A stretch of 64,000 nt of DNA, from contig DASXVE010000024.1 of NCBI GenBank assembly GCA_036504445.1, positions 62,001-126,000 of the forward strand. Reading direction: 5' to 3'. This DNA is from Candidatus Aquicultor sp. GTDB lineage: Bacteria > Actinomycetota > Aquicultoria > Aquicultorales > Aquicultoraceae. A model generated the notes under the pieces. The model was not told where the DNA came from, ran no database searches, and saw only the letters and a list, made by a program, of their open reading frames with translations. A program made the translations under genes and the position numbers. Positions 1 to 64,000 of the stretch are shown piece after piece. Within the stretch, counting starts at the first letter, position 1. Every line of letters begins with the position of its first letter.

Positions 1-471
1 ATAATATGCCGCTTGACCGGGTGATTCCTCGACGCCGACGCGAATCAGCGTTACGTTTTCGACATCGGTGTCTTCGAGGTCGGCTTTAATCTTCTGGCAC
101 AGGTAACAGGCCAGAAGCTCTGCGGTACAATTCATGATCGGCAGGATTAAGACGTCAGCTTCCGGCAACGAGAATTTTTTATCCCTGAACATAACTTCGA
201 TAAAAGTATCCTTCTCGTTTATGGTTACGTTTTTATTCTTCGCCGGAATGATTGTCTTATGATCGAGCGCGTTGCAGTGGTGCTCGGCAAATTCTTTGAG
301 CGCGATGAAATCGAAGATATAGCCGATATCCTCGTCGAGCTCCCCTTCCAGGTACACTGAGACAGCATAGTTGTGCCCGTGAAGGCGCTCGCACTTCTCA
401 CCAAAGATAAGAAAATGCGCGGCACTGAAGCGTAAGTAGTCTTTTTCAACATGCATAGAGTATTTACCCAT
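1..471 (-). CDS. queD: 6-pyruvoyl-tetrahydropterin synthase / QueD family protein (3' end cut by window)
   Basis: Open frame of 157 codons running off the left window edge; the start is ATG at 471-469. Family role: zinc enzyme of queuosine (QueD, 6-carboxytetrahydropterin synthase) or pterin synthesis. Visible marks: FSAAHF with zinc His19, then C27-x3-H31-G-H33-NY, the usual catalytic Cys and two further zinc His, and LDH later. The stretch after about residue 80 (NEKDTF... to MNCTAELLACYL) is longer than in minimal QueD and fits the PTPS family of about 150-200 residues. No other queuosine gene is visible, so the exact substrate is inferred. It lies 36 bp downstream of acuC on the same strand. 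Confidence 0.82.
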   Translation of the reverse strand, partial: MGKYSMHVEKDYLRFSAAHFLIFGEKCERLHGHNYAVSVYLEGELDEDIGYIFDFIALKEFAEHHCNALDHKTIIPAKNKNVTINEKDTFIEVMFRDKKFSLPEADVLILPIMNCTAELLACYLCQKIKADLEDTDVENVTLIRVGVEESPGQAAYY

Positions 472-507
472 GCTCAAAAGAGTATTGCGTTGCGGCGGTT
501 TTGTCAA

Positions 508-1686
508 TTAAGAAACGGCATCCTTCGAGAGACCGAAATAGGGGAATACTTTTTCATGCACTTTCTGCACGACACCGGAAACCCTGCGCTCTAGCGAATC
601 GGGATGCCCGAGCGTCAGCAGCGTCTTATCGCGAAGTTTGACGGGGCACGCAGCCATGGCGCTCTTGGAACATACCGACTGCCACGACACCGGCGTGTAA
701 TCATCCAGATGAATATCGGCCAAACCGGCCGAGAGCAATGCCCACGCCCGGGGCACTACCTGAAACGCCTGATAACCGCCGCCGCCGAGAGCGACGAGCC
801 TACCATCGCATACCTCATGGGCAAGATGATGAATCATGGCGTATAGATACTCATACGCATCCGTAGTAAGGCTTAAGCCGGCAAGCGGATCGGTGTAATG
901 GGTATCGCAGCCGTTTTCCGAAATGATAAGGTCGGGTTTAAATGCCCGGATAATCTGCGGGACGATTTGCTTAAAAGCTGCGATGTAGAGCCTATCGTAC
1001 GTGCCGGGTTCGAGCGGACAGTTAACCGAGTAACCCTCTCCCTCGCCGGTGCCGACCTCATTAACAAACCCGGTACCGGGGAATAGAAACTTGCCGTCTT
1101 CATGGAGCGAAATCGTAAGGACATCGGAGCGGTCGTAAAACGCAACCTGCACGCCATCGCCGTGGTGGGCGTCGATATCCAGGTAGGCTACGCGCGCGCC
1201 GTAAGCCTTAGCCGCATGCTCGGCCGCCATGGCGCAATCGTTGTAGATGCAAAAACCCGACGCCCTGTCGCGCATAGCGTGGTGCAGACCCCCCGCGATA
1301 TTGATCGCATGGTCGGCCTCACCGCTCATCACCAGGTCGACCGCGACGATGGAGCTGCCGGCAATCAAACTCGATGACTCGTGTATCCCTTTAAACGCGG
1401 GATTGTCGCCGTAGCCGATGCCGTATTCATAGGTATCCATACTCTCTTCGCCGGTTTCGCTTATACGTCTGATCGCATCGACATACTCGGGCGAGTGAAT
1501 AAGCATGAGCTCGTCATCGCTCGCTTCCCGGCCTTCCACCACTTGCAGCTTAGGGCCATCGAACACGCCGTAATCTTTAAGTAGATCGTAGGTAAGCTTG
1601 AGGCGAATCGGCTGCATGGGATGCGTGGGTGAGAAATCGTACCCCGCAAACCTATCGCTGTATACGAATTTAACGCGCGCGCCCAT
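508..1686 (-). CDS. acuC: Histone-deacetylase-fold protein, AcuC type
   Basis: 392 residues, the normal length for AcuC. Family role: zinc-dependent deacetylase, in Bacillus linked to control of acetyl-CoA synthetase. Catalytic residues are all visible: His pair HH135-136 in GGLHHAM, the DxDxHHGDG motif at 170-178 giving zinc ligands D172 and H174, and the third ligand D261 in GCDTHYTDPL. C-terminal GGGGY carries the transition-state Tyr. No acs or acuAB gene lies nearby, so the acetyl-CoA synthetase link is only family knowledge. Polyamine or acetoin-linked deacetylase remains an alternative. Confidence 0.88.
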   Translation of the reverse strand: MGARVKFVYSDRFAGYDFSPTHPMQPIRLKLTYDLLKDYGVFDGPKLQVVEGREASDDELMLIHSPEYVDAIRRISETGEESMDTYEYGIGYGDNPAFKGIHESSSLIAGSSIVAVDLVMSGEADHAINIAGGLHHAMRDRASGFCIYNDCAMAAEHAAKAYGARVAYLDIDAHHGDGVQVAFYDRSDVLTISLHEDGKFLFPGTGFVNEVGTGEGEGYSVNCPLEPGTYDRLYIAAFKQIVPQIIRAFKPDLIISENGCDTHYTDPLAGLSLTTDAYEYLYAMIHHLAHEVCDGRLVALGGGGYQAFQVVPRAWALLSAGLADIHLDDYTPVSWQSVCSKSAMAACPVKLRDKTLLTLGHPDSLERRVSGVVQKVHEKVFPYFGLSKDAVS

Positions 1687-1835
1687 GATGCCTCCAAACT
1701 ATAGTGCCCGATGATCGTGTGTAGCACAATTCCGGTTCCAGCATAGCTCATATTATAAAGGTTAAAAGAGCGTGTTGGTAGGGTAATGCTTACCGGCAAA
1801 CAATAGTTCCCCGAAATGCGGAAAGGTAACCGGAA

Positions 1836-2402
1836 TTAGCCTTTTTTGAATACGAGGTATGTGCCCCCGACAAGCGCCAATGCGCTTAAGAGAAGCGGTA
1901 TGTAGATTGGAACGATTACCGGCATGGGGAATAGCACGATGACGTCTTTTGCAAGCAATGACGTAGGCCAGTGAAGCAGCATGAATTGGAATACTACCGA
2001 TGATAAGGCGGCAAGACCTCCGACAAAGAGAAAGAGCGATGCGCGCTCTTTGTTGTTCTTTCCCGCGAAATAGACGATAGCGATAACTAGTGCAATGATC
2101 GCCAGCTGCCGTGCCTGTTCGGCCTGCAGGATATTCGAATCGATGATAATACGCGCCGCCGTCGGCTTATTTAAAACGAGGAGATCGCTTTTACTGAACA
2201 AAATATCTGCTTTGCCGAGCGGTGACGTCGGCATAAGCGTCTTTAAACTATAGATTTCACGCAGGTAAAATGTAGAGGCCGCCTGCAAAAACCCAATAGT
2301 GAGCGCGATAATTGCAAGCGAAGAAGCCTTTATTCGGTCGGCTATGCTTTTTTTCTTGTGTTTCTTTTCGCTGTGACCGTCGTCGTGGCTGTGACCGCTC
2401 AT
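1836..2402 (-). CDS. Unknown membrane protein with His-rich N-terminus
   Basis: 188 residues, not recognised. The first 20 residues are rich in His and Lys (SGHSHDDGHSEKKHKKK) and probably cytoplasmic. About four hydrophobic segments follow (near residues 28-50, 93-112, 120-145 and 155-180). ATG at 2402 has GGAG about 5 bases upstream. It lies 96 bp after another membrane protein of unknown role on the same strand, and the two may be co-transcribed. The His-rich tail could bind metal, but no further motif supports a transporter family. Confidence 0.6.
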   Translation of the reverse strand: MSGHSHDDGHSEKKHKKKSIADRIKASSLAIIALTIGFLQAASTFYLREIYSLKTLMPTSPLGKADILFSKSDLLVLNKPTAARIIIDSNILQAEQARQLAIIALVIAIVYFAGKNNKERASLFLFVGGLAALSSVVFQFMLLHWPTSLLAKDVIVLFPMPVIVPIYIPLLLSALALVGGTYLVFKKG

Positions 2403-2498
2403 GTTGCTCCGATTCGTACTGCAAATATTGTTTTAAGCTGCGCTTTCTTGACGTTACGTGGTAGCCATCTAAACCATGACGCATTGCGAGCAAGTTGG

Positions 2499-3317
2499 CT
2501 ACTCTGTGCTCTTCGTGGTGAGGCTTGCTCGCCTCTTAGTTAAAAAAATACCTGACATGCCGGCGAAATACAAGACCGCACCCAAAAGCAAAACGGATAT
2601 ATACAGTACACGCATGTGGGCCATAAGAGGTACAAGAGCGCTATCTAAAAGCCCGGATGCCGTATCCCCGGCCCCCAAACCCGCTACGAGGCGCGACTGC
2701 ACAAACCAGAGGATTGTGCTGGGTAGACCGGCAATTATGAAAGCGGTGCCAAAACCGGTAAACTTTCTAAAGCCCGGGCTCATGAGGAAAAACGGTACGG
2801 CAAAAACGAGTCCTAAAATCACCGAGATAATAAACATAAGACGCATGTTGCTGTTAAATTGCTTGTTCACAAATGAATCGACGATACCGGCAAGGCTTTG
2901 AATGCTGTTCTGCTCGGCACCGCTCAACGATGATAGATTGTATACGTTGGAAAATCCTTCATTATAGATACGCCTGATGATTGCGCCCGCTACAAAATCG
3001 CCGGCTTTATCTCTGGAAACATTGTTGATTTCTTTTGCTTTTACGCCGAGGCTCAAGCCGAGTCCGGGCAGCACAAGCTCGGCTTCGGGATCGCTGCCGG
3101 CAAGCTTAACAAACTCAGGATAGTAGAGATCGGCCAGCGATTGAATGTCGGCGGTTCCGCGTGATACCGCCACGCCGATGCGCTCAACCGTATCAAGCGA
3201 TGTTGAAAGATACGCGCTATAAGAGAAAAGCGTGATGATACAAGATGCGGTAAACAGAAACCCGAAGAATGTGCGAAGGCCCTTGCGCTGAACTGTGTTC
3301 CTTGCTGAAGATGACAT
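2499..3317 (-). CDS. Unknown membrane protein, 272 aa
   Basis: One N-terminal hydrophobic segment (about 15-35), an extracellular or periplasmic stretch of about 120 residues, then three hydrophobic segments (about 158-178, 188-208, 235-262). No catalytic motif seen and no family recognised. The topology (one anchor, soluble loop, three more helices) resembles a small sensor or assembly protein. It sits between the two-component genes and the His-rich membrane protein on the same strand. Confidence 0.55.
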   Translation of the reverse strand: MSSSARNTVQRKGLRTFFGFLFTASCIITLFSYSAYLSTSLDTVERIGVAVSRGTADIQSLADLYYPEFVKLAGSDPEAELVLPGLGLSLGVKAKEINNVSRDKAGDFVAGAIIRRIYNEGFSNVYNLSSLSGAEQNSIQSLAGIVDSFVNKQFNSNMRLMFIISVILGLVFAVPFFLMSPGFRKFTGFGTAFIIAGLPSTILWFVQSRLVAGLGAGDTASGLLDSALVPLMAHMRVLYISVLLLGAVLYFAGMSGIFLTKRRASLTTKSTE

Positions 3318-3442
3318 TGCTACTCCAATTGCTGTAAATCCTATTGCTTAAGCCTGCGTCAAAGAGAATTAAAAGCTCAGCAAATCATTGGTGTTTGTGT
3401 CTGCATACATAATATACCGGTTTTTTTGGGAGAGATGGAGCG

Positions 3443-4639
3443 TTATACGGCGTGTTTTACGCTTGGCGCAGAATGATCTGCGCCGGCCGCTTCCGGTGTA
3501 GGCAGTGCAAAGTAAAACGTGCTTCCCCGACCGAACTCGCTTTTAGCCCAGACTTGCCCACCATGTGCCTCGACAAGGTGTTTTACAATTGCCAAACCGA
3601 TTCCAGAACCGCCGCTTACCCGTGCCCGCGACTGATCGACACGGTAAAAATGATCGAATACATAGGGCAAATCGCTCTCAGCGATACCGGCCCCGGTGTC
3701 TTCTACGACAACCAGAATTGTCGGGTTATCGACTCCACCGGCAAGCGTCGTATCGAGTGTGGCCCGTATCTTGATCGTATCGCCCTCGGTCGTGTACTGG
3801 AACGCATTCCCGATCAAGTTATAAAGCACCTGGCTGATCCGGTCGCGGTCGATCATAACTACAGGCAGATCTTCATGTAAATCGAGCTCGAGATGTTTAT
3901 GCTCTTCTGTGGAGCGGGGCTTAAACATCTCGACTACTTGGCTGATCACGTAGCCGATGTTCTCTCGCTTCATCTCGAGCTTGAGCTGCCCGGCCTCGGC
4001 AAGCGACATGTCGCGAAGGTCGTCGAGCAGCCGTGAGAGCAGCAGTGTTTCGGTATGCAACGCCGCAATCTTCTTCGGTGTCGGCTCGATTACCCCGTCA
4101 AGCATGGCTTCGAGGTTGCCGCGCACCACGGTGAGCGGGGTTTTTATCTCGTGCACGATATCGGCGAGCAAACGCTGTCTGAGTTCATTATTTTTCTCAA
4201 TGCTCTTGGCCATAGAATTAAACGACTTTGCGACATCACCGATCTCATCGTCGGTTTTTATGGTAACGCGGTGTGCGAGATCGCCGTGCGATATTTTCTT
4301 TGCGGCATTTGCCAGGTCCGCAAGCGGAGCGGTAATCCTCTTTGCAAATAAAAGCCCGATAACCGCCGCAATTATCGCGGCAAGTAAGCCGGCAAACCAG
4401 ATCCATTTATTCACTGATTGCAAAAATGATTGCTCAAGTGGGCCGAGCACATGATGAAGTAGCATACGACCGGGGCTTGGGGGTACTAGCATTTCGCCGG
4501 GACCTTCCATCTGACCGTATCCGAGATACGCGCTAAACTGCCGCCCGATCGCCCAATTAATAATGAGCGAAACGGCTGTTATGGACGCCAGCGCTATCGC
4601 CGTAAAGATAATCGTAAGTTTGGCGGACAGACTACGCAT
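3443..4639 (-). CDS. Sensor histidine kinase (HAMP-HisKA-HATPase)
   Basis: Start taken as ATG 4639 (398 aa), because its first 8 bases overlap the stop of the response regulator gene, a typical coupled arrangement; a longer frame to 4672 is possible. TM helices at about 7-30 and 80-100 flank a short extracytoplasmic loop with Pro/Gly-rich sequence. HAMP follows (about 97-150), then HisKA with phospho-acceptor H163 in HEIKTPL. The HATPase domain has its N box (YNLIGNAFQYT), VVEDTGAGI and GGSGIGLAI. Orthodox membrane kinase; signal unknown. Partner is the adjacent OmpR-type regulator. Confidence 0.9.
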   Translation of the reverse strand: MRSLSAKLTIIFTAIALASITAVSLIINWAIGRQFSAYLGYGQMEGPGEMLVPPSPGRMLLHHVLGPLEQSFLQSVNKWIWFAGLLAAIIAAVIGLLFAKRITAPLADLANAAKKISHGDLAHRVTIKTDDEIGDVAKSFNSMAKSIEKNNELRQRLLADIVHEIKTPLTVVRGNLEAMLDGVIEPTPKKIAALHTETLLLSRLLDDLRDMSLAEAGQLKLEMKRENIGYVISQVVEMFKPRSTEEHKHLELDLHEDLPVVMIDRDRISQVLYNLIGNAFQYTTEGDTIKIRATLDTTLAGGVDNPTILVVVEDTGAGIAESDLPYVFDHFYRVDQSRARVSGGSGIGLAIVKHLVEAHGGQVWAKSEFGRGSTFYFALPTPEAAGADHSAPSVKHAV

Positions 4640-5327
4640 GGCCGCCTTCCTCCATCCGGTAACCAACGCCAAACACAGTCACGATATAAAGCGGCTGTTT
4701 CGGGTTATCTTCGATTTTTTGACGCAGGTTTTTTATATGCGCATCGATTGTGCGCTCGTAGCCTTCAAACGAATAACCTTGCACGTAGTCCATAAGCTGC
4801 AGCCGTGTGAATACGCGGCCCGGGCTCTTGGCCATCGCTTCAAGTATTTTGAACTCTGTTGGTGTAAGTTGAAGCGTCTCGTCTTCTTTTGTGACTTCGT
4901 GTTTGGCCAAATCAATCTCGAGCTTCCCTATTTGCAGGTGATCGGCACTTGACGGCTCGGGAACGCTTCGTCTCAGAACGGCCCTCACTCTGGCAAGCAC
5001 CTCGCGCGGGCTAAACGGTTTGGTGATATAATCATCGGCTCCGACTTCGAGGCAGAGCACTTTATCTGTTTCCTCATCCCGGGCGGTCAACATGATAATC
5101 GGCACATGAGAACCGTTGCGAATAAGCCTGCATACCTCAAATCCATTGACCTCGGGCAGCATTAAGTCGAGCAAAATCAAATCCGGTTTTTCTCGCTCGG
5201 CCAGCTCCAAAGCAGCGCGTCCATCATATGCGCTTATTACCTGGTAACCCTCACGCTCAAGATACGCCGAGATAAGCTCGACAATCTGTTTTTCGTCGTC
5301 GACCACCAAAATGGTCTGTTTTTTCAT
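4632..5327 (-). CDS. OmpR/PhoB-type response regulator
   Basis: 231 residues. N-terminal receiver with acidic pair D10-D11, phospho-acceptor D54 in LLDLMLP, and Lys in TKPF. C-terminal winged helix (about 130-228) with TPTEFKILEAMAKSPGRV and the RTIDAHIKNLRQKIE recognition region. First gene of the pair; the kinase start overlaps its TAG stop by 8 bp. No target operator could be identified. Confidence 0.93.
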   Translation of the reverse strand: MKKQTILVVDDEKQIVELISAYLEREGYQVISAYDGRAALELAEREKPDLILLDLMLPEVNGFEVCRLIRNGSHVPIIMLTARDEETDKVLCLEVGADDYITKPFSPREVLARVRAVLRRSVPEPSSADHLQIGKLEIDLAKHEVTKEDETLQLTPTEFKILEAMAKSPGRVFTRLQLMDYVQGYSFEGYERTIDAHIKNLRQKIEDNPKQPLYIVTVFGVGYRMEEGGHA

Positions 5328-5432
5328 CTATCGCTACACCTTCTGTCCGCCAATATGTTTCGAAATCCATAAATATACGGTCTCAAGACTACTATAGTAC
5401 ATTTCGGCAAACACTATAATACACTGAAGAAG

Positions 5433-5489
5433 GAAATGGCCCCGGGTCTAGGGCTTGCTGGAATAACCAACGTAACTCGGGGCCATTTC
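5433..5489 (+). other. Long stem-loop in the leader of the c-di-GMP operon
   Basis: Perfect 12-bp inverted repeat (5433-5444 with 5478-5489) enclosing a 33-base loop, just downstream of a TATAAT at 5415-5420. The region 5328-5670 has no credible gene. A second dyad pairs 5631-5637 with 5667-5673 and would include the TTG start of the downstream gene. The RNA-structure role is inferred. Confidence 0.4.
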
Positions 5490-5670
5490 GATCACAATGC
5501 GCTTTGGGCTACGGACAAACCCACAACTACTAGTCTACATAGTACTTGTGAAGAAGGTATGAAGATATCGTTGAAAACTTACGAATTTCCTATGAAATGC
5601 AGGCTAAACCCTTTCTGCTAAATGCCGATACAACCTAGTACGAGCAATCATACTAAGGACAGCACTTAGG

Positions 5671-8316
5671 TTGAAAACTATATCTATAAGAGCAAGAACA
5701 ACGATAATAGGCGTCATAATAGCCGTTCTCATCATCACGACTGGCTTATTCGGTGCTGTCGCACGTTACCAATACGAGCTAAACGCGGAAAAAGTCGTAA
5801 CCGGGTTGGCGAAAGTAGCGAAAATCCAACACGAAACAGCCGCATTCCAGGCACTCGATGGCAAGATAGACCGCTTCTTTGATGCCCCGGGTATAGGCAT
5901 ATTTTACGGTCTCCTCACCGACCTCACCGTCGTTCGACAAGACGTAATCGACCTCACCGCAAGCAGCGACTGTCCAGAATGCAGAAGATCCTTTACCCTT
6001 GTTCAAAAGGACTTTCAACGACTTCGCACCTCGCTATTAGAGCTTAAAGATGCCTCTGATGAAAACGATGAAAAAGCTAGGCGTCTCTTGAAAAGCAAAA
6101 TCGATGTGTTACTCTATAATACTTCGCTGCATCTCTCAAAAACCGCACAGATGGCTTCAGGTGAAGCAAGGAAGCACGAAGGAGAGGCCAAGGACCAATT
6201 CCAAACATATGGGTTTATCCTCGGAATCTCGACCATGCTCTTAGTGCTTATAGGAATCGGCTCAAACTACGGATTAATGCGCCATGTGCGAGGAGTAGCC
6301 CGTGAGCTAAGCAATGCCACCCGGGAATTCGCCGAAGGCAACAGGAATAAACGCATTGAAGCAGCTCTTCCGCGTGAATTCGCACAGCTTGTCGAAGCAT
6401 TTAACTCGCTGGCAAGTACAATTCAGTCTTCCGAGCAAAGCATGACACAGATCAACGGCTTACTGAAAAACAAGGTCGGCGTACAGGAAGGCATGCTGGC
6501 GAGAGCAAACGAGCAAACCGAGCAGAAAATTGAAGAAATCAAAGCATACATCGAGATAGCCGAGATACTCAGCTCAAGCACCGGTATGGATGAGATGCTC
6601 GACCGCGCAACGCAAACGTTATCATCTGCCTGCGATGCGCGCTACGTAACGATTGCCCTTATTGACGACGCCTCACTTTCACACTGCTGGGAGCTTGAAT
6701 CCTGTGACAAAACCAGTTGCCCGGCATATAAATCAGTAAACCTCGAGTGCTGGACGCTCAACCGCACCCATTGCCGGAACTCTACCAGTGACAGCTTTGA
6801 GGATAAAATCGCTGAATGCATCGAGTGCGACGTATTCCATAATATCAAGCTGCGGATTAACGCGACTTCGGGTATCGATAAAACACTGATTTCAGAACAA
6901 TCGGTTGCGTCCTATGAGCCGCTCTTCGGCAAAGCGCTGCTTACGTTAAAACCGGTTATAGAGACCGATTTTAATGCACACGCAGAGCTTGCCGACTTTA
7001 GGGCTGTGGCTCCGGACTGCGTAGCACATGTAAGCGTCCCGCTCATCACGAAAAACCGGGTTATCGGTACGATCAATCTCGGCTACACGAAGAATGATAA
7101 ATTGAACGGTGACGATATCGGGTTTATCGAACGCTTGTGCAACCAAATTGCTATCGGTATCGAAAACGTACTGCTGTTCGAATCCACCAAGCACTCGGCT
7201 ATGGATTTCAGCACGTTATATCGCTCGGGCGAGGCGCTGAGTTCTCTTTTGCAACCCAATAAAATATCACATTTTGCGCTTGACTTCGCCATGCAAATAT
7301 CAGGTGCGAACGCCGGTATCGTGCTGCTCTATAACGATAAGACGCACAAGCTCTCCGTCGGCGCCGCGGAAAACATAGATAAAGATTTAAGGCATTGTAT
7401 CGGCTCAAGCAACAGCGGTATCGCAAAGCAGATTATCACGACAAAAGAGCCGGTGCTCTTCGATGAACGATACAAGAAACGGCATTTCGACCTCGGGCCG
7501 ATTCGGTCGGGAATCTTCACCCCGCTACAGTATAACGGCCGTCTCTTCGGTCTCATTGGCGTACTGTCGCTCTCTCATAAGAACTTCAGCTATAACGACC
7601 TGCAATTGCTCTCGACTATCAGCGGCCAGGCTTCGACGGCGATGTATAACAATTACCTCTTTAACGAGCTTGAGTGTTTATACATCGATACGGTCAAGGC
7701 CTTTGTGCAAGCAATTGAGGCAAAAGATAGCTATACGAGGGGACACTCGGAAAACGTGGCGAACTACGCCACCGCAATCGCGCGCAAAATGAGGCTTTCG
7801 GCAAGCAGAATTAAAGATCTCGAGACGGCGGCGCTCTTGCACGATATCGGCAAGATCGGGGTTAATGAAGAAATCTTGAACAAACCCGAGCGCCTGACAA
7901 GTGACGAGTATGAACGCATTAAACAGCATCCGTTTATTGCGTTTCAGATCCTTGAGCACGTACCCGCGCTCAAGGATATCGCCCGCATAATTTTACACCA
8001 CCACGAGCGCTACGATGGTAGCGGGTATGCTGATGGTCTGCAAGCCGATGAGATACCGCTTGAATCACGAATTCTTGCCGTTGCCGATACGTTTGATGCG
8101 ATAACTTCATGCCGCCCATATCGTAGAGCCCGGACAACGCTGTCTGCCCGCAATGAACTTATGGATAACGCGGGCACGCAATTCGACCCGGAGGTTATTA
8201 AGCACTTTATTGAGCTTATAGATAGCGGTGAAATCATGTCTATTAACGAGAAGAACCAGCTCGAGGATTCTGAGTATACGAGGGCAATGAGCGCACGTAA
8301 AAGGATTTCGTCGTGA
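5671..8316 (+). CDS. Membrane sensor with HAMP, GAF domains and HD-GYP phosphodiesterase
   Basis: 881 residues, TTG start at 5671 with AAGGA at 5655-5659 (spacing rather long). Order: TM near 9-30, extracytoplasmic sensor of about 140 residues containing CPEC, TM near 178-200, HAMP (about 200-255), a first GAF domain (about 290-500) interrupted by a Cys-rich insert (CWE...CPAY...CW...CIEC), a second GAF (about 515-665), and HD-GYP (about 680-860). HDIGKIG near residue 724 and HHERYDGSGYADG near 776 are canonical for c-di-GMP hydrolysis. Overlaps the GGDEF gene by 4 bp, so opposing c-di-GMP activities are co-expressed. Confidence 0.88.
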   Translation: MKTISIRARTTIIGVIIAVLIITTGLFGAVARYQYELNAEKVVTGLAKVAKIQHETAAFQALDGKIDRFFDAPGIGIFYGLLTDLTVVRQDVIDLTASSDCPECRRSFTLVQKDFQRLRTSLLELKDASDENDEKARRLLKSKIDVLLYNTSLHLSKTAQMASGEARKHEGEAKDQFQTYGFILGISTMLLVLIGIGSNYGLMRHVRGVARELSNATREFAEGNRNKRIEAALPREFAQLVEAFNSLASTIQSSEQSMTQINGLLKNKVGVQEGMLARANEQTEQKIEEIKAYIEIAEILSSSTGMDEMLDRATQTLSSACDARYVTIALIDDASLSHCWELESCDKTSCPAYKSVNLECWTLNRTHCRNSTSDSFEDKIAECIECDVFHNIKLRINATSGIDKTLISEQSVASYEPLFGKALLTLKPVIETDFNAHAELADFRAVAPDCVAHVSVPLITKNRVIGTINLGYTKNDKLNGDDIGFIERLCNQIAIGIENVLLFESTKHSAMDFSTLYRSGEALSSLLQPNKISHFALDFAMQISGANAGIVLLYNDKTHKLSVGAAENIDKDLRHCIGSSNSGIAKQIITTKEPVLFDERYKKRHFDLGPIRSGIFTPLQYNGRLFGLIGVLSLSHKNFSYNDLQLLSTISGQASTAMYNNYLFNELECLYIDTVKAFVQAIEAKDSYTRGHSENVANYATAIARKMRLSASRIKDLETAALLHDIGKIGVNEEILNKPERLTSDEYERIKQHPFIAFQILEHVPALKDIARIILHHHERYDGSGYADGLQADEIPLESRILAVADTFDAITSCRPYRRARTTLSARNELMDNAGTQFDPEVIKHFIELIDSGEIMSINEKNQLEDSEYTRAMSARKRISS

Positions 8317-9188
8317 TAGAGATTATTGTAGCAATCAGTATTTTCATATTGCTATATGCGGCATACAGATGTAAGCGATGCACCGATCTGATTCCAGAGA
8401 GGTTCTTTGGACGCTACTGGAGAGTAATGAGCCTGCTCATCGGCTTTTTCATCTTCGGATATGCTTTCTTTGAGTACACGCTATTCGCGAATCTCGACCT
8501 GATTAACCAGCGAGTTATCGTCAGTATGGTATTGCTGTTTGGCGCAATTTACGTCGTTCTGGTTACCAGCCTGAGCTACCGGGCTTTCTCGGAGATCATA
8601 TCGTTGCAACAGAAAACGCAGGATTATGCCGAGCACCTCGAGGCAGAGGTTAAGAAACGCACGTGCGAGCTCGAAGAACTCTCAATAACCGATAGCTTGA
8701 CCGGTCTGTATAACCAGCGTCACCTCTTCTGTAAGCTTGAGGAAGCGATTGTCAGGGCATGCCGCCAGGATTCGCCGTTCTTTGTCTTGCTTTTTGATAT
8801 CGATAAATTCAAGATGATTAACGACCGTGACGGTCACCTCGTCGGGGACAAGATACTGCAAATGGTCGGCCGGGTTGTTCAGTCATGCGTCCGGGATAAA
8901 GTCGATTTGGCCTTCAGGTATGGTGGCGACGAGTTTGCGATTATCCTGCCCGACGCCACCAAACATCAGGCACTTAAAGTCGGCCACCGCATCTTGCGAG
9001 AGCTCAACGATAGACATGTTGAAGCCAGTATCGGCATCGTGCCGCACACAAACCATCACGTCCTCGACGCGCGAAACCTACTCACCCTCGTAGATACAGC
9101 GATGTATGAAGCGAAGGCCGAGGGCGGTAACCGCATCCGTTTCATACGCCCCACCGCTACCAGGCAAAAACCGTTTAAAGTCGTATAA
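8313..9188 (+). CDS. Diguanylate cyclase, GGDEF domain
   Basis: 291 residues from GTG 8313, which overlaps the upstream TGA (GTGA). Three hydrophobic segments cover about residues 2-18, 35-55 and 68-88, followed by a short coiled linker (about 95-125) and GGDEF (about 130-285). The active-site motif is intact (RYGGDEF, GGDEF at about 204-208). No canonical RxxD inhibitory site is seen five residues upstream. Expected to make c-di-GMP from two GTP. Works with the HD-GYP partner. Confidence 0.9.
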   Translation: MIEIIVAISIFILLYAAYRCKRCTDLIPERFFGRYWRVMSLLIGFFIFGYAFFEYTLFANLDLINQRVIVSMVLLFGAIYVVLVTSLSYRAFSEIISLQQKTQDYAEHLEAEVKKRTCELEELSITDSLTGLYNQRHLFCKLEEAIVRACRQDSPFFVLLFDIDKFKMINDRDGHLVGDKILQMVGRVVQSCVRDKVDLAFRYGGDEFAIILPDATKHQALKVGHRILRELNDRHVEASIGIVPHTNHHVLDARNLLTLVDTAMYEAKAEGGNRIRFIRPTATRQKPFKVV

Positions 9189-9195
9189 AAAAGAC

Positions 9196-9223
9196 CGGGC
9201 GCCAGCTTCTACTCCGGCGCCCG
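9196..9223 (-). terminator. Rho-independent terminator of the rubrerythrin gene
   Basis: 8-bp perfect GC stem (9196-9203 with 9216-9223) and 12-base loop. Read on the minus strand it is followed by GTCTTTTTT, so it ends the gene at 9255-9803. The plus-strand side has no good T-run. Confidence 0.75.
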
Positions 9224-9254
9224 TTGCTATCGATTCTATTAGTTCTTTTACCCT

Positions 9255-9803
9255 CTATATTACCGGACTGTTAAACGTATTTTTAACCGAACCGATCAAC
9301 TCAAGGTGGGTCTTCTCTACCTCAACAAGTGCGGCAAAGACTTCTTTTACCCGGGGCTCAACGGCAACCTCGGCGGCGCGTTCGTAGAACCCAATGGCCC
9401 GAGTTTCCCTATCGTGTGCTTCATTTACGTTTGCCGGATCGATCGCCTGGCAACGTCCCCGCGTATCCTCTTCTTCAGTCGGCTTCACCAAATCGAGGAT
9501 CTTGCGGATAACCGAGGCATGCTCCGCTTCGACTTTCGCCAGCGCTCTAAACATCTCGCTCAACTCGACACCCATGGATATCTCAAACGCGCAGCGATAG
9601 AACAGAGCGTTGTTCGTCTCGAGCATCAACGCATGCTCGAGATTCGCACGCGAAACCTCGGATATCGTAAAGCGGGCATCGCTGTCGCCCCAGTCTTTGG
9701 CAAAGATTATATAATTCTCCGGCGCGCCACAAAAAGGACAGTGGCTTGGTTTAGTAGCGCCTACGTATGGATCGCCGCAAATACGACATCTGTATACGTG
9801 CAT
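9255..9803 (-). CDS. Rubrerythrin-like protein with N-terminal rubredoxin-type knuckles
   Basis: 182 residues. The N-terminus has two metal knuckles, CRICG (6-10) and CPFCG (22-26), the rubredoxin arrangement. A ferritin-like four-helix domain follows (about 48-180) with repeated carboxylate/His motifs (NLEHALMLE, EAEHA, RETRAIGFYERAAE, VEKTHLELI). Rubredoxin in front of the diiron domain is the order of the 'reverse rubrerythrin' class. Family role: peroxide or oxygen scavenging in anaerobes. Single-gene unit with its own terminator. Confidence 0.85.
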   Translation of the reverse strand: MHVYRCRICGDPYVGATKPSHCPFCGAPENYIIFAKDWGDSDARFTISEVSRANLEHALMLETNNALFYRCAFEISMGVELSEMFRALAKVEAEHASVIRKILDLVKPTEEEDTRGRCQAIDPANVNEAHDRETRAIGFYERAAEVAVEPRVKEVFAALVEVEKTHLELIGSVKNTFNSPVI

Positions 9804-9958
9804 GGTTATTCTCCTTTACAGCCGATCAATCAGCACACAAGTTACTAGTAATAAACATATATTAAACTGTACCTTGTGCTCTTGCAAGAAACGTGCTCGA
9901 ACGGTTCGCAAATAAGCCTGGGTCTGTTTTATTGTTGAAAGATTTAGATTAACAGTTT

Positions 9959-9974
9959 GTAACACCCGTGTTAC
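9959..9974. promoter_or_regulatory. Palindrome upstream of the BlaI/M56/peptide operon
   Basis: GTAACAC-CC-GTGTTAC, 7-bp perfect arms, 150 bp upstream of the repressor start and 80 bp upstream of its predicted promoter. Possible operator for the BlaI-type protein or for an unrelated regulator; the distance weakens the first idea. Confidence 0.35.
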
Positions 9975-10053
9975 TATAGAGATATCGTCCTTCAGGAATG
10001 TATTGATAAACAGCGCGGTGACTGTTAAATACTTGTTAAGAGTACCCAAAAGG

Positions 10054-10082
10054 TTGACTATTTGCTGGTAAATCAATACACT
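10054..10082 (+). promoter_or_regulatory. Predicted promoter of the peptide-system operon
   Basis: TTGACT at 10054-10059, 17-bp spacer, TACACT at 10077-10082. Places the transcription start near 10089, 27 bases before the GTG start at 10116. Confidence 0.6.
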
Positions 10083-10115
10083 TTAACCATTATTATGTTT
10101 GGAGAGGAGAACAAC

Positions 10116-10520
10116 GTGGAGAGAGAACCAAAGACAAGAAAGCGTTCCAAGAAGCTCGGCATTAACGGCCTGAGCACCCTTGAAGCAGATGTGATGAACA
10201 TCGTCTGGGAGCACAAAAAGATTACCGTGCGCGAAGTACACGAAACCATGCTTGAGGAGGGTTACATTCCATATACAACCGTCATGGCTGCCATGAACAA
10301 TATGGCCCAGAAAGGTTTGCTCAAGCAAAACCGTGACGGCAAGGCGTATGTCTACTCGGCCGCAGTCACCAGAGATGCAATGGCTAAGAACATCGTCGAT
10401 ACGGTCGTCAGTAGAATCCTCGGCGGTACTTCCACCCCGCTTATCTCGCATCTGTTAAAACTCAAGAAAGAGGATGATGTTGAGAAGCTCTTAGAGCTTA
10501 AGAAACAGCTAAGCGAATAG
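10116..10520 (+). CDS. BlaI/MecI/CopY-family repressor (copy 1)
   Basis: 134 residues from GTG 10116, chosen because GGAGAGGAGA (10101-10110) sits 5 bases upstream; the frame stays open to 10062 but has no ribosome site there. N-terminal winged helix with ALEADVMNIVW-like core (LSTLEADVMNIVWEHKK), TVREVHETM and the recognition helix YTTVMAAMNNMAQKGLL. The C-terminal part is the short dimerisation domain. Family role: dimeric repressor relieved by proteolysis through an M56 membrane sensor, which is the next gene 20 bp downstream. A close paralogue lies at 13409. Confidence 0.9.
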   Translation: MEREPKTRKRSKKLGINGLSTLEADVMNIVWEHKKITVREVHETMLEEGYIPYTTVMAAMNNMAQKGLLKQNRDGKAYVYSAAVTRDAMAKNIVDTVVSRILGGTSTPLISHLLKLKKEDDVEKLLELKKQLSE

Positions 10521-10540
10521 AACGAGCAAAGGAGCGCGCC

Positions 10541-11590
10541 GTGTCACACTTCCAGTCGTTGTTGTTTAATCAAGGTATCCAATCGATCCTCGATGCGGGC
10601 GCTATGCTCCTTCTCGTATTTTTTCTCCTTACAATCTTTCGGGTAAAAAACCCGGCGACGCGATTCTTTTTTCTCTTTGTGCCCCTGTTGAAGCCGTTCA
10701 TCGTCATGTTAGATCCGTTCACGATGTCGACCACACACCTGAACCACGGTTTCTATCAGCGAAGCATTAGGTTTCCTGACCCCTTAAATCTTATCGTATT
10801 ACCGGTAAAAGAAACTAAAGCGTTAGCTTATGACACGTCATTGTTTGCATTATTGACCGGTATTGCTTTGCTTATCGTGTTGCTGTTCTTGGTCGTTCGA
10901 TGGATGCAGTTGTTCTTGTTCTTCGACAAGTTCAAACAGAGTCCGGAGCTTAGCAAAACTAAGTATCCGCGCGTGTATGAGATGCTTGGTGAACTTGCAA
11001 ATACAATAGGTGTAGCGCAGCCCAAGCTGGTTGTTGTTGATATGTGCGAGTTTGCCCCCTTTAGCGTGGGGCATAAACGCCCGACGATTGTGTTATCACA
11101 AGAAATGCTTAATACATTCCCCGATGAGCAACTGAAAATTATGCTTGCCCACGAACTCGGCCACGTTAAGAGAAACGATAACTTAACGGGTTGGATAGGG
11201 CTTATCCTACGCGATTGCTTATACTTTAATCCGATTGCCCACTTCGTCTACAAGCTGCTTGAGCGTGAGAAGGAAAAGGCGTGCGATGCTATCGCTCTTG
11301 CTGCGACCGGCTCCACACCTCAGGCGGTTGCCAATACGCTTATTGATGTCGGCTTGTTCTATCAAAAAGCCGGTATGGCTACAACTTCGCTTAACCCTGC
11401 TTTAACACGCGGTTTCCTGTATAAGAAATCATTACTTGAGCAAAGAGTAAAATATATTACCGGTCGCGTAGTTGCAAAACAATCAAAACTCCTTGCAAAA
11501 ATACTTAAGGGATTCGCGTTCTTCTTGCTTGTGTACCTCCAGCTCACAATAGGGTTTTTTGCTTTCAATTGGTTTGTAGTGATTCGTTAG
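10541..11590 (+). CDS. M56-family (BlaR1/MecR1-like) membrane zinc metalloprotease
   Basis: 349 residues from GTG 10541 with AAAGGAG upstream. Hydrophobic segments near 18-35, 42-58, 100-128, 217-232 and a terminal one at about 320-345. The protease motif HELGH is at 204-208, with downstream E in the EKEKACD segment as likely third ligand, and the typical FAPFSVGHKRPTIVLS ahead of it. No penicillin-binding sensor domain follows, unlike BlaR1. Either a regulator that inactivates the upstream BlaI-type repressor or a protease acting on the peptide encoded 90 bp downstream. Confidence 0.88.
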   Translation: MSHFQSLLFNQGIQSILDAGAMLLLVFFLLTIFRVKNPATRFFFLFVPLLKPFIVMLDPFTMSTTHLNHGFYQRSIRFPDPLNLIVLPVKETKALAYDTSLFALLTGIALLIVLLFLVVRWMQLFLFFDKFKQSPELSKTKYPRVYEMLGELANTIGVAQPKLVVVDMCEFAPFSVGHKRPTIVLSQEMLNTFPDEQLKIMLAHELGHVKRNDNLTGWIGLILRDCLYFNPIAHFVYKLLEREKEKACDAIALAATGSTPQAVANTLIDVGLFYQKAGMATTSLNPALTRGFLYKKSLLEQRVKYITGRVVAKQSKLLAKILKGFAFFLLVYLQLTIGFFAFNWFVVIR

Positions 11591-11680
11591 CAACACCATT
11601 GCAACACGCTCAGCAATACTATTTGCAGTTAAACGATTTAATACAGTTCGTGCTCGGCCATACGTGAGGGGAGGTGGCTT

Positions 11681-11779
11681 ATGAAATCGCTTAACGACGA
11701 TACCGTCCTCTGGGATTCAATGGAGATAGTCGCAAATGACGATCCCGGACCGCTTTGCTGTTTCTATCTGTGTTTGTAA
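11681..11779 (+). CDS. Candidate RiPP precursor peptide, 32 aa, Cys-rich C-terminus
   Basis: Small gene with a strong ribosome site (GAGGGGAGGTGG at 11666-11677) 3 bases before ATG 11681. The peptide has an acidic leader-like half (NDDTVLWDSMEIVANDD) and a short core with Pro22, Gly23, Pro24 and three Cys: C26, C27 and C31, ending in Leu32. It lies 52 bp before a radical SAM/SPASM gene, the classic place for a sactipeptide or ranthipeptide precursor. Nothing in the sequence proves translation or modification; no match to a named precursor family was recognised. Confidence 0.7.
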   Translation: MKSLNDDTVLWDSMEIVANDDPGPLCCFYLCL

Positions 11780-11831
11780 TACGAGAATTACTTCTGGTGG
11801 TAGATAAGAACGAGCAGCAGATGAGGTAAGT

Positions 11832-13199
11832 ATGAAAACAAGCAACCGAATTCTGTATTACAAAATCAACGGCGGTTCGTTTCTCCTTATCAATTCCATT
11901 ACGGGCGCAATCGACATCGTCAATTCAGATGTATACGACTATTTAACAAAATATGGCACGAGCGATACTCACTATGTCGATGTGCAAATCGTCGCAAAGT
12001 TACAACAACGCGGGTATTTAGTTGACGGCGACCATGTTGAGCAGGCCCTGTTCGAACGTATTGCTAACCTCTATGAACAACGAGGGAGGCAGCTTTCGTT
12101 TGTGATTTGTCCTACGTACAGCTGCAATTTACGGTGTACGTATTGCTTTGAAGGCGAGCTTCCCTCCACCAACCGGCTTTTTATGAGTGATAAAGATTTG
12201 GCGTGCGCTTTTGCCGCGATCGATGAACTACGTGAGCGCTACGCAAATCACGAACATTTCGTCCAGCTCTTTGGCGGGGAACCTTTACTTCCAAAAACCA
12301 GCAATATTGTTCGCGATGTCCTCGAAGGGGCACGGTACCGGTCCCTAGAAGTATCAATTACGACCAACGGAACGCATATGGACCAGTTTATCGATCTACT
12401 ACGCGAGTATGCGGATATACTACGTGCGGTACAAGTCACACTGGATGGGCCGAAAAGCATGCACGATGTGCGGCGAAAAAACGCCAACGATGTCGGGTCA
12501 TTTGACGCCGTGTGCTCGGCGATCGAACTACTGCTGAGCGCGGGTATTAAAGTGGTAGCCCGTGTAAATATCGATTTTCAAAACATAGATGTTCTACCTG
12601 AGCTTTTCGACTTTATGGTGGAACGTAAATGGCCTGAGAATGATCTCTTTACGTGCAACCTCTCTCCCGTCCAGGACCATGCGTGCACCGGCGCGTACCC
12701 ACACACAATGCCCGAAGACAAGCTTGTTGAACAGATCTTTTCTATAGTTAAAGGCCAACAAGGCCTTGAAGAAACATACAAGCTCAATATGTTCAGAGCA
12801 TTGAGACATATCAGAGCAGTGATCGAGGAGGGCCGTCCCAAATTACCGTTGCCGTATTACTGCGAAGCTAACAATCTCGAAAACATGGTATTCGGACCCG
12901 ATGGCTATATATACGCCTGCACTGAATGTATAGGTCGAGAGGCCTTTGCGATCGGAAAATTTATACCTGTATTGGAAATGAACGCCAAAACATCCGCCAT
13001 GTGGGGCAACAGAACGATCTTAACCATAGATGAGTGCAGGGCATGTGATATTGCCCTTCTCTGCGGTGGTGGATGTGCTTATTCGGCGCTTATGGTAAAC
13101 GGTGATATCAACAAACCCGTGTGTAACCGAATACGAGAAACAATCTTCGCTTACCTTGACTACGTGCGCGATGATCTTGTCAAACTAGCGAAGTCTTAA
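11832..13199 (+). CDS. Radical SAM/SPASM peptide maturase
   Basis: 455 residues; ATG 11832 preceded by GATGAGG. The N-terminus (about 1-85) resembles a RiPP recognition element/PqqD-like fold (RILYYKINGG...LLINSITGAIDIV, then QRGYLVD). The radical SAM core has C98-x3-C102-x2-C105 (SCNLRCTYCFE) and GGEPLL at about 149. The C-terminal SPASM region carries many Cys: YYCEA, YACTECIG, CRACDIALLCGGGC and VCNR, enough for two auxiliary Fe-S clusters. Expected to form thioether or C-C crosslinks in the upstream peptide. Ends 18 bp before a strong terminator. Confidence 0.92.
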   Translation: MKTSNRILYYKINGGSFLLINSITGAIDIVNSDVYDYLTKYGTSDTHYVDVQIVAKLQQRGYLVDGDHVEQALFERIANLYEQRGRQLSFVICPTYSCNLRCTYCFEGELPSTNRLFMSDKDLACAFAAIDELRERYANHEHFVQLFGGEPLLPKTSNIVRDVLEGARYRSLEVSITTNGTHMDQFIDLLREYADILRAVQVTLDGPKSMHDVRRKNANDVGSFDAVCSAIELLLSAGIKVVARVNIDFQNIDVLPELFDFMVERKWPENDLFTCNLSPVQDHACTGAYPHTMPEDKLVEQIFSIVKGQQGLEETYKLNMFRALRHIRAVIEEGRPKLPLPYYCEANNLENMVFGPDGYIYACTECIGREAFAIGKFIPVLEMNAKTSAMWGNRTILTIDECRACDIALLCGGGCAYSALMVNGDINKPVCNRIRETIFAYLDYVRDDLVKLAKS

Positions 13200-13216
13200 G
13201 GCTTCCGGCATGGCAT

Positions 13217-13249
13217 CGGGTGAGGGGGTTATTTTAACCCCCTCACCCG
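13217..13249 (+). terminator. Terminator of the peptide-system operon
   Basis: 15-bp perfect stem (13217-13231 with 13235-13249), 3-base loop, followed by TAAGTTTTACTT. Separates the maturase gene from the second repressor gene. Confidence 0.8.
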
Positions 13250-13259
13250 TAAGTTTTAC

Positions 13260-13287
13260 TTGCGCTTGTACTTTACAGTACTATAAT
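13260..13287 (+). promoter_or_regulatory. Promoter with embedded dyad before the second BlaI-type gene
   Basis: TTGCGC (13260-13265), 16-bp spacer, TATAAT (13282-13287). Two overlapping dyads lie in the spacer: TGTA-CTT-TACA (13267-13277) and GTACT-TTAC-AGTAC (13268-13281). BlaI/CopY-type repressors use TACA/TGTA half-sites, so this is a likely operator. Confidence 0.55.
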
Positions 13288-13408
13288 AAAGAAATCACCA
13301 CTTTTCTGTATTAATCTCTAGTAGAGCTAGGGCTCTCACCAACTAGCACCTACGGAATATCATGCAAAGACCATAAAAACACTGGGTTACTAAAAGGGGA
13401 GTTCCGCA

Positions 13409-13801
13409 GTGAAAAAAACAAAGAAAGCAAAACGACCGGAGATCAATGGGCTCAGCTTGGTTGAAGCCGACGTCATGCAAATTGTATGGCGCGAGAAAAA
13501 CGTTACTGTGCGCGAAGTACATGAGGAATTGCTGCAACGAGGGTACGTTCCGTACACAACAATCATGGCGGCCATGAATACGCTTGCCCAAAAAGGCTTG
13601 CTCGTCCAAAGCAGGAAGTATAAGGCATATTCATATACGCCTGCCCTGAGCCAAACCGCTGTTGCCAATGAGATTATCGACAACGTAGTATCACGAGTGC
13701 TTCAAGGCTCTCCAACTTCCATACTTTGCTATTTACTTAAGATACGCAACAAAGACGAAGTCGAAGAGCTTATGAAGCTACGAGAAAAACTCTACTCGTA
13801 A
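13409..13801 (+). CDS. BlaI/MecI/CopY-family repressor (copy 2)
   Basis: 130 residues from GTG 13409, with AAAAGGGGAG upstream. Near-paralogue of the 10116 product: shared INGLS.EADVM.IVW, TVREVHEE and YTT.MAAMN.LAQKGLL. Its C-terminus has a Cys (ILCYLL) absent from copy 1. Own promoter with a dyad, behind the terminator of the peptide operon. Two paralogous repressors bracketing one peptide system suggests duplicated or heterodimeric control. Confidence 0.9.
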   Translation: MKKTKKAKRPEINGLSLVEADVMQIVWREKNVTVREVHEELLQRGYVPYTTIMAAMNTLAQKGLLVQSRKYKAYSYTPALSQTAVANEIIDNVVSRVLQGSPTSILCYLLKIRNKDEVEELMKLREKLYS

Positions 13802-13820
13802 AACGTTCTCTATAAACTAA

Positions 13821-14891
13821 TTAGGGCTTTAGGCCTCGCGCTGTGTTGACGTCGAGCTTCTGAATGGTCTTGATTAGCAACTCAACAGTATGTTCTAAAT
13901 CATTGTAATCGATAACGCTAACGTGACTGTGTATATACCTGGTCGGGACACCTATTACGAGCGTGGGGACACCTGTGCCGTGCAGATGTATCCGGCCGCC
14001 GTCCGTTCCCCCTCGCGTCCCGGCCTGGAACTGGTATGGAATATTATTTTCCTCAGCGACTTCAACCACTAAATCGCGCAGTTTTAAATTCGGAATTAGA
14101 CTGCCGTCAAGTACAACAATAGCCGGCCCTTTACCGAGCTTCGCCTGGGCCTCGTTTTCATTCACACCGGGAACGTCTCCGGCAATCGATACCTCGGTAA
14201 TAAACGCGACATCCGGGTTAACCAGATCTGCGGCGGTTTTAGCACCGCGCAAGCCGACTTCTTCTTGAACCGTACCGGCTCCAAAAACGGTATTGGGGTG
14301 ATCTATACCGTTTAAGCGCTTAATAATCTCGATGAAGACCGCACAACCGACCCTATCATCCATTGCTTTACCCATGAGCATATTGGCTTTTTTCATCCTA
14401 GTAAACGGGCTCACCGGGACTATGGGGTCGCCGGGCTTTATTCCCATCTCTTTGACGTCTTCATCGCTTGATGCACCGATATCGATGAACATATCTTTCA
14501 TCTCGACGACCTTTTCCCGCTCTTTAAGCGTGAGCAAATGTGGGGGCTTAGACCCAATGACACCCGGTGCGTCCCCTTTGCTGCCTTTGACAACCACACG
14601 CTGTGAGAGCATGACCTGGCCCCACCAGCCGCCGAGCGGCTGGAACTTGATATAGCCATCTTTCGTGATAAGCGAGACGAGCAAGCCAACCTCGTCCATA
14701 TGGCCGGCGAGCATTATCTTCGGGTTATCGCTTGCTCCCTGCTTGCGCGCAATGATGCTGCCGAGGTTATCTACTCCTATGTGTGCCACCGGCTCAAGCT
14801 CGCGTCTAATTACCTCTCGCACGTCGCCCTCAAAACCCGATGGGCCGGCCGCATTTACCAACTCTTCAAGAACTTGAACAGAATCCGTCAT
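13821..14891 (-). CDS. M42-family metallo-aminopeptidase
   Basis: 356 residues, normal for M42 (tetrahedral TET-type aminopeptidases, often annotated FrvX, YsdC or endoglucanase). Visible metal and catalytic residues: AGHMDEVG (His68, Asp70), KAMDDRVGC, QEEVGLRGA with the catalytic Glu pair, FITEVSIAGD and the C-terminal RYIHSH. Cytosolic two-metal enzyme that trims peptides. Convergent with the second repressor gene; nothing suggests it belongs to the peptide system. Confidence 0.92.
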   Translation of the reverse strand: MTDSVQVLEELVNAAGPSGFEGDVREVIRRELEPVAHIGVDNLGSIIARKQGASDNPKIMLAGHMDEVGLLVSLITKDGYIKFQPLGGWWGQVMLSQRVVVKGSKGDAPGVIGSKPPHLLTLKEREKVVEMKDMFIDIGASSDEDVKEMGIKPGDPIVPVSPFTRMKKANMLMGKAMDDRVGCAVFIEIIKRLNGIDHPNTVFGAGTVQEEVGLRGAKTAADLVNPDVAFITEVSIAGDVPGVNENEAQAKLGKGPAIVVLDGSLIPNLKLRDLVVEVAEENNIPYQFQAGTRGGTDGGRIHLHGTGVPTLVIGVPTRYIHSHVSVIDYNDLEHTVELLIKTIQKLDVNTARGLKP

Positions 14892-15016
14892 GTGATCTCC
14901 CCCGCTAATTTATATCGTAGCAATAGCTATAAGAAAAACCGATTACTATGCGGGCTACCGCATATCAAGTATACCACGCAGTTTGAGTATGCTGGGACAG
15001 CCGCCCGCATGTCACT

Positions 15017-15409
15017 TTACGCCGTGGTTGATTGCTCGCTTAATACCTGGATCATTAATTCGAACGCGGTTTCACTCTGCCGGACAGCATCTTCGGGGGC
15101 TCCGCCGCATGTGCCGGTCGTCTCGAGCGTGATACCCTGTTCGGCGATGCTCTCGAGCGCACCTCTGCTAAAGAACGCATCCGGATGAGCGCCCCAGAAT
15201 ATAATCGCCTTGAGCGTTCCGGCGGCGTCAATTACGCGCTCAGTCACCGTTTCACTGCCGCCATGGATATAGCCGTCCGCATCACATATCGCTTCCCTAA
15301 GCTCGTTCTCAGTGAGCGATTCGGGCCTTCGATCGATTACGACGTCATGCTCGTTAAACTCATGAACAACATCTTCAGTAAGGACATCACCGGTTACCAC
15401 AACGCGCAT
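15017..15409 (-). CDS. Small unknown protein resembling part of a D-2-hydroxyacid dehydrogenase
   Basis: 130 residues from ATG 15409, chosen for the GGAGGATTAA just upstream; the frame runs to 15466 without a better site. Segments such as LTENELREAICDADGYIHGG and TERVIDAAGTLKAIIFWGAHPDAFF resemble the N-terminal substrate domain of D-isomer 2-hydroxyacid dehydrogenases, but there is no Rossmann GxGxxG domain. Could be a stand-alone domain or a remnant. C-terminal half contains TGTCGGAPEDAV, which fits the family less well. Confidence 0.5.
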   Translation of the reverse strand: MRVVVTGDVLTEDVVHEFNEHDVVIDRRPESLTENELREAICDADGYIHGGSETVTERVIDAAGTLKAIIFWGAHPDAFFSRGALESIAEQGITLETTGTCGGAPEDAVRQSETAFELMIQVLSEQSTTA

Positions 15410-15528
15410 ATTTAATCCTCCCACACGGTTCTTATAGGTGATTGTTCCCCGCAACCGGTCAAACATAGCAGCAATGCGGTGTGATTCTTGCAGCCGATGC
15501 AGCGGTGGTATGCGGGCGGTTCTGTGTG

Positions 15529-15534
15529 TATAAT
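15529..15534 (+). promoter_or_regulatory. TATAAT -10 box positioned for leaderless start
   Basis: Perfect TATAAT ending 6 bases before ATG 15541, so the expected transcription start coincides with the start codon. No Shine-Dalgarno sequence is present. Confidence 0.5.
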
Positions 15535-15540
15535 GTCAAC

Positions 15541-16017
15541 ATGGCGTTAGAAGAGTACAAGGAAAAGCGTTCTTTTGACAAAACGCCCGAACCACCTGCC
15601 GAGCAAGGGGCGGAATGGCGGCGGCGTTTTGTCGTACAGGAACATAACGCAAGCCACCATCACTTCGATTTTCGGCTTGAACTTCCGGCCGATTATCTTA
15701 CATCGGATGAGCCGACCGGGCCCATAGTGCTTAAGAGCTGGGCCGTACCAAAAGGGGTCTCAAGTGAGAAAGGCGTTAAACGCCTGGCGGTTGCGGTCGA
15801 GGATCATCCGATAAGCTATATCGATTTTGCGGGCACCATTCCTGAGGGCCAATACGGCGCCGGCACAGTTGCAATCTGGGATAGCGGTACCTTTGAAGTC
15901 GTGCAGAAGAAGTCGTCAAGCCTCAAAATTGCGCTCCATGGCACAAAACTATCGGGCGAGTACCACCTCGTTTATACTACCCGCGGTAAGGGCAATGAGT
16001 GGTTGATATTCAAGTAG
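15541..16017 (+). CDS. Stand-alone 3'-phosphoesterase domain of LigD type
   Basis: 158 residues from ATG 15541. Family role: removes 3'-phosphate and trims ribonucleotides at DNA ends in bacterial non-homologous end joining. Marks: N-terminal LEEYKEKRSFDKTPEP, FVVQEHNASHHHFDFRLEL (catalytic His cluster and Asp), LKSWAVPKG, VEDHPISYIDF, PEGQYGAGTV and the C-terminal WLIFK. No ligase, primase-polymerase or Ku gene is nearby. Likely leaderless mRNA. Confidence 0.9.
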   Translation: MALEEYKEKRSFDKTPEPPAEQGAEWRRRFVVQEHNASHHHFDFRLELPADYLTSDEPTGPIVLKSWAVPKGVSSEKGVKRLAVAVEDHPISYIDFAGTIPEGQYGAGTVAIWDSGTFEVVQKKSSSLKIALHGTKLSGEYHLVYTTRGKGNEWLIFK

Positions 16018-16160
16018 CTTCAAAGGCGCTTGCCATGCTACCGCACGGGGCATTGAACAAAGCGGTAAGGGCCTAGAATCAACCGTATGGCGGAAAAAAT
16101 ATTTTCGCTCAATACCCCCAGGTACTAAGCCATAGCAAATAATTACAGACGCTTAGTTGG

Positions 16161-16190
16161 TTGACTAAACGACCTTAGCATGGTTAAATT
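16161..16190 (+). promoter_or_regulatory. Possible promoter of the M23 gene
   Basis: TTGACT (16161-16166), 18-bp spacer, TAAATT (16185-16190), 10 bases before ATG 16201. Confidence 0.4.
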
Positions 16191-16200
16191 TTGAACCTGC

Positions 16201-17442
16201 ATGGTACCTTTTTTAACACCTTACAGAACAAGAGTTTTCATAATTGCCGTACTAGCGCTGAGTCTCCTGTCCTCGACGGCTTTCGCGTCGCAGCTTGACA
16301 GCAAGCGGAGCGAACTTAAGAACGTTAAAGCTAAGATCGAGGCCACTAAAAAGGCGCAGCAAACTGCCGACCGCAAAAAGGCTGATGTTCTCAAAGAGAT
16401 TCAAGCCAACGATCGCATAATTAACAAACTTCAAAAAGAGATAGCCGACCTTAAGAAAGATATCAAGAGCATATCTACTAATCGCCATCGCACGGAAGCC
16501 GAACTGGCCGCAATGCAGGCTAGGCTTCAGAAGACTCAGCAAGAGCTTTCGATTGCCGAGCGCCAGCTTGCATATAAGCGAGAGATTTACAATAAGCGGC
16601 TGAAAGGTATTTATAAAGGCGGTAAGAAAAGCATCATCGAGCTCGTTCTTAACGCACGCAATTTTGGCGATCTTCTTGAACGCTCAGCCCTCATTGCAAA
16701 AATCGCTGAAAATGACGCCAGGCTTGTCGCCGATATGAAGCAAACCCGCCAAGGCATCCTTAAAAATCTCGACCAGATTGCCGATCAGAAAAGAGTAATC
16801 GGTAAGAAACGGCTCGTTCTTGTGGACGAAGAGAACCACCTGCATGCGGTAAAGAACCGGGTAGCGGGGCGTCAGGATCTCTTCAATCGCGAGCGCAAAC
16901 GGCAACAACAGATTCTAGCGCGCGTGCAACGAAACAAAACGCAATTGGCAAAAGCTGAAGATCTGTTGATGTCGACGTCGAATGATATCGCCAGCCAGAT
17001 TCGCGCCCTCGAGCGCGGTGGAAGAATTGCGGTTTCACGGGGCTATAGGGCATCTGGAGGCGGCCTTATGTGGCCGGTTAGCGCACCGATCACATCGGGC
17101 TTTGGCTGGCGCATGCATCCGGTGCTGGGTTATGCCCGCTTCCATTCAGGTGTCGACTTGGGGGCCCCATACGGTACCACTGTGGGCGCAGCGCAAGGCG
17201 GAACGGTAATTATGGCCGGCTGGTATGGCGGATACGGAAACGCGGTCATTATCGACCATGGCGGCGGCATCTCGACCCTCTACGGCCATAATTCTAGCCT
17301 TCTCGTTGGCGTAGGACAAGTTGTAGCCAAAGGCCAGGGAATCGCGATATCGGGCTCTACAGGCCTCTCAACGGGCCCACACGTTCACTTCGAGGTCAGA
17401 CAAAACGGAAATCCGGTAGATCCGTTGGGCTATTTGAATTAG
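16201..17442 (+). CDS. Secreted M23 peptidase / EnvC-like murein hydrolase regulator
   Basis: 413 residues. Signal peptide (about 1-30, ending AFASQ), two long coiled coils (about 31-115 and 180-270), then LytM/M23 domain (about 285-413). M23 residues look intact: HPVLGYARFHSGVDLG (H..D) and GPHVHFEVR (HxH). Family role: peptidoglycan cleavage or amidase activation at division. No good ribosome site; a TTGACT/TAAATT pair ends 10 bases before ATG, so translation may be near-leaderless. Its stop overlaps the converging LuxR gene by 4 bp. Confidence 0.9.
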   Translation: MVPFLTPYRTRVFIIAVLALSLLSSTAFASQLDSKRSELKNVKAKIEATKKAQQTADRKKADVLKEIQANDRIINKLQKEIADLKKDIKSISTNRHRTEAELAAMQARLQKTQQELSIAERQLAYKREIYNKRLKGIYKGGKKSIIELVLNARNFGDLLERSALIAKIAENDARLVADMKQTRQGILKNLDQIADQKRVIGKKRLVLVDEENHLHAVKNRVAGRQDLFNRERKRQQQILARVQRNKTQLAKAEDLLMSTSNDIASQIRALERGGRIAVSRGYRASGGGLMWPVSAPITSGFGWRMHPVLGYARFHSGVDLGAPYGTTVGAAQGGTVIMAGWYGGYGNAVIIDHGGGISTLYGHNSSLLVGVGQVVAKGQGIAISGSTGLSTGPHVHFEVRQNGNPVDPLGYLN

Positions 17443-18077
17443 CAGGCGTTGGTTGTGAGGATGTCCAGATCGTACGCCTTGGCTACGGCTTGCGCCCTAT
17501 CGGCGGCATTAAGTTTCTTCAAGATAACACGCACATGCGTTTTTACAGTATCCTGGCTGATCCCGAGTTCGGCGGAAATCCGTTTATTGGTAAAACCATC
17601 GGCGATCATCTTTAAGACTTGTATTTGCCGTGCGGACAACACATTATCTTTCCTGATGACCATCTTGTCAAATAGCAGCTGCGCTACCCGCGAGTCGACG
17701 TAGGTGCCGCCCTTGAAGACATTTCTCACCGCAAGCTTTATCTCTTCGGGACCCGAATCAATCTGTAACAAACCGGCTATCTTAAGGTCAAAGAAGGCAC
17801 GGCGTGCCTCCAGGGAATCGCCATCGACAAATGCGATGAAACGCGTACCGGTACTGCTCTTCCTGGCTTTTCTGATGATATTAGATGCTTCAATACTTGG
17901 CTTTAGCAGATTTAGAAACGCTACATCTGGCATTCGTTCTCTAATAATACTGCATGCTTCATCACCTACAAACGTTTCGCCGACAACTGAAATATCTTCT
18001 TCAGAACCAAGTACCATCCTCAGAGCCGCCCTTAGCAGCGCGTAGTCATCTATTATTAGAACCTTAATTGAAGGCAT
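17439..18077 (-). CDS. LuxR/NarL-type regulator with degenerate receiver
   Basis: 212 residues. N-terminal receiver-like domain (about 4-120) and C-terminal LuxR HTH (about 145-207: LSARQIQVLKMIADGFTNKRIS, then ISQDTVKTHVRVILKKL). The acidic pair D10-D11 is kept, but the phospho-acceptor is Asn56 (FLNLLKP), the Ser/Thr position is Val84 and the conserved Lys is Ile106. It should therefore not be phosphorylated in the normal way. No kinase gene is adjacent. Probably an atypical, ligand- or expression-controlled regulator. Confidence 0.88.
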   Translation of the reverse strand: MPSIKVLIIDDYALLRAALRMVLGSEEDISVVGETFVGDEACSIIRERMPDVAFLNLLKPSIEASNIIRKARKSSTGTRFIAFVDGDSLEARRAFFDLKIAGLLQIDSGPEEIKLAVRNVFKGGTYVDSRVAQLLFDKMVIRKDNVLSARQIQVLKMIADGFTNKRISAELGISQDTVKTHVRVILKKLNAADRAQAVAKAYDLDILTTNAC

Positions 18078-18296
18078 AATTCCTCCTAAATTAAAGAAGG
18101 GTGGCTTATTAAGCCCCCCTCTTCTGTATGCTTAAAACTGGATTGCCGTATTATTACGTTTGTACGGCTACACAATGAATTATAGTATATTTCTAATGAA
18201 AATGCATATATGCCGGGGTCTATAATTACCGCTTTGCTAAAAGTTTACAACTCTGCGGATCGTCTTTTCTTTTGGTATTTTGGATGGGTTCCAGCG

Positions 18297-18336
18297 AGCG
18301 ATAGAGCCTGGGTTTACATTCCCAGGCTCTATCGCT
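18297..18336. terminator. Strong hairpin downstream of hemY
   Basis: 16-bp perfect stem (18297-18312 with 18321-18336), 8-base loop. No clear T-run on either side, so it may act as an mRNA-end protector or factor-assisted terminator for the hem operon (minus strand). Confidence 0.5.
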
Positions 18337-18370
18337 TGAGGTTATTGGATTTGGTAAGGTTAATTGCCCT

Positions 18371-19849
18371 TTATACCACAGCCGGTTCGGCAACACCTGC
18401 AAGGTACAGAACAGCTGATTCAGCGGATTTCGTACCGGAAGCAACACAATCGGGCACACCAACGCCACGGTACGAGCCGCCCGCCAGGTATAAGCCGGGA
18501 TGTTCGGCCATCCGTTCATCGATTTTATTCACCCTATCCATGTGGCCTGTGGTGTATTGCGGCATTCCATTGGGCCAGCGGAATATCCAGGTATGAATCG
18601 GCTCGGCGTCGATACCAAGGATATCTTTTAGCTCGGCGCGTACGGCCGCTTTCATCTCATCATCCGACATAAAAGCTTTTTCTTGTGCTTTGGCGCCACC
18701 GACAAACGCGCGTATAATCGCATGCTCACCATCGGGCGCTCTATAGCTCCACTTGCTTGAACTCCAGGTTGTGGCCATAATATTTCGCCCCTCGACCGAA
18801 GGTACGACAAAGCCGAAGCCTTTCAAGTCGTGCTTGAGATCTTTTGTGCGGAACGCCATAGTAACGGTTGCCGATGATACCTGCGGGATCTCGGTAAGTA
18901 CATCGGCCATCTGTGAATCGACACTGCGAACAAGATTGCCGGAGCTGTTCGCCGGTGAGGCGAGAATTACCGCATCCGCTTCGATGGTCGCGCCATCCGC
19001 CATGATAAGCTTATAGCTGGTCTGCCCGTTTGCGCCCTTCACCTCGTCGATCGACTTTACCTCGGCGCCTTTTACGATTTTATCTTTATCGAGTGCTTTT
19101 ACTAACACATCGATCAGGTCAAGCATCCCGCCTTTAAACGTCATGAAAAACGTGCGTTTGGGACGGGGTTTGTCGGACGGTGCATCAGCTTGCGCTTTCT
19201 TGCTGGCGCTCATCTGCGCTTTACGGCTGGCAAGCATACCGCGAATCATGCTTCCGTAGTTTTGCTCCATCTCGAGAAAATTCGGGAAGGTAGCCTCGAG
19301 GCTCATCGTGTCCGGGTCACCGGCATGAATGCCTGCAACAAGCGGCTCCGCAATCCTATCGAGCGCTTCTCGCCCGAGACGACGGGTTACGAAACTCGCC
19401 AGTGTCTCGTCGCCGGGCTCTTTCTTCTTCGGGATAACAAGGTCCATGGCCATACGTATCTTGCCGGGCCAGGTAAACAGATCGGTTGTTATAAACGGCA
19501 GAATTTTGGTCGGAACCATCATCATCAAACCGTCGGGCATTTCGCGAAGCTTCTTGTCGGCGAGAATGTAGGTTTTTTTAAGCTCATCGTTGCTGCAAAT
19601 GAAACGCTCCTCGAAACCGAGCTGCTTGGCGAGCTCAAATATTTGTGGTTTTGTTGAGACGAAGCAATCCGGGCCGCCTTCGATGACATACCCGTCATCG
19701 GTGCGCACGGTCATGATCTTGCCGCCAAACCTCTGGTCTTTTTCGAGGACGATGTAATCGAGATCGGCCCCGGCATCGATGGCCTTACTTATGGAGTAGG
19801 CTGCTGCTAAACCAGTTACCCCTCCACCGACAATTGCCACCTTTTTCAT
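18371..19849 (-). CDS. hemY: Protoporphyrinogen/coproporphyrinogen oxidase, FAD type
   Basis: 492 residues. N-terminal FAD-binding AIVGGGVTGLAAAYSI, EKDQRFGGKI, then substrate-binding and C-terminal GLYLAGGSYRGVGVPDCV typical of HemY/CgoX. Family role: oxygen-dependent oxidation of protoporphyrinogen IX, or coproporphyrinogen III in Gram-positives. Contains a Lys/Ser/Ala-rich insert (about 208-228). Last gene of hemE-hemH-hemY; starts 95 bp after hemH. Which haem route is used cannot be told without a chdC/hemQ gene, absent here. Confidence 0.93.
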   Translation of the reverse strand: MKKVAIVGGGVTGLAAAYSISKAIDAGADLDYIVLEKDQRFGGKIMTVRTDDGYVIEGGPDCFVSTKPQIFELAKQLGFEERFICSNDELKKTYILADKKLREMPDGLMMMVPTKILPFITTDLFTWPGKIRMAMDLVIPKKKEPGDETLASFVTRRLGREALDRIAEPLVAGIHAGDPDTMSLEATFPNFLEMEQNYGSMIRGMLASRKAQMSASKKAQADAPSDKPRPKRTFFMTFKGGMLDLIDVLVKALDKDKIVKGAEVKSIDEVKGANGQTSYKLIMADGATIEADAVILASPANSSGNLVRSVDSQMADVLTEIPQVSSATVTMAFRTKDLKHDLKGFGFVVPSVEGRNIMATTWSSSKWSYRAPDGEHAIIRAFVGGAKAQEKAFMSDDEMKAAVRAELKDILGIDAEPIHTWIFRWPNGMPQYTTGHMDRVNKIDERMAEHPGLYLAGGSYRGVGVPDCVASGTKSAESAVLYLAGVAEPAVV

Positions 19850-19944
19850 GATAATTCCTCCTAAAACCGTATAGGCTGTATGTTTCCCTCTCAGGGGTGC
19901 ACTAAATATCTCTTAAACTAACACGCTCAACCAAACAAAATGCG

Positions 19945-20880
19945 CTAATTACGAAGTGCTGTGCATACCATCTGTGCGAGCGCCTCCATAAACCGGGGTG
20001 AATCGTTGAGCGCACCGGAGCGCTCATATAGTAATCCGAGGTCCTCAGCTTGGCCTTTGTGCAGGATATCGAGGTCCCACAGTGTCTCAACATGGTCCGC
20101 TGCAAAACCGATCGGTACGACGAGCACGCGTTTATGCCCTTCAGCGGCAATTTCCGCAAGCACATCCTCCATCATCGGCCCCAGCCACTCACCGGGAATG
20201 CTTCCTTTACTCTGATACGCAATTCGCCAGTTGGGCGACCCTGTTTTCCTCAGGACTTCCCGGATGGTCTCGTTAATTTCATCGACGTACGGGTCACCGC
20301 CATCGATATAGGCAACCGGCAAGCTGTGGGCGCTAAAGATTACCTGCACATCGTCGCGCGCATCCTCGGGAATTCTATTCAGCGCTTCGGTAATCTTTTC
20401 CACAACCGCGTCGACAAAGATCGGGTTGTTATACATTCCCCGAATCATCTCAATTGAGATATTAAGATTCTTTTCAGCGAGAACGCGCTCGATCTCCTCA
20501 CGATACGCACCGGTGCTCACGCGAGAATCGTGCGGCGACATACTGATTGCAAACGCACGGGTAATCCCATCTGTCGCCATCTGCTCGATTGCCTCTTCGA
20601 TAAAGGGGTGCCAGTAGCGCATACCGACATAAGCGGCAAACTGCCCATGCTCAACACATGTGCGGTTTAGTTCTTCCTCGAGCGCTATCGCTTGCTTCTT
20701 TGTAATCCCGGGAAGCGGCGACTTGCCACCGATAATCTGGTATTTATCTTTTACACGCTCGATAAGCTCGGGGCCGGGCTTTCTGCCCTTCATGAGCCGT
20801 TCCATGAACGGGCCGACCGCACTCAGTGAATCCGGGCCGCCAAACGCCATAACCATAACGCCTATTTTGTTACCGCTCAT
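19945..20880 (-). CDS. hemH: Ferrochelatase (coproporphyrin or protoporphyrin)
   Basis: 311 residues, the length of soluble Gram-positive ferrochelatases. N-terminal VMVMAFGGPDS, YQIIGGKSPLPGITKKQA, catalytic His in VIFSAHSLPVAYI, YQSKGSIPGEWLGPMMED, and VVPIGFAADHVETLWDLD carrying the conserved Glu. Inserts Fe2+ into the porphyrin. No C-terminal membrane anchor and no CxxC cluster motif seen. Middle gene of the hem operon, 61 bp after hemE. Confidence 0.94.
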   Translation of the reverse strand: MSGNKIGVMVMAFGGPDSLSAVGPFMERLMKGRKPGPELIERVKDKYQIIGGKSPLPGITKKQAIALEEELNRTCVEHGQFAAYVGMRYWHPFIEEAIEQMATDGITRAFAISMSPHDSRVSTGAYREEIERVLAEKNLNISIEMIRGMYNNPIFVDAVVEKITEALNRIPEDARDDVQVIFSAHSLPVAYIDGGDPYVDEINETIREVLRKTGSPNWRIAYQSKGSIPGEWLGPMMEDVLAEIAAEGHKRVLVVPIGFAADHVETLWDLDILHKGQAEDLGLLYERSGALNDSPRFMEALAQMVCTALRN

Positions 20881-20941
20881 CTATCGCCACCTGCCTCGCT
20901 GTTCTTGCAGCTTGTGCTGACACAATACTTCTCCTAAAGAC

Positions 20942-21976
20942 TTATTTCTGGCTGAGACGATGCACCGCATCTACCATTGCTTTTGCATGCTCAACCGGGG
21001 TTTCCTTGTGGATTCCGTGACCCAGGTTAAAAATGTGGCCCGGGCGACCCGCCGCGCGGTCGAGTACGTCTTTCACGCGTTTCTCGATGTAGTCGACAGG
21101 GCCAAAGAGAACCATCGGGTCGATGTTGCCTTGCACGGCTTTGTCATAGCCGACTTCAGCCCAGGCATCGTCGAGACCCATTCTCCAATCGAGACCGATA
21201 ACGTCGCCACCGGCTTCTCTAACCAACTCGAGAAGGGTGGAGGCGTTGTATGCAAAGTGGATTCTCGGCACGCCCTCGCCTGCCAGATTATCCATAACTT
21301 TTTTACTGTACGGCATAACGAATTCTTTGTAATCAGCCGGTCCGAGTGCGCCGACCCAGGAATCGAACATCTGGACCGCCTGTGCGCCGGCCGCTATCTG
21401 CATGCGCAGATAGCGGGTTACTACCTCGCAGAGTTTATCCATAAGCTCGTGCCACGCCGCCGGGTTGCTGTACATCAGGGCTTTGGTGTAGCGGTAATCA
21501 CGCGAACCCCCACCCTCGACAATGTAGCTTGCCAGGGTAAACGGTGCGCCCGAGAAACCGATAAGGGGAACGCGCCCCTCAAGCTCGCGCCGCACTATCT
21601 TTATCGCTTCGGCAACATAACCGGTCGCCTCTTCGGCGTCGATAACCTGAATCTTGTCGACATCGGCCTTCGTGCGAATCGGGTTATGAATAACCGGGCC
21701 CTCGCCTTTAGCGAATTCAAAGCCGATGCCCATGCCTTCGAGCGGCAGCAGGATATCGGCAAAGAGAATCGCCGCATCAACACCGAGCGCGTTGACCGGC
21801 TGCAGCGTAATTTCCGCAGCGATATCAGGCGTTTTACACATCGTTAAGAAGCCGTACTTCTCGCGAATTGCCCGGTACTCCGGCATGTACCTACCAGCTT
21901 GACGCATAAGCCACACGGGTGTAGCATCGACCGGCTCGCGCCTGCATGCCTTTAAGAAACGATCGTTGAATGCCAT
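20942..21976 (-). CDS. hemE: Uroporphyrinogen decarboxylase
   Basis: 344 residues. Both signatures are present: PVWLMRQAGRYMPEYR near the N-terminus (Arg for carboxylate binding) and GFSGAPFTLASYIVEGG mid-protein, plus the C-terminal FNLGHGIHKETP. Converts uroporphyrinogen III to coproporphyrinogen III in the cytosol. First gene of the hem operon, with a predicted promoter at 22105-22134 and divergent from a MarR gene that probably senses a haem-related or redox signal. Confidence 0.95.
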   Translation of the reverse strand: MAFNDRFLKACRREPVDATPVWLMRQAGRYMPEYRAIREKYGFLTMCKTPDIAAEITLQPVNALGVDAAILFADILLPLEGMGIGFEFAKGEGPVIHNPIRTKADVDKIQVIDAEEATGYVAEAIKIVRRELEGRVPLIGFSGAPFTLASYIVEGGGSRDYRYTKALMYSNPAAWHELMDKLCEVVTRYLRMQIAAGAQAVQMFDSWVGALGPADYKEFVMPYSKKVMDNLAGEGVPRIHFAYNASTLLELVREAGGDVIGLDWRMGLDDAWAEVGYDKAVQGNIDPMVLFGPVDYIEKRVKDVLDRAAGRPGHIFNLGHGIHKETPVEHAKAMVDAVHRLSQK

Positions 21977-22104
21977 CTTTGTCTCCTCTCAAACTTCCCA
22001 TTATGAAAAAAGTGCTTAAACTTAGGTTCTCTCTGTGCTACAAAGCGGTTTTTCTTGTATTCATTCGCTCGGTTTACTTAGATTTTCTATAGCTTAGTAA
22101 TTCT

Positions 22105-22134
22105 ATAATATATAGGTTCTATATATATTTTCAA
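22105..22134 (-). promoter_or_regulatory. Predicted hem operon promoter
   Basis: On the minus strand TTGAAA (22134-22129), 18-bp spacer, TATTAT (22110-22105). Just downstream lies a TACTTAG half-site (22075-22081) and CTTAGTA (22093-22099), resembling the MarR-gene operators with a wider spacer. Confidence 0.45.
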
Positions 22135-22192
22135 GCTTTTCTGCAAATTGTCGATAATAATAGTGCCACTACAAGCTATATATTGTTACTTA

Positions 22193-22220
22193 TGGACAAT
22201 TTTCAGAACCATGATATACT
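22193..22220 (+). promoter_or_regulatory. Predicted marR promoter
   Basis: TGGACA (22193-22198), 16-bp spacer, TATACT (22215-22220). The -10 box overlaps the first palindromic operator, which suggests autorepression. Confidence 0.5.
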
Positions 22221-22261
22221 TAGCTTATCTAAGTAATGTTATACTTAGTTTATCTAAGTAT
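22216..22261. promoter_or_regulatory. Two tandem palindromic operators
   Basis: TACTTAG-N5-CTAAGTA occurs at 22217-22235 and again at 22242-22260, exactly 25 bp apart; the second extends to 8-bp arms. Placed directly before the MarR gene. Palindromes of this size fit a dimeric winged-helix repressor. Confidence 0.7.
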
Positions 22262-22276
22262 TAGGGGAAATGCAAG

Positions 22277-22696
22277 ATGCAAATTATTGACCGACATACC
22301 GATGAAATACTGGATGGGCTCTTAAGCGTCCTTCGTAAATCTCGCCCGCAGCACGTAAGCAAGATTTTGGGGATTAGCCGTGCCGAGCACCAGGCGCTTC
22401 GTATCCTCTCCGCAAACGAAGGCTGCGATATATCGACCTTTGCGGCTAATGTGGGCATCAGCCAGCCGACCGCAACGGTAACCGTTGATAAAATGGTCGA
22501 TTCAGGTTTCGTCACCCGCACACCCTGCACAAACGACCGCAGGGCGACCAGGTTGCATTTAACCGATAAGGGCCGGGATATTGTAGAGCGCTCTAAAGAG
22601 GCGCATCGGGCTATTATGGCGCCGTACGTGTCACGCCTTACCCCAGATGAGCAGGAAGAGCTCATCCGCATCCTCAATAAAATGAACGAATTTTAA
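22277..22696 (+). CDS. MarR-family transcriptional regulator
   Basis: 139 residues. Winged helix in the middle: LGISRAEHQALRILSANEG, NVGISQPTATVTVDKMVDSGF as recognition helix, RTPCTNDRRATRLHLTDKG as wing with the conserved D-R dipeptide. AGGGGAAA upstream serves as ribosome site. Preceded by two palindromic operators, so probably autoregulated; divergent hemE suggests control of the haem genes. A single Cys (TPCTND) sits beside the wing, a possible redox sensor. Confidence 0.9.
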   Translation: MQIIDRHTDEILDGLLSVLRKSRPQHVSKILGISRAEHQALRILSANEGCDISTFAANVGISQPTATVTVDKMVDSGFVTRTPCTNDRRATRLHLTDKGRDIVERSKEAHRAIMAPYVSRLTPDEQEELIRILNKMNEF

Positions 22697-23476
22697 TTAC
22701 TTACTGCATTCAGCAATGATTTCGAGCATCTGGTCGTGGATGCGACCGTTTGTGGCAAGTATTTGAGGTGATCTGATATCGAACGGCTCACCGTTAAGTT
22801 GCGTAATCCTGGCGCCGGCTTCAAGAGCAATAAGGCCGCCGGCCGCCATATCCCACGGCTTTAAGCCATACTCCCAATAGCCGTCAAAGCGACCGCTGGC
22901 TACCCCAACCAGGTCGATTGTGGCCGCGCCCGCTCTGCGAATCCCCTGCGCCCTGAGCGAGAACTTGCGAAAACAATCAAGAATAGTCTCCGGGTCATTT
23001 CTGAAACTATAGGGGAAACCGGTGGCTAGGAGTGTTTTGTTGAGGTCATCGATATCGGATACATGAAGCGGTTTGCCGTTAAGATACGCGCCTTTGCCTT
23101 GCTGCGCGGTGAAGAGCTCATCCAAGTTGGGGTCATAAATAACGCCGACCATGAGGTCGCCTTTAAACTCGAGAGCAATGGAAACCGCGTAAACGGGGAA
23201 GCCATGCGCGTAATTGGTTGTTCCATCGATTGGATCGATAATCCAGAGATAGTCTGAGCCGGGCTCTATCGCGCCCTCTTCCTCGGCAAGTATACTGTGG
23301 TCGGGATAACGCTTTCGTATACCGTCGACAATGAGGGCTTCAGACTGAAGATCGGCCTCGGTTACCAGATCGACAGTGCCCTTGTATGTAATAGTATGGC
23401 GTTCTCTCGATAGTCTTTTTATAAGCCGACCTGCGTTAAGCGCCAGGTCGACAGCAAAACTAAGATAATTATCCAT
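22697..23476 (-). CDS. suhB: Inositol-1-monophosphatase family phosphatase
   Basis: 259 residues, full length. Metal-binding motifs: LAEEEGA, WIIDPIDGTTNYAHGFP (DPIDGTTN) and the C-terminal LKPWDMAAGGLIALEAGA. Hydrolyses inositol-1-phosphate or related sugar phosphates with Mg2+. Its stop abuts the converging MarR gene stop with no gap. Confidence 0.92.
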   Translation of the reverse strand: MDNYLSFAVDLALNAGRLIKRLSRERHTITYKGTVDLVTEADLQSEALIVDGIRKRYPDHSILAEEEGAIEPGSDYLWIIDPIDGTTNYAHGFPVYAVSIALEFKGDLMVGVIYDPNLDELFTAQQGKGAYLNGKPLHVSDIDDLNKTLLATGFPYSFRNDPETILDCFRKFSLRAQGIRRAGAATIDLVGVASGRFDGYWEYGLKPWDMAAGGLIALEAGARITQLNGEPFDIRSPQILATNGRIHDQMLEIIAECSK

Positions 23477-23544
23477 GTTTTAGTGGTGTTGTATTTTTAT
23501 AAAGTTTACCCATGTAGAGAAACGCGCAAAACTTGCACACCAGG

Positions 23545-24120
23545 CTATACTGCCGGAATCTCCAGCTGTTCGTTTTGATACCATTCATCTATCACACCAT
23601 TCGCTAGAAAAAACGTTTTATTGATAATGTTTTTGACTTCTTCCGGCAATGAATGAAATTTCTTATTGAGCTTTAGATATGCGAAATCCAGACATTCGTG
23701 CATGATATCTAAAAACACGATAAGCGTCTTCCTTGCCGCGCGACCGTGCCGTTTCCACTGGTAGCTATACATGTTATAGAAACTCAGCATGAAATCGCTC
23801 ATGCGTTCGGCGGACGCTTCGGGGCGCCAGTCCATAACGGTCGTGGTATCGAGAACATCGTTTAAGCCGTCGATGTATGATACGAACCCGCCGTTAATGC
23901 CGAGAACGGCATCATCTTGCATGGCTTCGGTAAACGCCTGCCTGGTAAGCTTCTCAAAGACATAAAGGCCTTTGCTGTCGATCTCGGTGTTCTCTATAGA
24001 CTCATGCGTTTCCTTAAAGTACGCTCTTGCAACTGATGCAATCCCAGACACCCTGACATACCCCTTTTCCTTCTCTATATGTGCGGCTTGTGCGGTGTTT
24101 ATTTTTTCTGCTCGTGCCAT
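23545..24120 (-). CDS. Unknown soluble protein, 191 aa
   Basis: Start at ATG 24120, preceded by GGGAGG; a TTG four codons earlier is less likely. Mostly helical-looking with many aromatic residues (FMLSFYNMYSYQWKRHG, LDFAYLKLNKKF). No catalytic motif, signal peptide or membrane segment seen and no family recognised. Single gene between suhB and a broken hydrolase gene. Confidence 0.6.
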   Translation of the reverse strand: MARAEKINTAQAAHIEKEKGYVRVSGIASVARAYFKETHESIENTEIDSKGLYVFEKLTRQAFTEAMQDDAVLGINGGFVSYIDGLNDVLDTTTVMDWRPEASAERMSDFMLSFYNMYSYQWKRHGRAARKTLIVFLDIMHECLDFAYLKLNKKFHSLPEEVKNIINKTFFLANGVIDEWYQNEQLEIPAV

Positions 24121-24271
24121 GTTGCCTCCCAAGTTATAAATATCATCGCACTTGTAAGCATATAAGCTTGGCTCTTATGAAGATGTATCGGTCTATGTTG
24201 GAGCGACTCAAGAGAAAAAAATAAAAAAGTTGTGCTGTTTATGCTGGGACTGAAATGTTAATAAAGGTGCG

Positions 24272-24848
24272 ATGAGCGAAAACGTAGTCTTCGAGAATTC
24301 ATGCGGGTACCGGTTAGTGGGTGTACTGAACATTCCGGCATCGAAGTCACTGGTGCCGGTTGTCGTTTTTGCGCATGGGGCTAGCGGTAGCCTGGAGGGT
24401 TATAGCAACGATAGGTTAGTTAAACTGCTGGCAGAGGCGGGCATCGCAAGCCTTCGATTTACCTTTACCGGCTATGGAGCGAGGGCACGCAAGATGAATC
24501 GACTATCACGCAGCAAATTGATGACCTAAAACATGCGATTTCGTTTATCCGTCGCCATGATGGAACGACCGGCGATCATTTTGCCCTCTATGGCGTTGAC
24601 TCAGGCTGTTTGAGCTGTCTTTATATAAACCTCGAAGAGCACCCGGCAACAAACGCCCTGGTTGCGGCAAATATCGACAGTGAGTTTCCCGATGCCCCCG
24701 GGCTCGCGCGGCAGATTACCACGCGACCCTCTTCATCGAAGGCTCGGCAGACCACTATTTCACCGACCCGGCAGATCTCGACCTCGCCGTCCACGTGGCT
24801 GCCGAGTGGCTTACCGGAGAATTTCTACTCCTCGGTGCTCTTCCCTAG
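24272..24848 (+). pseudogene. Alpha/beta hydrolase with two frameshifts
   Basis: Starts ATG 24272 with AAAGGTG upstream and encodes a typical hydrolase N-terminus (PVVVFAHGASGSLEGYSNDR... FTFTGYGA). The frame is lost near 24480: the expected GAEGTQDEST continues in another frame through ISFIRRHDGTTGDHFALYGVDSG. A second shift near 24712 restores LFIEGSADHYFTDPADL and a stop at 24846-24848. The nucleophile elbow reads GVDSG instead of GxSxG. Either a decayed gene or two sequencing errors. Its tail overlaps the next gene. Confidence 0.75.
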
Positions 24849-25076
24849 CGCCTCCATGACGTTCTTCCACCGCTCTTCACCAAGACATGATTTCGCGGAT
24901 TTACACCACTGTATGCACGAAGGCGTCTCTTTCTTTTCAACATACTCTTTGCAGTTAGGGCAGCGGCGCCTCATCTCATCCGAGAATATTTCGACCTCTA
25001 CACCACAGTTTTGACACATATATATACCTGCGGTTATATTGCGCATATCCGAACCGGGGCATTTTGCTGACGGCAT
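24825..25076 (-). CDS. Small zinc-ribbon protein
   Basis: 83 residues from ATG 25076 (AAAGGAG upstream). Eight or more Cys: CPGSDMR, CQNCG, CPNC and a final CIQWCKSAKSC. Layout suggests one zinc ribbon plus a second Cys pair near the C-terminus with CLG. Function unknown; could bind zinc or an Fe-S cluster. Its 3' end overlaps the broken hydrolase tail by 24 bp on the other strand. Confidence 0.7.
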   Translation of the reverse strand: MPSAKCPGSDMRNITAGIYMCQNCGVEVEIFSDEMRRRCPNCKEYVEKKETPSCIQWCKSAKSCLGEERWKNVMEALGKSTEE

Positions 25077-25227
25077 AACGCTCTCCTTTATCCCTGCGCG
25101 CAGCACGTGCGTTAGAATTACATAGAATTTCAATGTATATAAGCATGATCGTATTGATCACGCTTATATTATACGGCGAGGGTAGCGCGATATACATGAC
25201 TTATGTCAATTCTAACGCTATTAATCG

Positions 25228-25938
25228 CTAGCGTTGCGCGGTGCTCGAGTGCTGCATGCTTTCGGCACGCTCTTTAATGCCGAAGAGCATCTTGCGCTCC
25301 ATGATAAAGTGCAGTGGCTCGGTAATAACCCGCCACATAATAGTATTACCTATACCCGGGCTGTAGGAATACAGGCTGCGAGCGATAAGCCGTGTGTGGG
25401 TGTCATCGATTTTCTTGAGGTAAAATACCCAGGTGCTGCCGTAGTATTGCTCCGGCTTCGGCTCACCCGGTTTAAGGTCGCGGCCCGTTTTGGCATCAGT
25501 AATGCCGCCGAGAATAAGTACCTTGTTCGGCTCGACTGCGTAGACGGGAACCTTCGGATAATTCGAGTCCGGCTTGCCGAACCTGACAAAGTCGCCCGGT
25601 TTAGTATCCTGCCATTCGGGGTGAATACGATCTGCGCTGCGCATATCGCAGCCCGCAATGTTTTCCAGCCAATCGTAGCTATAGAGACCGCCACGGCCTT
25701 GCCCTATTTGCACAAGCCACGGCCACACGTCTTCTACGGGCGCATTGATCGTAATCGCACGGGTAGATCTAATATTTGGGTCTGGCGATAAATCATCACC
25801 GGGTAAATCCATCTTTTGCTCTTCTTTGATCGCCCCCCAGCTAAGATGCCAGGGTTCGATAAGAATAGGGTAGAGCAGCGCAAGTACTACTATAATTTCG
25901 ATTCCTGAAACGATGATTGTTTTAATATTTATTGCCAC
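25228..25938 (-). CDS. SRPBCC-fold protein with N-terminal membrane anchor
   Basis: 236 residues. One hydrophobic segment near 8-27, then a soluble domain with the START/SRPBCC pattern (TRAITINAPVEDVWPWLVQIG, PGDFVRFG, STWVFYLKKIDDTHTRLIARS). Such domains bind hydrophobic ligands; no enzymatic residues recognised. Downstream of the RsbU-like phosphatase on the same strand, 60 bp gap. Confidence 0.75.
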   Translation of the reverse strand: MAINIKTIIVSGIEIIVVLALLYPILIEPWHLSWGAIKEEQKMDLPGDDLSPDPNIRSTRAITINAPVEDVWPWLVQIGQGRGGLYSYDWLENIAGCDMRSADRIHPEWQDTKPGDFVRFGKPDSNYPKVPVYAVEPNKVLILGGITDAKTGRDLKPGEPKPEQYYGSTWVFYLKKIDDTHTRLIARSLYSYSPGIGNTIMWRVITEPLHFIMERKMLFGIKERAESMQHSSTAQR

Positions 25939-25998
25939 GACTATCCCTCAACTTTCAATAATCTTCGCAAACAGGGGAGTACGGATGCGGATTGCCTG

Positions 25999-27195
25999 CT
26001 ATCGGCGCTTTAAGACCAAGATAGCGGTATCGTCGATGAGCTTTCCGTTTGCAAAGCGCAGAGCTTCGTCGCGTAAATGACCGGCGATTGCGCGGGCAGG
26101 CGCATCTCGAACCTCTTCAATAGCGGCGACCAATCTTTCTTCACCGAAAAACGATCCGTCTTCGCTGCGCGCCTCAGTCAAACCGTCGGTGTAGGCTACA
26201 AGTAAAGCCCCTTTCGGTAAGGTAATCTCGTGCACCGAATATGTCGATTCCGGACCGACAGCTAGAACGATACCACCCGGTTCAAGAAGCGTGCACGCAC
26301 CTTTACAAAATACAACCGGTGGGTGTCCCGCATTGACCAGAGTAACTTCATCGAGTGCGCTGACCAAACCCGCAATTGCGGTGGCAAACCGGCCGTCATC
26401 AAACTCATGAGCAAGCACACGGTTAAGCCGGCCAAAGACGTCGGCAAGGGCGGCGTTTTCGCGGATAAACCCCCTGAACAACGAACGAATTAGGACCGCA
26501 TCCGTTGCGGCCTCAAGACCGTGCCCTGAGATATCGCCGAGGATGAACGCTGCGCGTTGGTCGTCAATGGTGAAGAGATCGATGAGATCGCCGCCGATTC
26601 GAGCCCGCTCTCCAGAGGGCAAGTAAATCGAGGCGACGTCGATATCGAAGACCGTCTTAGGGATGTCCGGCAGCAAACCCTCCTGGACGATGCGCCCCAC
26701 CTCGGCCTCTTCTAAGAGTTCCTTGCGTTGCGCTTCAAAGTATGAAGTCGCAATTGCAGCCAGCGCTGCGTGAAGAAACTCATCCATAGCAATCATCCAG
26801 CGAAGCGTGTTCTCTGAAGGCGGATTGAACAGGAACGAGTTATAGCTCTCTTCGAGAAAATGAAAGCTGATAATAAGCGCCTGGTACGGGAAATTGCGGC
26901 GTGCCATATCCGCACCTAGCTGCTCGAGGTAATTGATACATGTCTCAAGCTCTAACGCTTTCATGCAAACGAGCATACCGTGAAGCAAATCGCCAAAGAG
27001 GCCTTGCAACTGCTCGCGTGTAAACCCCGGCGGTTGCCAGGTACTAAACTGCAGCTGAATCCACTCGGTAACGATCTCGTTCTCATTAGGCATCAAGCGG
27101 TCGGCAACTTCTTGGAGGGATCGCCGAATCGGCTGCCCGAATTCTACAAGTTGATATCCTACAAAATCGCTCGTGTCCTTTGGCTGATGGCCCAT
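25999..27195 (-). CDS. SpoIIE/RsbU-type PP2C phosphatase
   Basis: 398 residues. N-terminal helical region (about 20-160) and PPM phosphatase domain (about 185-398) with ERARIGGDLIDLF, ILGDISGHGLEAA and VAYTDGLTEAR carrying the metal-binding Asp/Gly residues. Family role: dephosphorylates an anti-sigma antagonist (STAS protein) to release a sigma factor. No STAS, RsbW or sigma gene is adjacent. Starts 6 bp after the deoxyhypusine-synthase-like gene, so they form an operon. Confidence 0.88.
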   Translation of the reverse strand: MGHQPKDTSDFVGYQLVEFGQPIRRSLQEVADRLMPNENEIVTEWIQLQFSTWQPPGFTREQLQGLFGDLLHGMLVCMKALELETCINYLEQLGADMARRNFPYQALIISFHFLEESYNSFLFNPPSENTLRWMIAMDEFLHAALAAIATSYFEAQRKELLEEAEVGRIVQEGLLPDIPKTVFDIDVASIYLPSGERARIGGDLIDLFTIDDQRAAFILGDISGHGLEAATDAVLIRSLFRGFIRENAALADVFGRLNRVLAHEFDDGRFATAIAGLVSALDEVTLVNAGHPPVVFCKGACTLLEPGGIVLAVGPESTYSVHEITLPKGALLVAYTDGLTEARSEDGSFFGEERLVAAIEEVRDAPARAIAGHLRDEALRFANGKLIDDTAILVLKRR

Positions 27196-27201
27196 ACTAC
27201 T

Positions 27202-28176
27202 TTACCACCCGAGAATATAGGCGAACATGAGCGGGGCGACAATCGTAGCATCCGATTCAACGATAAACTTCGGGGTATCGACGCCGAGTTTACCCCAGGT
27301 AATCTTCTCGTTCGGCACCGCCCCTGAGTACGATCCATAGCTTGTAGTGGAGTCACTGATCTGGCAGAAATAGCCCCATACCGGTGTGTCGGGTCTCTTC
27401 AGATCTTGATGCAACATCGGCACGACGCAAATCGGAAAATCGCCGGCAATGCCGCCGCCGATTTGATAAAAGCCGATTGAAGCATCTTTCGATGTTTCGC
27501 TATACCATTTCGCAAGCTCGATCATATATTCGATACCGGTTCGCACAAGATGGACATTATCGAGTTCACCTTCGATAATGTGCGCGGCAAACATGTTGCC
27601 GAGCGTCGAATCTTCCCAGCCCGGGACCACGATTGGCAGGTTTTTCTCCATCGCGGCGTAGAGCCAGCTATCTTTGGTGTCAATTTGATAATATTCTTTA
27701 AGCGTACCCCTGCGTAAAAGTTCATAAAAAAACTCATGAGGAAACATCCGCTTGCCGGCGGCAGCGGTTTCGTGCCATAGGTCGACCATGGCGCTCTCGA
27801 TGCGGCGCATTGCTTCTTCTTCAGGGATGCAGGTATCGGTCACGCGGTTGAGATGCCGGTTTAAGAGCGACAGCTCGTCTTTCGGGGTAAGATCGCGATA
27901 CTGCGGCACACGCTCATAGAAATTGTGCGCGACCAGGTTGTAGACATCCTCTTCGAGATTCGCACCGGTGCACGTAATAATATGCACCTTGTCCTGCCGT
28001 ATCATTTCTGCAAGCGATAACCCGAGTTCGGCTGTGCTCATCGCACCTGCCAAAGTTACCATCATTTTTCCACCATTATTCAGGTGGTCAACATATGCTC
28101 TCGAAGCATCGAGTAGGGTTGCCGCATTAAAATGACGGTAGTGATGCTCGATAAACTGGCTAATCGGACCTTTCAA
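27202..28176 (-). CDS. Deoxyhypusine-synthase-like enzyme
   Basis: 324 residues. Fold marks: LAGAMSTAELGLSLAEMI, IITCTGANLEEDVYN, PIVVPGWEDSTLGNMF, IGGGIAGDFPICVVP, SDSTTSYGSYSGAVP and the key Lys in ITWGKLG. In eukaryotes and archaea the enzyme modifies eIF5A with spermidine; bacteria lack eIF5A, and bacterial homologues are thought to act on polyamines, for example homospermidine formation. The actual product here is unknown. Co-transcribed with the downstream PP2C gene. Confidence 0.88.
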   Translation of the reverse strand: MKGPISQFIEHHYRHFNAATLLDASRAYVDHLNNGGKMMVTLAGAMSTAELGLSLAEMIRQDKVHIITCTGANLEEDVYNLVAHNFYERVPQYRDLTPKDELSLLNRHLNRVTDTCIPEEEAMRRIESAMVDLWHETAAAGKRMFPHEFFYELLRRGTLKEYYQIDTKDSWLYAAMEKNLPIVVPGWEDSTLGNMFAAHIIEGELDNVHLVRTGIEYMIELAKWYSETSKDASIGFYQIGGGIAGDFPICVVPMLHQDLKRPDTPVWGYFCQISDSTTSYGSYSGAVPNEKITWGKLGVDTPKFIVESDATIVAPLMFAYILGW

Positions 28177-28348
28177 TATTCTGCCTCCTCACATGCATAT
28201 ACGCTCTAAGCAAAGAAATGTACTACGAATGCGCTTAAAAAGCAAGTTTAACACGTGAAAGTTGTTGGTGTGAGCGGTAGGGGAACGACCGGCGAGAGTT
28301 GTGATATATAGGTTGTCCCGTGACATTGCCGTCGTCTGCACCATCACG

Positions 28349-28387
28349 GCTCGCGGGATTGGCCTCTTCAAGACCAATCCCGCGAGC
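28349..28387. terminator. Hairpin between the surface-protein gene and the DHS-like gene
   Basis: 14-bp perfect stem (28349-28362 with 28374-28387), 11-base loop, GC rich, no T-run. Lies 74 bp after the stop of the 28461-32648 gene; probable mRNA 3' structure. Confidence 0.5.
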
Positions 28388-28460
28388 ATTCACATCGTTC
28401 ATATTGGTTATCGAACTCGCATTAACCATTCGCGCTTATATTCGCTATGCTTGTTAGCGA

Positions 28461-31400
28461 TTATGTTGCCCTTCTTGCTCTCGTTATCGATAAACCACCG
28501 ATAACGAGAGCAATCGCGGATAGGAGCAGCATGTTTGTGTTCATGCCAAACGCTACACCACTGCTGACTGCCGCTGGTTGCGGATATCCTATTGCAAATG
28601 GTGAAAGCGATGGCGTCCTACCGATTACGACATGGTTTACTTTATCAATGGACACGGTTACATCCTGCCAACTGAGACCATCCCAATGGAATAGATGTAA
28701 CTCATCTTCATGTCCCTGTACGAGTTCCGGCTGATACGGTACTGTAACCGTAATATCGCCCAGGTATGAAGCGGTGGTTGCAATATCGATGTAGCGACCG
28801 GCAAACAGAAAGCCGAACGGTGGCCCCGACGGAGCATTGGATAGCACCCCTACCGATGTCATACCCGCCATCGTGATGTCTGCAAACGTAATAGATGCGT
28901 TGTTGCCAAAGTCAAGGTTAATGTTATGACCAACCGGTGTCGTGACTGAGCCTTGGTATGTATGCGCCGCAACTATGTCGCTCTTTTCCGAGAGATTGCC
29001 GACCGCATCATAGGCTCTGATGTAATAGGTATGCGGTGAGTCGGGTGCAAGACTCAAGTGTGCATACGAAGCAGTAGTTACATCGGCTATCTTCTCGTCG
29101 GTTGCCGCGTTGTAGACGCTATATCCCGTTACCCCGACGTTATCGGTTGATGCGCTCCACGACAGGTCGATTTCCGAGCTACCAATCGGCAGCGCATGAA
29201 CATTAGCCGGCTTGCTCGGTGCTTGGATGTCACCGCTAGGAGGTGGTGATTGTGACGCTAGGAACGCAATGGCGTTATCCATAATACGCCAACCGGGCAG
29301 TGTGAGGTCATTCAGATTATTGAGGCTCATATGCACAATCCAGGCCTCAGTGGGTCTGCCGTAAAATGTGCTTGAACCACCATCCGGGATGGTCGGCGGG
29401 CTCGTCACAATGCCATCATCAGGCCTTGACCCTGGCGGATATGAAAGGATCGAGGTATATTGTGAACCTTTATCATTCAGGTAAGCTAGCTGCTTTGCAT
29501 CCGCGATCTGGCACAACACATTCGAGCCGCTAGACCAATCGACTTGCGCACCGAGATTGCCCGATGTGTTGACTATCTTAACCACCTGACCTGTGGAGAA
29601 CCCCGACATTATTGGGCTTGAAGAATCTTGAACGTAAATGTCGGTCCCGGGGTTATAGGCGGCAAGGTTTACATCCGGCCAGGTTAAACCCCCAACCCCT
29701 GGATCGAGCAACGTCATTCCCAAGCCCCAATAGTAAAGAAGCCAGTACCCGGCCTTCCACTCAAGGAGCGGTTTCTTGCGCGCATACAATCCGTCGATAA
29801 GGTTTGTTATCTTTTGGTCATTGCCCCCCGACATATCTAAATTAAGGGCGTTCATGCCCTCCCGGGATAGCGCGACCATATCGCCGGCCGTACAATCCCA
29901 CGGTGTACCTTGGCTGGCGCTAACATCACTAATATCTTTTAATGCGACGTCGTAATAACCGCCATAATTCTTTGAGTACCTTTGCATAAAAGCCTGCTCG
30001 CTCGGTGCAAGGGAAGCCTTATTGCCGGCAAAGAACAATATCTTATACGTGCCCCCGCCTGCCTGCTGCTCGATTGTAACCGCCACAGATGAGGATGCCG
30101 GGCTCAAGTTGCCTGCCTCATCCTGAGCTTTTGCTGAAAGATTATGGGAGCCGGAGGCTAAGGTTACGGTTACGGCAAAATTGCCATCGCCTAACGCTTG
30201 TGTTGCGCCTACCTCGGTTGACCCGTCGTAGATACGAACGGTTGTATTAGCCTCGGCATTTCCTGTTACATGCACGCTTCGTGTGTTGAGCGTTGCGCCG
30301 TTGGCAGGCGCTGTGATACTTGGCGCACCGGGCACTTGGGAATCGACTTTAAATTGCTGCTGCACGGTGGGACCAAGATTTCCATGGGTATCCGCCGACC
30401 AGCAATAGAGTGTGTGTATACCCTCCGATGCAGTGAAGCCGGCACTATATGCTATTGCACTGGCGGGTGACGTTGAATCCCACTCATAATACATCACGCC
30501 CGGTTGATTGCTGCTGAGCGTAATAGCCGGTAGCGTTTTAAACCATCCGTTATTACCGTTCGGGGCTGCAGGACTGGTTGCAATTGTAGCCGTTGGCAGA
30601 GCAGCCGGCGTAAGGCCAACATTAAGGTCGGTTACCGCAACGTCGGTGATGACTACTTCCCGACTCCAGACACTGCTATACCCGGCCCTCTCAACTAAAA
30701 CCTTATATTTGCCGGGCGCCACAAGCCAACCATAGCTCCCCTGAGAATCGGTTGTTTGAGGATTGGTATCCGGATCCATATAATCCGCTTTGGCAACCGG
30801 ATCCATCACTTCATAGACGCCGGCGGCAAAATTGAATTGATGCAGGGTGACTTGCGCTCCTTCCACCCTATGTCCATCCGTCGTATCGTATACGTAACCG
30901 CTCGGGTCGATCAACGTTATTGTCATGACCTGCTGCGAGAAGCTGCCGGCTATACTATCGGTGAGAGAAACGGTAACTCTATAGCTGCCGGGCCCAAGAG
31001 GTAGAGCCCCCGCCGGAACCGTGCAGCTATAAACACCGTCGCCATCGGGGTCTTGAAGCAGGTAAGACAGATTCGTTGAGACGCCGTTTATCAGAACGGT
31101 TGCCAAAGATATATTGTTTGTATTTGATATCGGCACGTCTATGGTGATAGTTCTTGCGCTGTAGCTTGTAATCGAGCCAACGCCCGTATTTGCATTCGTA
31201 CCTGAATTATTAAACCCATCGCTTGCGGTAGGGGGACTTACTTGTGGCACGAACGTACCAACGGTTACCGAAATCGGGGTTGAAAATCCGCTTGCCGAGC
31301 CGTTTAGTATAGCACGTGCAGACAAGGTATAAACCGTTTGTTGGAGTTGAACGGTCAACAATGCAGAACTATGCCATGAGCCTAAAGGGTCACTTGTTAC

Positions 31401-32648
31401 CGTGCACATGAGGTTATTAGCCTGGTCATAGACCTCGACAGTCGTACTTGGGGTCGTGGTTCCATACAGTAACACTGAGCCATTAGTGCTCGTCGCCGGT
31501 CCGTTGAGCGTGGGGACCGTGGGGGCGGGGGGTTGCGATGGGTCAAACCAGAACAAGTATCCGCTTGGATATGTTCCGCCGTAGATGTAGCCATTCGACC
31601 CGGTGGTTAATGCCGGAACTTGCGTTTCCCCGGGCACGGGTTGACCCCACATATACGGGTTGGCAGGATCTGAATCATTTACCTGGATAACCCCGCCTAG
31701 CAAATTGACCCCAGACGTGAAGCCTAGTCCAGCGAACAAACGATCCGTGCTATCGACCGCTAAAGCCGGCAAACTGTAAAACTGCATTGTTGGCAGATTC
31801 GTAGGAACCGGTGTGGGAAATTGCCCGGAGACCGGGTTGTAGGTCCAATACGTTCCGTAGAACTGGCCGGAAGTTGAGCTGGGGGTAGGTGCGCCTCCGG
31901 CAACTATACCGCTTGGTCTGAGAATTCCCCCTATACCAAAGGCGCCGGTGATGGGAGCACGTCCCGCATCTTGTACGCCGCCCAGCAGGTTATTGGTGTC
32001 GAAATATATAACATGGCCGTTATTGCCGTTTGGGGTTTCAATCGGTGTGATTGAAGTTGTCGCATAAATCTTTCCCCCGTGCTCAAACATATAGCAGATA
32101 TAATCATCGGGTATAGACGCCCGGCCTAAATCCTGAAACCCTGATTGGCTAAGCCGGAAGAGGTGGGCTGCATGCGTTGAGTTCTGCGCAGCGGCGGTTC
32201 CTCCGTAAATGTACCCGTCGGATGCGGCCAGCAATCTGCTCACAGAGTAATCGACTGTTCCCTGCAGCGGATTACCGTAATCATGAAATTGGGTGGTATT
32301 CGGGTCATAGGAGAAGACACGCCCCATCGTGTTGCCACCGTATACCTTGCCATCGCTCGACATAATCAATGTCGATATCCACGCAGGCCAATACGGATAC
32401 GGCGAACCAAGGTCCTGTTGCACCCCGGAAGCAGGATTATAGCTAAACAGGTGCCCGTTTGCAGTAGCACCATAAATCATGCCGCTCGGAGCAGTAGCCA
32501 ACGAGACGATACCGCCGGACGGCATAACCGGTTGGCCGATCACATTGAAGTTACCAACCCCTAATGCAATCGTCGGAACTAAGCCTGTGCATGCAAGCGC
32601 ACAAACTAATAACAGAAGAATAACTGCTGCCCTACTAAATTTTTTCAT
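28461..32648 (-). CDS. Large cell-surface protein: propeller-like, Ig-like, ThuA-like, FN3, C-terminal anchor
   Basis: 1395 residues from ATG 32648, chosen because a clean signal peptide begins there (MKKFSRAAVILLLLVCALAC, then up to about 30). Residues about 35-400 carry repeated 'G.IYGGT..G.LF.YDP' units, a beta-propeller pattern. Ig-like and carboxypeptidase-regulatory-like domains follow (about 410-700), then another Ig-like (about 760-860) and a ThuA/glutamine-amidotransferase-like region (about 865-1120, from KILFFAGNK). FN3 comes next (about 1130-1225) and the end is a hydrophobic segment plus RARR. Probably a surface or exoskeletal protein; ligand unknown. Confidence 0.75.
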   Translation of the reverse strand: MKKFSRAAVILLLLVCALACTGLVPTIALGVGNFNVIGQPVMPSGGIVSLATAPSGMIYGATANGHLFSYNPASGVQQDLGSPYPYWPAWISTLIMSSDGKVYGGNTMGRVFSYDPNTTQFHDYGNPLQGTVDYSVSRLLAASDGYIYGGTAAAQNSTHAAHLFRLSQSGFQDLGRASIPDDYICYMFEHGGKIYATTSITPIETPNGNNGHVIYFDTNNLLGGVQDAGRAPITGAFGIGGILRPSGIVAGGAPTPSSTSGQFYGTYWTYNPVSGQFPTPVPTNLPTMQFYSLPALAVDSTDRLFAGLGFTSGVNLLGGVIQVNDSDPANPYMWGQPVPGETQVPALTTGSNGYIYGGTYPSGYLFWFDPSQPPAPTVPTLNGPATSTNGSVLLYGTTTPSTTVEVYDQANNLMCTVTSDPLGSWHSSALLTVQLQQTVYTLSARAILNGSASGFSTPISVTVGTFVPQVSPPTASDGFNNSGTNANTGVGSITSYSARTITIDVPISNTNNISLATVLINGVSTNLSYLLQDPDGDGVYSCTVPAGALPLGPGSYRVTVSLTDSIAGSFSQQVMTITLIDPSGYVYDTTDGHRVEGAQVTLHQFNFAAGVYEVMDPVAKADYMDPDTNPQTTDSQGSYGWLVAPGKYKVLVERAGYSSVWSREVVITDVAVTDLNVGLTPAALPTATIATSPAAPNGNNGWFKTLPAITLSSNQPGVMYYEWDSTSPASAIAYSAGFTASEGIHTLYCWSADTHGNLGPTVQQQFKVDSQVPGAPSITAPANGATLNTRSVHVTGNAEANTTVRIYDGSTEVGATQALGDGNFAVTVTLASGSHNLSAKAQDEAGNLSPASSSVAVTIEQQAGGGTYKILFFAGNKASLAPSEQAFMQRYSKNYGGYYDVALKDISDVSASQGTPWDCTAGDMVALSREGMNALNLDMSGGNDQKITNLIDGLYARKKPLLEWKAGYWLLYYWGLGMTLLDPGVGGLTWPDVNLAAYNPGTDIYVQDSSSPIMSGFSTGQVVKIVNTSGNLGAQVDWSSGSNVLCQIADAKQLAYLNDKGSQYTSILSYPPGSRPDDGIVTSPPTIPDGGSSTFYGRPTEAWIVHMSLNNLNDLTLPGWRIMDNAIAFLASQSPPPSGDIQAPSKPANVHALPIGSSEIDLSWSASTDNVGVTGYSVYNAATDEKIADVTTASYAHLSLAPDSPHTYYIRAYDAVGNLSEKSDIVAAHTYQGSVTTPVGHNINLDFGNNASITFADITMAGMTSVGVLSNAPSGPPFGFLFAGRYIDIATTASYLGDITVTVPYQPELVQGHEDELHLFHWDGLSWQDVTVSIDKVNHVVIGRTPSLSPFAIGYPQPAAVSSGVAFGMNTNMLLLSAIALVIGGLSITRARRAT
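28476..28512. repeat. Palindrome inside the 3' end of the surface-protein gene
   Basis: 14-bp perfect arms (28476-28489 with 28499-28512) around a 9-base loop. It lies within the coding sequence for the C-terminal tail (IGGLSITRARR region). May be part of the transcript end together with the hairpin at 28349. Confidence 0.55.
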
Positions 32649-33306
32649 GGCCCCCCCATCGCCTTTCGGTGAATCAAGTGTTTGCTGTAATGACCATATT
32701 CCCTGGCAACAATACGTGATTATGGTTGCCGTTAACGCCTTTATCGTTCTGCCATCTATAAGCCATAGAGTAGACAATTATTTCATCTCGGATGATTTGA
32801 AGGGTGGGGAAAGCTAGGGTGGACCGGCTCTTTGTCGACAGTCTAAAGGTAGGCCCGGTTTTTCGCAGATGCCGTATAGCAATCCTTAGGCCGTGCTCGC
32901 ATGCCTTTGTCATAATGCCAAGCCCTTTTCCTTATAAGCCGGACGAATCCATACGTATATGGATTTTATTCTCTGGTACTGAGTGAACGGTGCGGTGTAA
33001 AGATGCGCTGCTGGATTTTATTGCTATGTCTAATGCTGTCTCGTGCGATAAAGATACCAGAAATTACTACTATTACCATATTTTACCATTATACTATCGT
33101 TTACGTACTTACCAATATCTACTATACTGCTAAATCCATTCGCTTGGCAAGTACCCTGGGTGGTATTTAGATAATTATTTAGCTAATGGTTATATCTGGC
33201 TTTTGGTTACGCGTGATGAACAAGGATGATCAATTCCTAACGTCCCTTTATATGGGTGATCGGTAGGTTATGGAAAAGGCGTTAAAAGTTACTAAATAGT
33301 TATATC
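32649..33306. other. Intergenic region, 658 bp
   Basis: Upstream of both the surface-protein gene and, on the other side, downstream of the DUF1641 gene. AT-rich from about 33050 with no credible coding frame. A dyad (GGCAAC with GTTGCC) lies at about 32700-32730. Otherwise nothing recognisable. Confidence 0.5.
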
Positions 33307-33903
33307 TTACGTTTGCTCGGTATTTAAAATGCCTGGAAGGCGCCGCGCCAGCGCAAGGATAAACTTCAAGCTGTCCTGTATTTGCGGGTCCCTCAACTCG
33401 CCTAGGAGGCCGAAGATGGTTATCCGGCGCGTATCTCGGCGTGCTTCGCTGGCAGCCTCCTGCGCGGCATCAAGAAATTGGCCGCCGGTAAGCGCAAGCG
33501 AGACCCCGGCGGATAAAGGTCGCGATACCAGAGGGGATGTTATAGACTGGCGCACAGCGTTGGCCAGGCTGCCAAGCTCGGCAAGTGTTTCCAGCGTACC
33601 GCTTTCTTCCAACTGCTTAATAATGTCCAGAGAACGCTCGAGACTTTCGGCAGTCTGCGCCACCCCGGCTACCAAGCTTCTCGTCTCGTCGGTATTAACA
33701 GTATCGACCAGCTCGCCGAGCTGCGCTGTTGTTGCAGCCAGACGCTGGACAATAGCCGGTGTCAGTGAATCAAGGGCGGCTACCAACAATGCGTTTGCGT
33801 CCTCGAGTTGTTTAGGTGTATGGGCTCTTGTTTCCTCTATGTAGTTACGTGCTTGAGCCTTTGCTTCATCCTGCGGCCCAGATGCCGTTTTGTCGTCAGA
33901 CAT
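33307..33903 (-). CDS. DUF1641 protein
   Basis: 198 residues, soluble and helical. C-terminal part matches the DUF1641 pattern (ITIFGLLGELRDPQIQDSLKFILALARRL). This family is repeatedly found beside SQR/NDH-2-like flavoproteins and formate-dehydrogenase-linked genes; its biochemical role is unknown. Last gene of the sulfur operon, 9 bp after the SQR-like gene. Confidence 0.8.
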   Translation of the reverse strand: MSDDKTASGPQDEAKAQARNYIEETRAHTPKQLEDANALLVAALDSLTPAIVQRLAATTAQLGELVDTVNTDETRSLVAGVAQTAESLERSLDIIKQLEESGTLETLAELGSLANAVRQSITSPLVSRPLSAGVSLALTGGQFLDAAQEAASEARRDTRRITIFGLLGELRDPQIQDSLKFILALARRLPGILNTEQT

Positions 33904-33912
33904 GCATGCCCC

Positions 33913-35055
33913 CTATAGAAGGCCCCGCTGAGAGAGCCAGTATATTTCGTTAAATGAAAGCTTAAACCAATGTATCATCTCGCTGACCGGCAATGGAACC
34001 GGCGGATTGTTATAGTCGAACGAGATGAACGTTGCCTTATCGAGGCCCATCTCAACAAAGCAAGCTACCTTGCCATCATAAAACCGGGATGGCGGCAGCC
34101 CGTTGATCTGCGATATTATGTTCGCCGTCACCACATCGGCCTGGTAATGCGCGGTCGAGCCCGCTTTAGAGATCGGCAGCGCGGTGGCATCGCCGATAAC
34201 GTAAATATCATCGTATCCGTCGGCTTTAAGGGTGTAACGATTCGTCGGGATGAACCCGTCCTCATCCCCCAACCCTGAATCGTGCACAACGTGTGCTCCC
34301 CGGTGCGCCGGAATGGAAATGAGAACATCAAACGGTACTTCGCTGCCCTCTAAGCTGGTAACGACTTTCTTTTGCGGGTCAACCGACTCAACGTTAAAGA
34401 ACGTTTCCGAATTAATGCCGCGCTTCTCGAACTCGGGCGCCGCAAAATTTGCGACCGGCTCAAGAGAATGCAATCTGCCGATCGGATAGGTGTAGATCAG
34501 GTTGACCTTATCGCGAATACCCATATGCCTATAGAAATCATCGAGTATAAAGATGAGTTCGAGCGGCGCCGCCGGACATTTATGCGGCACGTCTACAGTC
34601 ATTAGAATGGTACCGCCGGCGAAATTCACGATCTTATCGCGCAACTTCTCGGCGCCCTCCGCCGTATAGAAAACATCTGCGGCTTCGGCGAGCCCCGGTA
34701 TTGTTGTTGGGTCCAGGTACGAGCCGGTGGCTATTACCAGGATATCGTAGGGCAAGGTTTTCCCGCCCGCCGTAGCAACGGTATGCCCCGCTGTATCGAT
34801 CTTGACAGCCGGATCGATGAGTAGCTCTACCCCTGGTTTTAATAAACTCTTTTCCGACCTTGTGTAGTCCTCAAGCCGGACTTGATTGATGGTTATGTAG
34901 AGGAACGAAGGCTGATACACATGGTTAGGGGTATCGGTTACCAGCGTCACCTTAGTATCACCGCGGCTGATCTGTTGCTTTAGTTCACCGGCAAGATGGT
35001 TGGCGACAATCGTTCCGCCCGAACCACCGCCAACAATTACTATATTTTTAGCCAA
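33913..35055 (-). CDS. Sulfide:quinone oxidoreductase-like flavoprotein
   Basis: 380 residues. FAD-binding IVIVGGGSGGTIVANHL at the N-terminus, LVIATGSYLDP, then IYVIGDATALP and a C-terminal amphipathic region (MIHWFKLSFNEIYWLSQRGLL) for membrane contact. Cys in VPHKCPAAP occupies a position typical of SQR catalytic Cys; a second catalytic Cys is not obvious, so donor specificity is uncertain. Family role: sulfide (or NADH) oxidation with quinone. Neighbours TusA and DsrE-like support a sulfur role. Confidence 0.85.
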   Translation of the reverse strand: MAKNIVIVGGGSGGTIVANHLAGELKQQISRGDTKVTLVTDTPNHVYQPSFLYITINQVRLEDYTRSEKSLLKPGVELLIDPAVKIDTAGHTVATAGGKTLPYDILVIATGSYLDPTTIPGLAEAADVFYTAEGAEKLRDKIVNFAGGTILMTVDVPHKCPAAPLELIFILDDFYRHMGIRDKVNLIYTYPIGRLHSLEPVANFAAPEFEKRGINSETFFNVESVDPQKKVVTSLEGSEVPFDVLISIPAHRGAHVVHDSGLGDEDGFIPTNRYTLKADGYDDIYVIGDATALPISKAGSTAHYQADVVTANIISQINGLPPSRFYDGKVACFVEMGLDKATFISFDYNNPPVPLPVSEMIHWFKLSFNEIYWLSQRGLL

Positions 35056-35067
35056 CCGGCTTCCCTC

Positions 35068-35301
35068 CTACTTTACCTTTTTAACGGCGATCTTCCAGTA
35101 CTCGCCGTCCTGGGCTTTCTCGTTGTATACGAGCTCCTGACCGGTCTTCTTCGCCCATTCAGGAATATCCCGAGCCGATCCTGAATCGGATGACAAAACC
35201 TCTATGGTTGTACCCATATCCGCTTTCCTGATGGTTTTAATAAGTTCCATAAGCGGTCCGGGGCAGTACGAACCACGTGCGTCTACCACTTTATCTGCCA
35301 T
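35068..35301 (-). CDS. tusA: TusA/SirA-family sulfur carrier
   Basis: 77 residues from ATG 35301 with AGGAGGATG upstream. Contains the diagnostic VDARGSYCPGPLMELIKTI: sulfur-carrying Cys in CPGP. Carries persulfide between proteins. Sits between the DsrE-like gene (18 bp upstream) and SQR-like gene (12 bp downstream). Confidence 0.92.
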   Translation of the reverse strand: MADKVVDARGSYCPGPLMELIKTIRKADMGTTIEVLSSDSGSARDIPEWAKKTGQELVYNEKAQDGEYWKIAVKKVK

Positions 35302-35318
35302 ATCGCATCCTCCTCTCA

Positions 35319-35720
35319 CTAAATCGTTAAGATCATGCCGCCTTCAGATATACCGAAGAATTCGCTAACCCCGACTATATCATCAATGACGTCGAGCATT
35401 TCGTCTTTAGCCCAACCCATAAGGTCAACGGCGAGCGCACATGCATAAACTTTAGCATCTCCGATTTCTTTTGCATCTTCTAGAAGCTTGTAATACAGAT
35501 CAGAGCTTTTCTCCATTAAGGCTTTTCCCACATCCGATTCAATGGGGAAGTTCTTGCCCTCAACCGTCTTCTTAAGAAGCATTTCCATTGCACCCATAGT
35601 AACAAAGAAATTGACCTGCATGCCAGAGGTAGCGGCGATCGCGCCCATCATTGTCCCTGCCTGCATTCGTTCCAACTGCGGGGATATCAACACAATAGAT
35701 AGTTTCGGCTGCATTTCCAT
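35319..35720 (-). CDS. DsrE/DsrF-like (DrsE family) protein
   Basis: 133 residues; AAAGGAGG before ATG 35720. DsrE/DsrF/DrsH-like fold: LSIVLISPQLERMQAGTMMG, VNFFVTMGAMEMLLKK, KVYACALAVDLMGW with the conserved Cys. Likely a persulfide-handling partner of TusA and SQR. First gene of the four-gene operon. Confidence 0.85.
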   Translation of the reverse strand: MEMQPKLSIVLISPQLERMQAGTMMGAIAATSGMQVNFFVTMGAMEMLLKKTVEGKNFPIESDVGKALMEKSSDLYYKLLEDAKEIGDAKVYACALAVDLMGWAKDEMLDVIDDIVGVSEFFGISEGGMILTI

Positions 35721-35870
35721 AGTTTTTCCTCCTTTTACCGTCTAAACTCGTCGGTTTACTGAGTGCATCGATGTGGCGCACGTAAACAAACATATGGATT
35801 AGATTGCATTAATACATATATGCCCAAAATAAGCTGCGGTTATTTAAACATGTATTTGCCGGGACCTCGC

Positions 35871-35892
35871 GAATGGTACCTGAATGGTACCT
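35871..35892. repeat. Perfect tandem 11-bp repeat containing GGTACC
   Basis: GAATGGTACCT occurs twice back to back (35871-35881, 35882-35892), about 150 bp upstream of the DsrE-like gene. Each copy has the GGTACC palindrome. Possible regulator site for the sulfur operon. Confidence 0.5.
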
Positions 35893-36007
35893 ATAGCAAA
35901 ATACGTGCGTAGGCGCTGCAAAAGTATAGTGTAAGATATGACCCGCTATGCGACCGTTCAAAGGCAGAATTCTAGCAGTTCGGTTGAGAGTCGTTGGTTG
36001 GTTTAAC

Positions 36008-37453
36008 TTAGCTGACCGTGTCCGTTAGTAGGTCTTGCGATTGTTGTGCAGCCAGCAGTTGCGAGCGCATTTTGAGGTCGTTCGCTACGGTTTCACTAAA
36101 ACCGCCCCATAAACTATCGTCCGAATTGATGAGGCCGGCAAGATGTTGATGAAGAAGTGACGGTTGCGCCGAGCCTGCATTGACATCGAAAAGCTCGAGA
36201 GAGCACACGCCGTTTGTAATTTCTTCGTTATACATGCGAAGCAGCACGGTATCAAGGTTTTCATCCAGCAAAGCAACTGCTCCACCGATAACCGGACGGA
36301 GAACGGGCTGCTCGAATACCCAACCGCCGGTATTGCACAGGTGTATGTTGTTCGCGAACCCGGGAATAGGCATATCCTCGTGGTAAGCCTTATGCGTATG
36401 CCCAAAGACAAATGTGATATCGGAGGGGAGCGTACCGCCGCATTCGCTTAAGAGCTGGTTCTTTACCGGACCGCCCACATACCTCTTGAGCCCGTTTTCC
36501 GCATCTGCGCTCAGATAACCGATATCCTTGTTGCGTTCAAGCGCAAACGCAACGTCGGCCAGTATGCAGAGAAGCTGGTGCAAGAGCTCTGTCTCGACTA
36601 GGTCAAATACACCCGGGAAGCCGATTTTCTTCGCTACGCTCGAAGCAAGGGTTTTAAGCAACCGCTTAAACGCATCCGGGTCTTGCATGCGATGGTAAAT
36701 GACCTCGATATCAGTTCCCGCTTCGCCCGAGCGCCCCATCGTCGACCAGAAGAAATCGATCCAAGCGTAATTCTCAGCCTCAAGATCGCGGACGTTGTCC
36801 GGGATGACATGCTCTGGAAACAGTATTGTTTTTAGCGTGCTCATCAGCATATACATGGACTCGATAAAATGCCCGTGGTGGAAAACAATACATTTGCGCT
36901 TATCTTCGGTAATAAGCCCTAGATTCGGATAGGCTGCCGCAACAACGTAATCTTTAAAGTGCTCGTGCCGTTGCACGAGACCCGTGAGAAACCGCACGGG
37001 AACATAGGGTTCGTTCTCAATAAAGAGCTTGGTCGAATGCCATGGGACCGGTAGATATTCACCAGGTGCTTTGCGCTGAATAAAGTTGAGATATTGCGTT
37101 TCGCGAGCCAATTCCCATAAATGATGATCGTGGTTGCCGGGGATATAGATGATGCTTTCAAACAGCGGCTCGCCGGTATGCATGGTAAGCTCGATAAAGC
37201 GCTCAAACGCCATGGCCGCCTGGTTATCCAGTGCGAGGGCAAATTCAAGCGTATCGCCGCATAAAATAAGCGTTGGTTTTTTGGGGCCCCGGTTGCCTTC
37301 AATCAGGTGCCGCAAACAGCCCGTAAGCCGCTCGAGTACCGTGCTGGCTTGACTGAGATCGGGCTCGAGACTTCCCGGCTGCAAGTTGGTAAGCAGGCTT
37401 GATTCCTCACCTAAGTGCATATCTGATAAGCATACATAGCGAATATCCGGCAT
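36008..37453 (-). CDS. Calcineurin-like metallophosphoesterase, 481 aa
   Basis: Phosphoesterase motifs in order: CLSDMHLG (7-14), LILCGDTLEFAL, IYIPGNHDHHLWE, FHHGHFIE, and FVFGHTHKAYHE. These give the two-metal site. Long helical insert between GNHDHH and GHTH. No signal peptide. Substrate unknown; UDP-diacylglucosamine hydrolase-like, nucleotidase or protein phosphatase cannot be told apart. Stands alone between the sulfur operon and tetR. Confidence 0.85.
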   Translation of the reverse strand: MPDIRYVCLSDMHLGEESSLLTNLQPGSLEPDLSQASTVLERLTGCLRHLIEGNRGPKKPTLILCGDTLEFALALDNQAAMAFERFIELTMHTGEPLFESIIYIPGNHDHHLWELARETQYLNFIQRKAPGEYLPVPWHSTKLFIENEPYVPVRFLTGLVQRHEHFKDYVVAAAYPNLGLITEDKRKCIVFHHGHFIESMYMLMSTLKTILFPEHVIPDNVRDLEAENYAWIDFFWSTMGRSGEAGTDIEVIYHRMQDPDAFKRLLKTLASSVAKKIGFPGVFDLVETELLHQLLCILADVAFALERNKDIGYLSADAENGLKRYVGGPVKNQLLSECGGTLPSDITFVFGHTHKAYHEDMPIPGFANNIHLCNTGGWVFEQPVLRPVIGGAVALLDENLDTVLLRMYNEEITNGVCSLELFDVNAGSAQPSLLHQHLAGLINSDDSLWGGFSETVANDLKMRSQLLAAQQSQDLLTDTVS

Positions 37454-37562
37454 ATCGAGCCTCCTGGTATGTAAGACAACTAAAATAGGGCTTACATACT
37501 ATTCTACTCAAAACACAGAAGCATAAAAGAGCGTAGTACGAATTATTAATAAATAATTCTGC

Positions 37563-38201
37563 CTAAAAGGTGGAATTACCGCAGAATAGATATGCGGCGA
37601 GCATATCGGTTAGCTCATCAACCAGACGGTCCTCACTTATGCCCTGGTTCGGGTGACGTGCAGCATGCATAACCGTTTCGACCGACCGGTATACCAAAAA
37701 CGCCGCCGCTTCAGTATCTTTTACGCGAACCGTATCACCGAAGAGAGCGATATACGAGGCGATCTCACCGATGAGCGCCGCTTCGTGCTCATCGTGAACC
37801 TGCCGTATATCGGGGTCGCAGAGAATGAGCGCGGCGGCCTCTTGGTTAAACTCGGTTGAAAACTGATGAGCGCTGAACAGGTTCTTAATAAAACCTCGCA
37901 GCAGTGTGCGCGTGCCATCCATGCTAAAATTATCTTGCATTGCCCGCACGTGCTCCTGAAGATGCTCGCGACCTAAAAGGAAATTCTTATCTAAAATCTC
38001 AAGAAAGAGCATCTTTTTATCTTCGAAATAGCAATAGAAGCTGCCGATGGATACACCGGCCGCAGCTGCGATTTCTTTAGAATTCGTGCCGTGATACCCC
38101 TTTGCGCAAAAGAGATGCAGCGCAGCATCGATAATCCGCTCCCGCGTCTCGATTCCTCTTTGTTGCCGGGGCTTTCTGGCCCGCCCGATCTGTGCCTGCA
38201 T
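37563..38201 (-). CDS. TetR-family repressor
   Basis: 212 residues. N-terminal HTH with RERIIDAALHLFCAKGYHGTNSKEIAAAAGVSIGSFY split over about residues 19-57; the rest is the ligand-binding helical domain. Divergent from an MFS drug pump with a perfect 22-bp palindrome in the promoter between them, so it almost certainly represses the pump and possibly itself. Confidence 0.92.
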   Translation of the reverse strand: MQAQIGRARKPRQQRGIETRERIIDAALHLFCAKGYHGTNSKEIAAAAGVSIGSFYCYFEDKKMLFLEILDKNFLLGREHLQEHVRAMQDNFSMDGTRTLLRGFIKNLFSAHQFSTEFNQEAAALILCDPDIRQVHDEHEAALIGEIASYIALFGDTVRVKDTEAAAFLVYRSVETVMHAARHPNQGISEDRLVDELTDMLAAYLFCGNSTF

Positions 38202-38226
38202 TAAGCATTCACCTAATCATCTTTCA

Positions 38227-38255
38227 TTGACAATATGAACTTTAGTTCATATTAT
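38227..38255 (+). promoter_or_regulatory. MFS promoter with TetR operator in the spacer
   Basis: TTGACA (38227-38232), 17-bp spacer, TATTAT (38250-38255). The palindrome AATATGAACT-TT-AGTTCATATT (38232-38253) fills the spacer, the usual place for a TetR-type operator. Confidence 0.8.
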
Positions 38256-38270
38256 TGTATAACATGCATT

Positions 38271-38320
38271 AAAAAACAATGGTCGGCAAGCAATAACAAG
38301 CCTGCCGACCATTGTTTTTT
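38271..38320 (+). terminator. Terminator-like hairpin in the MFS leader
   Basis: 18-bp perfect stem (38271-38288 with 38303-38320) ending in TTTTTT on the plus strand, between the pump promoter and the pump start. AACAATGGT (38275-38283) can also pair with ACCATTGTT at 38340-38348, giving an alternative fold. Suggests attenuation. Confidence 0.65.
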
Positions 38321-38376
38321 AAGTCTTTAATGGTTGCATACCATTGTTATTGTACCGTCAGTTGAAAGGATACTCG

Positions 38377-40239
38377 ATGAAGTTAATCACTGATAGCAAC
38401 CGGAAGTGGTGGGCGCTTGGCACGGTCAGTTTTGCCTTGTTTATGATCGTCCTCGATGGAAACGTTGTAAACCTTGCGATCCCGAAAATTATTAAGGATT
38501 TTAACGCAACGCTGCCCCAGGTAGAGTGGGTCAGTAACGCTTACCTGCTCGCGTTCGCCATATTCCTCATCACATTCGGCCGGTTAGGCGATATGATCGG
38601 GCGAAAAAAGATGTTCGGCCTAGGAATTATCACTTTTACAATCGGCTCGATGCTATGCGGTATCGCAGCCGATGTGACACAGCTCACCATCTTTCGTATT
38701 ATCCAGGGCCTGGGCGCGGCCAGCATGATGCCCGCAACGCTCTCGTTGATTTCGGCCAACTTTGCAAGAAAAGAGCGCGGCATGGCGATGGGTATCTGGG
38801 GTTCTATCTCTGGTCTTGCCATTGTTGCCGGCCCGATTCTCGGGGGCTTTATGACCGACCGCGGGCTTGGCGCCACGATCAACGGCTTGTTCGGTATTTC
38901 GCAGTATTGGCGCTATGTTTTCTTTATAAATATACCGTTCGGCATGTTAGCCTTGCTTGCCACATTTGTTGCGATAAAGGAATCGCGCGATGCCGAGCGC
39001 ACGCACCGGATCGACTTCGGTGGGATCATCCTCTCAGCGATCTCGGTATTCCTGCTCACATTTGCATTCATCGAGGGGCAAAAATACGGCTGGTGGCATA
39101 CAAATCAGATTCCCAAGTTGCTCGGGATGAAGCTTCATTTTGGTTCGGTTAGCATTATTCCGGCACTGTTCGCCCTGTCCGTTATATCGGCGATCACCTT
39201 TGTGCTTTACGAGCGTACGGTAAAAGTCGACCCAATGATGGATGTAAAACTCTTTAAGAACTGGAACTTCTCGGCCGGTAATTTCTCTACCGCAGTCGTC
39301 AACTTTGCCACAATGGGTGCGTTTTTCCTGTTGCCGCTGTTCTTGCAAAGCGTGCTGGGATACTCGGCGCTCAAAACCGGTATGATGCTTCTACCGTTTG
39401 CGGCTACCGTAATATTTGCGGCACCGCTTTCGGGCAAGTTAACCGATATGATCGGTGGTAAATGGGTTGTTGTCAGCGGTATGGCCGTTATGGCAATCGG
39501 CCTATACTATATCGGCCGTTTTGCGCTTTCAACATCGTTTACCGACCTTATCGGACCGTCAATCGTTCTGGGCTTAGGTATGGGTATGACCAATGGGCCG
39601 CTTTCAACAATCACGCTGCTCGATATTCCGCCGGACGAGTTTGGCGGCGCATCGGGCATCACCGGTACCATGCGGCAAATCGGTGCGGTCATGGGTATTG
39701 CCATCCTGGGAGCGTTCCTGCAAAGCACTATGTCTGCAAATATCGAAGCCAATATCAATAAGATTGACGGGCTGCCCCGCGCGGCGAAAACAGAGATCGT
39801 GACGATGGCAAAAGCCAATGATACGCAGCTGGGATCAGATACATCAAAAGAGCAGCAATTTCGTAAACTCATGCAAGATCAAATGAAGAACATCAAGCCA
39901 CCAGCGATGCCGGCGAATGCCGCAAATCTCCCGCCACAAAAACGAGTTATGATTCAGCAGCAAATGAAAGCTAAACAAGCGGAAATACAAAAAGCTATGG
40001 CTGCTAAGTTTAAAAAGTTAGGCCACGATATCGAAACGGCTTCAAAGCAAGGCTTCACCGATAGCATCAACGCAACGCTTCAGTATGCTGCACTAATCGC
40101 ATTGTTTGCTACCGGCACATCGCTACTCTTCAGAAATAAACGGGCCGTGCTGCCAGTACGGGCAATGCAAGAGACCGATGAGCTTCAAAACCCTGTATTT
40201 AAACGGAAAGACGACGTAGAAGGCGTTGAGGAAATCTAG
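38377..40239 (+). CDS. DHA2-family 14-TMS MFS drug exporter
   Basis: 620 residues from ATG 38377 (GAAAGGAT upstream). Hydrophobic segments fit 14 TMS. TM1 motif IVLDGNVVNLAIPKI, motif A FGRLGDMIGRKKMF, motif C GLAIVAGPILGGF. Between the last two helices lies a Gln/Lys/Met/Ala-rich soluble loop (about 500-570, MIQQQMKAKQAEIQKAMAAK) longer than usual. Proton-driven efflux of drugs, bile salts or similar. Controlled by the divergent TetR. Confidence 0.92.
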   Translation: MKLITDSNRKWWALGTVSFALFMIVLDGNVVNLAIPKIIKDFNATLPQVEWVSNAYLLAFAIFLITFGRLGDMIGRKKMFGLGIITFTIGSMLCGIAADVTQLTIFRIIQGLGAASMMPATLSLISANFARKERGMAMGIWGSISGLAIVAGPILGGFMTDRGLGATINGLFGISQYWRYVFFINIPFGMLALLATFVAIKESRDAERTHRIDFGGIILSAISVFLLTFAFIEGQKYGWWHTNQIPKLLGMKLHFGSVSIIPALFALSVISAITFVLYERTVKVDPMMDVKLFKNWNFSAGNFSTAVVNFATMGAFFLLPLFLQSVLGYSALKTGMMLLPFAATVIFAAPLSGKLTDMIGGKWVVVSGMAVMAIGLYYIGRFALSTSFTDLIGPSIVLGLGMGMTNGPLSTITLLDIPPDEFGGASGITGTMRQIGAVMGIAILGAFLQSTMSANIEANINKIDGLPRAAKTEIVTMAKANDTQLGSDTSKEQQFRKLMQDQMKNIKPPAMPANAANLPPQKRVMIQQQMKAKQAEIQKAMAAKFKKLGHDIETASKQGFTDSINATLQYAALIALFATGTSLLFRNKRAVLPVRAMQETDELQNPVFKRKDDVEGVEEI

Positions 40240-40298
40240 CCTGAGCTTTTTACGGGTGCGATAATTTTTACAATTTAACGTATCAATCGGCGCGTAAT

Positions 40299-40335
40299 GA
40301 GAAAGGGGCGACCGGTAACCGGTCGCCCCTTTCTC
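40299..40335. terminator. Bidirectional hairpin terminator
   Basis: 18-bp perfect arms (40299-40316 with 40318-40335). Lies between the convergent MFS gene and the repeat-protein gene and can serve both. Confidence 0.65.
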
Positions 40336-40393
40336 TGCCCTCTATCAAGCTCGGTTCACTGGTCCTTTGAGCTTAATCAGCATGACTGTGTGT

Positions 40394-41500
40394 TTACATA
40401 AAAGCCCTGCTTTTACTGCAGCTCTTGACCCTCTTGACCTTGAAGCACTTGTGACCTTTGTGGATTTTGTGCTTCTTGACTATCTTGTGGCTCTTGAATA
40501 TCTTGTGATGCTTGATTATTTTGTGGCTAGCAAAGCTTTTGAACATGTTGTTAACATCAATGAAGTGAGCCTCGTTAGCAAAGCAGCATCCGTTCTCTTC
40601 GAAGCACCTGTTCTCTTTAAAAACAACTCGCTTCTCATTTTCTTTGAAACAGCACTTGTTGTCTTTGTGCTTGAAGCATCTGTTGCTTTCTTTCTCGACG
40701 AACCTTTTCTCGTTCTCTTTGAAGCAGCACCTGTTTTCTTTGTGCTTGAAGATTATTCTCTTTTTGTTTTCTTTGAAGCATCTGTTATCTCTGCCGTTAC
40801 AGCGTTTGTTGTCTCTGTCTTTGAAGCCTTTGCTTATGTCGCCAGGCTTATGGTTGTTGCCGTCGCGATTATCTTTGCCTTCGTGGTGGCCATTCTTGTT
40901 GTCCTTGTTGCCGTCGCGATTATCTTTGCCTTCGTGGCCATTCTTGTTATCCTTGTTGCCGTTATCCTTGTTGTTGTCGTTGTTATCCTTGTTGTTGTCC
41001 TTGTTGCCGTTATCCTTGTTGTTGTCCTTGTTGTTGTCGTTGTTGTTATCCTTGTTGCCGTTGTTGCCGTTATCCTTGTTGCCGTTATCCTTGTTGTTGT
41101 CGTTGTTGCCGTTGTCCTTGTTGTTGTCTTTCTGATCCTGTGATGTATTCGTCCTCGTGTATATCCTTACGTCATCGGAAGCACCATTATTGTCCTTCTT
41201 AGGTGCTACTTCATCAGCGCTACCGCCACCCTTTACGCCGTCTTTCGTACCACCTTGGCCGTTATCTTTCACGCTACCAGGACCATCTTTTGTGACAGGA
41301 GCCTGGTCTTTCACAGAATCTTTTGCCGAAGAGTCATTCGAGACAATATTTTGAGCCCGATCTTCTGATTTCACGGTATCCATACCGCTTACTGGGGCTC
41401 TTCCGCCTGCAGCTAAAGTTGCCAGCGGAGCACTTAGAACTAAGGCAAGCGCGACTACTATCGTCAGCAACATTGTTAGTTTTTTACTCAAATTCATCAT
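40394..41500 (-). CDS. Secreted Asn/Lys/Asp-repeat, Cys-rich protein
   Basis: 368 residues, signal peptide about 1-31 (LTMLLTIVVALALVLSAPLATLAA). Residues about 45-115 are charged linker; about 120-200 are built from short units of the GNKDNNKDNG type; about 195-225 are KNGHEGKDNRDGN repeats. The C-terminal third is Lys/Phe/Cys-rich with recurring blocks such as NRCFK, NKCCFKENEKR and ENRCFEENGCCF. Overall very basic. No known family recognised. Possible matrix, metal-binding or spore/coat-like protein; function not assigned. Confidence 0.7.
   Translation of the reverse strand: MMNLSKKLTMLLTIVVALALVLSAPLATLAAGGRAPVSGMDTVKSEDRAQNIVSNDSSAKDSVKDQAPVTKDGPGSVKDNGQGGTKDGVKGGGSADEVAPKKDNNGASDDVRIYTRTNTSQDQKDNNKDNGNNDNNKDNGNKDNGNNGNKDNNNDNNKDNNKDNGNKDNNKDNNDNNKDNGNKDNKNGHEGKDNRDGNKDNKNGHHEGKDNRDGNNHKPGDISKGFKDRDNKRCNGRDNRCFKENKKRIIFKHKENRCCFKENEKRFVEKESNRCFKHKDNKCCFKENEKRVVFKENRCFEENGCCFANEAHFIDVNNMFKSFASHKIIKHHKIFKSHKIVKKHKIHKGHKCFKVKRVKSCSKSRAFM
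40959..41141 (-). repeat. Low-complexity tandem repeat within the secreted protein gene
   Basis: Plus strand reads as repeated CTTGTTGTTGTC, CTTGTTGCCGTTATC and variants; encodes the GNKDNN units. Repeat length is a multiple of three throughout, so copy number could change without frameshift. Confidence 0.75.
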
Positions 41501-42017
41501 CTCCTTCTATTGGTTTGCTCAACTAGGTCTAGCTTACTTGTCAAGGTTAGAAGCGAACTCTCACCTCCTTTAGCTCGCAAATATTCACAGAAGTTCTGGA
41601 CCCGGTTGAAAAAGTTACCCGTATACTAATTGCGTAAACAAGAATCTTAGAACGTCTCATGTATCCAAATGAAAGCGGTGTAACGTGGGTTAAAGCAGCA
41701 TTTGAATGTAGGGCTATCTCTTAGCCTCGAGGAAACCTATCGTTATCCAACGATAAACAAAAACGCAGTATGAGCTGAGCTTAATAATGGTTTAGGGGAA
41801 CGAGATAGTCTCGTAGATGAGAAAGTATTCAATTTTATGCTGGAATTCGGTTCGAGTAGTCGTTCAATTTTCACAAATTAAGCATCAAAAAGAAAAAGCC
41901 CGTGAAACTATGCGGGCCTTTTGCTTTCTTGATGCGTATGCGGAAGGCTTGAGGTTACAGGTGTTTAGTTTTATCCCCCAGGTAAATTACCACCTGGTAT
42001 CTGGGATGTAGCAAACG
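41501..42017. other. Intergenic region, 517 bp
   Basis: Leader side of the secreted-protein gene. Holds a perfect Shine-Dalgarno-like AAAGGAGGTGA on the minus strand (41571-41561) with no suitable start codon, a dyad TATCGTT/AACGATA near 41739-41756, and a terminator at 41894-41927. No gene seen. Confidence 0.5.
41894..41927 (-). terminator. Terminator of the ferritin-like gene
   Basis: Stem GCCCG/CGGGC (41898-41902 with 41913-41917) extended by A/T pairs; the minus strand continues CTTTTTCTTTTTG. Downstream of 42018-42329. Confidence 0.65.
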
Positions 42018-42329
42018 TTATAGACTACCGGTTTCGGCCTTAATTTTGTCAACCTCACGAGTGCCGTCAGCGAGGAACTTGTCTTCATCGGGCGCGAGAT
42101 AGCTTAGCAACCGTTGAAACTCACCTACATGCACGCGCTCTTCGTTGGCGATATCTACGAGCACGGCCTTCGCCAGAGCATCGTCGGTGGCATCCGCGTG
42201 AGCCATGTACAGGTGAATGGCCTCTTCTTCGGCGCTAATATTAAGGCGAATAGCTCTTATGAGCTCTTCTTTTGTCATTTTCCTGGGAACCATACCCGAG
42301 AACGGGTTCACGAACTCAGCCACGTGCAT
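42018..42329 (-). CDS. Single-domain ferritin-like (demi-rubrerythrin type) protein
   Basis: 103 residues. Two helices only: ISAEEEAIHLYMAHADA (first metal Glu) and VDIANEERVHVGEFQRLL with ExxH. Half of a four-helix ferritin fold, so a dimer is needed for a diiron site, as in encapsulin-associated ferritin-like cargo proteins. No encapsulin gene is in the window. Role in iron storage or oxygen defence is inferred. Own terminator. Confidence 0.8.
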   Translation of the reverse strand: MHVAEFVNPFSGMVPRKMTKEELIRAIRLNISAEEEAIHLYMAHADATDDALAKAVLVDIANEERVHVGEFQRLLSYLAPDEDKFLADGTREVDKIKAETGSL

Positions 42330-42523
42330 TACTCCTTTAATTATTAAGACTGCTTACAGACGGTTTGCACAAACGCGTTGCGGAACACTCAATCGACCCC
42401 GTCCACGCATAAGCGCTTTTTGACGGCCTTAGCACTAAATCTACCCTTACGAGCATTTTAAAACATTGGGTGGCGCATGCTTACGTGACTAGCAACTGCG
42501 ATTCCTATTCTACGACGGTAAAA

Positions 42524-42549
42524 AAGCGGGTGGCAATGGCCACCCGCTT
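42524..42549 (-). terminator. Terminator of the DUF378 gene
   Basis: 11-bp perfect stem (42524-42534 with 42539-42549), 4-base loop; minus-strand continuation is TTTTTACC. Confidence 0.75.
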
Positions 42550-42576
42550 CAAGAACTAAGATACAAGACGTTATGA

Positions 42577-42867
42577 CTATGCTGCTCTTCTCATGCGCTC
42601 GCGATCCTCAGCCGGCATTACACGCGACTGTAGACCTGCGACCTTTGTGAGCGAGTAGATTGAATAGAGACCGCCTAAACCAACGATTGCAAAGATTACG
42701 CGCGATATCGTGCTTATCGCAGCTGTTCCGGTAATACCGCTTCCGAAGATCGCCCTAACCAGGTCAAAATTGAAAAATCCAACAAGACCCCAGTTAATGG
42801 CGCCGATAAGCGCGAGAGTGAGCGCCGTCCAATCAAGCCAATTCAGTCTGTTCGGCATTATTCTCAC
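42577..42867 (-). CDS. DUF378 small membrane protein
   Basis: 96 residues with two hydrophobic segments and the DUF378 signature LDWTALTLALIGAINWGLVG and GLGGLYSIYSL. Found widely in bacteria; function unknown. Single gene with its own terminator. Confidence 0.85.
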   Translation of the reverse strand: MRIMPNRLNWLDWTALTLALIGAINWGLVGFFNFDLVRAIFGSGITGTAAISTISRVIFAIVGLGGLYSIYSLTKVAGLQSRVMPAEDRERMRRAA

Positions 42868-43112
42868 CTCCTACCAACCAATTGATCCGCTGCCCGTAAT
42901 CTGATCTGGCTGTCATTGTGCGGACCATGCAGACCACCGTTCTAATTAATGTAATTCCCCGATTCCGCAACTTTTAACGAATACGTAACTGATTTTCTCT
43001 AAATACAAGCAGAAGGGTTCACGCTGGCATCACGCGGTATTAACGGGCTACTGCCCGGTAACATCGTAGCAGCAAAACCGCTCATATGGTTATTAATACG
43101 GCTACCATGCGG

Positions 43113-45338
43113 TTACAGCCCGACGACACTCCTACCGCTTCCGAATGTTCCCGTGTCGCGCTCGATGGACGCAACGGCGCTTTTTACTTCGCTGAAAAAC
43201 GAGAGTGACACGCCGACCGCGTCAAACCCCTTGTTGACCAGGTACGGCAATATCGCCGGATCGCGAGCGCTTTCGCCGGCCACGCATGTAAATACGCCGT
43301 ATCTTTGAGCTACGGCTGCAATCTCGTCTAAAAGGCGGAGTACCGCGGGGTGGCTAGGCTGAAAAAGGTCTGCAACCTTCTGACTTTCACGATCGATTGC
43401 AAGCGCGCACATAACCAGATCGCTTAACCCGACACTTATGAAATCTATGCCTTCGTTTATGAATTCGGCCAGCATAAATACGGCAGCCGGATTTTCCACC
43501 GATATGCCGACCTTAATATCCTCATGCGGACGAAGTCCGACATCTAAAAGCACCTCTTTTGCTCTGACCAGCTCGTCTACAACCCGCACAAAGGAAAGTT
43601 TGACACCGAGATCGCCATCGGCTTGCGCGAGCGCCCGCTTAAGCGCACGAAACTCGAGTTTTAGCATTTCAGGCTCTTCGAGCTCACGCCCGATACCCCG
43701 CCAGCCGAAGAGCGGGTTTCGCTCCTCGGGATCTTCTGAACCTTGCAGCCTTCTAAACTCATCGGTTGGTGCATCCATTGTCTTGTACCACACCGGCTTC
43801 CCATCGAACATTGTCAGGGTTTGCACGATTCCATTTGTAATACTGTCCTCCAGGTAGATACCGAGACCTTCGCGTATCATCTTGATGGGATGAACGCCGC
43901 TCTCGAACAAAAAGTAATCATCGCGAAGCGATGACACGCCATCTGCGAAAGAAGCGAGGTTCCGCACCTTCTCGGGGATGAGTACCGAGAGAAATATTTG
44001 CGTCCGGGTTTCCGGTACGGCAGCAACCTCGCGCACCCGTATGCTGAGGTCGCCGGCATACACAACCCCTCTAAGACCATCGACTGTGACCACTTGGCCT
44101 TCTTTAAGCTTTTCGGTCGCATTGCCCGTTCCAAGCACGCACGGAACGCCGAACTCGCGCAAGATATTTGCGCCGTGGCTGGTTGCGCCGCCCTCATCGG
44201 TAACAACAGCTGCAGCACGCCGTAAATATACCGCCAGCTCGTTGGTAATACGCTGCGCCACCACAACCGTGTCGCAATCAACATCCGGCATAGTGTCGGG
44301 GCTGATAAGCATTACCCTGCCCGAACCAACCGCCGGACTTACCCCGGTTCCGCGCAGCAGTACCGTGTGCTCGCCGATCTGCGGGAAAAGCTTTTCATAT
44401 CGCTCGCCGATAACGATCGGGCGCGACTGTAAAATATAGAATGCGCCATCCGCAAAAGCCCACTCGATATCCTGGGGCTTCCCAAATAACTCATCCAGAT
44501 TGATACCGATCTGCGCAAGTTCATATACCTCGCGGTCGCTGAGTTTCGGTCGTGACTTGATTTCATCCAACACTGGTTTGCGCTCGCCCGATGGGGTTAT
44601 AAACTCGGCTTGCCTGCCCATTTTGCGGCTAACAATCATATCGCGCTTGCGTGAATATACGTAACGCTCCGGCGTCACTTCGCCGGATACGATCTCCTCG
44701 CCAAAACCGAATATAGCGTCAATGATTACTTTGTCTGTGTCGCCGGTTACCGGGTCCATGGAAAAGATGATGCCGGATCGCTCCGCCGGCACCATTGTTT
44801 GGACAAGCACAGCGACCGCGATACCCGGTGCCAACAGCCCCTGCTCTTTTAGGTAAATATGCGCTTCCGTAGTAAAAATGGACGCCCAGCAGCGCCGCAC
44901 CGCAAGCACCAGATCCTCAAATTCGCGTATATCGGGGAATGAAGATAGCAACCCGGCCAAACTCGCGTTCGGCGTATCTTCGACATTTGCAGAGCTTCGC
45001 ACAATAAGTCCGACCGGTGTGGTTTCTATGAGCCGATCGTATACATACTGGAGCGCTTGCATGGTGTCATCATCAAGTGCCGCGGAGACTACGGCAGTGC
45101 GCAACCGCTCCGTCAGCACACCAAGCTCGTGTTGATTTATATCGCGTGACAGAAACGCATTTAAGTCAACGCCCACGTCTGCGCGTACAAGCATGTTTCG
45201 AAATGCTTCCGAAGTAAGAATATAGCCCCGGGGCACACGATAACCGGCTTTGTAGAGTATGGCAGTATTTTCACCCTTGCCCCCGACCAGCGGGAGCGAC
45301 TCCGGTTGTACTTCGTCATATGAAAGCAATAGCTTCAT
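43113..45338 (-). CDS. ppsA: Phosphoenolpyruvate synthase-like enzyme
   Basis: 741 residues, slightly shorter than E. coli PpsA. N-terminal ATP-binding domain (about 1-330; LVGGKGENTAILYKAG, LIVRSSANVEDTPNAS), phosphohistidine domain with GGATSHGANILREFGVP (catalytic His in TSHGA), and C-terminal PEP/pyruvate barrel (EDIKVGISVENPAAV, CVAGESARDP). Converts pyruvate and ATP to PEP, AMP and phosphate. Starts 4 bp after the FMN reductase gene, same operon. Could be a related PEP-utilising enzyme with another acceptor. Confidence 0.82.
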   Translation of the reverse strand: MKLLLSYDEVQPESLPLVGGKGENTAILYKAGYRVPRGYILTSEAFRNMLVRADVGVDLNAFLSRDINQHELGVLTERLRTAVVSAALDDDTMQALQYVYDRLIETTPVGLIVRSSANVEDTPNASLAGLLSSFPDIREFEDLVLAVRRCWASIFTTEAHIYLKEQGLLAPGIAVAVLVQTMVPAERSGIIFSMDPVTGDTDKVIIDAIFGFGEEIVSGEVTPERYVYSRKRDMIVSRKMGRQAEFITPSGERKPVLDEIKSRPKLSDREVYELAQIGINLDELFGKPQDIEWAFADGAFYILQSRPIVIGERYEKLFPQIGEHTVLLRGTGVSPAVGSGRVMLISPDTMPDVDCDTVVVAQRITNELAVYLRRAAAVVTDEGGATSHGANILREFGVPCVLGTGNATEKLKEGQVVTVDGLRGVVYAGDLSIRVREVAAVPETRTQIFLSVLIPEKVRNLASFADGVSSLRDDYFLFESGVHPIKMIREGLGIYLEDSITNGIVQTLTMFDGKPVWYKTMDAPTDEFRRLQGSEDPEERNPLFGWRGIGRELEEPEMLKLEFRALKRALAQADGDLGVKLSFVRVVDELVRAKEVLLDVGLRPHEDIKVGISVENPAAVFMLAEFINEGIDFISVGLSDLVMCALAIDRESQKVADLFQPSHPAVLRLLDEIAAVAQRYGVFTCVAGESARDPAILPYLVNKGFDAVGVSLSFFSEVKSAVASIERDTGTFGSGRSVVGL

Positions 45339-45342
45339 GATG

Positions 45343-45903
45343 TTACTCCGTTAGCTGTATCGTCCACTCGTAAAGCCCGTGTAGCAGGCTTCTTATCTGA
45401 GCGATGGTTGTCTCATCCAAAAGATTGCCGTTAGCGTCGAATTTTTCGTGGGCGCGAGACACGTACACCTCCGGGTCTACCAGGCATAACGATTTCGTAA
45501 ATATAAAGCACTGACGCAGTTGAAGCTGCCCGCGCACGGTTCCGAAGCCACCCGTTGAAGCCCCTAGGAGCGCAACAGGCTTGCCGTGCAGCGGCGAGTC
45601 CGTCGGCGGACGTGACGCCCAGTCGATTGAATTCTTGAGTACACCGGGAATCGAGTAGTTGTACTCCGGCATGGCGATCAACAACGCGTCGGCGGCCCTG
45701 ATTTTGTTCTTAAACTCCAGAACCGGTTCTGGAAAGCTTTGTGCTTCGACATCGCCGTTGTAGAGCGGGATATTATCGAGCTCGAATATTTCGATGGTCA
45801 TGTTGGGTGGTACTAGTTCCTTCGCATTGTGCAGCAGCGCCCTGTTATAAGAACCTTTTCGCAGACTGCCGGCAAAACCAAGCACACTTATGGTACGCGT
45901 CAT
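45343..45903 (-). CDS. NADPH-dependent FMN reductase (ChrR/YieF type)
   Basis: 186 residues from ATG 45903 (AGGAGAGGAT upstream). Flavodoxin-like fold: VLGFAGSLRKGSYNRALL (phosphate loop), MPEYNYSIPGVLKNSIDWASRP and ALLGASTGGFGTVRGQ. Reduces quinones, chromate or FMN with NAD(P)H. Leads the operon with the PEP synthase-like gene. Confidence 0.92.
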   Translation of the reverse strand: MTRTISVLGFAGSLRKGSYNRALLHNAKELVPPNMTIEIFELDNIPLYNGDVEAQSFPEPVLEFKNKIRAADALLIAMPEYNYSIPGVLKNSIDWASRPPTDSPLHGKPVALLGASTGGFGTVRGQLQLRQCFIFTKSLCLVDPEVYVSRAHEKFDANGNLLDETTIAQIRSLLHGLYEWTIQLTE

Positions 45904-46018
45904 ATAATCCTCTCCTCGCGTCACGAAATACCGTTTTACCTGCCGTAACCAGGTGCGATTAGATTGCTCGCCGGGCTACGGCTTTACCTTACTCGCCATG
46001 AATATACCTATTTCGATG

Positions 46019-46027
46019 TGATATAAT
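46019..46027 (+). promoter_or_regulatory. Extended -10 box positioned for leaderless start
   Basis: TGATATAAT, an extended -10 element ending 6 bases before ATG 46034. Transcription would start at the A of ATG; no ribosome site present. Confidence 0.6.
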
Positions 46028-46033
46028 GCCGTT

Positions 46034-46708
46034 ATGCAAAAATTTAGGACGGCTTTATTCGATGTCGACGGGACCATCCTCGACACGTCGGAGTTCATTT
46101 TCCAAGCATACGAATATACGCTCAACAAGTTCGGGTTGGCGCCGAAAGGTCGCCGGGAGATAGCACAGTATATCGGTATCCCGCTTGAAACCATCTATGA
46201 GACGCTCTCCCCCGGAGAGGACACCAAAGCGCTCTCACAAACCCATCGGGATTTCCAATTAGAGCACCTCTACTTATCAAAACCCTTTCCGGGAACGCTA
46301 TCCACCCTAGCTCAACTCAAAGAGGCGGAAATAAAAATCGGTGTTGTTACAACCCGTTCGCACGTGACCGCTATCGAAACGCTCGATCTCGCGCTCATTA
46401 GCGACTATATCGATTACGTGGTGGGACTCGAAGATGTAGCGCACCTCAAACCCGATCCCGAGCCCGTGTTAAAGGCCCTTCATTATCTAAATACCGAACC
46501 GCACGATGCGGTTATGGTCGGCGACAGCGACGTCGATGTTATCGCGGGAAGAACGGCGGGGACCACGACCATCGGCGCAACCTACGGGTTTCACGGTTTG
46601 CGGCTTGCCAAAAGTAATCCGGATTACCTCATCGACAGCATAGAAGAGGTAATCCCCATTATCGCGCCCCAGCTCAAAGATGTTGGCGAATTGCCAATTA
46701 TTAAATAG
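46034..46708 (+). CDS. HAD-superfamily phosphatase (PpaX/Gph type)
   Basis: 224 residues. Motif I LFDVDGTILDT, motif II GVVTTRS, Lys in LKPDPEPV, motif IV VMVGDSDVDVIAGR. Cap domain of four helices type (C1). Typical of phosphoglycolate phosphatase or pyrophosphatase PpaX; substrate unproven. Likely leaderless. A glycosyltransferase gene follows 69 bp downstream. Confidence 0.9.
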   Translation: MQKFRTALFDVDGTILDTSEFIFQAYEYTLNKFGLAPKGRREIAQYIGIPLETIYETLSPGEDTKALSQTHRDFQLEHLYLSKPFPGTLSTLAQLKEAEIKIGVVTTRSHVTAIETLDLALISDYIDYVVGLEDVAHLKPDPEPVLKALHYLNTEPHDAVMVGDSDVDVIAGRTAGTTTIGATYGFHGLRLAKSNPDYLIDSIEEVIPIIAPQLKDVGELPIIK

Positions 46709-46777
46709 GTAGAGATAGCATGCTCGAAGTATAACGAAAGGGGTCCGGCCAAAATACGATTGGTGGACGGCTACGAC

Positions 46778-47920
46778 ATGACACGTATTGCGTACCTGCT
46801 AAGAAAAACCGGCGGCGGCATTCAAACGCACATAACAGGCCTGCTCTCAGAGCTTGACCGGTCGGAATACGATGCGGTTGTTATTTCACCATCCGCACCG
46901 AAGCTGTTTGCGGCGCTCGACTCAATCGGAGTCAAGCACATCGAAGTTGATATCGCCGACTCCATCTCCCCACGAGCCGACCTTGCATCAGCCCGCGAAG
47001 TCGCCGAACATCTGCGCGGCATCAAACCCGATATTCTGCACATGCACGGCAACAAAGCTGCTGTGGTGGGCTGGGTTTCATCGGTTTTTTACCCCGTGAA
47101 GCACCGCATCTTGACCGTTCACAATTTTCCCAGCAACCTTAACCCTGCGTCCAGACACTATCAGATAAACCGCCGTATAAACCGGATGGTATTCGGTGCG
47201 GTCGACCACATAATCGCGGTATCTACCGAGCTTAAACGCTGCCTGGAAATGGAGATTGGGTTGCCGGACAACGCCATCAGCATTATCCCAAATGGGATCG
47301 ATCTTGCCCAGTGGGACCGGTATAAAACAGGCAATAAAGCTGCTGCCAAACGTGAGCTTGGTCTCTCCGAGAATACGCTTTTGCTCGGCGCCATCGGGCG
47401 GTTTGTGCCTTTTAAAGGTCATGGCGTACTGCTGCAAAGCATGAAGCGCATTGTCGAGATGCAACCGGATGTTCACCTCATCCTTATGGGTGATGGCCCG
47501 CTTCATGATGAGCTTGTCAAGCAGGCTAACGAGCTGGGTATTGCAGATAATGTGTCGTTTCTGGGATTTGTCGATGAGCCGGGGCGCTACATGGCGGGCC
47601 TTGATATTTTTGTTTTGCCGTCGGTCAATGAACCGTTCGGTATTGTTGTCCTCGAAGCGATGGCGCTCGGGCTACCCGTGGTAGCGACAAACGCCGGCGG
47701 CGTACCCGATATCATCGATGACGGTATTAACGGGCTATTGGCAGCGTCAAATGATGCTGCTTCACTTGCCGGTGCCGTCCTGCGCCTTATCGGCGACGCA
47801 GACTTTCGCAACGCTTTTGCAGAGCGCGGCCCCGTACTCGTTCGAGAAAAATTCACCACTAAATCTATGTCCGATGCGACGAGCATGGTGTATCTGCAGG
47901 CGCTCGGCGACACGCAGTAA
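46778..47920 (+). CDS. Glycosyltransferase family 4
   Basis: 380 residues from ATG 46778; TTG 46760 and GTG 46763 are also possible in frame. GT-B fold: N-terminal acceptor domain (GGGIQTHITGLLSEL), DILHMHGNKAAVVGW, and C-terminal donor domain with EPFGIVVLEAMALGLPVVAT (the E-x7-E motif) and GGVPDIIDDGINGLL. Transfers a sugar from a nucleotide donor, usually to a lipid or polysaccharide; acceptor unknown. Confidence 0.9.
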   Translation: MTRIAYLLRKTGGGIQTHITGLLSELDRSEYDAVVISPSAPKLFAALDSIGVKHIEVDIADSISPRADLASAREVAEHLRGIKPDILHMHGNKAAVVGWVSSVFYPVKHRILTVHNFPSNLNPASRHYQINRRINRMVFGAVDHIIAVSTELKRCLEMEIGLPDNAISIIPNGIDLAQWDRYKTGNKAAAKRELGLSENTLLLGAIGRFVPFKGHGVLLQSMKRIVEMQPDVHLILMGDGPLHDELVKQANELGIADNVSFLGFVDEPGRYMAGLDIFVLPSVNEPFGIVVLEAMALGLPVVATNAGGVPDIIDDGINGLLAASNDAASLAGAVLRLIGDADFRNAFAERGPVLVREKFTTKSMSDATSMVYLQALGDTQ

Positions 47921-48020
47921 AGCAATTTATATCATGCCCGGTACGAAGGTTAACAACGCCAATTATTCCCGCTAATGCGCCAAAATTTCTTGGCTTCCGC
48001 AACTACCTCTATAGAAATTA

Positions 48021-48029
48021 TGATATAAT
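48021..48029 (+). promoter_or_regulatory. Extended -10 element upstream of the PilZ gene
   Basis: TGATATAAT, same as the element at 46019; transcription expected near 48036, 14 bases before ATG 48050. Confidence 0.5.
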
Positions 48030-48049
48030 TGCAACAATTCTCTTTATTA

Positions 48050-48760
48050 ATGGCGGATCAAACCGATAGAGTAGTTATGGCAACTGTTAAATCCACCATA
48101 GAAGCAACTAATAATCGCGTTAAAGAGTTCCTAACCCAGGGTGCATCGTTTTGTCTTCGCCCTGAAGAGTTAGACCACGTGATATATTTTTCCATTGAAA
48201 TGGCTATTGATGATGACCTGTTCATCTGCAGGTCAAAGCGAAAAGCTACCCTCGATATCGATCTAACGGATAGAGCCGTTGAGGTCATATTCGCTGAAGA
48301 TATGAATGCTTCTTCAATGAAGCTCATCGTGTACAAGCAGTCATCCGATGGAACCCTGATTGCCGTCTGCCCGGTAGGTACTCCTAAACCGCTTCCACAG
48401 CGCAAGCACCGCCGTTTGAAACCAAGTGAAAGTATTAATTTCCGCATCCAGGCTAATACAACCGGTAATATTTACAAGGGCGCTTTTGTCGACGACATAA
48501 GCGAAGGCGGTATCGGAGTAATTGCGTATGCCAACAGCGAGATTACAGTGGGCACATCCGTCCACCTCATCATCGAACTGCAGGCCGACGAACATATTAT
48601 TATTGCGGGCACGATCGTGAACTGCTCCAAATACGAACAGCTAAGTAAAGCATACCGCATTGGGATTCGTTTCGTGGGTGCATCAGAAGGAGACTTAAAG
48701 AAGCTCGCCGCTTTTATCCACCAGCAACTCAAACAACCTAAACCGGCTGGTAGGCAATAG
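48050..48760 (+). CDS. PilZ-domain c-di-GMP receptor
   Basis: 236 residues from ATG 48050 (ATG 48077 is an alternative). N-terminal YcgR-like domain (about 5-115) and PilZ domain (about 120-225) with the c-di-GMP-binding RKHRRLKPSESINFRI (RxxxR) and DDISEGGIG (D/NxSxxG) motifs. Probably senses c-di-GMP made by the GGDEF protein and affects motility or secretion. No flagellar genes are in the window. Confidence 0.88.
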   Translation: MADQTDRVVMATVKSTIEATNNRVKEFLTQGASFCLRPEELDHVIYFSIEMAIDDDLFICRSKRKATLDIDLTDRAVEVIFAEDMNASSMKLIVYKQSSDGTLIAVCPVGTPKPLPQRKHRRLKPSESINFRIQANTTGNIYKGAFVDDISEGGIGVIAYANSEITVGTSVHLIIELQADEHIIIAGTIVNCSKYEQLSKAYRIGIRFVGASEGDLKKLAAFIHQQLKQPKPAGRQ

Positions 48761-48779
48761 GTAGAGGTTCTGACCCTAA

Positions 48780-49265
48780 CTAGTATTGCTTGCATCTTAT
48801 AGCATGCTTCTTGTAATAATCCTGATGATACTCTTCGGCCCTATAAAACTCACGAGCGGGAAGTATTGATGTTGCGATCGGCTTATTAAATTTGCCCGAC
48901 TCCTCAAGCGACTTTTTAGACTTCTCCGCAAGCATCTTTTGCGTTTCGTTATGATAAAAGATCGCAGTCCTGTATTGAGGACCCCTATCATTTGATTGCC
49001 CTGCCGCGTCAGTGGGATCTATATTGTTCCAGAAATTATCGAGTAATTGTTCGAAGGTTATTTTTAGCGGGTCATAGGTTACCTGGATGGCTTCATAATG
49101 CCCGGTATTACCCGACGAGACTTCTTCATAGGTTGGATTTTCCTTTTGTCCTCCCGTATAGCCTGATGCTACATCAACTGCACCATCTAACGCTTCAAAA
49201 GCAGCCTCCATGTGCCAGAAACATCCGCCTGCAAATATTGCTTTTTCCAAGCTTGTGTCCTCCAT
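48780..49265 (-). CDS. msrA: Peptide methionine-S-sulfoxide reductase
   Basis: 161 residues from ATG 49265. AIFAGGCFWHMEAAF contains the catalytic Cys (GCFW), then SGYTGG, YEEVSSGNTGHYEAIQV, and the C-terminal Cys in IRCKQY as likely resolving residue. Repairs oxidised methionine. The residue after GCFW is His rather than the common Gly, a mild variation. Single gene. Confidence 0.93.
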   Translation of the reverse strand: MEDTSLEKAIFAGGCFWHMEAAFEALDGAVDVASGYTGGQKENPTYEEVSSGNTGHYEAIQVTYDPLKITFEQLLDNFWNNIDPTDAAGQSNDRGPQYRTAIFYHNETQKMLAEKSKKSLEESGKFNKPIATSILPAREFYRAEEYHQDYYKKHAIRCKQY

Positions 49266-49584
49266 GGTTTCATCTCCACTTTTCACATCACCACATCCGA
49301 TTCAGATAATCTACGTTCTTATGAATGCTATATGGCCTTAATTTCATAAACTTACGCATATCGGTGATCGGCTTTAAGGGGGCTTCGCTTTCCTTCCAAC
49401 TTATGAACTTAACCATGTTCTAAGCTCTAATAAAAGCTCTGCTGCCAATTGTTCAATTGTTCCATTGCCCTGAAAATACTCTTGAGGGTGAAGCTCAATA
49501 CCATCTTGTTTAGGTGATTAGAACTAACAACAACGGGAAGAGAAGACACATGAGACGCGATTCATGATAAGGGGGTGCTTAGTT
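49266..49584. other. Intergenic region, 319 bp
   Basis: Divergent space between msrA and the DUF5654 gene. AT-rich. No hairpin or promoter that I can support, and no coding frame. Confidence 0.4.
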
Positions 49585-49845
49585 ATGAGATCTCAAATAC
49601 TAGAAGCGATGGCCACATTTATTACGGCAGCCTTTGCCTTTGTTGCTGCGCTTGCTTGGAATAACGCAATTCTTGCTATCTTTAAAGCCGTATTTGGAAC
49701 CGCCACGGGCGTAACTTCATTACTGACCTATGCCGTAATTGTCACCATCGTTGCGGTGCTTGCAACATTATGGGTAGGAAGAGCACTGCAGCGAGCAAAA
49801 GAGGCAGAGCAATCGCCTGAAGAGAGGACGCGCAAAGCCGGCTAG
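49585..49845 (+). CDS. DUF5654-like small membrane protein
   Basis: 86 residues from ATG 49585 (GGGGGTG upstream). Two hydrophobic segments, the first with TFITAAFAFVAALAWNNAI, typical of DUF5654. Charged C-terminal tail. Function unknown. Confidence 0.7.
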   Translation: MRSQILEAMATFITAAFAFVAALAWNNAILAIFKAVFGTATGVTSLLTYAVIVTIVAVLATLWVGRALQRAKEAEQSPEERTRKAG

Positions 49846-49880
49846 CGGGTCACTTTAAGAGTTATTTCTCAAAGCACAAG

Positions 49881-49904
49881 AGCCCTGGCATATCTACCAG
49901 GGCT
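49881..49904 (+). terminator. Hairpin after the DUF5654 gene
   Basis: 8-bp perfect stem (49881-49888 with 49897-49904), 8-base loop, followed by TCCCTTTTAGG. Weak T-run. Confidence 0.5.
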
Positions 49905-49917
49905 TCCCTTTTAGGTG
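49894..49917 (+). repeat. 24-bp direct repeat, copy 1
   Basis: CTACCAGGGCTTCCCTTTTA followed by GGTG; an identical copy lies at 50714-50737. The copies flank the methyltransferase gene 820 bp apart. Copy 1 includes the right arm of the hairpin at 49881-49904. Similarity decays over the next 25 bases. Confidence 0.75.
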
Positions 49918-49939
49918 TGGACTTACGGAGACGATCTTG

Positions 49940-50611
49940 TTAGATAGGTTCCTTCCAAATCGTAGTAATAACCATCATTAAAGGGCGCTCAATCTTCCAC
50001 TTAATAGATGGTATCTTTTCCAAATACCCCTCAATTTCCTCAATTGTAAAGCAGGCATCGATAACTCTGCCCATGCCATCCAAGGGAATTTGTTTCCAGA
50101 GTGTGTATCTGGTATGGAGATACGCCAAACTCCTCACCCACGAGGGAACATCTCTTGTGAAGTCAAAGATAATGCCTGTGCCGCCAGGTTTAAGAACTCG
50201 CACCATCTCGTAGAGAAATTGCGATGGATCATCGATCTGGTGAAGAAAATTAGAATTAGTTACAAGGTCAAGGGAGTTATCCTCGAAAGGAAGGTCAAAA
50301 GCCGATCCTAGGTGAAGCTGCACCTTCGCATCGAGGTTGCGCTTCTGGAGCGTGTCCTTAGCTAAGCTAAGCATATTGGGAGAGATATCGAGACCATGAA
50401 TCTCTTTATGCGGGGCAAGCTTGGCCAGCTGAGCAAGAAAATAGCCAGGACCACAAGCAACATCTAGCACATTGCCCTCGTCGCTGCTTAATCGCAGCGC
50501 TTTCCTAGCGGCGATACTAAAGGGTGCCCTGCCCGTAAGCTTAGCATAGGCTTCTGCGATAGGCTTAGGGTCCATATCCTGGATTAACAAGGGAACGCGA
50601 GGCCGAGTCAT
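49940..50611 (-). CDS. Class I SAM-dependent methyltransferase
   Basis: 223 residues from ATG 50611 (GAAGGAGCGG upstream). Motif I VLDVACGPGYFLAQLA, D in IHGLDISPNML, motif post-I DLPFEDNSLDLVTNSN and LKPGGTGIIFDFT. Methyltransferase_11 type; substrate unknown. Flanked by direct repeats. Confidence 0.9.
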   Translation of the reverse strand: MTRPRVPLLIQDMDPKPIAEAYAKLTGRAPFSIAARKALRLSSDEGNVLDVACGPGYFLAQLAKLAPHKEIHGLDISPNMLSLAKDTLQKRNLDAKVQLHLGSAFDLPFEDNSLDLVTNSNFLHQIDDPSQFLYEMVRVLKPGGTGIIFDFTRDVPSWVRSLAYLHTRYTLWKQIPLDGMGRVIDACFTIEEIEGYLEKIPSIKWKIERPLMMVITTIWKEPI

Positions 50612-50713
50612 TAACACCGCTCCTTCCTCGAAAGCTATACCATTACAGTTACAATTAGAGTATAAACGATTGCGACGAAAATATGGTATCCAGGCAACAA
50701 AAAGCCGCCATTA

Positions 50714-50737
50714 CTACCAGGGCTTCCCTTTTAGGTG
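50714..50737 (+). repeat. 24-bp direct repeat, copy 2
   Basis: Identical to 49894-49917; here no left hairpin arm survives (a degenerate AAAGCCGCCA precedes it). Suggests duplication of a terminator segment or insertion of the methyltransferase gene between copies. Confidence 0.7.
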
Positions 50738-50796
50738 CGGAGGTGTGGGGATGGTCTTAGAACATACATCTCAACAGCGATTTCTGAGATATATAG

Positions 50797-51066
50797 TTAA
50801 GGATTCGCCTTTTTTGGTCTATAAACCATGTTCATATACCGATCGTCTTCTTTAAGCTCATCAAGCATCTGGGAAAGTCGTTTGCGTTGCGTTTCCTCGC
50901 GCTTGGCACGTATGATCCATCCAATGTAATCGTTCTGTTGATAAGGTGGACGAGACTTGTAAGCCTCCATTAAACCACGCTCAGTAAGCGCCTGGTTTAC
51001 GAAATCAGGCGCCGAATAAACTGGTCTTTTAAGCCGTGAATACTCCCGGTTACTCATGCTTCTCAT
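50797..51066 (-). CDS. YdeI/OmpD-associated family protein
   Basis: 89 residues; ATG 51066 or 51057. C-terminal RPPYQQNDYIGWIIRAKREE and RKRLSQMLDELKE are the pattern of the OmdA (bacteriocin-protection, YdeI) domain. Shorter than full-length YdeI proteins. Function poorly known. Confidence 0.75.
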   Translation of the reverse strand: MRSMSNREYSRLKRPVYSAPDFVNQALTERGLMEAYKSRPPYQQNDYIGWIIRAKREETQRKRLSQMLDELKEDDRYMNMVYRPKKANP

Positions 51067-51281
51067 CTTACTGAGTTTTCATTAATAACTCTAGAGACCC
51101 AACCCATAACCAAAAATATTGAAAGGATAAGAAAGTGGCAGCTCATCGCAGCCATTAATTAGTAATATTCCCCGGACAGGATTCGAGCCTAGAATTCATT
51201 GAAGTATTTAAAAGATAAATCCCTGGTAGAAATACCAGAGTTAACTTCATTTGTGGAGATAGGGGGCTCGAACTCTTGCCC

Positions 51282-53474
51282 TTAAATTATTCGTGCTTGT
51301 CTGCCTAAATATAGCGAGTTCAAGGTTACTGTTATTGTGCTGGCTGACATTGCTAGGGCTGCGACTTGTGGGCTGAGAAGTAATCCCGTCGAGGGATAAA
51401 ACATACCTGCGGCAACAGGTAAAGCAATGGCGTTGTAACCGATAGCCCAGGCGATATTCTGCCTGATCTTGCCCATGACGAGCCTGCCGAGGCGAATAGC
51501 CCGCACAACATCGCGCGGGTCGTTTTTGACGAGTACGATTGAGCCTGTTTCGATTGCAACATCGGTGCCCGCCCCAATAGCAATCCCGAGGTCGGCTTGT
51601 GCGAGCGCTGGCGCATCGTTGATACCGTCGCCGACCATGGCAACGAGTTTGCCGCGTCCTTGCAGTTCCCGTACCTTTTCGGCTTTCTGAGCCGGCAGAA
51701 CTTCAGCGAACACGGTAGTAATACCGAGCTCGCCGGCGACCTCGTCGGCGGTAGCACGGTTATCCCCGGTGATCATGGCGACATCAATACTCATATCGCG
51801 AAGCTGCCGGACCGCTTGCTTTGATTCGGGCCGTATGCGGTCGGCAAGCCCGATGACGCCCTGTATGACATCATCTATCGCGACGTAGATAAGTGTCTGG
51901 CGGTTGCCTTTTTGCTTATCCGCCAGCTGTGATATCTCACGCACGTCGACCGATTCAGAGTTCATGAGGCTGGCGTTTCCCACCATGACCTTGCGACCTT
52001 CGATGGTGCCGACGGCACCGCGACCGGGCACAGCCCTATAGTTGGAAACCTGCGGCAAATCAATAATTCCCCTTGCGCGCGCCGCCTCGATTATCGACTT
52101 TGCGATGGCGTGCTCGGAGCCAAGTTCGAGCCCGGCGACCAGGCGAAGTAATTCGTCTCGCGAGAGCGGACCGGCAGTTACGATATCCAGCACTTCAGGG
52201 TGTCCAACCGTGAGCGTACCTGTTTTATCAAATAGCACGGTGTTGATACGGGCGGCCCGCTCGAAGGCAAGCGCGTTCTTTGTGAGAATACCCTTTCGCG
52301 CGCCGGCACCGGTGCCGACCACAATCGCTATCGGCGTGGCAAGCGCCAGCGCATCCGGGCACGCAATAACAACCGTCGAGATACCGGCGGTCAGCGCAAA
52401 CAAAAACCCCTGGTTAGTAAATGCGAGCCACACAAGAAACGCGAGTAAGCCGCCGCCGAGCGCTACCGGTACGAGGTAGGCCGCCACCCGGTCGATGACG
52501 CGCTGCACCGGGGCGCGCGTCCGCTGCGCCGCCGTTACCATGTTAACGATTTGGCTGAGCGTCGTGTCCTCGCCGACTTTCATGGCGAGCATCCGAAACG
52601 CGCCTTCCTGGTTAATTGTGCCGCCGATTGCTTCATCCCCTACACCTTTGGGAACAGGTATCGACTCACCGGTGATCGCGGATTGGTCGATCGACGATTC
52701 ACCGTCGACGATCACACCGTCGACCGGCACCTTTTCGCCGGGTCGAACAAGGAGAACATCGCCTTGCTTAACGTCTGCGACCGGCACCTCTTTGATTTCG
52801 CCGTCGCTGACGAGGTTTGCAGTGGCGGGAACGAGACTTAGAAGCGATTGGATAGCTTCGCTGGTGCGCCCGCGAGCCGCCATCTCAAGCCAGTGCCCGA
52901 GCAACACGAAGGTGAGCAGCATCGTTGCCGCTTCGTAAAAGGTGGGAGCTCTGAAAATAAAAGTTGCCGCGACGCTGTAGAGATAGGCAGCCAGAACGGC
53001 AACCGAGACCAGAACTGCCATATTGGTTGTGCGGTGTTTCAAAGCATGCCAGGCACCGGTGAAGAAAAACCAACCCCCGTAAAAAACGGCGGGTGTGGCG
53101 AGAATGAAGTGAAACAGGTTGAGGTCGATGGGCACCGGCACGCTGCGCCTGAGAATCGTTGTGCCGATCGGCGACGTAATAACGATAATCGCCGTTAGAA
53201 TGGCGGTTACGATGAAAGCATTGCGGAGCTGTTTTACCATTTCAGGGCCGTGAGCAACATGCTCGGTTTCAAAACCGTACTCCGATTGCCATGCGGGTGC
53301 AACTATTTCATGCCCAGCGTGCCCGGCACCTTCACCGGCTGCTCCATGCTTTCTATCACCTTGGTGTACATGATTATGTGCTTCTTCAACACCATGTTGT
53401 TCATGGCTTTGTTCGGCCTCGCTGTCATGATTGTGCGCTTGCTTTTCATTATGGTCATGCTTGTGAGTATTCAC
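51282..53474 (-). CDS. P1B-type heavy-metal ATPase with CPD motif
   Basis: About 730 residues from GTG 53474 (AAGGCGGGG upstream); a frame from 53579 is possible. N-terminus is His-rich (HKHDHNEK, HNHDSE) in place of an HMA domain. TM segments follow; the transmembrane metal motif is ACPDALALATP (CPD at 52361-52353), not CPC, CPH or SPC. Catalytic DKTGTLT, TGDNRATA and GDGINDAPALAQAD are intact; the nucleotide-site pair reads SEHA instead of SEHP. Probably exports copper, or another soft metal. Substrate class uncertain. Confidence 0.85.
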   Translation of the reverse strand: MNTHKHDHNEKQAHNHDSEAEQSHEQHGVEEAHNHVHQGDRKHGAAGEGAGHAGHEIVAPAWQSEYGFETEHVAHGPEMVKQLRNAFIVTAILTAIIVITSPIGTTILRRSVPVPIDLNLFHFILATPAVFYGGWFFFTGAWHALKHRTTNMAVLVSVAVLAAYLYSVAATFIFRAPTFYEAATMLLTFVLLGHWLEMAARGRTSEAIQSLLSLVPATANLVSDGEIKEVPVADVKQGDVLLVRPGEKVPVDGVIVDGESSIDQSAITGESIPVPKGVGDEAIGGTINQEGAFRMLAMKVGEDTTLSQIVNMVTAAQRTRAPVQRVIDRVAAYLVPVALGGGLLAFLVWLAFTNQGFLFALTAGISTVVIACPDALALATPIAIVVGTGAGARKGILTKNALAFERAARINTVLFDKTGTLTVGHPEVLDIVTAGPLSRDELLRLVAGLELGSEHAIAKSIIEAARARGIIDLPQVSNYRAVPGRGAVGTIEGRKVMVGNASLMNSESVDVREISQLADKQKGNRQTLIYVAIDDVIQGVIGLADRIRPESKQAVRQLRDMSIDVAMITGDNRATADEVAGELGITTVFAEVLPAQKAEKVRELQGRGKLVAMVGDGINDAPALAQADLGIAIGAGTDVAIETGSIVLVKNDPRDVVRAIRLGRLVMGKIRQNIAWAIGYNAIALPVAAGMFYPSTGLLLSPQVAALAMSASTITVTLNSLYLGRQARII

Positions 53475-53726
53475 GTCTATCCCCGCCTTATAAAATACTA
53501 TGGTATTATTACCCATCTTTTCTAGGTAATATGCGCTTTTCTGCCTGTTAAGTGACCGCTTTGGCCCAAATCGTTGCATGCTTCTCCTGGGCTATGCCAT
53601 TCGCAGTTTGATCTGGTCCCATAAGCTAGGGCGATTCAACAACCTCTTAACTGGGGATATATATGACGACAAGAAGAGTGACGAGCAAGAGGTTTGCATG
53701 GGATATACCTTGATACTACGGAGCGG

Positions 53727-54104
53727 ATGGCTTGCGACCTGTGTGGGCTGCCGGTTACCGGTATGGCATACACGTGGAAAGGCGATGAGAATAATCAAGA
53801 AGATACGAAAATCTTTTGCTGCCGTGGCTGCCTGCAGGTGTATGAGCTGGCGTGCGAGCTTGGCCTCGACGTAAGCCACTACGATAACGTCAGGAATCAT
53901 GTTCGGGACCGGTGTCAGAAGAACCGGGGCTTTAACGGGTACGCGGCGGATATCAGCGTGGACGGAATGTGGTGCCCGTCGTGCACGCTCCTGATTGAAA
54001 CAGCGCTTTTGAGGAAATCCGGTATCTTAAATGCGGAGGTCAACTGCATTTCGGGGTCGGCCCGTATTCACTGCGACCCGTCGCTTGTAACCGAGGCCGG
54101 GTAA
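53727..54104 (+). pseudogene. Truncated CcoI/FixI-like ATPase N-terminus
   Basis: Start ATG 53727 after GGAGCGG. Reads MACDLCGLPV, FCCRGCLQVYELACELG and the HMA site GMWCPSCTLLIE, then ends at 54102-54104 before any transmembrane or catalytic domain. In CcoI/FixI such an N-terminus precedes a full copper ATPase used for cbb3 oxidase assembly. A fragment reading FVGLVMMSSVPAFVWAF lies on the minus strand just beyond, so the region is scrambled. A functional short metal carrier is a less likely alternative. Confidence 0.65.
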
Positions 54105-54258
54105 AACGCCCACACAAATGCCGGTACACTGGACATCATTACCAGACCGACGAAAATCTGGCTGGACACCATCCAGCCAAGGCCCTAGAAGCCGCACGTT
54201 GCGCAAAAAAATTCAATACCGATTCGCGCCGGTGGGTTGAAAAGCGGCATGTCGGGCG

Positions 54259-54429
54259 TCACCGGCCCGACATAACGGCGGATTCTCTCACGTGCGATAA
54301 TCGCTTAGTATCATTCGTAGCCGTTTGATGATTACTTCGCGCCGATAGTAATGCGCCCACCGTAAGCACCAGGCCTATTGCGATAAACACAATAAGCGAT
54401 ATTGCAACCACGTACATCGCAACTAGCAT
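54259..54429 (-). CDS. Small single-helix membrane protein, 56 aa
   Basis: ATG 54429 with GGGAGGC 6 bases upstream. One hydrophobic helix (about 2-30, VAMYVVAISLIVFIAIGLVL), then a polar tail (RSNHQTATNDTKRL). Not assigned to a family; a CcoS-like role is a guess from its position. After its stop the other frame continues with PVTPDMPLFNPPARIGIEFF and then a stop, so it may be the head of a frameshifted longer gene. Confidence 0.5.
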   Translation of the reverse strand: MLVAMYVVAISLIVFIAIGLVLTVGALLSARSNHQTATNDTKRLSHVRESAVMSGR

Positions 54430-54441
54430 GCAAATGCCTCC

Positions 54442-55589
54442 CTATGCAACCGCTTCGGTGACCGGTTGCCGCTCCGCATACACCTTCATTGAAGCGATAG
54501 AGTCGCTTACCAAAAGCTCCGCCAGCCGCACCATATACTCCTGTTTGTGTGCCGGTAGCCGGTGCAAATTCTTCAGCTTATTCCGATAGAATCGCATAAA
54601 CGCGTTACTCAATAACCCGGATAATTGTCGCGAGTCATTGCGTCGGGCTTGATTATTGGGTTAATGAGGTTGATATCTATCAAGAATGCCCCGGTCGCGC
54701 ACAATGTCATTGGCTCTGGTTTCAACCAAAAGCTCGATATTAAGATCTTCTTTAACAAGGCGTTTAAGAATGTATGCCCAGCGGTCTCGATCGAGTGTAG
54801 GATACTCATCGGCCACCTCGACAGTATCCACCCCGAAGCGCTCGCGGAGCATCCTCAGTTCGGCGATTACCGATTCGGCGTCTCGTGCACGCCACGATTG
54901 TCTCCACGGCTTTTGCTGGGAGCAAAACGTGCAGGTATTCGTACACACCCGCGCCTAGCTCACAATTGCGAGCCTGGAATCTGGTTTTGCTCGGTAGTAG
55001 TAGAGCGGCCAGTCTATCATATCCCATGCAACCGGCAACATATCGAGGTCTTCAATAAGAGACCGGTCCGGCGTGCTTGCGACCGCCCCCGAAGCATCGA
55101 CGAACGATATGCCATGAACCTTTTGAGGCATATCACCAGCGTTTATACAGGTAAGAAGCTCGGGAAATGAATGCTCACCCTCACCGCGAACAACGTAACC
55201 GACTACCCCATCGCGGAGAACTTCGCGAGCCATAAACGTCGGATGGACCCGCCGATAACCGTTACAACACCGGGCATAACTTGCTTCGATAACCTCAGCA
55301 CCTCTATTGCCGTATTAACTGTGGCGGTATAGGCCGTTGTCGCAACAACATCCGGCTGCGCTTCAGCTATGTGCTCTTTTACCTGATCAATCGTGTCAAA
55401 GCGCGACATGGCATCATATATCTCAACGTCAAACCCCGCGTTCTTAAGTGATCCGGCCAGGGAGGCCAGACCAAGCGGCATCCAGACGCCTACCGACTCA
55501 ACCATGCCGCAGTGGTATGGCGGCGTAATGAGAAGAACCTTGCGTAGTTTCGTAGGCAACCCTCCCTTGAAGTATAACGTGCCTTCCAA
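54442..55589 (-). pseudogene. Broken B12-binding radical SAM gene
   Basis: N-terminal B12-binding domain (KVLLITPPYH, GLASLAGSLKNAGFDVEIYD, VTVIGG) runs to about 55245, where a 1-base loss shifts the frame; it resumes as HPTFMAREVLRDGVVGYVVRG. A TAG at 54957-54955 stops it just before CTNTCTFCSQQ (CxxxCxxC). After RDRGILDRY a large part of the barrel is missing, and LINPIIKPDAMTRD and LSNAFMRFYRNKLKNLHRL follow in different frames to a stop at 54442. BchE-like/class B family; now non-functional. Confidence 0.8.
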
Positions 55590-55762
55590 TTACCCAGCAG
55601 AAGTTGCCGCTAAACACGTAGGAAAGGTTTTTAGGTGGAGTATGGTAAAGGAACAAGAGCCAAAAGGCTCGAATGGCTAGCGCATACTCGCTAGATTCAT
55701 GCTGGTAGAAAAGATGCCCTTACCCTACATTCTTGATTCGACCTATACGGCACCGACCCTTA

Positions 55763-56281
55763 CTAGTGGCGCCGTATATATTTTATCCTCTTTTTTGTCT
55801 GGGTAACCTGCAATACCTTAGGAACGACGCTGATCGACCCATCGACTTCAAGAACTGCGCCCTGCACGTCCGATATTTTATTGATGCCGTGCTCGCGAAG
55901 CGCAGCCTCGAGTTCGTCGTAGGTTATTTTCTCTCTGGTTAAATTCGATTCGATTACCTTGCCATCGTGAATTAACAGGGTCGGTTTTCCAACGGTAAGC
56001 TCCTGCAAAATACGGCTGCGGTCGGCTATAGCTGAGACAAGATAATTGATGCCGAGAAGCGTAAGTGCGGCGACTATGCCCCCGGACAGCGATGTGTCGG
56101 GCCCCACCATCGCATTTTGCACGGCATTAGCGATAAGAAGCACAAGGACGAGATCAAATGGGGTAAACTGCCCAATTTCACGCTTGCCGGTCAAGCGCAA
56201 CCCGATCAGAACCACGAAATAGATGACCGCGGTACGGGTAAATATCTGCACAAACGGTATCGCCGATACCAAGGGCCCCAT
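55763..56281 (-). CDS. YetF/DUF421-family membrane protein
   Basis: 172 residues. Three hydrophobic segments near 9-30, 42-60 and 65-85, with the DUF421 signature RLTGKREIGQFTPFDLVLVL and a soluble C-terminal domain (GKPTLLIHDGKV, EKITYDELEAALREHGI). Function poorly known. A lone gene. Confidence 0.88.
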   Translation of the reverse strand: MGPLVSAIPFVQIFTRTAVIYFVVLIGLRLTGKREIGQFTPFDLVLVLLIANAVQNAMVGPDTSLSGGIVAALTLLGINYLVSAIADRSRILQELTVGKPTLLIHDGKVIESNLTREKITYDELEAALREHGINKISDVQGAVLEVDGSISVVPKVLQVTQTKKRIKYIRRH

Positions 56282-56673
56282 GAGCTTCCTCCTCTCATCG
56301 TACTGCTTGTCATATCTATATACCCACTAAGCGCAATTATGTTTCGTTGCAGAGCGGCTTGCCGGGCTCTTTATCAGGACATTGGCTGCCGAATGAGGGC
56401 TTAGGCCGGCTAATCTTATGCCGATAAGATAATCATGCCACGGTAATTATTGCGCTGCTTTCATTGCAGCCAAATTGTTCGTGGCCGTAGCGCATTAAGT
56501 GTAAAATTTATCAGCAACCTGGTACTATGGGTAGCTAGCTGGGCAACAAAAGTTTACAATACGGTATACTGTTACGTGCTTTTTAATGACATATCATATT
56601 TATCAATATCTTTTCAGGGTATGAATTGAAGTATGTTTTGCATATAGCGCATACATGATACAGGATAAACAGT
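56282..56673. other. Intergenic region, 392 bp
   Basis: Divergent space between the YetF-like and polysaccharide deacetylase genes. Contains a short dyad (CTTATGCCGATAAG near 56415) and an AT-rich stretch before 56674. No gene or clear promoter seen. Confidence 0.4.
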
Positions 56674-57783
56674 ATGGTTAAGGACAAGAATAAGCAAAGA
56701 AACAGGCGGATTACGATTGCAAGTGTTATCATCACTGTTCTCGTATTGGCTGTGTTAGTGGCTGCCTATATTGGCCCAAGTGGAGCCATAAGCGTAAAAA
56801 ACGTGCGAACCTTGATCATGGGCACAACAAGCCCCGGCGGGCACAAAGAACAAAGCAAGCCGAACCATGCCGCAAAACAAGAAACCGAGAACATCCCGAC
56901 CTATGAAGAAACACCGATTGTAGCTTCGGAAAACCTCGACCCGATCATTGAGGAATCAAGCACTATCGAAACGACCACCATTACGCCGCCTGCGAATACG
57001 TCAAAGCCAGACACCCAACCGGGCGCATCTAGTTCTACTGGCGCGCAATCACGAAGCATACCGGGCTATATTCCGGTGCTCATGTATCACTGCGTTAACG
57101 ATAAAACCAATTTTATAAACACCACCGAATATAATCTTACCGTCGACACGGGATCGTTCATGCAAGAGCTGGACTGGTTACAATCCCGCGGTTTTACCAT
57201 TGTGAGCCTTAATGATGCGTATAGCGGGTTGATTGAAGGAAAAAAACTGTCGCCGAACCCTATCGTTTTGACGTTCGATGACGGATCGGCTGATTCATAT
57301 ACGGTTGTCTATCCAATCTTGAAACAACGCGGTGCGAGCGGCACGTTCTTTGTTCTTCCCGAGCGCGTGGACCGCGGTCGCGGTCTTACCTGGCCGCAGG
57401 TAATTGAAATGGCTAACAACGGCATGCAGATTGAATCGCATACTATGAAGCACTCCGACCTTGTTACGCTCCCATTGGATAAAGTTACGTACGAACTGCA
57501 ACAATCAAAGGCTGAGATTGAGAAGAAAACCGGCTATCCGGTAAATTTCCTTGCGTATCCATTTGGCGATTACAACGTCCAGGTCATGGACGCTGTACGA
57601 GCCGCCGGTTATAAAGCCGCGTTTACAACCAGACAAGGTCTGTGGCTTCCCAGTGACTTCCTCCTAAAGCTAAAACGGGTTCGAGTGTCTCGCGGCGAGT
57701 CCATCGAATTGTTCGAGGCGATGCTCCCAGCAAGCAAGCACACAGCAAAACCGTTAACAACACCCGGCAATAGTTCACGCTAA
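56674..57783 (+). CDS. Membrane-anchored polysaccharide deacetylase
   Basis: 369 residues. N-terminal TM (about 13-33), Thr/Ser/Pro-rich linker (about 60-125), NodB domain (about 130-350). Marks: PVLMYHCV, LTFDDGSADSYTVVYPIL (metal Asp pair), HTMKHSDL (HxxxH), and LAYPFGDYN. Removes acetyl groups from cell-wall or surface polysaccharide. Its stop is immediately before the converging UbiB-like gene. Confidence 0.9.
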   Translation: MVKDKNKQRNRRITIASVIITVLVLAVLVAAYIGPSGAISVKNVRTLIMGTTSPGGHKEQSKPNHAAKQETENIPTYEETPIVASENLDPIIEESSTIETTTITPPANTSKPDTQPGASSSTGAQSRSIPGYIPVLMYHCVNDKTNFINTTEYNLTVDTGSFMQELDWLQSRGFTIVSLNDAYSGLIEGKKLSPNPIVLTFDDGSADSYTVVYPILKQRGASGTFFVLPERVDRGRGLTWPQVIEMANNGMQIESHTMKHSDLVTLPLDKVTYELQQSKAEIEKKTGYPVNFLAYPFGDYNVQVMDAVRAAGYKAAFTTRQGLWLPSDFLLKLKRVRVSRGESIELFEAMLPASKHTAKPLTTPGNSSR

Positions 57784-57784
57784 C

Positions 57785-59410
57785 TTATTCTCCATCGCGG
57801 CGACCAGGGTTTCTCCCGAAACGAATAAATACCAGAAAGAACCCGCTGAAGATGAGTAATGCAGCCCCGATGATACCTGCGATGAGGCGATTTACAATCT
57901 TGCTAACTATAGCTAGCTCTTCATCAAGCCTCGGCTGGTTGGTAACGATCGAAAACTCACCGCGCGAGACTTGCCCTAAAACCCGCCTCACCTGTTGCGT
58001 TCCGCGCGTGCTGATATCCACCAATTCAACGAATGAGCGCAGCGCCCGTTTAGCTAAGGCATAAGGCGAGTAGGTTTCTTCCCACAGTTTTCGTGCAAAC
58101 GGCCTGGTGGCCTCGGCGAAATTAAAGTTCGGGTCGAGCTGAACGACGAGACTCTCCTCCATAACAATCGTTTTAACCAGAAGCGCAAGATTGGCAGGCA
58201 TACGCAAGTTGTGGAGGCGAACCAGCGATGTGACATCATTGAGGATTCTCTTGATATCGATCTCATCAATAGAAAGCCCGTAATACTGGGCGAGCAGTAT
58301 ACTTATATCGCTTCTGAGCTCGGTAACACGTTCGACCCGTCCGATAATCCCCAGATCAGAATACGCGTTAATAATACCATCGGGGTTTTGCTGCGAGATT
58401 GCGATAAAGAGCTCGACGAGGCCGCCTTTGGTTTCCTGGTCGACGTAGCCGACCATCCCAAAATCAACGATGGCGATAACACTGTCTTCCATGACGTAAA
58501 AGTTTGCAGGATGCGGGTCTGCGTGGAAATACCCGTGGTCAAATACCTGTTTTAGCAATATTTCGGCACTGCGGTGCGCGACGAGCACCGGGTCGATCCC
58601 GGCGCGCACAAGCGCCTCAACATTATTGATACGAAGTCCCGCGAGACGTTCAAGGGTTATAACGCCGTCGGTAGTGTAATCCCAGTAAATGCGGGGGATA
58701 CGCACGCGATCATCGTTTTTAAATTCTTCGCTGAAACGCTCTGCGTTTCTGCCCTCTTGAATATAATCGAGCTCGTGAAGGAGCGTTTGCGTGAACTCGC
58801 GCGCGATACCGACAAAATCATAGTTTTTCCCGATAGCCAACCGCCTGCTTGCAACGCGCGCGAGCTGCATTATGATGTCGACATCGACCGCCACTTGCTC
58901 CTGAACCCCGGGGCGTTTTACCTTTACAACCACATGCTCACCGGAAATAAGTATCGCGGCATGCACCTGGCCGATCGAGGCGCTCGCAAGCGGTACTGGG
59001 TCGAAATACGCAAATATGGCATCCAGAGGCTTTTCTAGCTCACGTTCAATTTCCTGCTTAATAAGATTGGTGCCCGCGGGCGGCACTTGATCTAGAAGTT
59101 TCTCGAGCTCGGACGTATACTCGGGCGGCAACAGGTCAACACGAGTGCTCAATACTTGACCCATCTTAATAAAGGTTGTGCCGAGGTCTTCAATAAGCAG
59201 GCGAAGGCGCACGGCCGGGTTCAGTTGTTCGGGTTCCTTCCGTGGGCCGAAAATGCTTATTCGAATCGGCGAGAACCTTGTGAGGCCAAGCTCGGCAACA
59301 AGAAACCCAAATCCGTTCCGTATGAGAGCGCTCGCAATCTGTCGATAGCGATTTCTGTATTGGCGCGATAGCACGAGGCGCAAACCGACGTGTGGGAGTA
59401 TTCCTGCCAC
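57785..59410 (-). CDS. UbiB/ABC1/ADCK-family atypical kinase
   Basis: 541 residues. KxGQ in DLGTTFIKMGQVLSTR, AASIGQVH-like ASASIGQVHAA, VKVKRPGV, FHADPHPANFYV and VDFGMVG: full set of ABC1 motifs. Two hydrophobic C-terminal helices (about 500-530). Family role: quinone or other isoprenoid lipid synthesis support via ATPase activity. Whether this organism makes ubiquinone or menaquinone is not shown. Confidence 0.92.
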   Translation of the reverse strand: MAGILPHVGLRLVLSRQYRNRYRQIASALIRNGFGFLVAELGLTRFSPIRISIFGPRKEPEQLNPAVRLRLLIEDLGTTFIKMGQVLSTRVDLLPPEYTSELEKLLDQVPPAGTNLIKQEIERELEKPLDAIFAYFDPVPLASASIGQVHAAILISGEHVVVKVKRPGVQEQVAVDVDIIMQLARVASRRLAIGKNYDFVGIAREFTQTLLHELDYIQEGRNAERFSEEFKNDDRVRIPRIYWDYTTDGVITLERLAGLRINNVEALVRAGIDPVLVAHRSAEILLKQVFDHGYFHADPHPANFYVMEDSVIAIVDFGMVGYVDQETKGGLVELFIAISQQNPDGIINAYSDLGIIGRVERVTELRSDISILLAQYYGLSIDEIDIKRILNDVTSLVRLHNLRMPANLALLVKTIVMEESLVVQLDPNFNFAEATRPFARKLWEETYSPYALAKRALRSFVELVDISTRGTQQVRRVLGQVSRGEFSIVTNQPRLDEELAIVSKIVNRLIAGIIGAALLIFSGFFLVFIRFGRNPGRRDGE

Positions 59411-59573
59411 TTCTATAGCTCCTTACCAAAAAATAAGCCATTGCGGCTCTTATCGTATTGATACCCCTTTTAGCTGGTTGCTAACTACACCAGCAGAAAT
59501 GCTACGAGGCGGCTCAAACGAGCAAATGCTAAGCAGTGCCGAAGAGCTTAAAAGGGCGCGCTCGTTTGTAAGG

Positions 59574-59581
59574 CTAACTAG
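59574..59581. repeat. Target-site duplication, left copy (8 bp)
   Basis: CTAACTAG directly before the IS left end; identical copy at 61185-61192. Confidence 0.8.
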
Positions 59582-61184
59582 TTCCCCCTGAAAAAGTCGG
59601 TGAAATATTAGTGAAGTTTTAGGCCAAAACAATAGGAATTCCCAGCTCAGATAGCGAATCTATACTTTGAGAGAAGAAAGATAGCAACCGAGAAAGGAAT
59701 TCCTATGACACCTATTGTGACCGAAGTGAGAACTCCCGACAAGGGGGTGAGCGCATGTTAAGGATAGAGGCTACTGTGCAGATGAATCTGTGTGAGGCGC
59801 TGCTTCCCAAGCAGGTATTTGAACTTAACGAGGAGCTTGCAAATGTTGATGCACTGCTTGATGATGAGGCCATCACGGCCGCATTTGCACAGGGGTTTGC
59901 TCAAGCCAAAGGCCGCCCCACGGTCCCCGCGCAAATGTATCTTCGCCTGATGTATTTGAAGTTTCGCTATTCCCTCGGCTATGAGGCTCTGGTAAAAGAG
60001 GTCTCTGATTCCCTGATGTGGAGAACGTTCTGCCGCATCGGCCTCGATGGGGCGGTGCCTGAGGCCACCACGCTTATCAAGCTCACGCACAAATACGGGG
60101 ATACAACTATTGAGGCGCTCAACGAAGCCCTCGTTAATCGGGCAGTTAAAGACAAGGTTGTCAGAGGTCGCAAGCTGCGCGTTGACACCACCGCGGTGGA
60201 GTCCGATATCGACTACCCCACCGATGCGGGGCTTCTCGCCAAGGGGGTAGCGGCAATAACAAGAGAAGTTAAGAAGCTTGACGCACAGGACGTTGCAGGG
60301 GGCCAGTTTCATAACAGAACCCGCTCGGTTAAATACCGCCTCCTTGAGATCGCCAAGTATGCAAGAAAACGCAGTGGCGATGCGCTCTCCGAGGTACGAG
60401 CAATTACCAGAAAGATAATGAAAACGGCTGAGAGTGTAGTGACCGAGGTAGAAGAGATCCTTGAGCGCATTACGACCGACAGCCAGCAGCACAGGAAGCT
60501 TGACAGCGTCCTTGCTGTAACAAAGAAGGTTATTGAGCAGACCAGAAAAGTAGAAGAGGCACAGCCTGTCAAAGATCGCATAGTCTCCCTGGTGGATGAA
60601 GACGCCCGCCCTATCCCCCGGGGCAAAAGAGCTATCGAGTTTGGCTACAAGGCACTCTTAACCGAAACCGAGGAGCGCATCATCATCGATTATGAGTGCC
60701 TAATCGGCAATCCAAACGATGAGACCCTGCTTGAAGATACGCTTATCAGATCGAAGGAAAAACTTGGCCGAGCCCCACGCTCAGTGGCAACGGACCGTGG
60801 CTTTGCAAGCAGCGCCAATGACAGTATGTGTGCCGAGCTCGGGATCAAGAGGATAAGCATGCCCAGAAAAGGAAGGCTCAGTAAGAAACGCAAAAGTTAT
60901 CAGAAGCAAAGCTGGTTTAAACGGTTGCAAAGGTTTAGAGCTGGAGGTGAGGCTACCATCAGTCTGCTGAAGCGCAAATATGGCCTTAAACGGACACGCT
61001 TGAGGGGTCACACGGGGGCTAAGATATGGGTCGGGTGGAGCATCCTGACACATAATTTAAGACGGCTGTCGGTTCTGACGGGTTGATCGGATAAATATCC
61101 ACCAAACACGGCCGCCGCTTGGGCTAAAACCAGTGCCAAGCGGCAGATAGAAAGATTCTTTTCAATGGTGTTTTTCAGGGGTAA
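59582..61184 (+). mobile_element. Complete ISNCY-like insertion sequence, 1603 bp
   Basis: Terminal inverted repeats of 14 bp with one mismatch: left TTCCCCCTGAAAAA, right (reverse) TTACCCCTGAAAAA. Flanked by CTAACTAG on both sides. Contains one full-length transposase. The intact ends and exact duplications indicate recent insertion between the UbiB-like and cytochrome genes, harming neither. Confidence 0.85.
59755..61086 (+). CDS. Transposase of the IS (ISNCY-like)
   Basis: 443 residues from ATG 59755. An 18-codon frame beginning at ATG 59704 overlaps it. N-terminal helical domain with YLRLMYLKFRYSLGYEALV, catalytic core with VDTTAVESDIDYP (first Asp), SVATDRGFASSAND (second Asp) and GGEATISLLKRKYGLKRTR (Glu). 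Long Glu/Lys-rich helical insert between the first two Asp residues. Appears undamaged. Confidence 0.9.
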   Translation: MLRIEATVQMNLCEALLPKQVFELNEELANVDALLDDEAITAAFAQGFAQAKGRPTVPAQMYLRLMYLKFRYSLGYEALVKEVSDSLMWRTFCRIGLDGAVPEATTLIKLTHKYGDTTIEALNEALVNRAVKDKVVRGRKLRVDTTAVESDIDYPTDAGLLAKGVAAITREVKKLDAQDVAGGQFHNRTRSVKYRLLEIAKYARKRSGDALSEVRAITRKIMKTAESVVTEVEEILERITTDSQQHRKLDSVLAVTKKVIEQTRKVEEAQPVKDRIVSLVDEDARPIPRGKRAIEFGYKALLTETEERIIIDYECLIGNPNDETLLEDTLIRSKEKLGRAPRSVATDRGFASSANDSMCAELGIKRISMPRKGRLSKKRKSYQKQSWFKRLQRFRAGGEATISLLKRKYGLKRTRLRGHTGAKIWVGWSILTHNLRRLSVLTG

Positions 61185-61192
61185 CTAACTAG
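61185..61192. repeat. Target-site duplication, right copy (8 bp)
   Basis: CTAACTAG immediately after the IS right end; matches 59574-59581. Confidence 0.8.
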
Positions 61193-61264
61193 CCATTACT
61201 ATGTTTATGTACTGGCTCGTTTGGGAATATTGCATATATTCTGATAAACGAAATGAGGGTGGAT

Positions 61265-61789
61265 ATGAAAGGTCTGCTTGCTACAGCGCTGGCGTTGATT
61301 GTTGTCGGTTTGATCGGTCTTGTCGCCACCAACCTCTATATCTTCCAGCCCGGTTCCCGTACTACAACGGCGACATACAGAGCTCCCGGTGGGAGGGGAC
61401 AAATACCGATGATGCCCCGGGGTCGTGGTTTTCGTAACCGTAATTTCTCAAGTAACGGCCAACAGATTTTCCTAAGCGGAACAAGCAGCCGTGATAACAT
61501 AACCGCTACCGGCGGCCCGGTATGGTTCCGGATGCACGATGGTGGATGTGTTACCTGCCATGGAACAGACGGCCGCGGTGGAACGACCATCATGATGGGC
61601 ACGCTTACCGCGCCCGACATCAGATATACGACACTAACCAAGGCAGGGTTTACCGATGCTCTCTTAAAGCGTGCGATCACAAAGGGCCTGGATGAAAAGG
61701 GCGGCGCACTTGACTCGAATATGCCGCGTTGGCGGATGTCTGATGCCGATCTCAATGATTTAATTGCGTATTTAAAAACGCTCAAATAA
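61265..61789 (+). CDS. Membrane-anchored monohaem cytochrome c
   Basis: 174 residues from ATG 61265 (GAGGGTGG upstream). N-terminal hydrophobic helix (LLATALALIVVGLIGLVATN), Arg/Gly-rich linker, then haem site CVTCH and likely distal Met in SNMPRWRMS. Class I fold with C-terminal LNDLIAYLKTL. Electron carrier outside the membrane. The SHOCT gene follows 12 bp downstream. Confidence 0.9.
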   Translation: MKGLLATALALIVVGLIGLVATNLYIFQPGSRTTTATYRAPGGRGQIPMMPRGRGFRNRNFSSNGQQIFLSGTSSRDNITATGGPVWFRMHDGGCVTCHGTDGRGGTTIMMGTLTAPDIRYTTLTKAGFTDALLKRAITKGLDEKGGALDSNMPRWRMSDADLNDLIAYLKTLK

Positions 61790-61801
61790 GGAGGAATTTG
61801 T

Positions 61802-62071
61802 ATGCCGTGCCCATTCTGAGGCGGTGCCTACGGCTACGGTAGTGGCCTTGGCTTTATTATCAGCTTCATATTCATGTTGCTACTGCTTGCTGGAATCGTA
61901 CTTTTGATATGGTGGCTCGTGCGCCGGCCCGGCGCAGCTCAGCCCGGCGCGCCCGGTCAGGGCCGTCAGGACACAAGCAGCGCACTCGCAATACTTGATG
62001 AGCGTTACGCCCGCGGGGAAATCAGCAAAGAAGAGTATGAAGGGCGCAGGAAAATACTGCTCGGCCAGTAG
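61802..62071 (+). CDS. SHOCT-domain small membrane protein with in-frame TGA
   Basis: Frame of 89 codons from ATG 61802 with a perfect GGAGG ribosome site 7 bases upstream, but codon 6 is TGA (61817-61819). The rest reads GGAYGYGSGLG, a TM helix (LLLLAGIVLLIWWLVRRPG) and a C-terminal SHOCT motif (ALAILDERYARGEISKEEYEGRR). Trp (TGG) would fit at this position in homologues. Internal ATG 61874 lacks a ribosome site. Nonsense mutation, readthrough or Sec insertion are all possible. Confidence 0.65.
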
Positions 62072-62202
62072 CACAAACCGGGGACGGACTTCAATATATC
62101 TTGGCAAAACGCTGCGGTGTACTTTGGCAATCCACTACGGCCTGTGTTACAATCTGGAAGGTCACAAGGCTGTAGACTTAATGGATTAACAAGGTATGTT
62201 GC

Positions 62203-63252
62203 GTGAAACTATCGATTGATGGAATTTCCAAGAAGAATCCTTCTCTTGCAAAGCTATTAACACCGAGAATACTTCGAAAAGCCGTTCAGCTCATTGTTGT
62301 GGCTATTCTTATGCTTGCCGCCTGGCAGTTTTACGATTTCGTTGAGTACATCCGCTCGGGCGGCATAGGCCCAATTCCGAACAGGCCCCCGGCAGCTGAA
62401 GGTTTGCTTCCCATAGCCGCGATTCTTGCATTTAAGGCGTTTCTCGCAATACGTGTAATCGACCCAATCCACCCCGCCGGTCTTATGATTTTCATCGCTA
62501 CAATCGCTATAGCGTGGCTTTTCAGGCGGTCGCTCTGTTCGTGGATATGCCCGATCGGCACCCTTTCGGAGTATTTAGCCGCATTCGGGAGAAAAACCAT
62601 GGGGCGAAACCTTACCATGCCCGAGTGGCTCGATATAGCTCTTTTAGCAATCAAATACGCCATACTGCTGTTTATCCTGCGCACCTTTATTTTGATGCCA
62701 ACCGCCGAGGCGATTTCGTTTATGCAGCTACCGTTTTATGCCGTCTCGGATATTAAAATGTTTGATCTTTATCTTAACCTTAGCGTTACGGGGTTCGCGA
62801 TCATTACGGCGCTCGTCGTGGGCTCGATCTTCATAAAGTCGTTTTGGTGCCGCTACCTGTGCCCGTACGGCGCGTTGCTGGGGATATTAGGTCTACTAAG
62901 CCCGGTCGTGCTGACTAAAAACAATGAAACCTGCATCGATTGCGGGAAGTGTAATAAAGCATGCCCCAACAATGTTAATGTGCAAGGCAAGCGGGGCATC
63001 GTAGCAACTGCGGAGTGCATCGGCTGCACATCGTGCGTCAGCGTGTGCCCGACCAAAGGCACGCTCACTTTTAAACTCTTAGGTATCGTTCCGATTACAC
63101 CGATTGTGTTTGGGATTTCGGTAGTCGTGGTATTTTTCGGAATCATCGCCGCAGCACAACTAAGCGGGCACTGGGATACAAATCTGACTGTGGATGCCTA
63201 CCGCACGCTCGACCACATGATGTCGAATGCTGCAACAAATTTAGCTCCTTAA
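62203..63252 (+). CDS. NapH/MauN-type membrane polyferredoxin
   Basis: 349 residues from GTG 62203. Several TM segments, with CSWICPIGTLSEYL and CRYLCPYGALLG (CxxxCP pairs), then two 4Fe-4S clusters: CIDCGKCNKACP and CIGCTSCVSVCP. Transfers electrons between quinol or membrane donor and soluble partners. Downstream of cytochrome c and SHOCT genes; could form one electron-transfer unit. Confidence 0.88.
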   Translation: MKLSIDGISKKNPSLAKLLTPRILRKAVQLIVVAILMLAAWQFYDFVEYIRSGGIGPIPNRPPAAEGLLPIAAILAFKAFLAIRVIDPIHPAGLMIFIATIAIAWLFRRSLCSWICPIGTLSEYLAAFGRKTMGRNLTMPEWLDIALLAIKYAILLFILRTFILMPTAEAISFMQLPFYAVSDIKMFDLYLNLSVTGFAIITALVVGSIFIKSFWCRYLCPYGALLGILGLLSPVVLTKNNETCIDCGKCNKACPNNVNVQGKRGIVATAECIGCTSCVSVCPTKGTLTFKLLGIVPITPIVFGISVVVVFFGIIAAAQLSGHWDTNLTVDAYRTLDHMMSNAATNLAP

Positions 63253-63325
63253 TAAAAGAGGAAAACCCGTTGAAAACGGGAAAATATATAACAAGGTATG
63301 GTGCCCGTCTTTAAAGGAGGCTACC

Positions 63326-63820
63326 ATGAAAAACGAGGTAAATCAGGGTGCGCTTGCAGCAGGTGTAATTTTAATAATCGCCGGTATTTTCGCTTTACTT
63401 ATTAACTTCGGGCTTTTAAGCGGGGTTTCATTTTTAATCGCGCTCGGTGTAGCGTTCTTGGTTGCATTTGCGATTTGGCGTAACCTCGGGTTTCTTATCC
63501 CCGGCATGATCCTGTTGTGGTTGGGTATCGGCCTTACGATTACCGAACAATCAAGGCTTAATATTGCAAACGACGGCTCCATTATCGTAGCCGCCCTCGG
63601 CCTCGCGTTTATCTCGATCTATCTGCTCATGCCCCGTCGGCGCCATTGGTGGCCGCTTATACCGGGCGGCATCCTGCTGGTTATCGGTATCACCATCTTT
63701 CTCTTTGCGCAAAATATAATACCGTTTACCTTTATCCAGGTGATTAACGTTCTCTGGCCCGCCGCCATTATCATCCTTGGTATTTGGCTGGTTCTACGAC
63801 AACTGTATTTCCGCCGCTAG
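63326..63820 (+). CDS. Small membrane protein, LiaF/DUF5668-like
   Basis: 164 residues; AAAGGAGG precedes ATG 63326. About five to six hydrophobic segments alternating with short charged loops (IIAGIFALLINFGLL, VAFLVAFAIW, GMILLWLGIGL, PRRRHWWPLIPGGILLVIG). Resembles the membrane part of LiaF-type cell-envelope stress proteins. Exact family uncertain. Confidence 0.65.
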   Translation: MKNEVNQGALAAGVILIIAGIFALLINFGLLSGVSFLIALGVAFLVAFAIWRNLGFLIPGMILLWLGIGLTITEQSRLNIANDGSIIVAALGLAFISIYLLMPRRRHWWPLIPGGILLVIGITIFLFAQNIIPFTFIQVINVLWPAAIIILGIWLVLRQLYFRR

Positions 63821-63907
63821 ATATAAACGAGGCTCAACAACAGCCGCGATTTGGAGTATTATATTGGAAGTATCATTACATCGGTATATAAGTGAGCATT
63901 CCCTCTT

Positions 63908-64000
63908 ATGACGTTAGGCGATATCTTTAACCAATACCCGTCAGGGATCATAACTATCTTAACCGCATTTGCTTTTCTGTGGCTTGCTCTTTACGTATTC
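63908..64000 (+). CDS. N-terminus of a membrane protein (cut by window)
   Basis: ATG 63908, open to the window end (31 codons). Starts TLGDIFNQYPSG and enters a hydrophobic helix (TILTAFAFLWLALYVF). Too short for identification. Confidence 0.4.
   Translation, partial: MTLGDIFNQYPSGIITILTAFAFLWLALYVF

Follow-up and report, generated by a model that had tools for sequence, protein, structure and literature searches.

Proteases of the M56 kind control antibiotic resistance in staphylococci, and in the BlaR1/BlaI and MecR1/MecI systems of Staphylococcus aureus a four-TM M56 protease is found together with a BlaI-type repressor. Membrane metalloproteases are also known beside peptides that are modified by radical SAM enzymes. 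EpeP, an integral-membrane M50 metalloprotease, is thought to cleave and export the epipeptide EpeX, and the 2023 review of RiPP proteases that describes it names no M56 protease (PMC10885120). Here we analysed a locus within a 64,000-nucleotide stretch of Candidatus Aquicultor DNA (the window), in which an M56 gene precedes the genes of a short cysteine-containing peptide and a radical SAM/SPASM maturase. We read it as a chromosomal RiPP cassette with the M56 protease as a functional partner, at a probability of about 0.72. RiPPs made with radical SAM enzymes are an established kind; what appears to be new is this family of precursors and its link to M56. An earlier note on this DNA had called the coupling to a BlaI/M56 circuit non-standard, and this part held, as no library model or paper that we found describes the peptide family or the M56 link. 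No account of BlaI/M56 with RiPPs was found in the literature searched, which left out most subscription journals.

Organization of the locus

Re-reading of the open reading frames in the window confirmed the positions of all five cassette genes. The features are as follows.

10054..10082, + strand: predicted promoter of the BlaI1-M56-peptide-maturase operon (TTGACT, 17 nt, TACACT; from a scan)
10116..10520, + strand: BlaI1, BlaI/MecI-type winged-helix repressor (134 aa, GTG start; PF03965, E 5e-27)
10541..11590, + strand: M56 membrane zinc metalloprotease (4 TM, HELGH motif; PF05569, Peptidase_M56, E 2e-23)
11681..11779, + strand: precursor peptide MKSLNDDTVLWDSMEIVANDDPGPLCCFYLCL (32 aa; leader SLN..LWD, core CCFYLC)
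11832..13199, + strand: radical SAM/SPASM peptide maturase with a predicted RRE-like N-terminus (455 aa; PF04055, Radical_SAM, E 1e-16)
13217..13249, + strand: strong intrinsic terminator with a 15-bp stem between maturase and BlaI2 (from a scan)
13260..13287, + strand: likely BlaI2 promoter (TTGCGC, 16 nt, TATAAT; read from the sequence)
13409..13801, + strand: BlaI2, second BlaI-type repressor and paralogue of BlaI1 (130 aa; PF03965, Penicillinase_R, E 3e-22)

The region outlined in the earlier note began at 10054, which is the -35 box (TTGACT) of the operon promoter. Its reading of a BlaI repressor and an M56 protease ahead of the peptide agrees with the Pfam matches, and that of a second, paralogous repressor behind a terminator was borne out by alignment. 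The TTGACT box is kept 5' of BlaI1 in most genomes of the family (Candidatus Aquicultor and its kin), where the second box is usually TAAACT. GC-rich hairpins stand at the terminator position in further relatives (L031, L033, L034, and L037-L039), and a TTGC(G/A)C...TATAAT-like pair was found again in several. The spacer of the likely BlaI2 promoter holds the palindrome GTACTTTACAGTAC (13268-13281), a putative operator. No conserved BlaI operator was found; inverted repeats occurred only in single genomes (GTAACACCCGTGTTAC at 9959-9974 and the palindrome in the spacer). A search for structured RNA gave no Rfam match.

An M42 aminopeptidase gene (window 13821-14891, - strand) converges on BlaI2. 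All family genomes with a contig long enough to include this position have it, at 74-78% identity, and the linkage was not seen beyond the family. On the other side, a rubrerythrin-like gene (window 9255-9803, - strand) adjoins the cassette in approximately every second family genome. Two distant loci (L076, 2187-2513; L279, 7586-7870) encode a short ferritin-like protein (PF02915) near the cassette. These neighbours could reflect chance or a redox link. Elsewhere in the window, a gene of the B12-binding/radical SAM type (54661-55589, - strand) appears to be broken into three frames of 128, 92, and 95 aa, and its radical SAM match is interrupted by an in-frame TAG; gene decay or a fault in the assembly is the probable cause.

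Repressors

Within the family, identities reach 82-87% for BlaI1, 51-60% for BlaI2, 42-48% for M56, and 48-57% for the maturase; given its strong conservation, BlaI1 may have further targets. The two repressors have nearly the same recognition helix in the alignment, and BlaI2 was found in relatives wherever the contig reaches. Two flanking repressors were seen in the Aquicultor family and at one Chloroflexi locus (L069, a single MAG), where they are near-identical copies. The two-BlaI layout is thus lineage-specific, and the two-repressor circuit described in the earlier note is not the essence of the cassette; M56 is the constant partner. At the aligned place of the MecI cleavage site (Asn-Phe, placed by eye), BlaI1 has Ser-His, and cleavage at other sites is possible. 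A copper-repressor reading of BlaI1 was rejected, since CopY is its best NCBIfam match but falls under the cut-off, and BlaI1 has no cysteines. The same genome encodes a further BlaI very like BlaI1 (L233 1406-1816, at G000:C8:8432-8761), with no M56 gene in the fetched stretch.

A family of short precursor peptides

Judged from its sequence and that of its relatives, the 32-aa peptide is a real gene. It has the Shine-Dalgarno sequence GGGAGGTGG and lies directly before the maturase, as the earlier note had it. Its profile matches the window copy at 2e-11, the sole match in that genome, and finds only cassette loci among 396 genomes, so the signal does not arise by chance. Ten other family genomes carry a short ORF of the form MKSLNxDxxLWD...CC(W/F)...C between M56 and maturase (in G002 it follows M56 where the contig stops). 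Maturases from other families, at 37-42% identity, are also accompanied by a short peptide ORF after M56, and the peptide keeps this place at loci with a divergently transcribed maturase too.

The resulting family comprises peptides of 30-54 aa with 3-5 cysteines, a leader S(L/I/V)N..LW, and a hydrophobic core CC(W/F)x(1-5)C. W11, C26, and C27 occur in every row of a 24-row alignment, and L10 and C31 are nearly invariant. The window core CCFYLC is divergent, as it has no usual Trp. Of 16 peptides compared with the NCBIfam and Pfam models, none gave a match even at E values up to 10. In Anaerocolumna, Paenibacillus, Lachnobacterium, and others, related maturases have precursors that keep the LN..LW leader with longer Cys-rich cores (L070 5697-5831, L079 726-881, L084 5769-5933, L085 5712-5879, L087 5599-5763, L088 5700-5819, and L091 5704-5829); some come from cultured strains. 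Because neighbouring maturase groups without M56 have the same motif, the leader probably predates the M56 link, as would be expected if LN..LW were the recognition sequence of the RRE.

The maturase

The maturase has the cluster motif CNLRCTYC (radical SAM CX3CX2C) and a SPASM pattern C344-X18-C363...CX2CX5CX3C...C431, and both sets of cysteines are invariant in 14 homologues. In an AF2 model (pLDDT 89.7), whose best PDB match is CteB (5why, E 6e-20), the N-terminus follows the order E7-11, E16-21, E27-31, H32-39, H51-59, and H67-83. This supports the earlier prediction of an RRE-like N-terminus, with residues 7-83 in the beta3-alpha3 layout described for the RRE (PMC8326336).

The nearest NCBIfam models are CefB, TIGR04463, and Clo7bot, which match over nearly the full length with 132-143 bits against cut-offs of 525-600. 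Assignment to a named maturase or precursor family of NCBIfam was rejected, with the maturase under every cut-off and the peptide unmatched. Ranthipeptides have a Cys thioether to a non-alpha carbon, and sactipeptides one to an alpha carbon. The thioether acceptor residues in known ranthipeptides are Asp, Glu, Thr, and Asn. The core is mostly without these, which weighs against a firm assignment of the crosslink type, and the proximity of the modelled fold to CteB, a maturase that forms thioethers, is only a lead towards a ranthipeptide-type thioether.

Among 90 maturases placed in a tree, the M56-linked ones fall into a single group of 26 rows (SH-aLRT 93). The rows of this group with no adjoining M56 gene (L077 and the G002 maturase, L035/L059) both start at contig edges. 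The Aerophobetes maturase, which is also M56-linked, branches at the base. Several rows with long branches in the maturase and M56 trees are unsure in their placement, and in the M56 tree the deep order is unsure as well.

The M56 protease as the constant partner

The M56 protein matches BlaR1 by profile (2e-15) with a match that ends at TM4 of BlaR1, which continues for another 275 residues or so. This bears out the earlier reading that the protease has no BlaR1 sensor domain: the protein ends after TM4, with no PBP-like C-terminal sensor. BlaR1 is also the best PDB fold (8exp, E 2e-6) for the AF2 model (pLDDT 78). By alignment, cassette M56s have an additional loop between TM2 and TM3, which in most of them includes a PDP motif (RFPDP in the window protein). 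Together with a hairpin at the C-terminus, a strand of this loop might make up a small outer domain, in a part of the model with low confidence.

According to counts made by hand, 35 of 36 loci (all but L064) have the M56 gene immediately 5' of the peptide gene and in the same orientation, and BlaI is not beside M56 in approximately 7 of the 34 assessable loci (L063, L064, L071, L072, L076, L090, and L279). The M56-peptide adjacency holds with a divergent maturase and with no BlaI; in G030, estimated at 87% completeness, M56, peptide, and maturase are present with no BlaI match anywhere. As M56 stays with the peptide in both situations, the core unit is M56, peptide, and maturase, with BlaI as its probable regulator.

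Genomes of the family (e.g., G000) also carry an ordinary BlaI-M56 pair without a peptide. The M56s of these pairs are shorter, have no PDP loop between TM2 and TM3, and fall in another group of the tree than cassette M56s (100/100). The M56 L046_10187, part of a second BlaI-M56 pair at L046, clusters with the ordinary ones. Two paralogues (L058 9134 and L223) fall inside the cassette M56 group yet have no peptide beside them. The paralogues L034 2765-3745 (G007) and L223 1500-2573 (G006) have the PDP loop, with no adjoining peptide or maturase.

Distribution and co-occurrence

The cassette was present in all 11 family genomes examined. Relatives of the peptide also occur in more distant Actinomycetota and in MAGs of Bacillota, Chloroflexota (Chloroflexi), Aerophobetes, and, as CCWNIC within a longer frame, Armatimonadota (Armatimonadetes). 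Nearly all genomes with the M56 cassette are MAGs. Profile searches of 396 Actinomycetota genomes, with maturase matches counted at E values up to 1e-60, found the peptide in 30 and the maturase in 30, with 28 in common (Fisher p ~3e-38, although related genomes are not independent). Both peptide-only genomes have truncated contigs: that of G034 (74% complete) stops soon after the peptide with no maturase on it, and that of G296 stops inside the maturase. The maturase-only genomes, G219 and G376, hold maturase fragments, cut by a contig end in G376 and near one in G219. The earlier note held that homologous maturases with no short peptide beside them would speak against a RiPP system; every maturase of the cassette clade with complete flanks has the peptide beside it.

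Besides BlaI, M56, and the maturase, no gene family recurs broadly across the non-Aquicultor loci, and no recurrent transporter, exporter, or immunity gene was found among them. Phage and plasmid origins were considered and rejected. Viral contigs yielded only remote radical SAM matches, and plasmids only remote maturases (best approximately 30% identity) with no real peptide match.

A possible mechanism and its alternatives

On comparative evidence, the peptide, the RRE-type maturase, and the sensorless M56 protease evolve together, usually under BlaI. In the mechanism that we propose, the maturase would use its N-terminal RRE to bind the leader S(L/I/V)N..LW, and would crosslink the hydrophobic core CC(W/F)x(1-5)C by radical chemistry, most probably through Cys thioethers. 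The active site of M56 would face the cytosol, by analogy with BlaR1, and its main partner would be the modified peptide. M56 might either cleave the leader and release the core through the membrane, or be gated by the core. BlaI, together with BlaI2 in the Aquicultor family, would repress the operon, and cleavage of BlaI by M56 would couple expression to the state of the peptide or the envelope. Release of the core by M56 could explain the missing transporter, with EpeP as the precedent (PMC10885120). The cassette is inherited by lineage among flanking genes that stay the same, and no exporter or immunity gene recurs beside it; both points favour a role in signalling or envelope homeostasis over a bacteriocin.

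We modestly prefer an M56 that acts on both peptide and repressor, then on the repressor only, and then on the peptide only. As a repressor protease alone, M56 would sense an outside signal such as cell-wall damage or an antibiotic, cleave BlaI, and induce a RiPP that it never touches. BlaR1-BlaI acts as such a signal-protease-repressor module (PMC7593790), BlaI adjoins M56 in most loci, and G000 has its other, ordinary pair; we hold this to be plausible at somewhat less than even odds, given that M56 remains with the peptide in the loci where BlaI is gone from its side, that G030 keeps the other three genes with no BlaI match, and that cassette M56s group apart from those of ordinary pairs. 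A purely peptide-directed M56, a leader peptidase or exporter with simple BlaI repressors carried along, would account for the strict adjacency and the missing transporter and has membrane metalloprotease precedents in EpeP, TglG, and MroQ. We are doubtful of it, because most loci keep BlaI beside M56 and no other cassette protein is as well conserved as BlaI1, which argues for an active regulatory tie.

The remaining explanations concern the peptide itself. A short Cys peptide with a radical SAM maturase is the layout of a sactibiotic and the core is hydrophobic, as in a bacteriocin cluster in the usual sense; this is nevertheless improbable, as no recurrent exporter or immunity gene was found, and all family members have the cassette, next to the same aminopeptidase gene, unlike sporadic bacteriocins. 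That the 32-aa ORF is a chance frame, with the maturase acting on something else, gains a little from the commonness of short ORFs and from the divergent window copy without its Trp. It is refuted by the profile match at the same place in every complete cassette, the Shine-Dalgarno sequences, and the near-perfect co-occurrence across 396 genomes.

A further, tentative reading is that the sensorless M56 has the crosslinked peptide as its natural ligand or substrate, giving a peptide-gated, BlaR1-like switch in which the cassette's own product controls repressor cleavage; we rate this as possible, though short of an even chance. If true, it would reveal, to our knowledge for the first time, a signal for M56-BlaI pairs that lack a beta-lactam sensor, and what such pairs respond to would become directly testable. 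With this analysis, a RiPP precursor family that had no annotation, with a CC(W/F)-C core and an LN..LW leader, is recognised in four or more phyla, and M56 is named as its constant partner. In these bacteria of sediment and groundwater, about which little is known, the cassette appears to make a tiny, chemically modified peptide in the constant company of the membrane protease, a pairing that suggests a peptide-linked protease switch yet to be characterised.

Comparison with known systems

The best structural and profile matches of the maturase are the CteB/SCIFF ranthipeptide maturases (PDB 5WGG and 5WHY), which share the RRE, radical SAM, and SPASM domains and a short Cys-containing precursor. 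SCIFF, however, has six Cys in about forty-five residues, against 3-5 here, with another leader and core, and the cassette maturase falls outside its maturase model (TIGR03974, 87 bits against a cut-off of 425). We know of no M56 or BlaI in a SCIFF setting. Clo7bot is likewise distinct, with 132 bits for the maturase against the TIGR04334 cut-off of 600 and no NCBIfam match for the peptides; its precursors differ in their leader (MKFIKKPARKFEEG) and lie near an ABC transporter gene. Closest in the tree are unnamed maturases of Paenibacillus and Lachnospiraceae (L079-L091). Their precursors share the leader (L/I/M)N..LW but have mostly longer Cys-rich cores, often two maturases, and no M56 or BlaI nearby.

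EpeX and EpeP likewise bring together a peptide modified by a radical SAM enzyme and a membrane metalloprotease (PMC10885120), but EpeP is an M50 rather than an M56 protease and the maturase and precursor are others, so the similarity is one of logic only. The BlaI-type repressor adjoins M56 at the window locus as it does in BlaR1/BlaI, an arrangement that is not universal in the wider cassette. Whereas BlaR1/BlaI and MecR1/MecI have a beta-lactam sensor domain, none is found here, and in place of a beta-lactamase the cassette operon encodes a peptide and its maturase.
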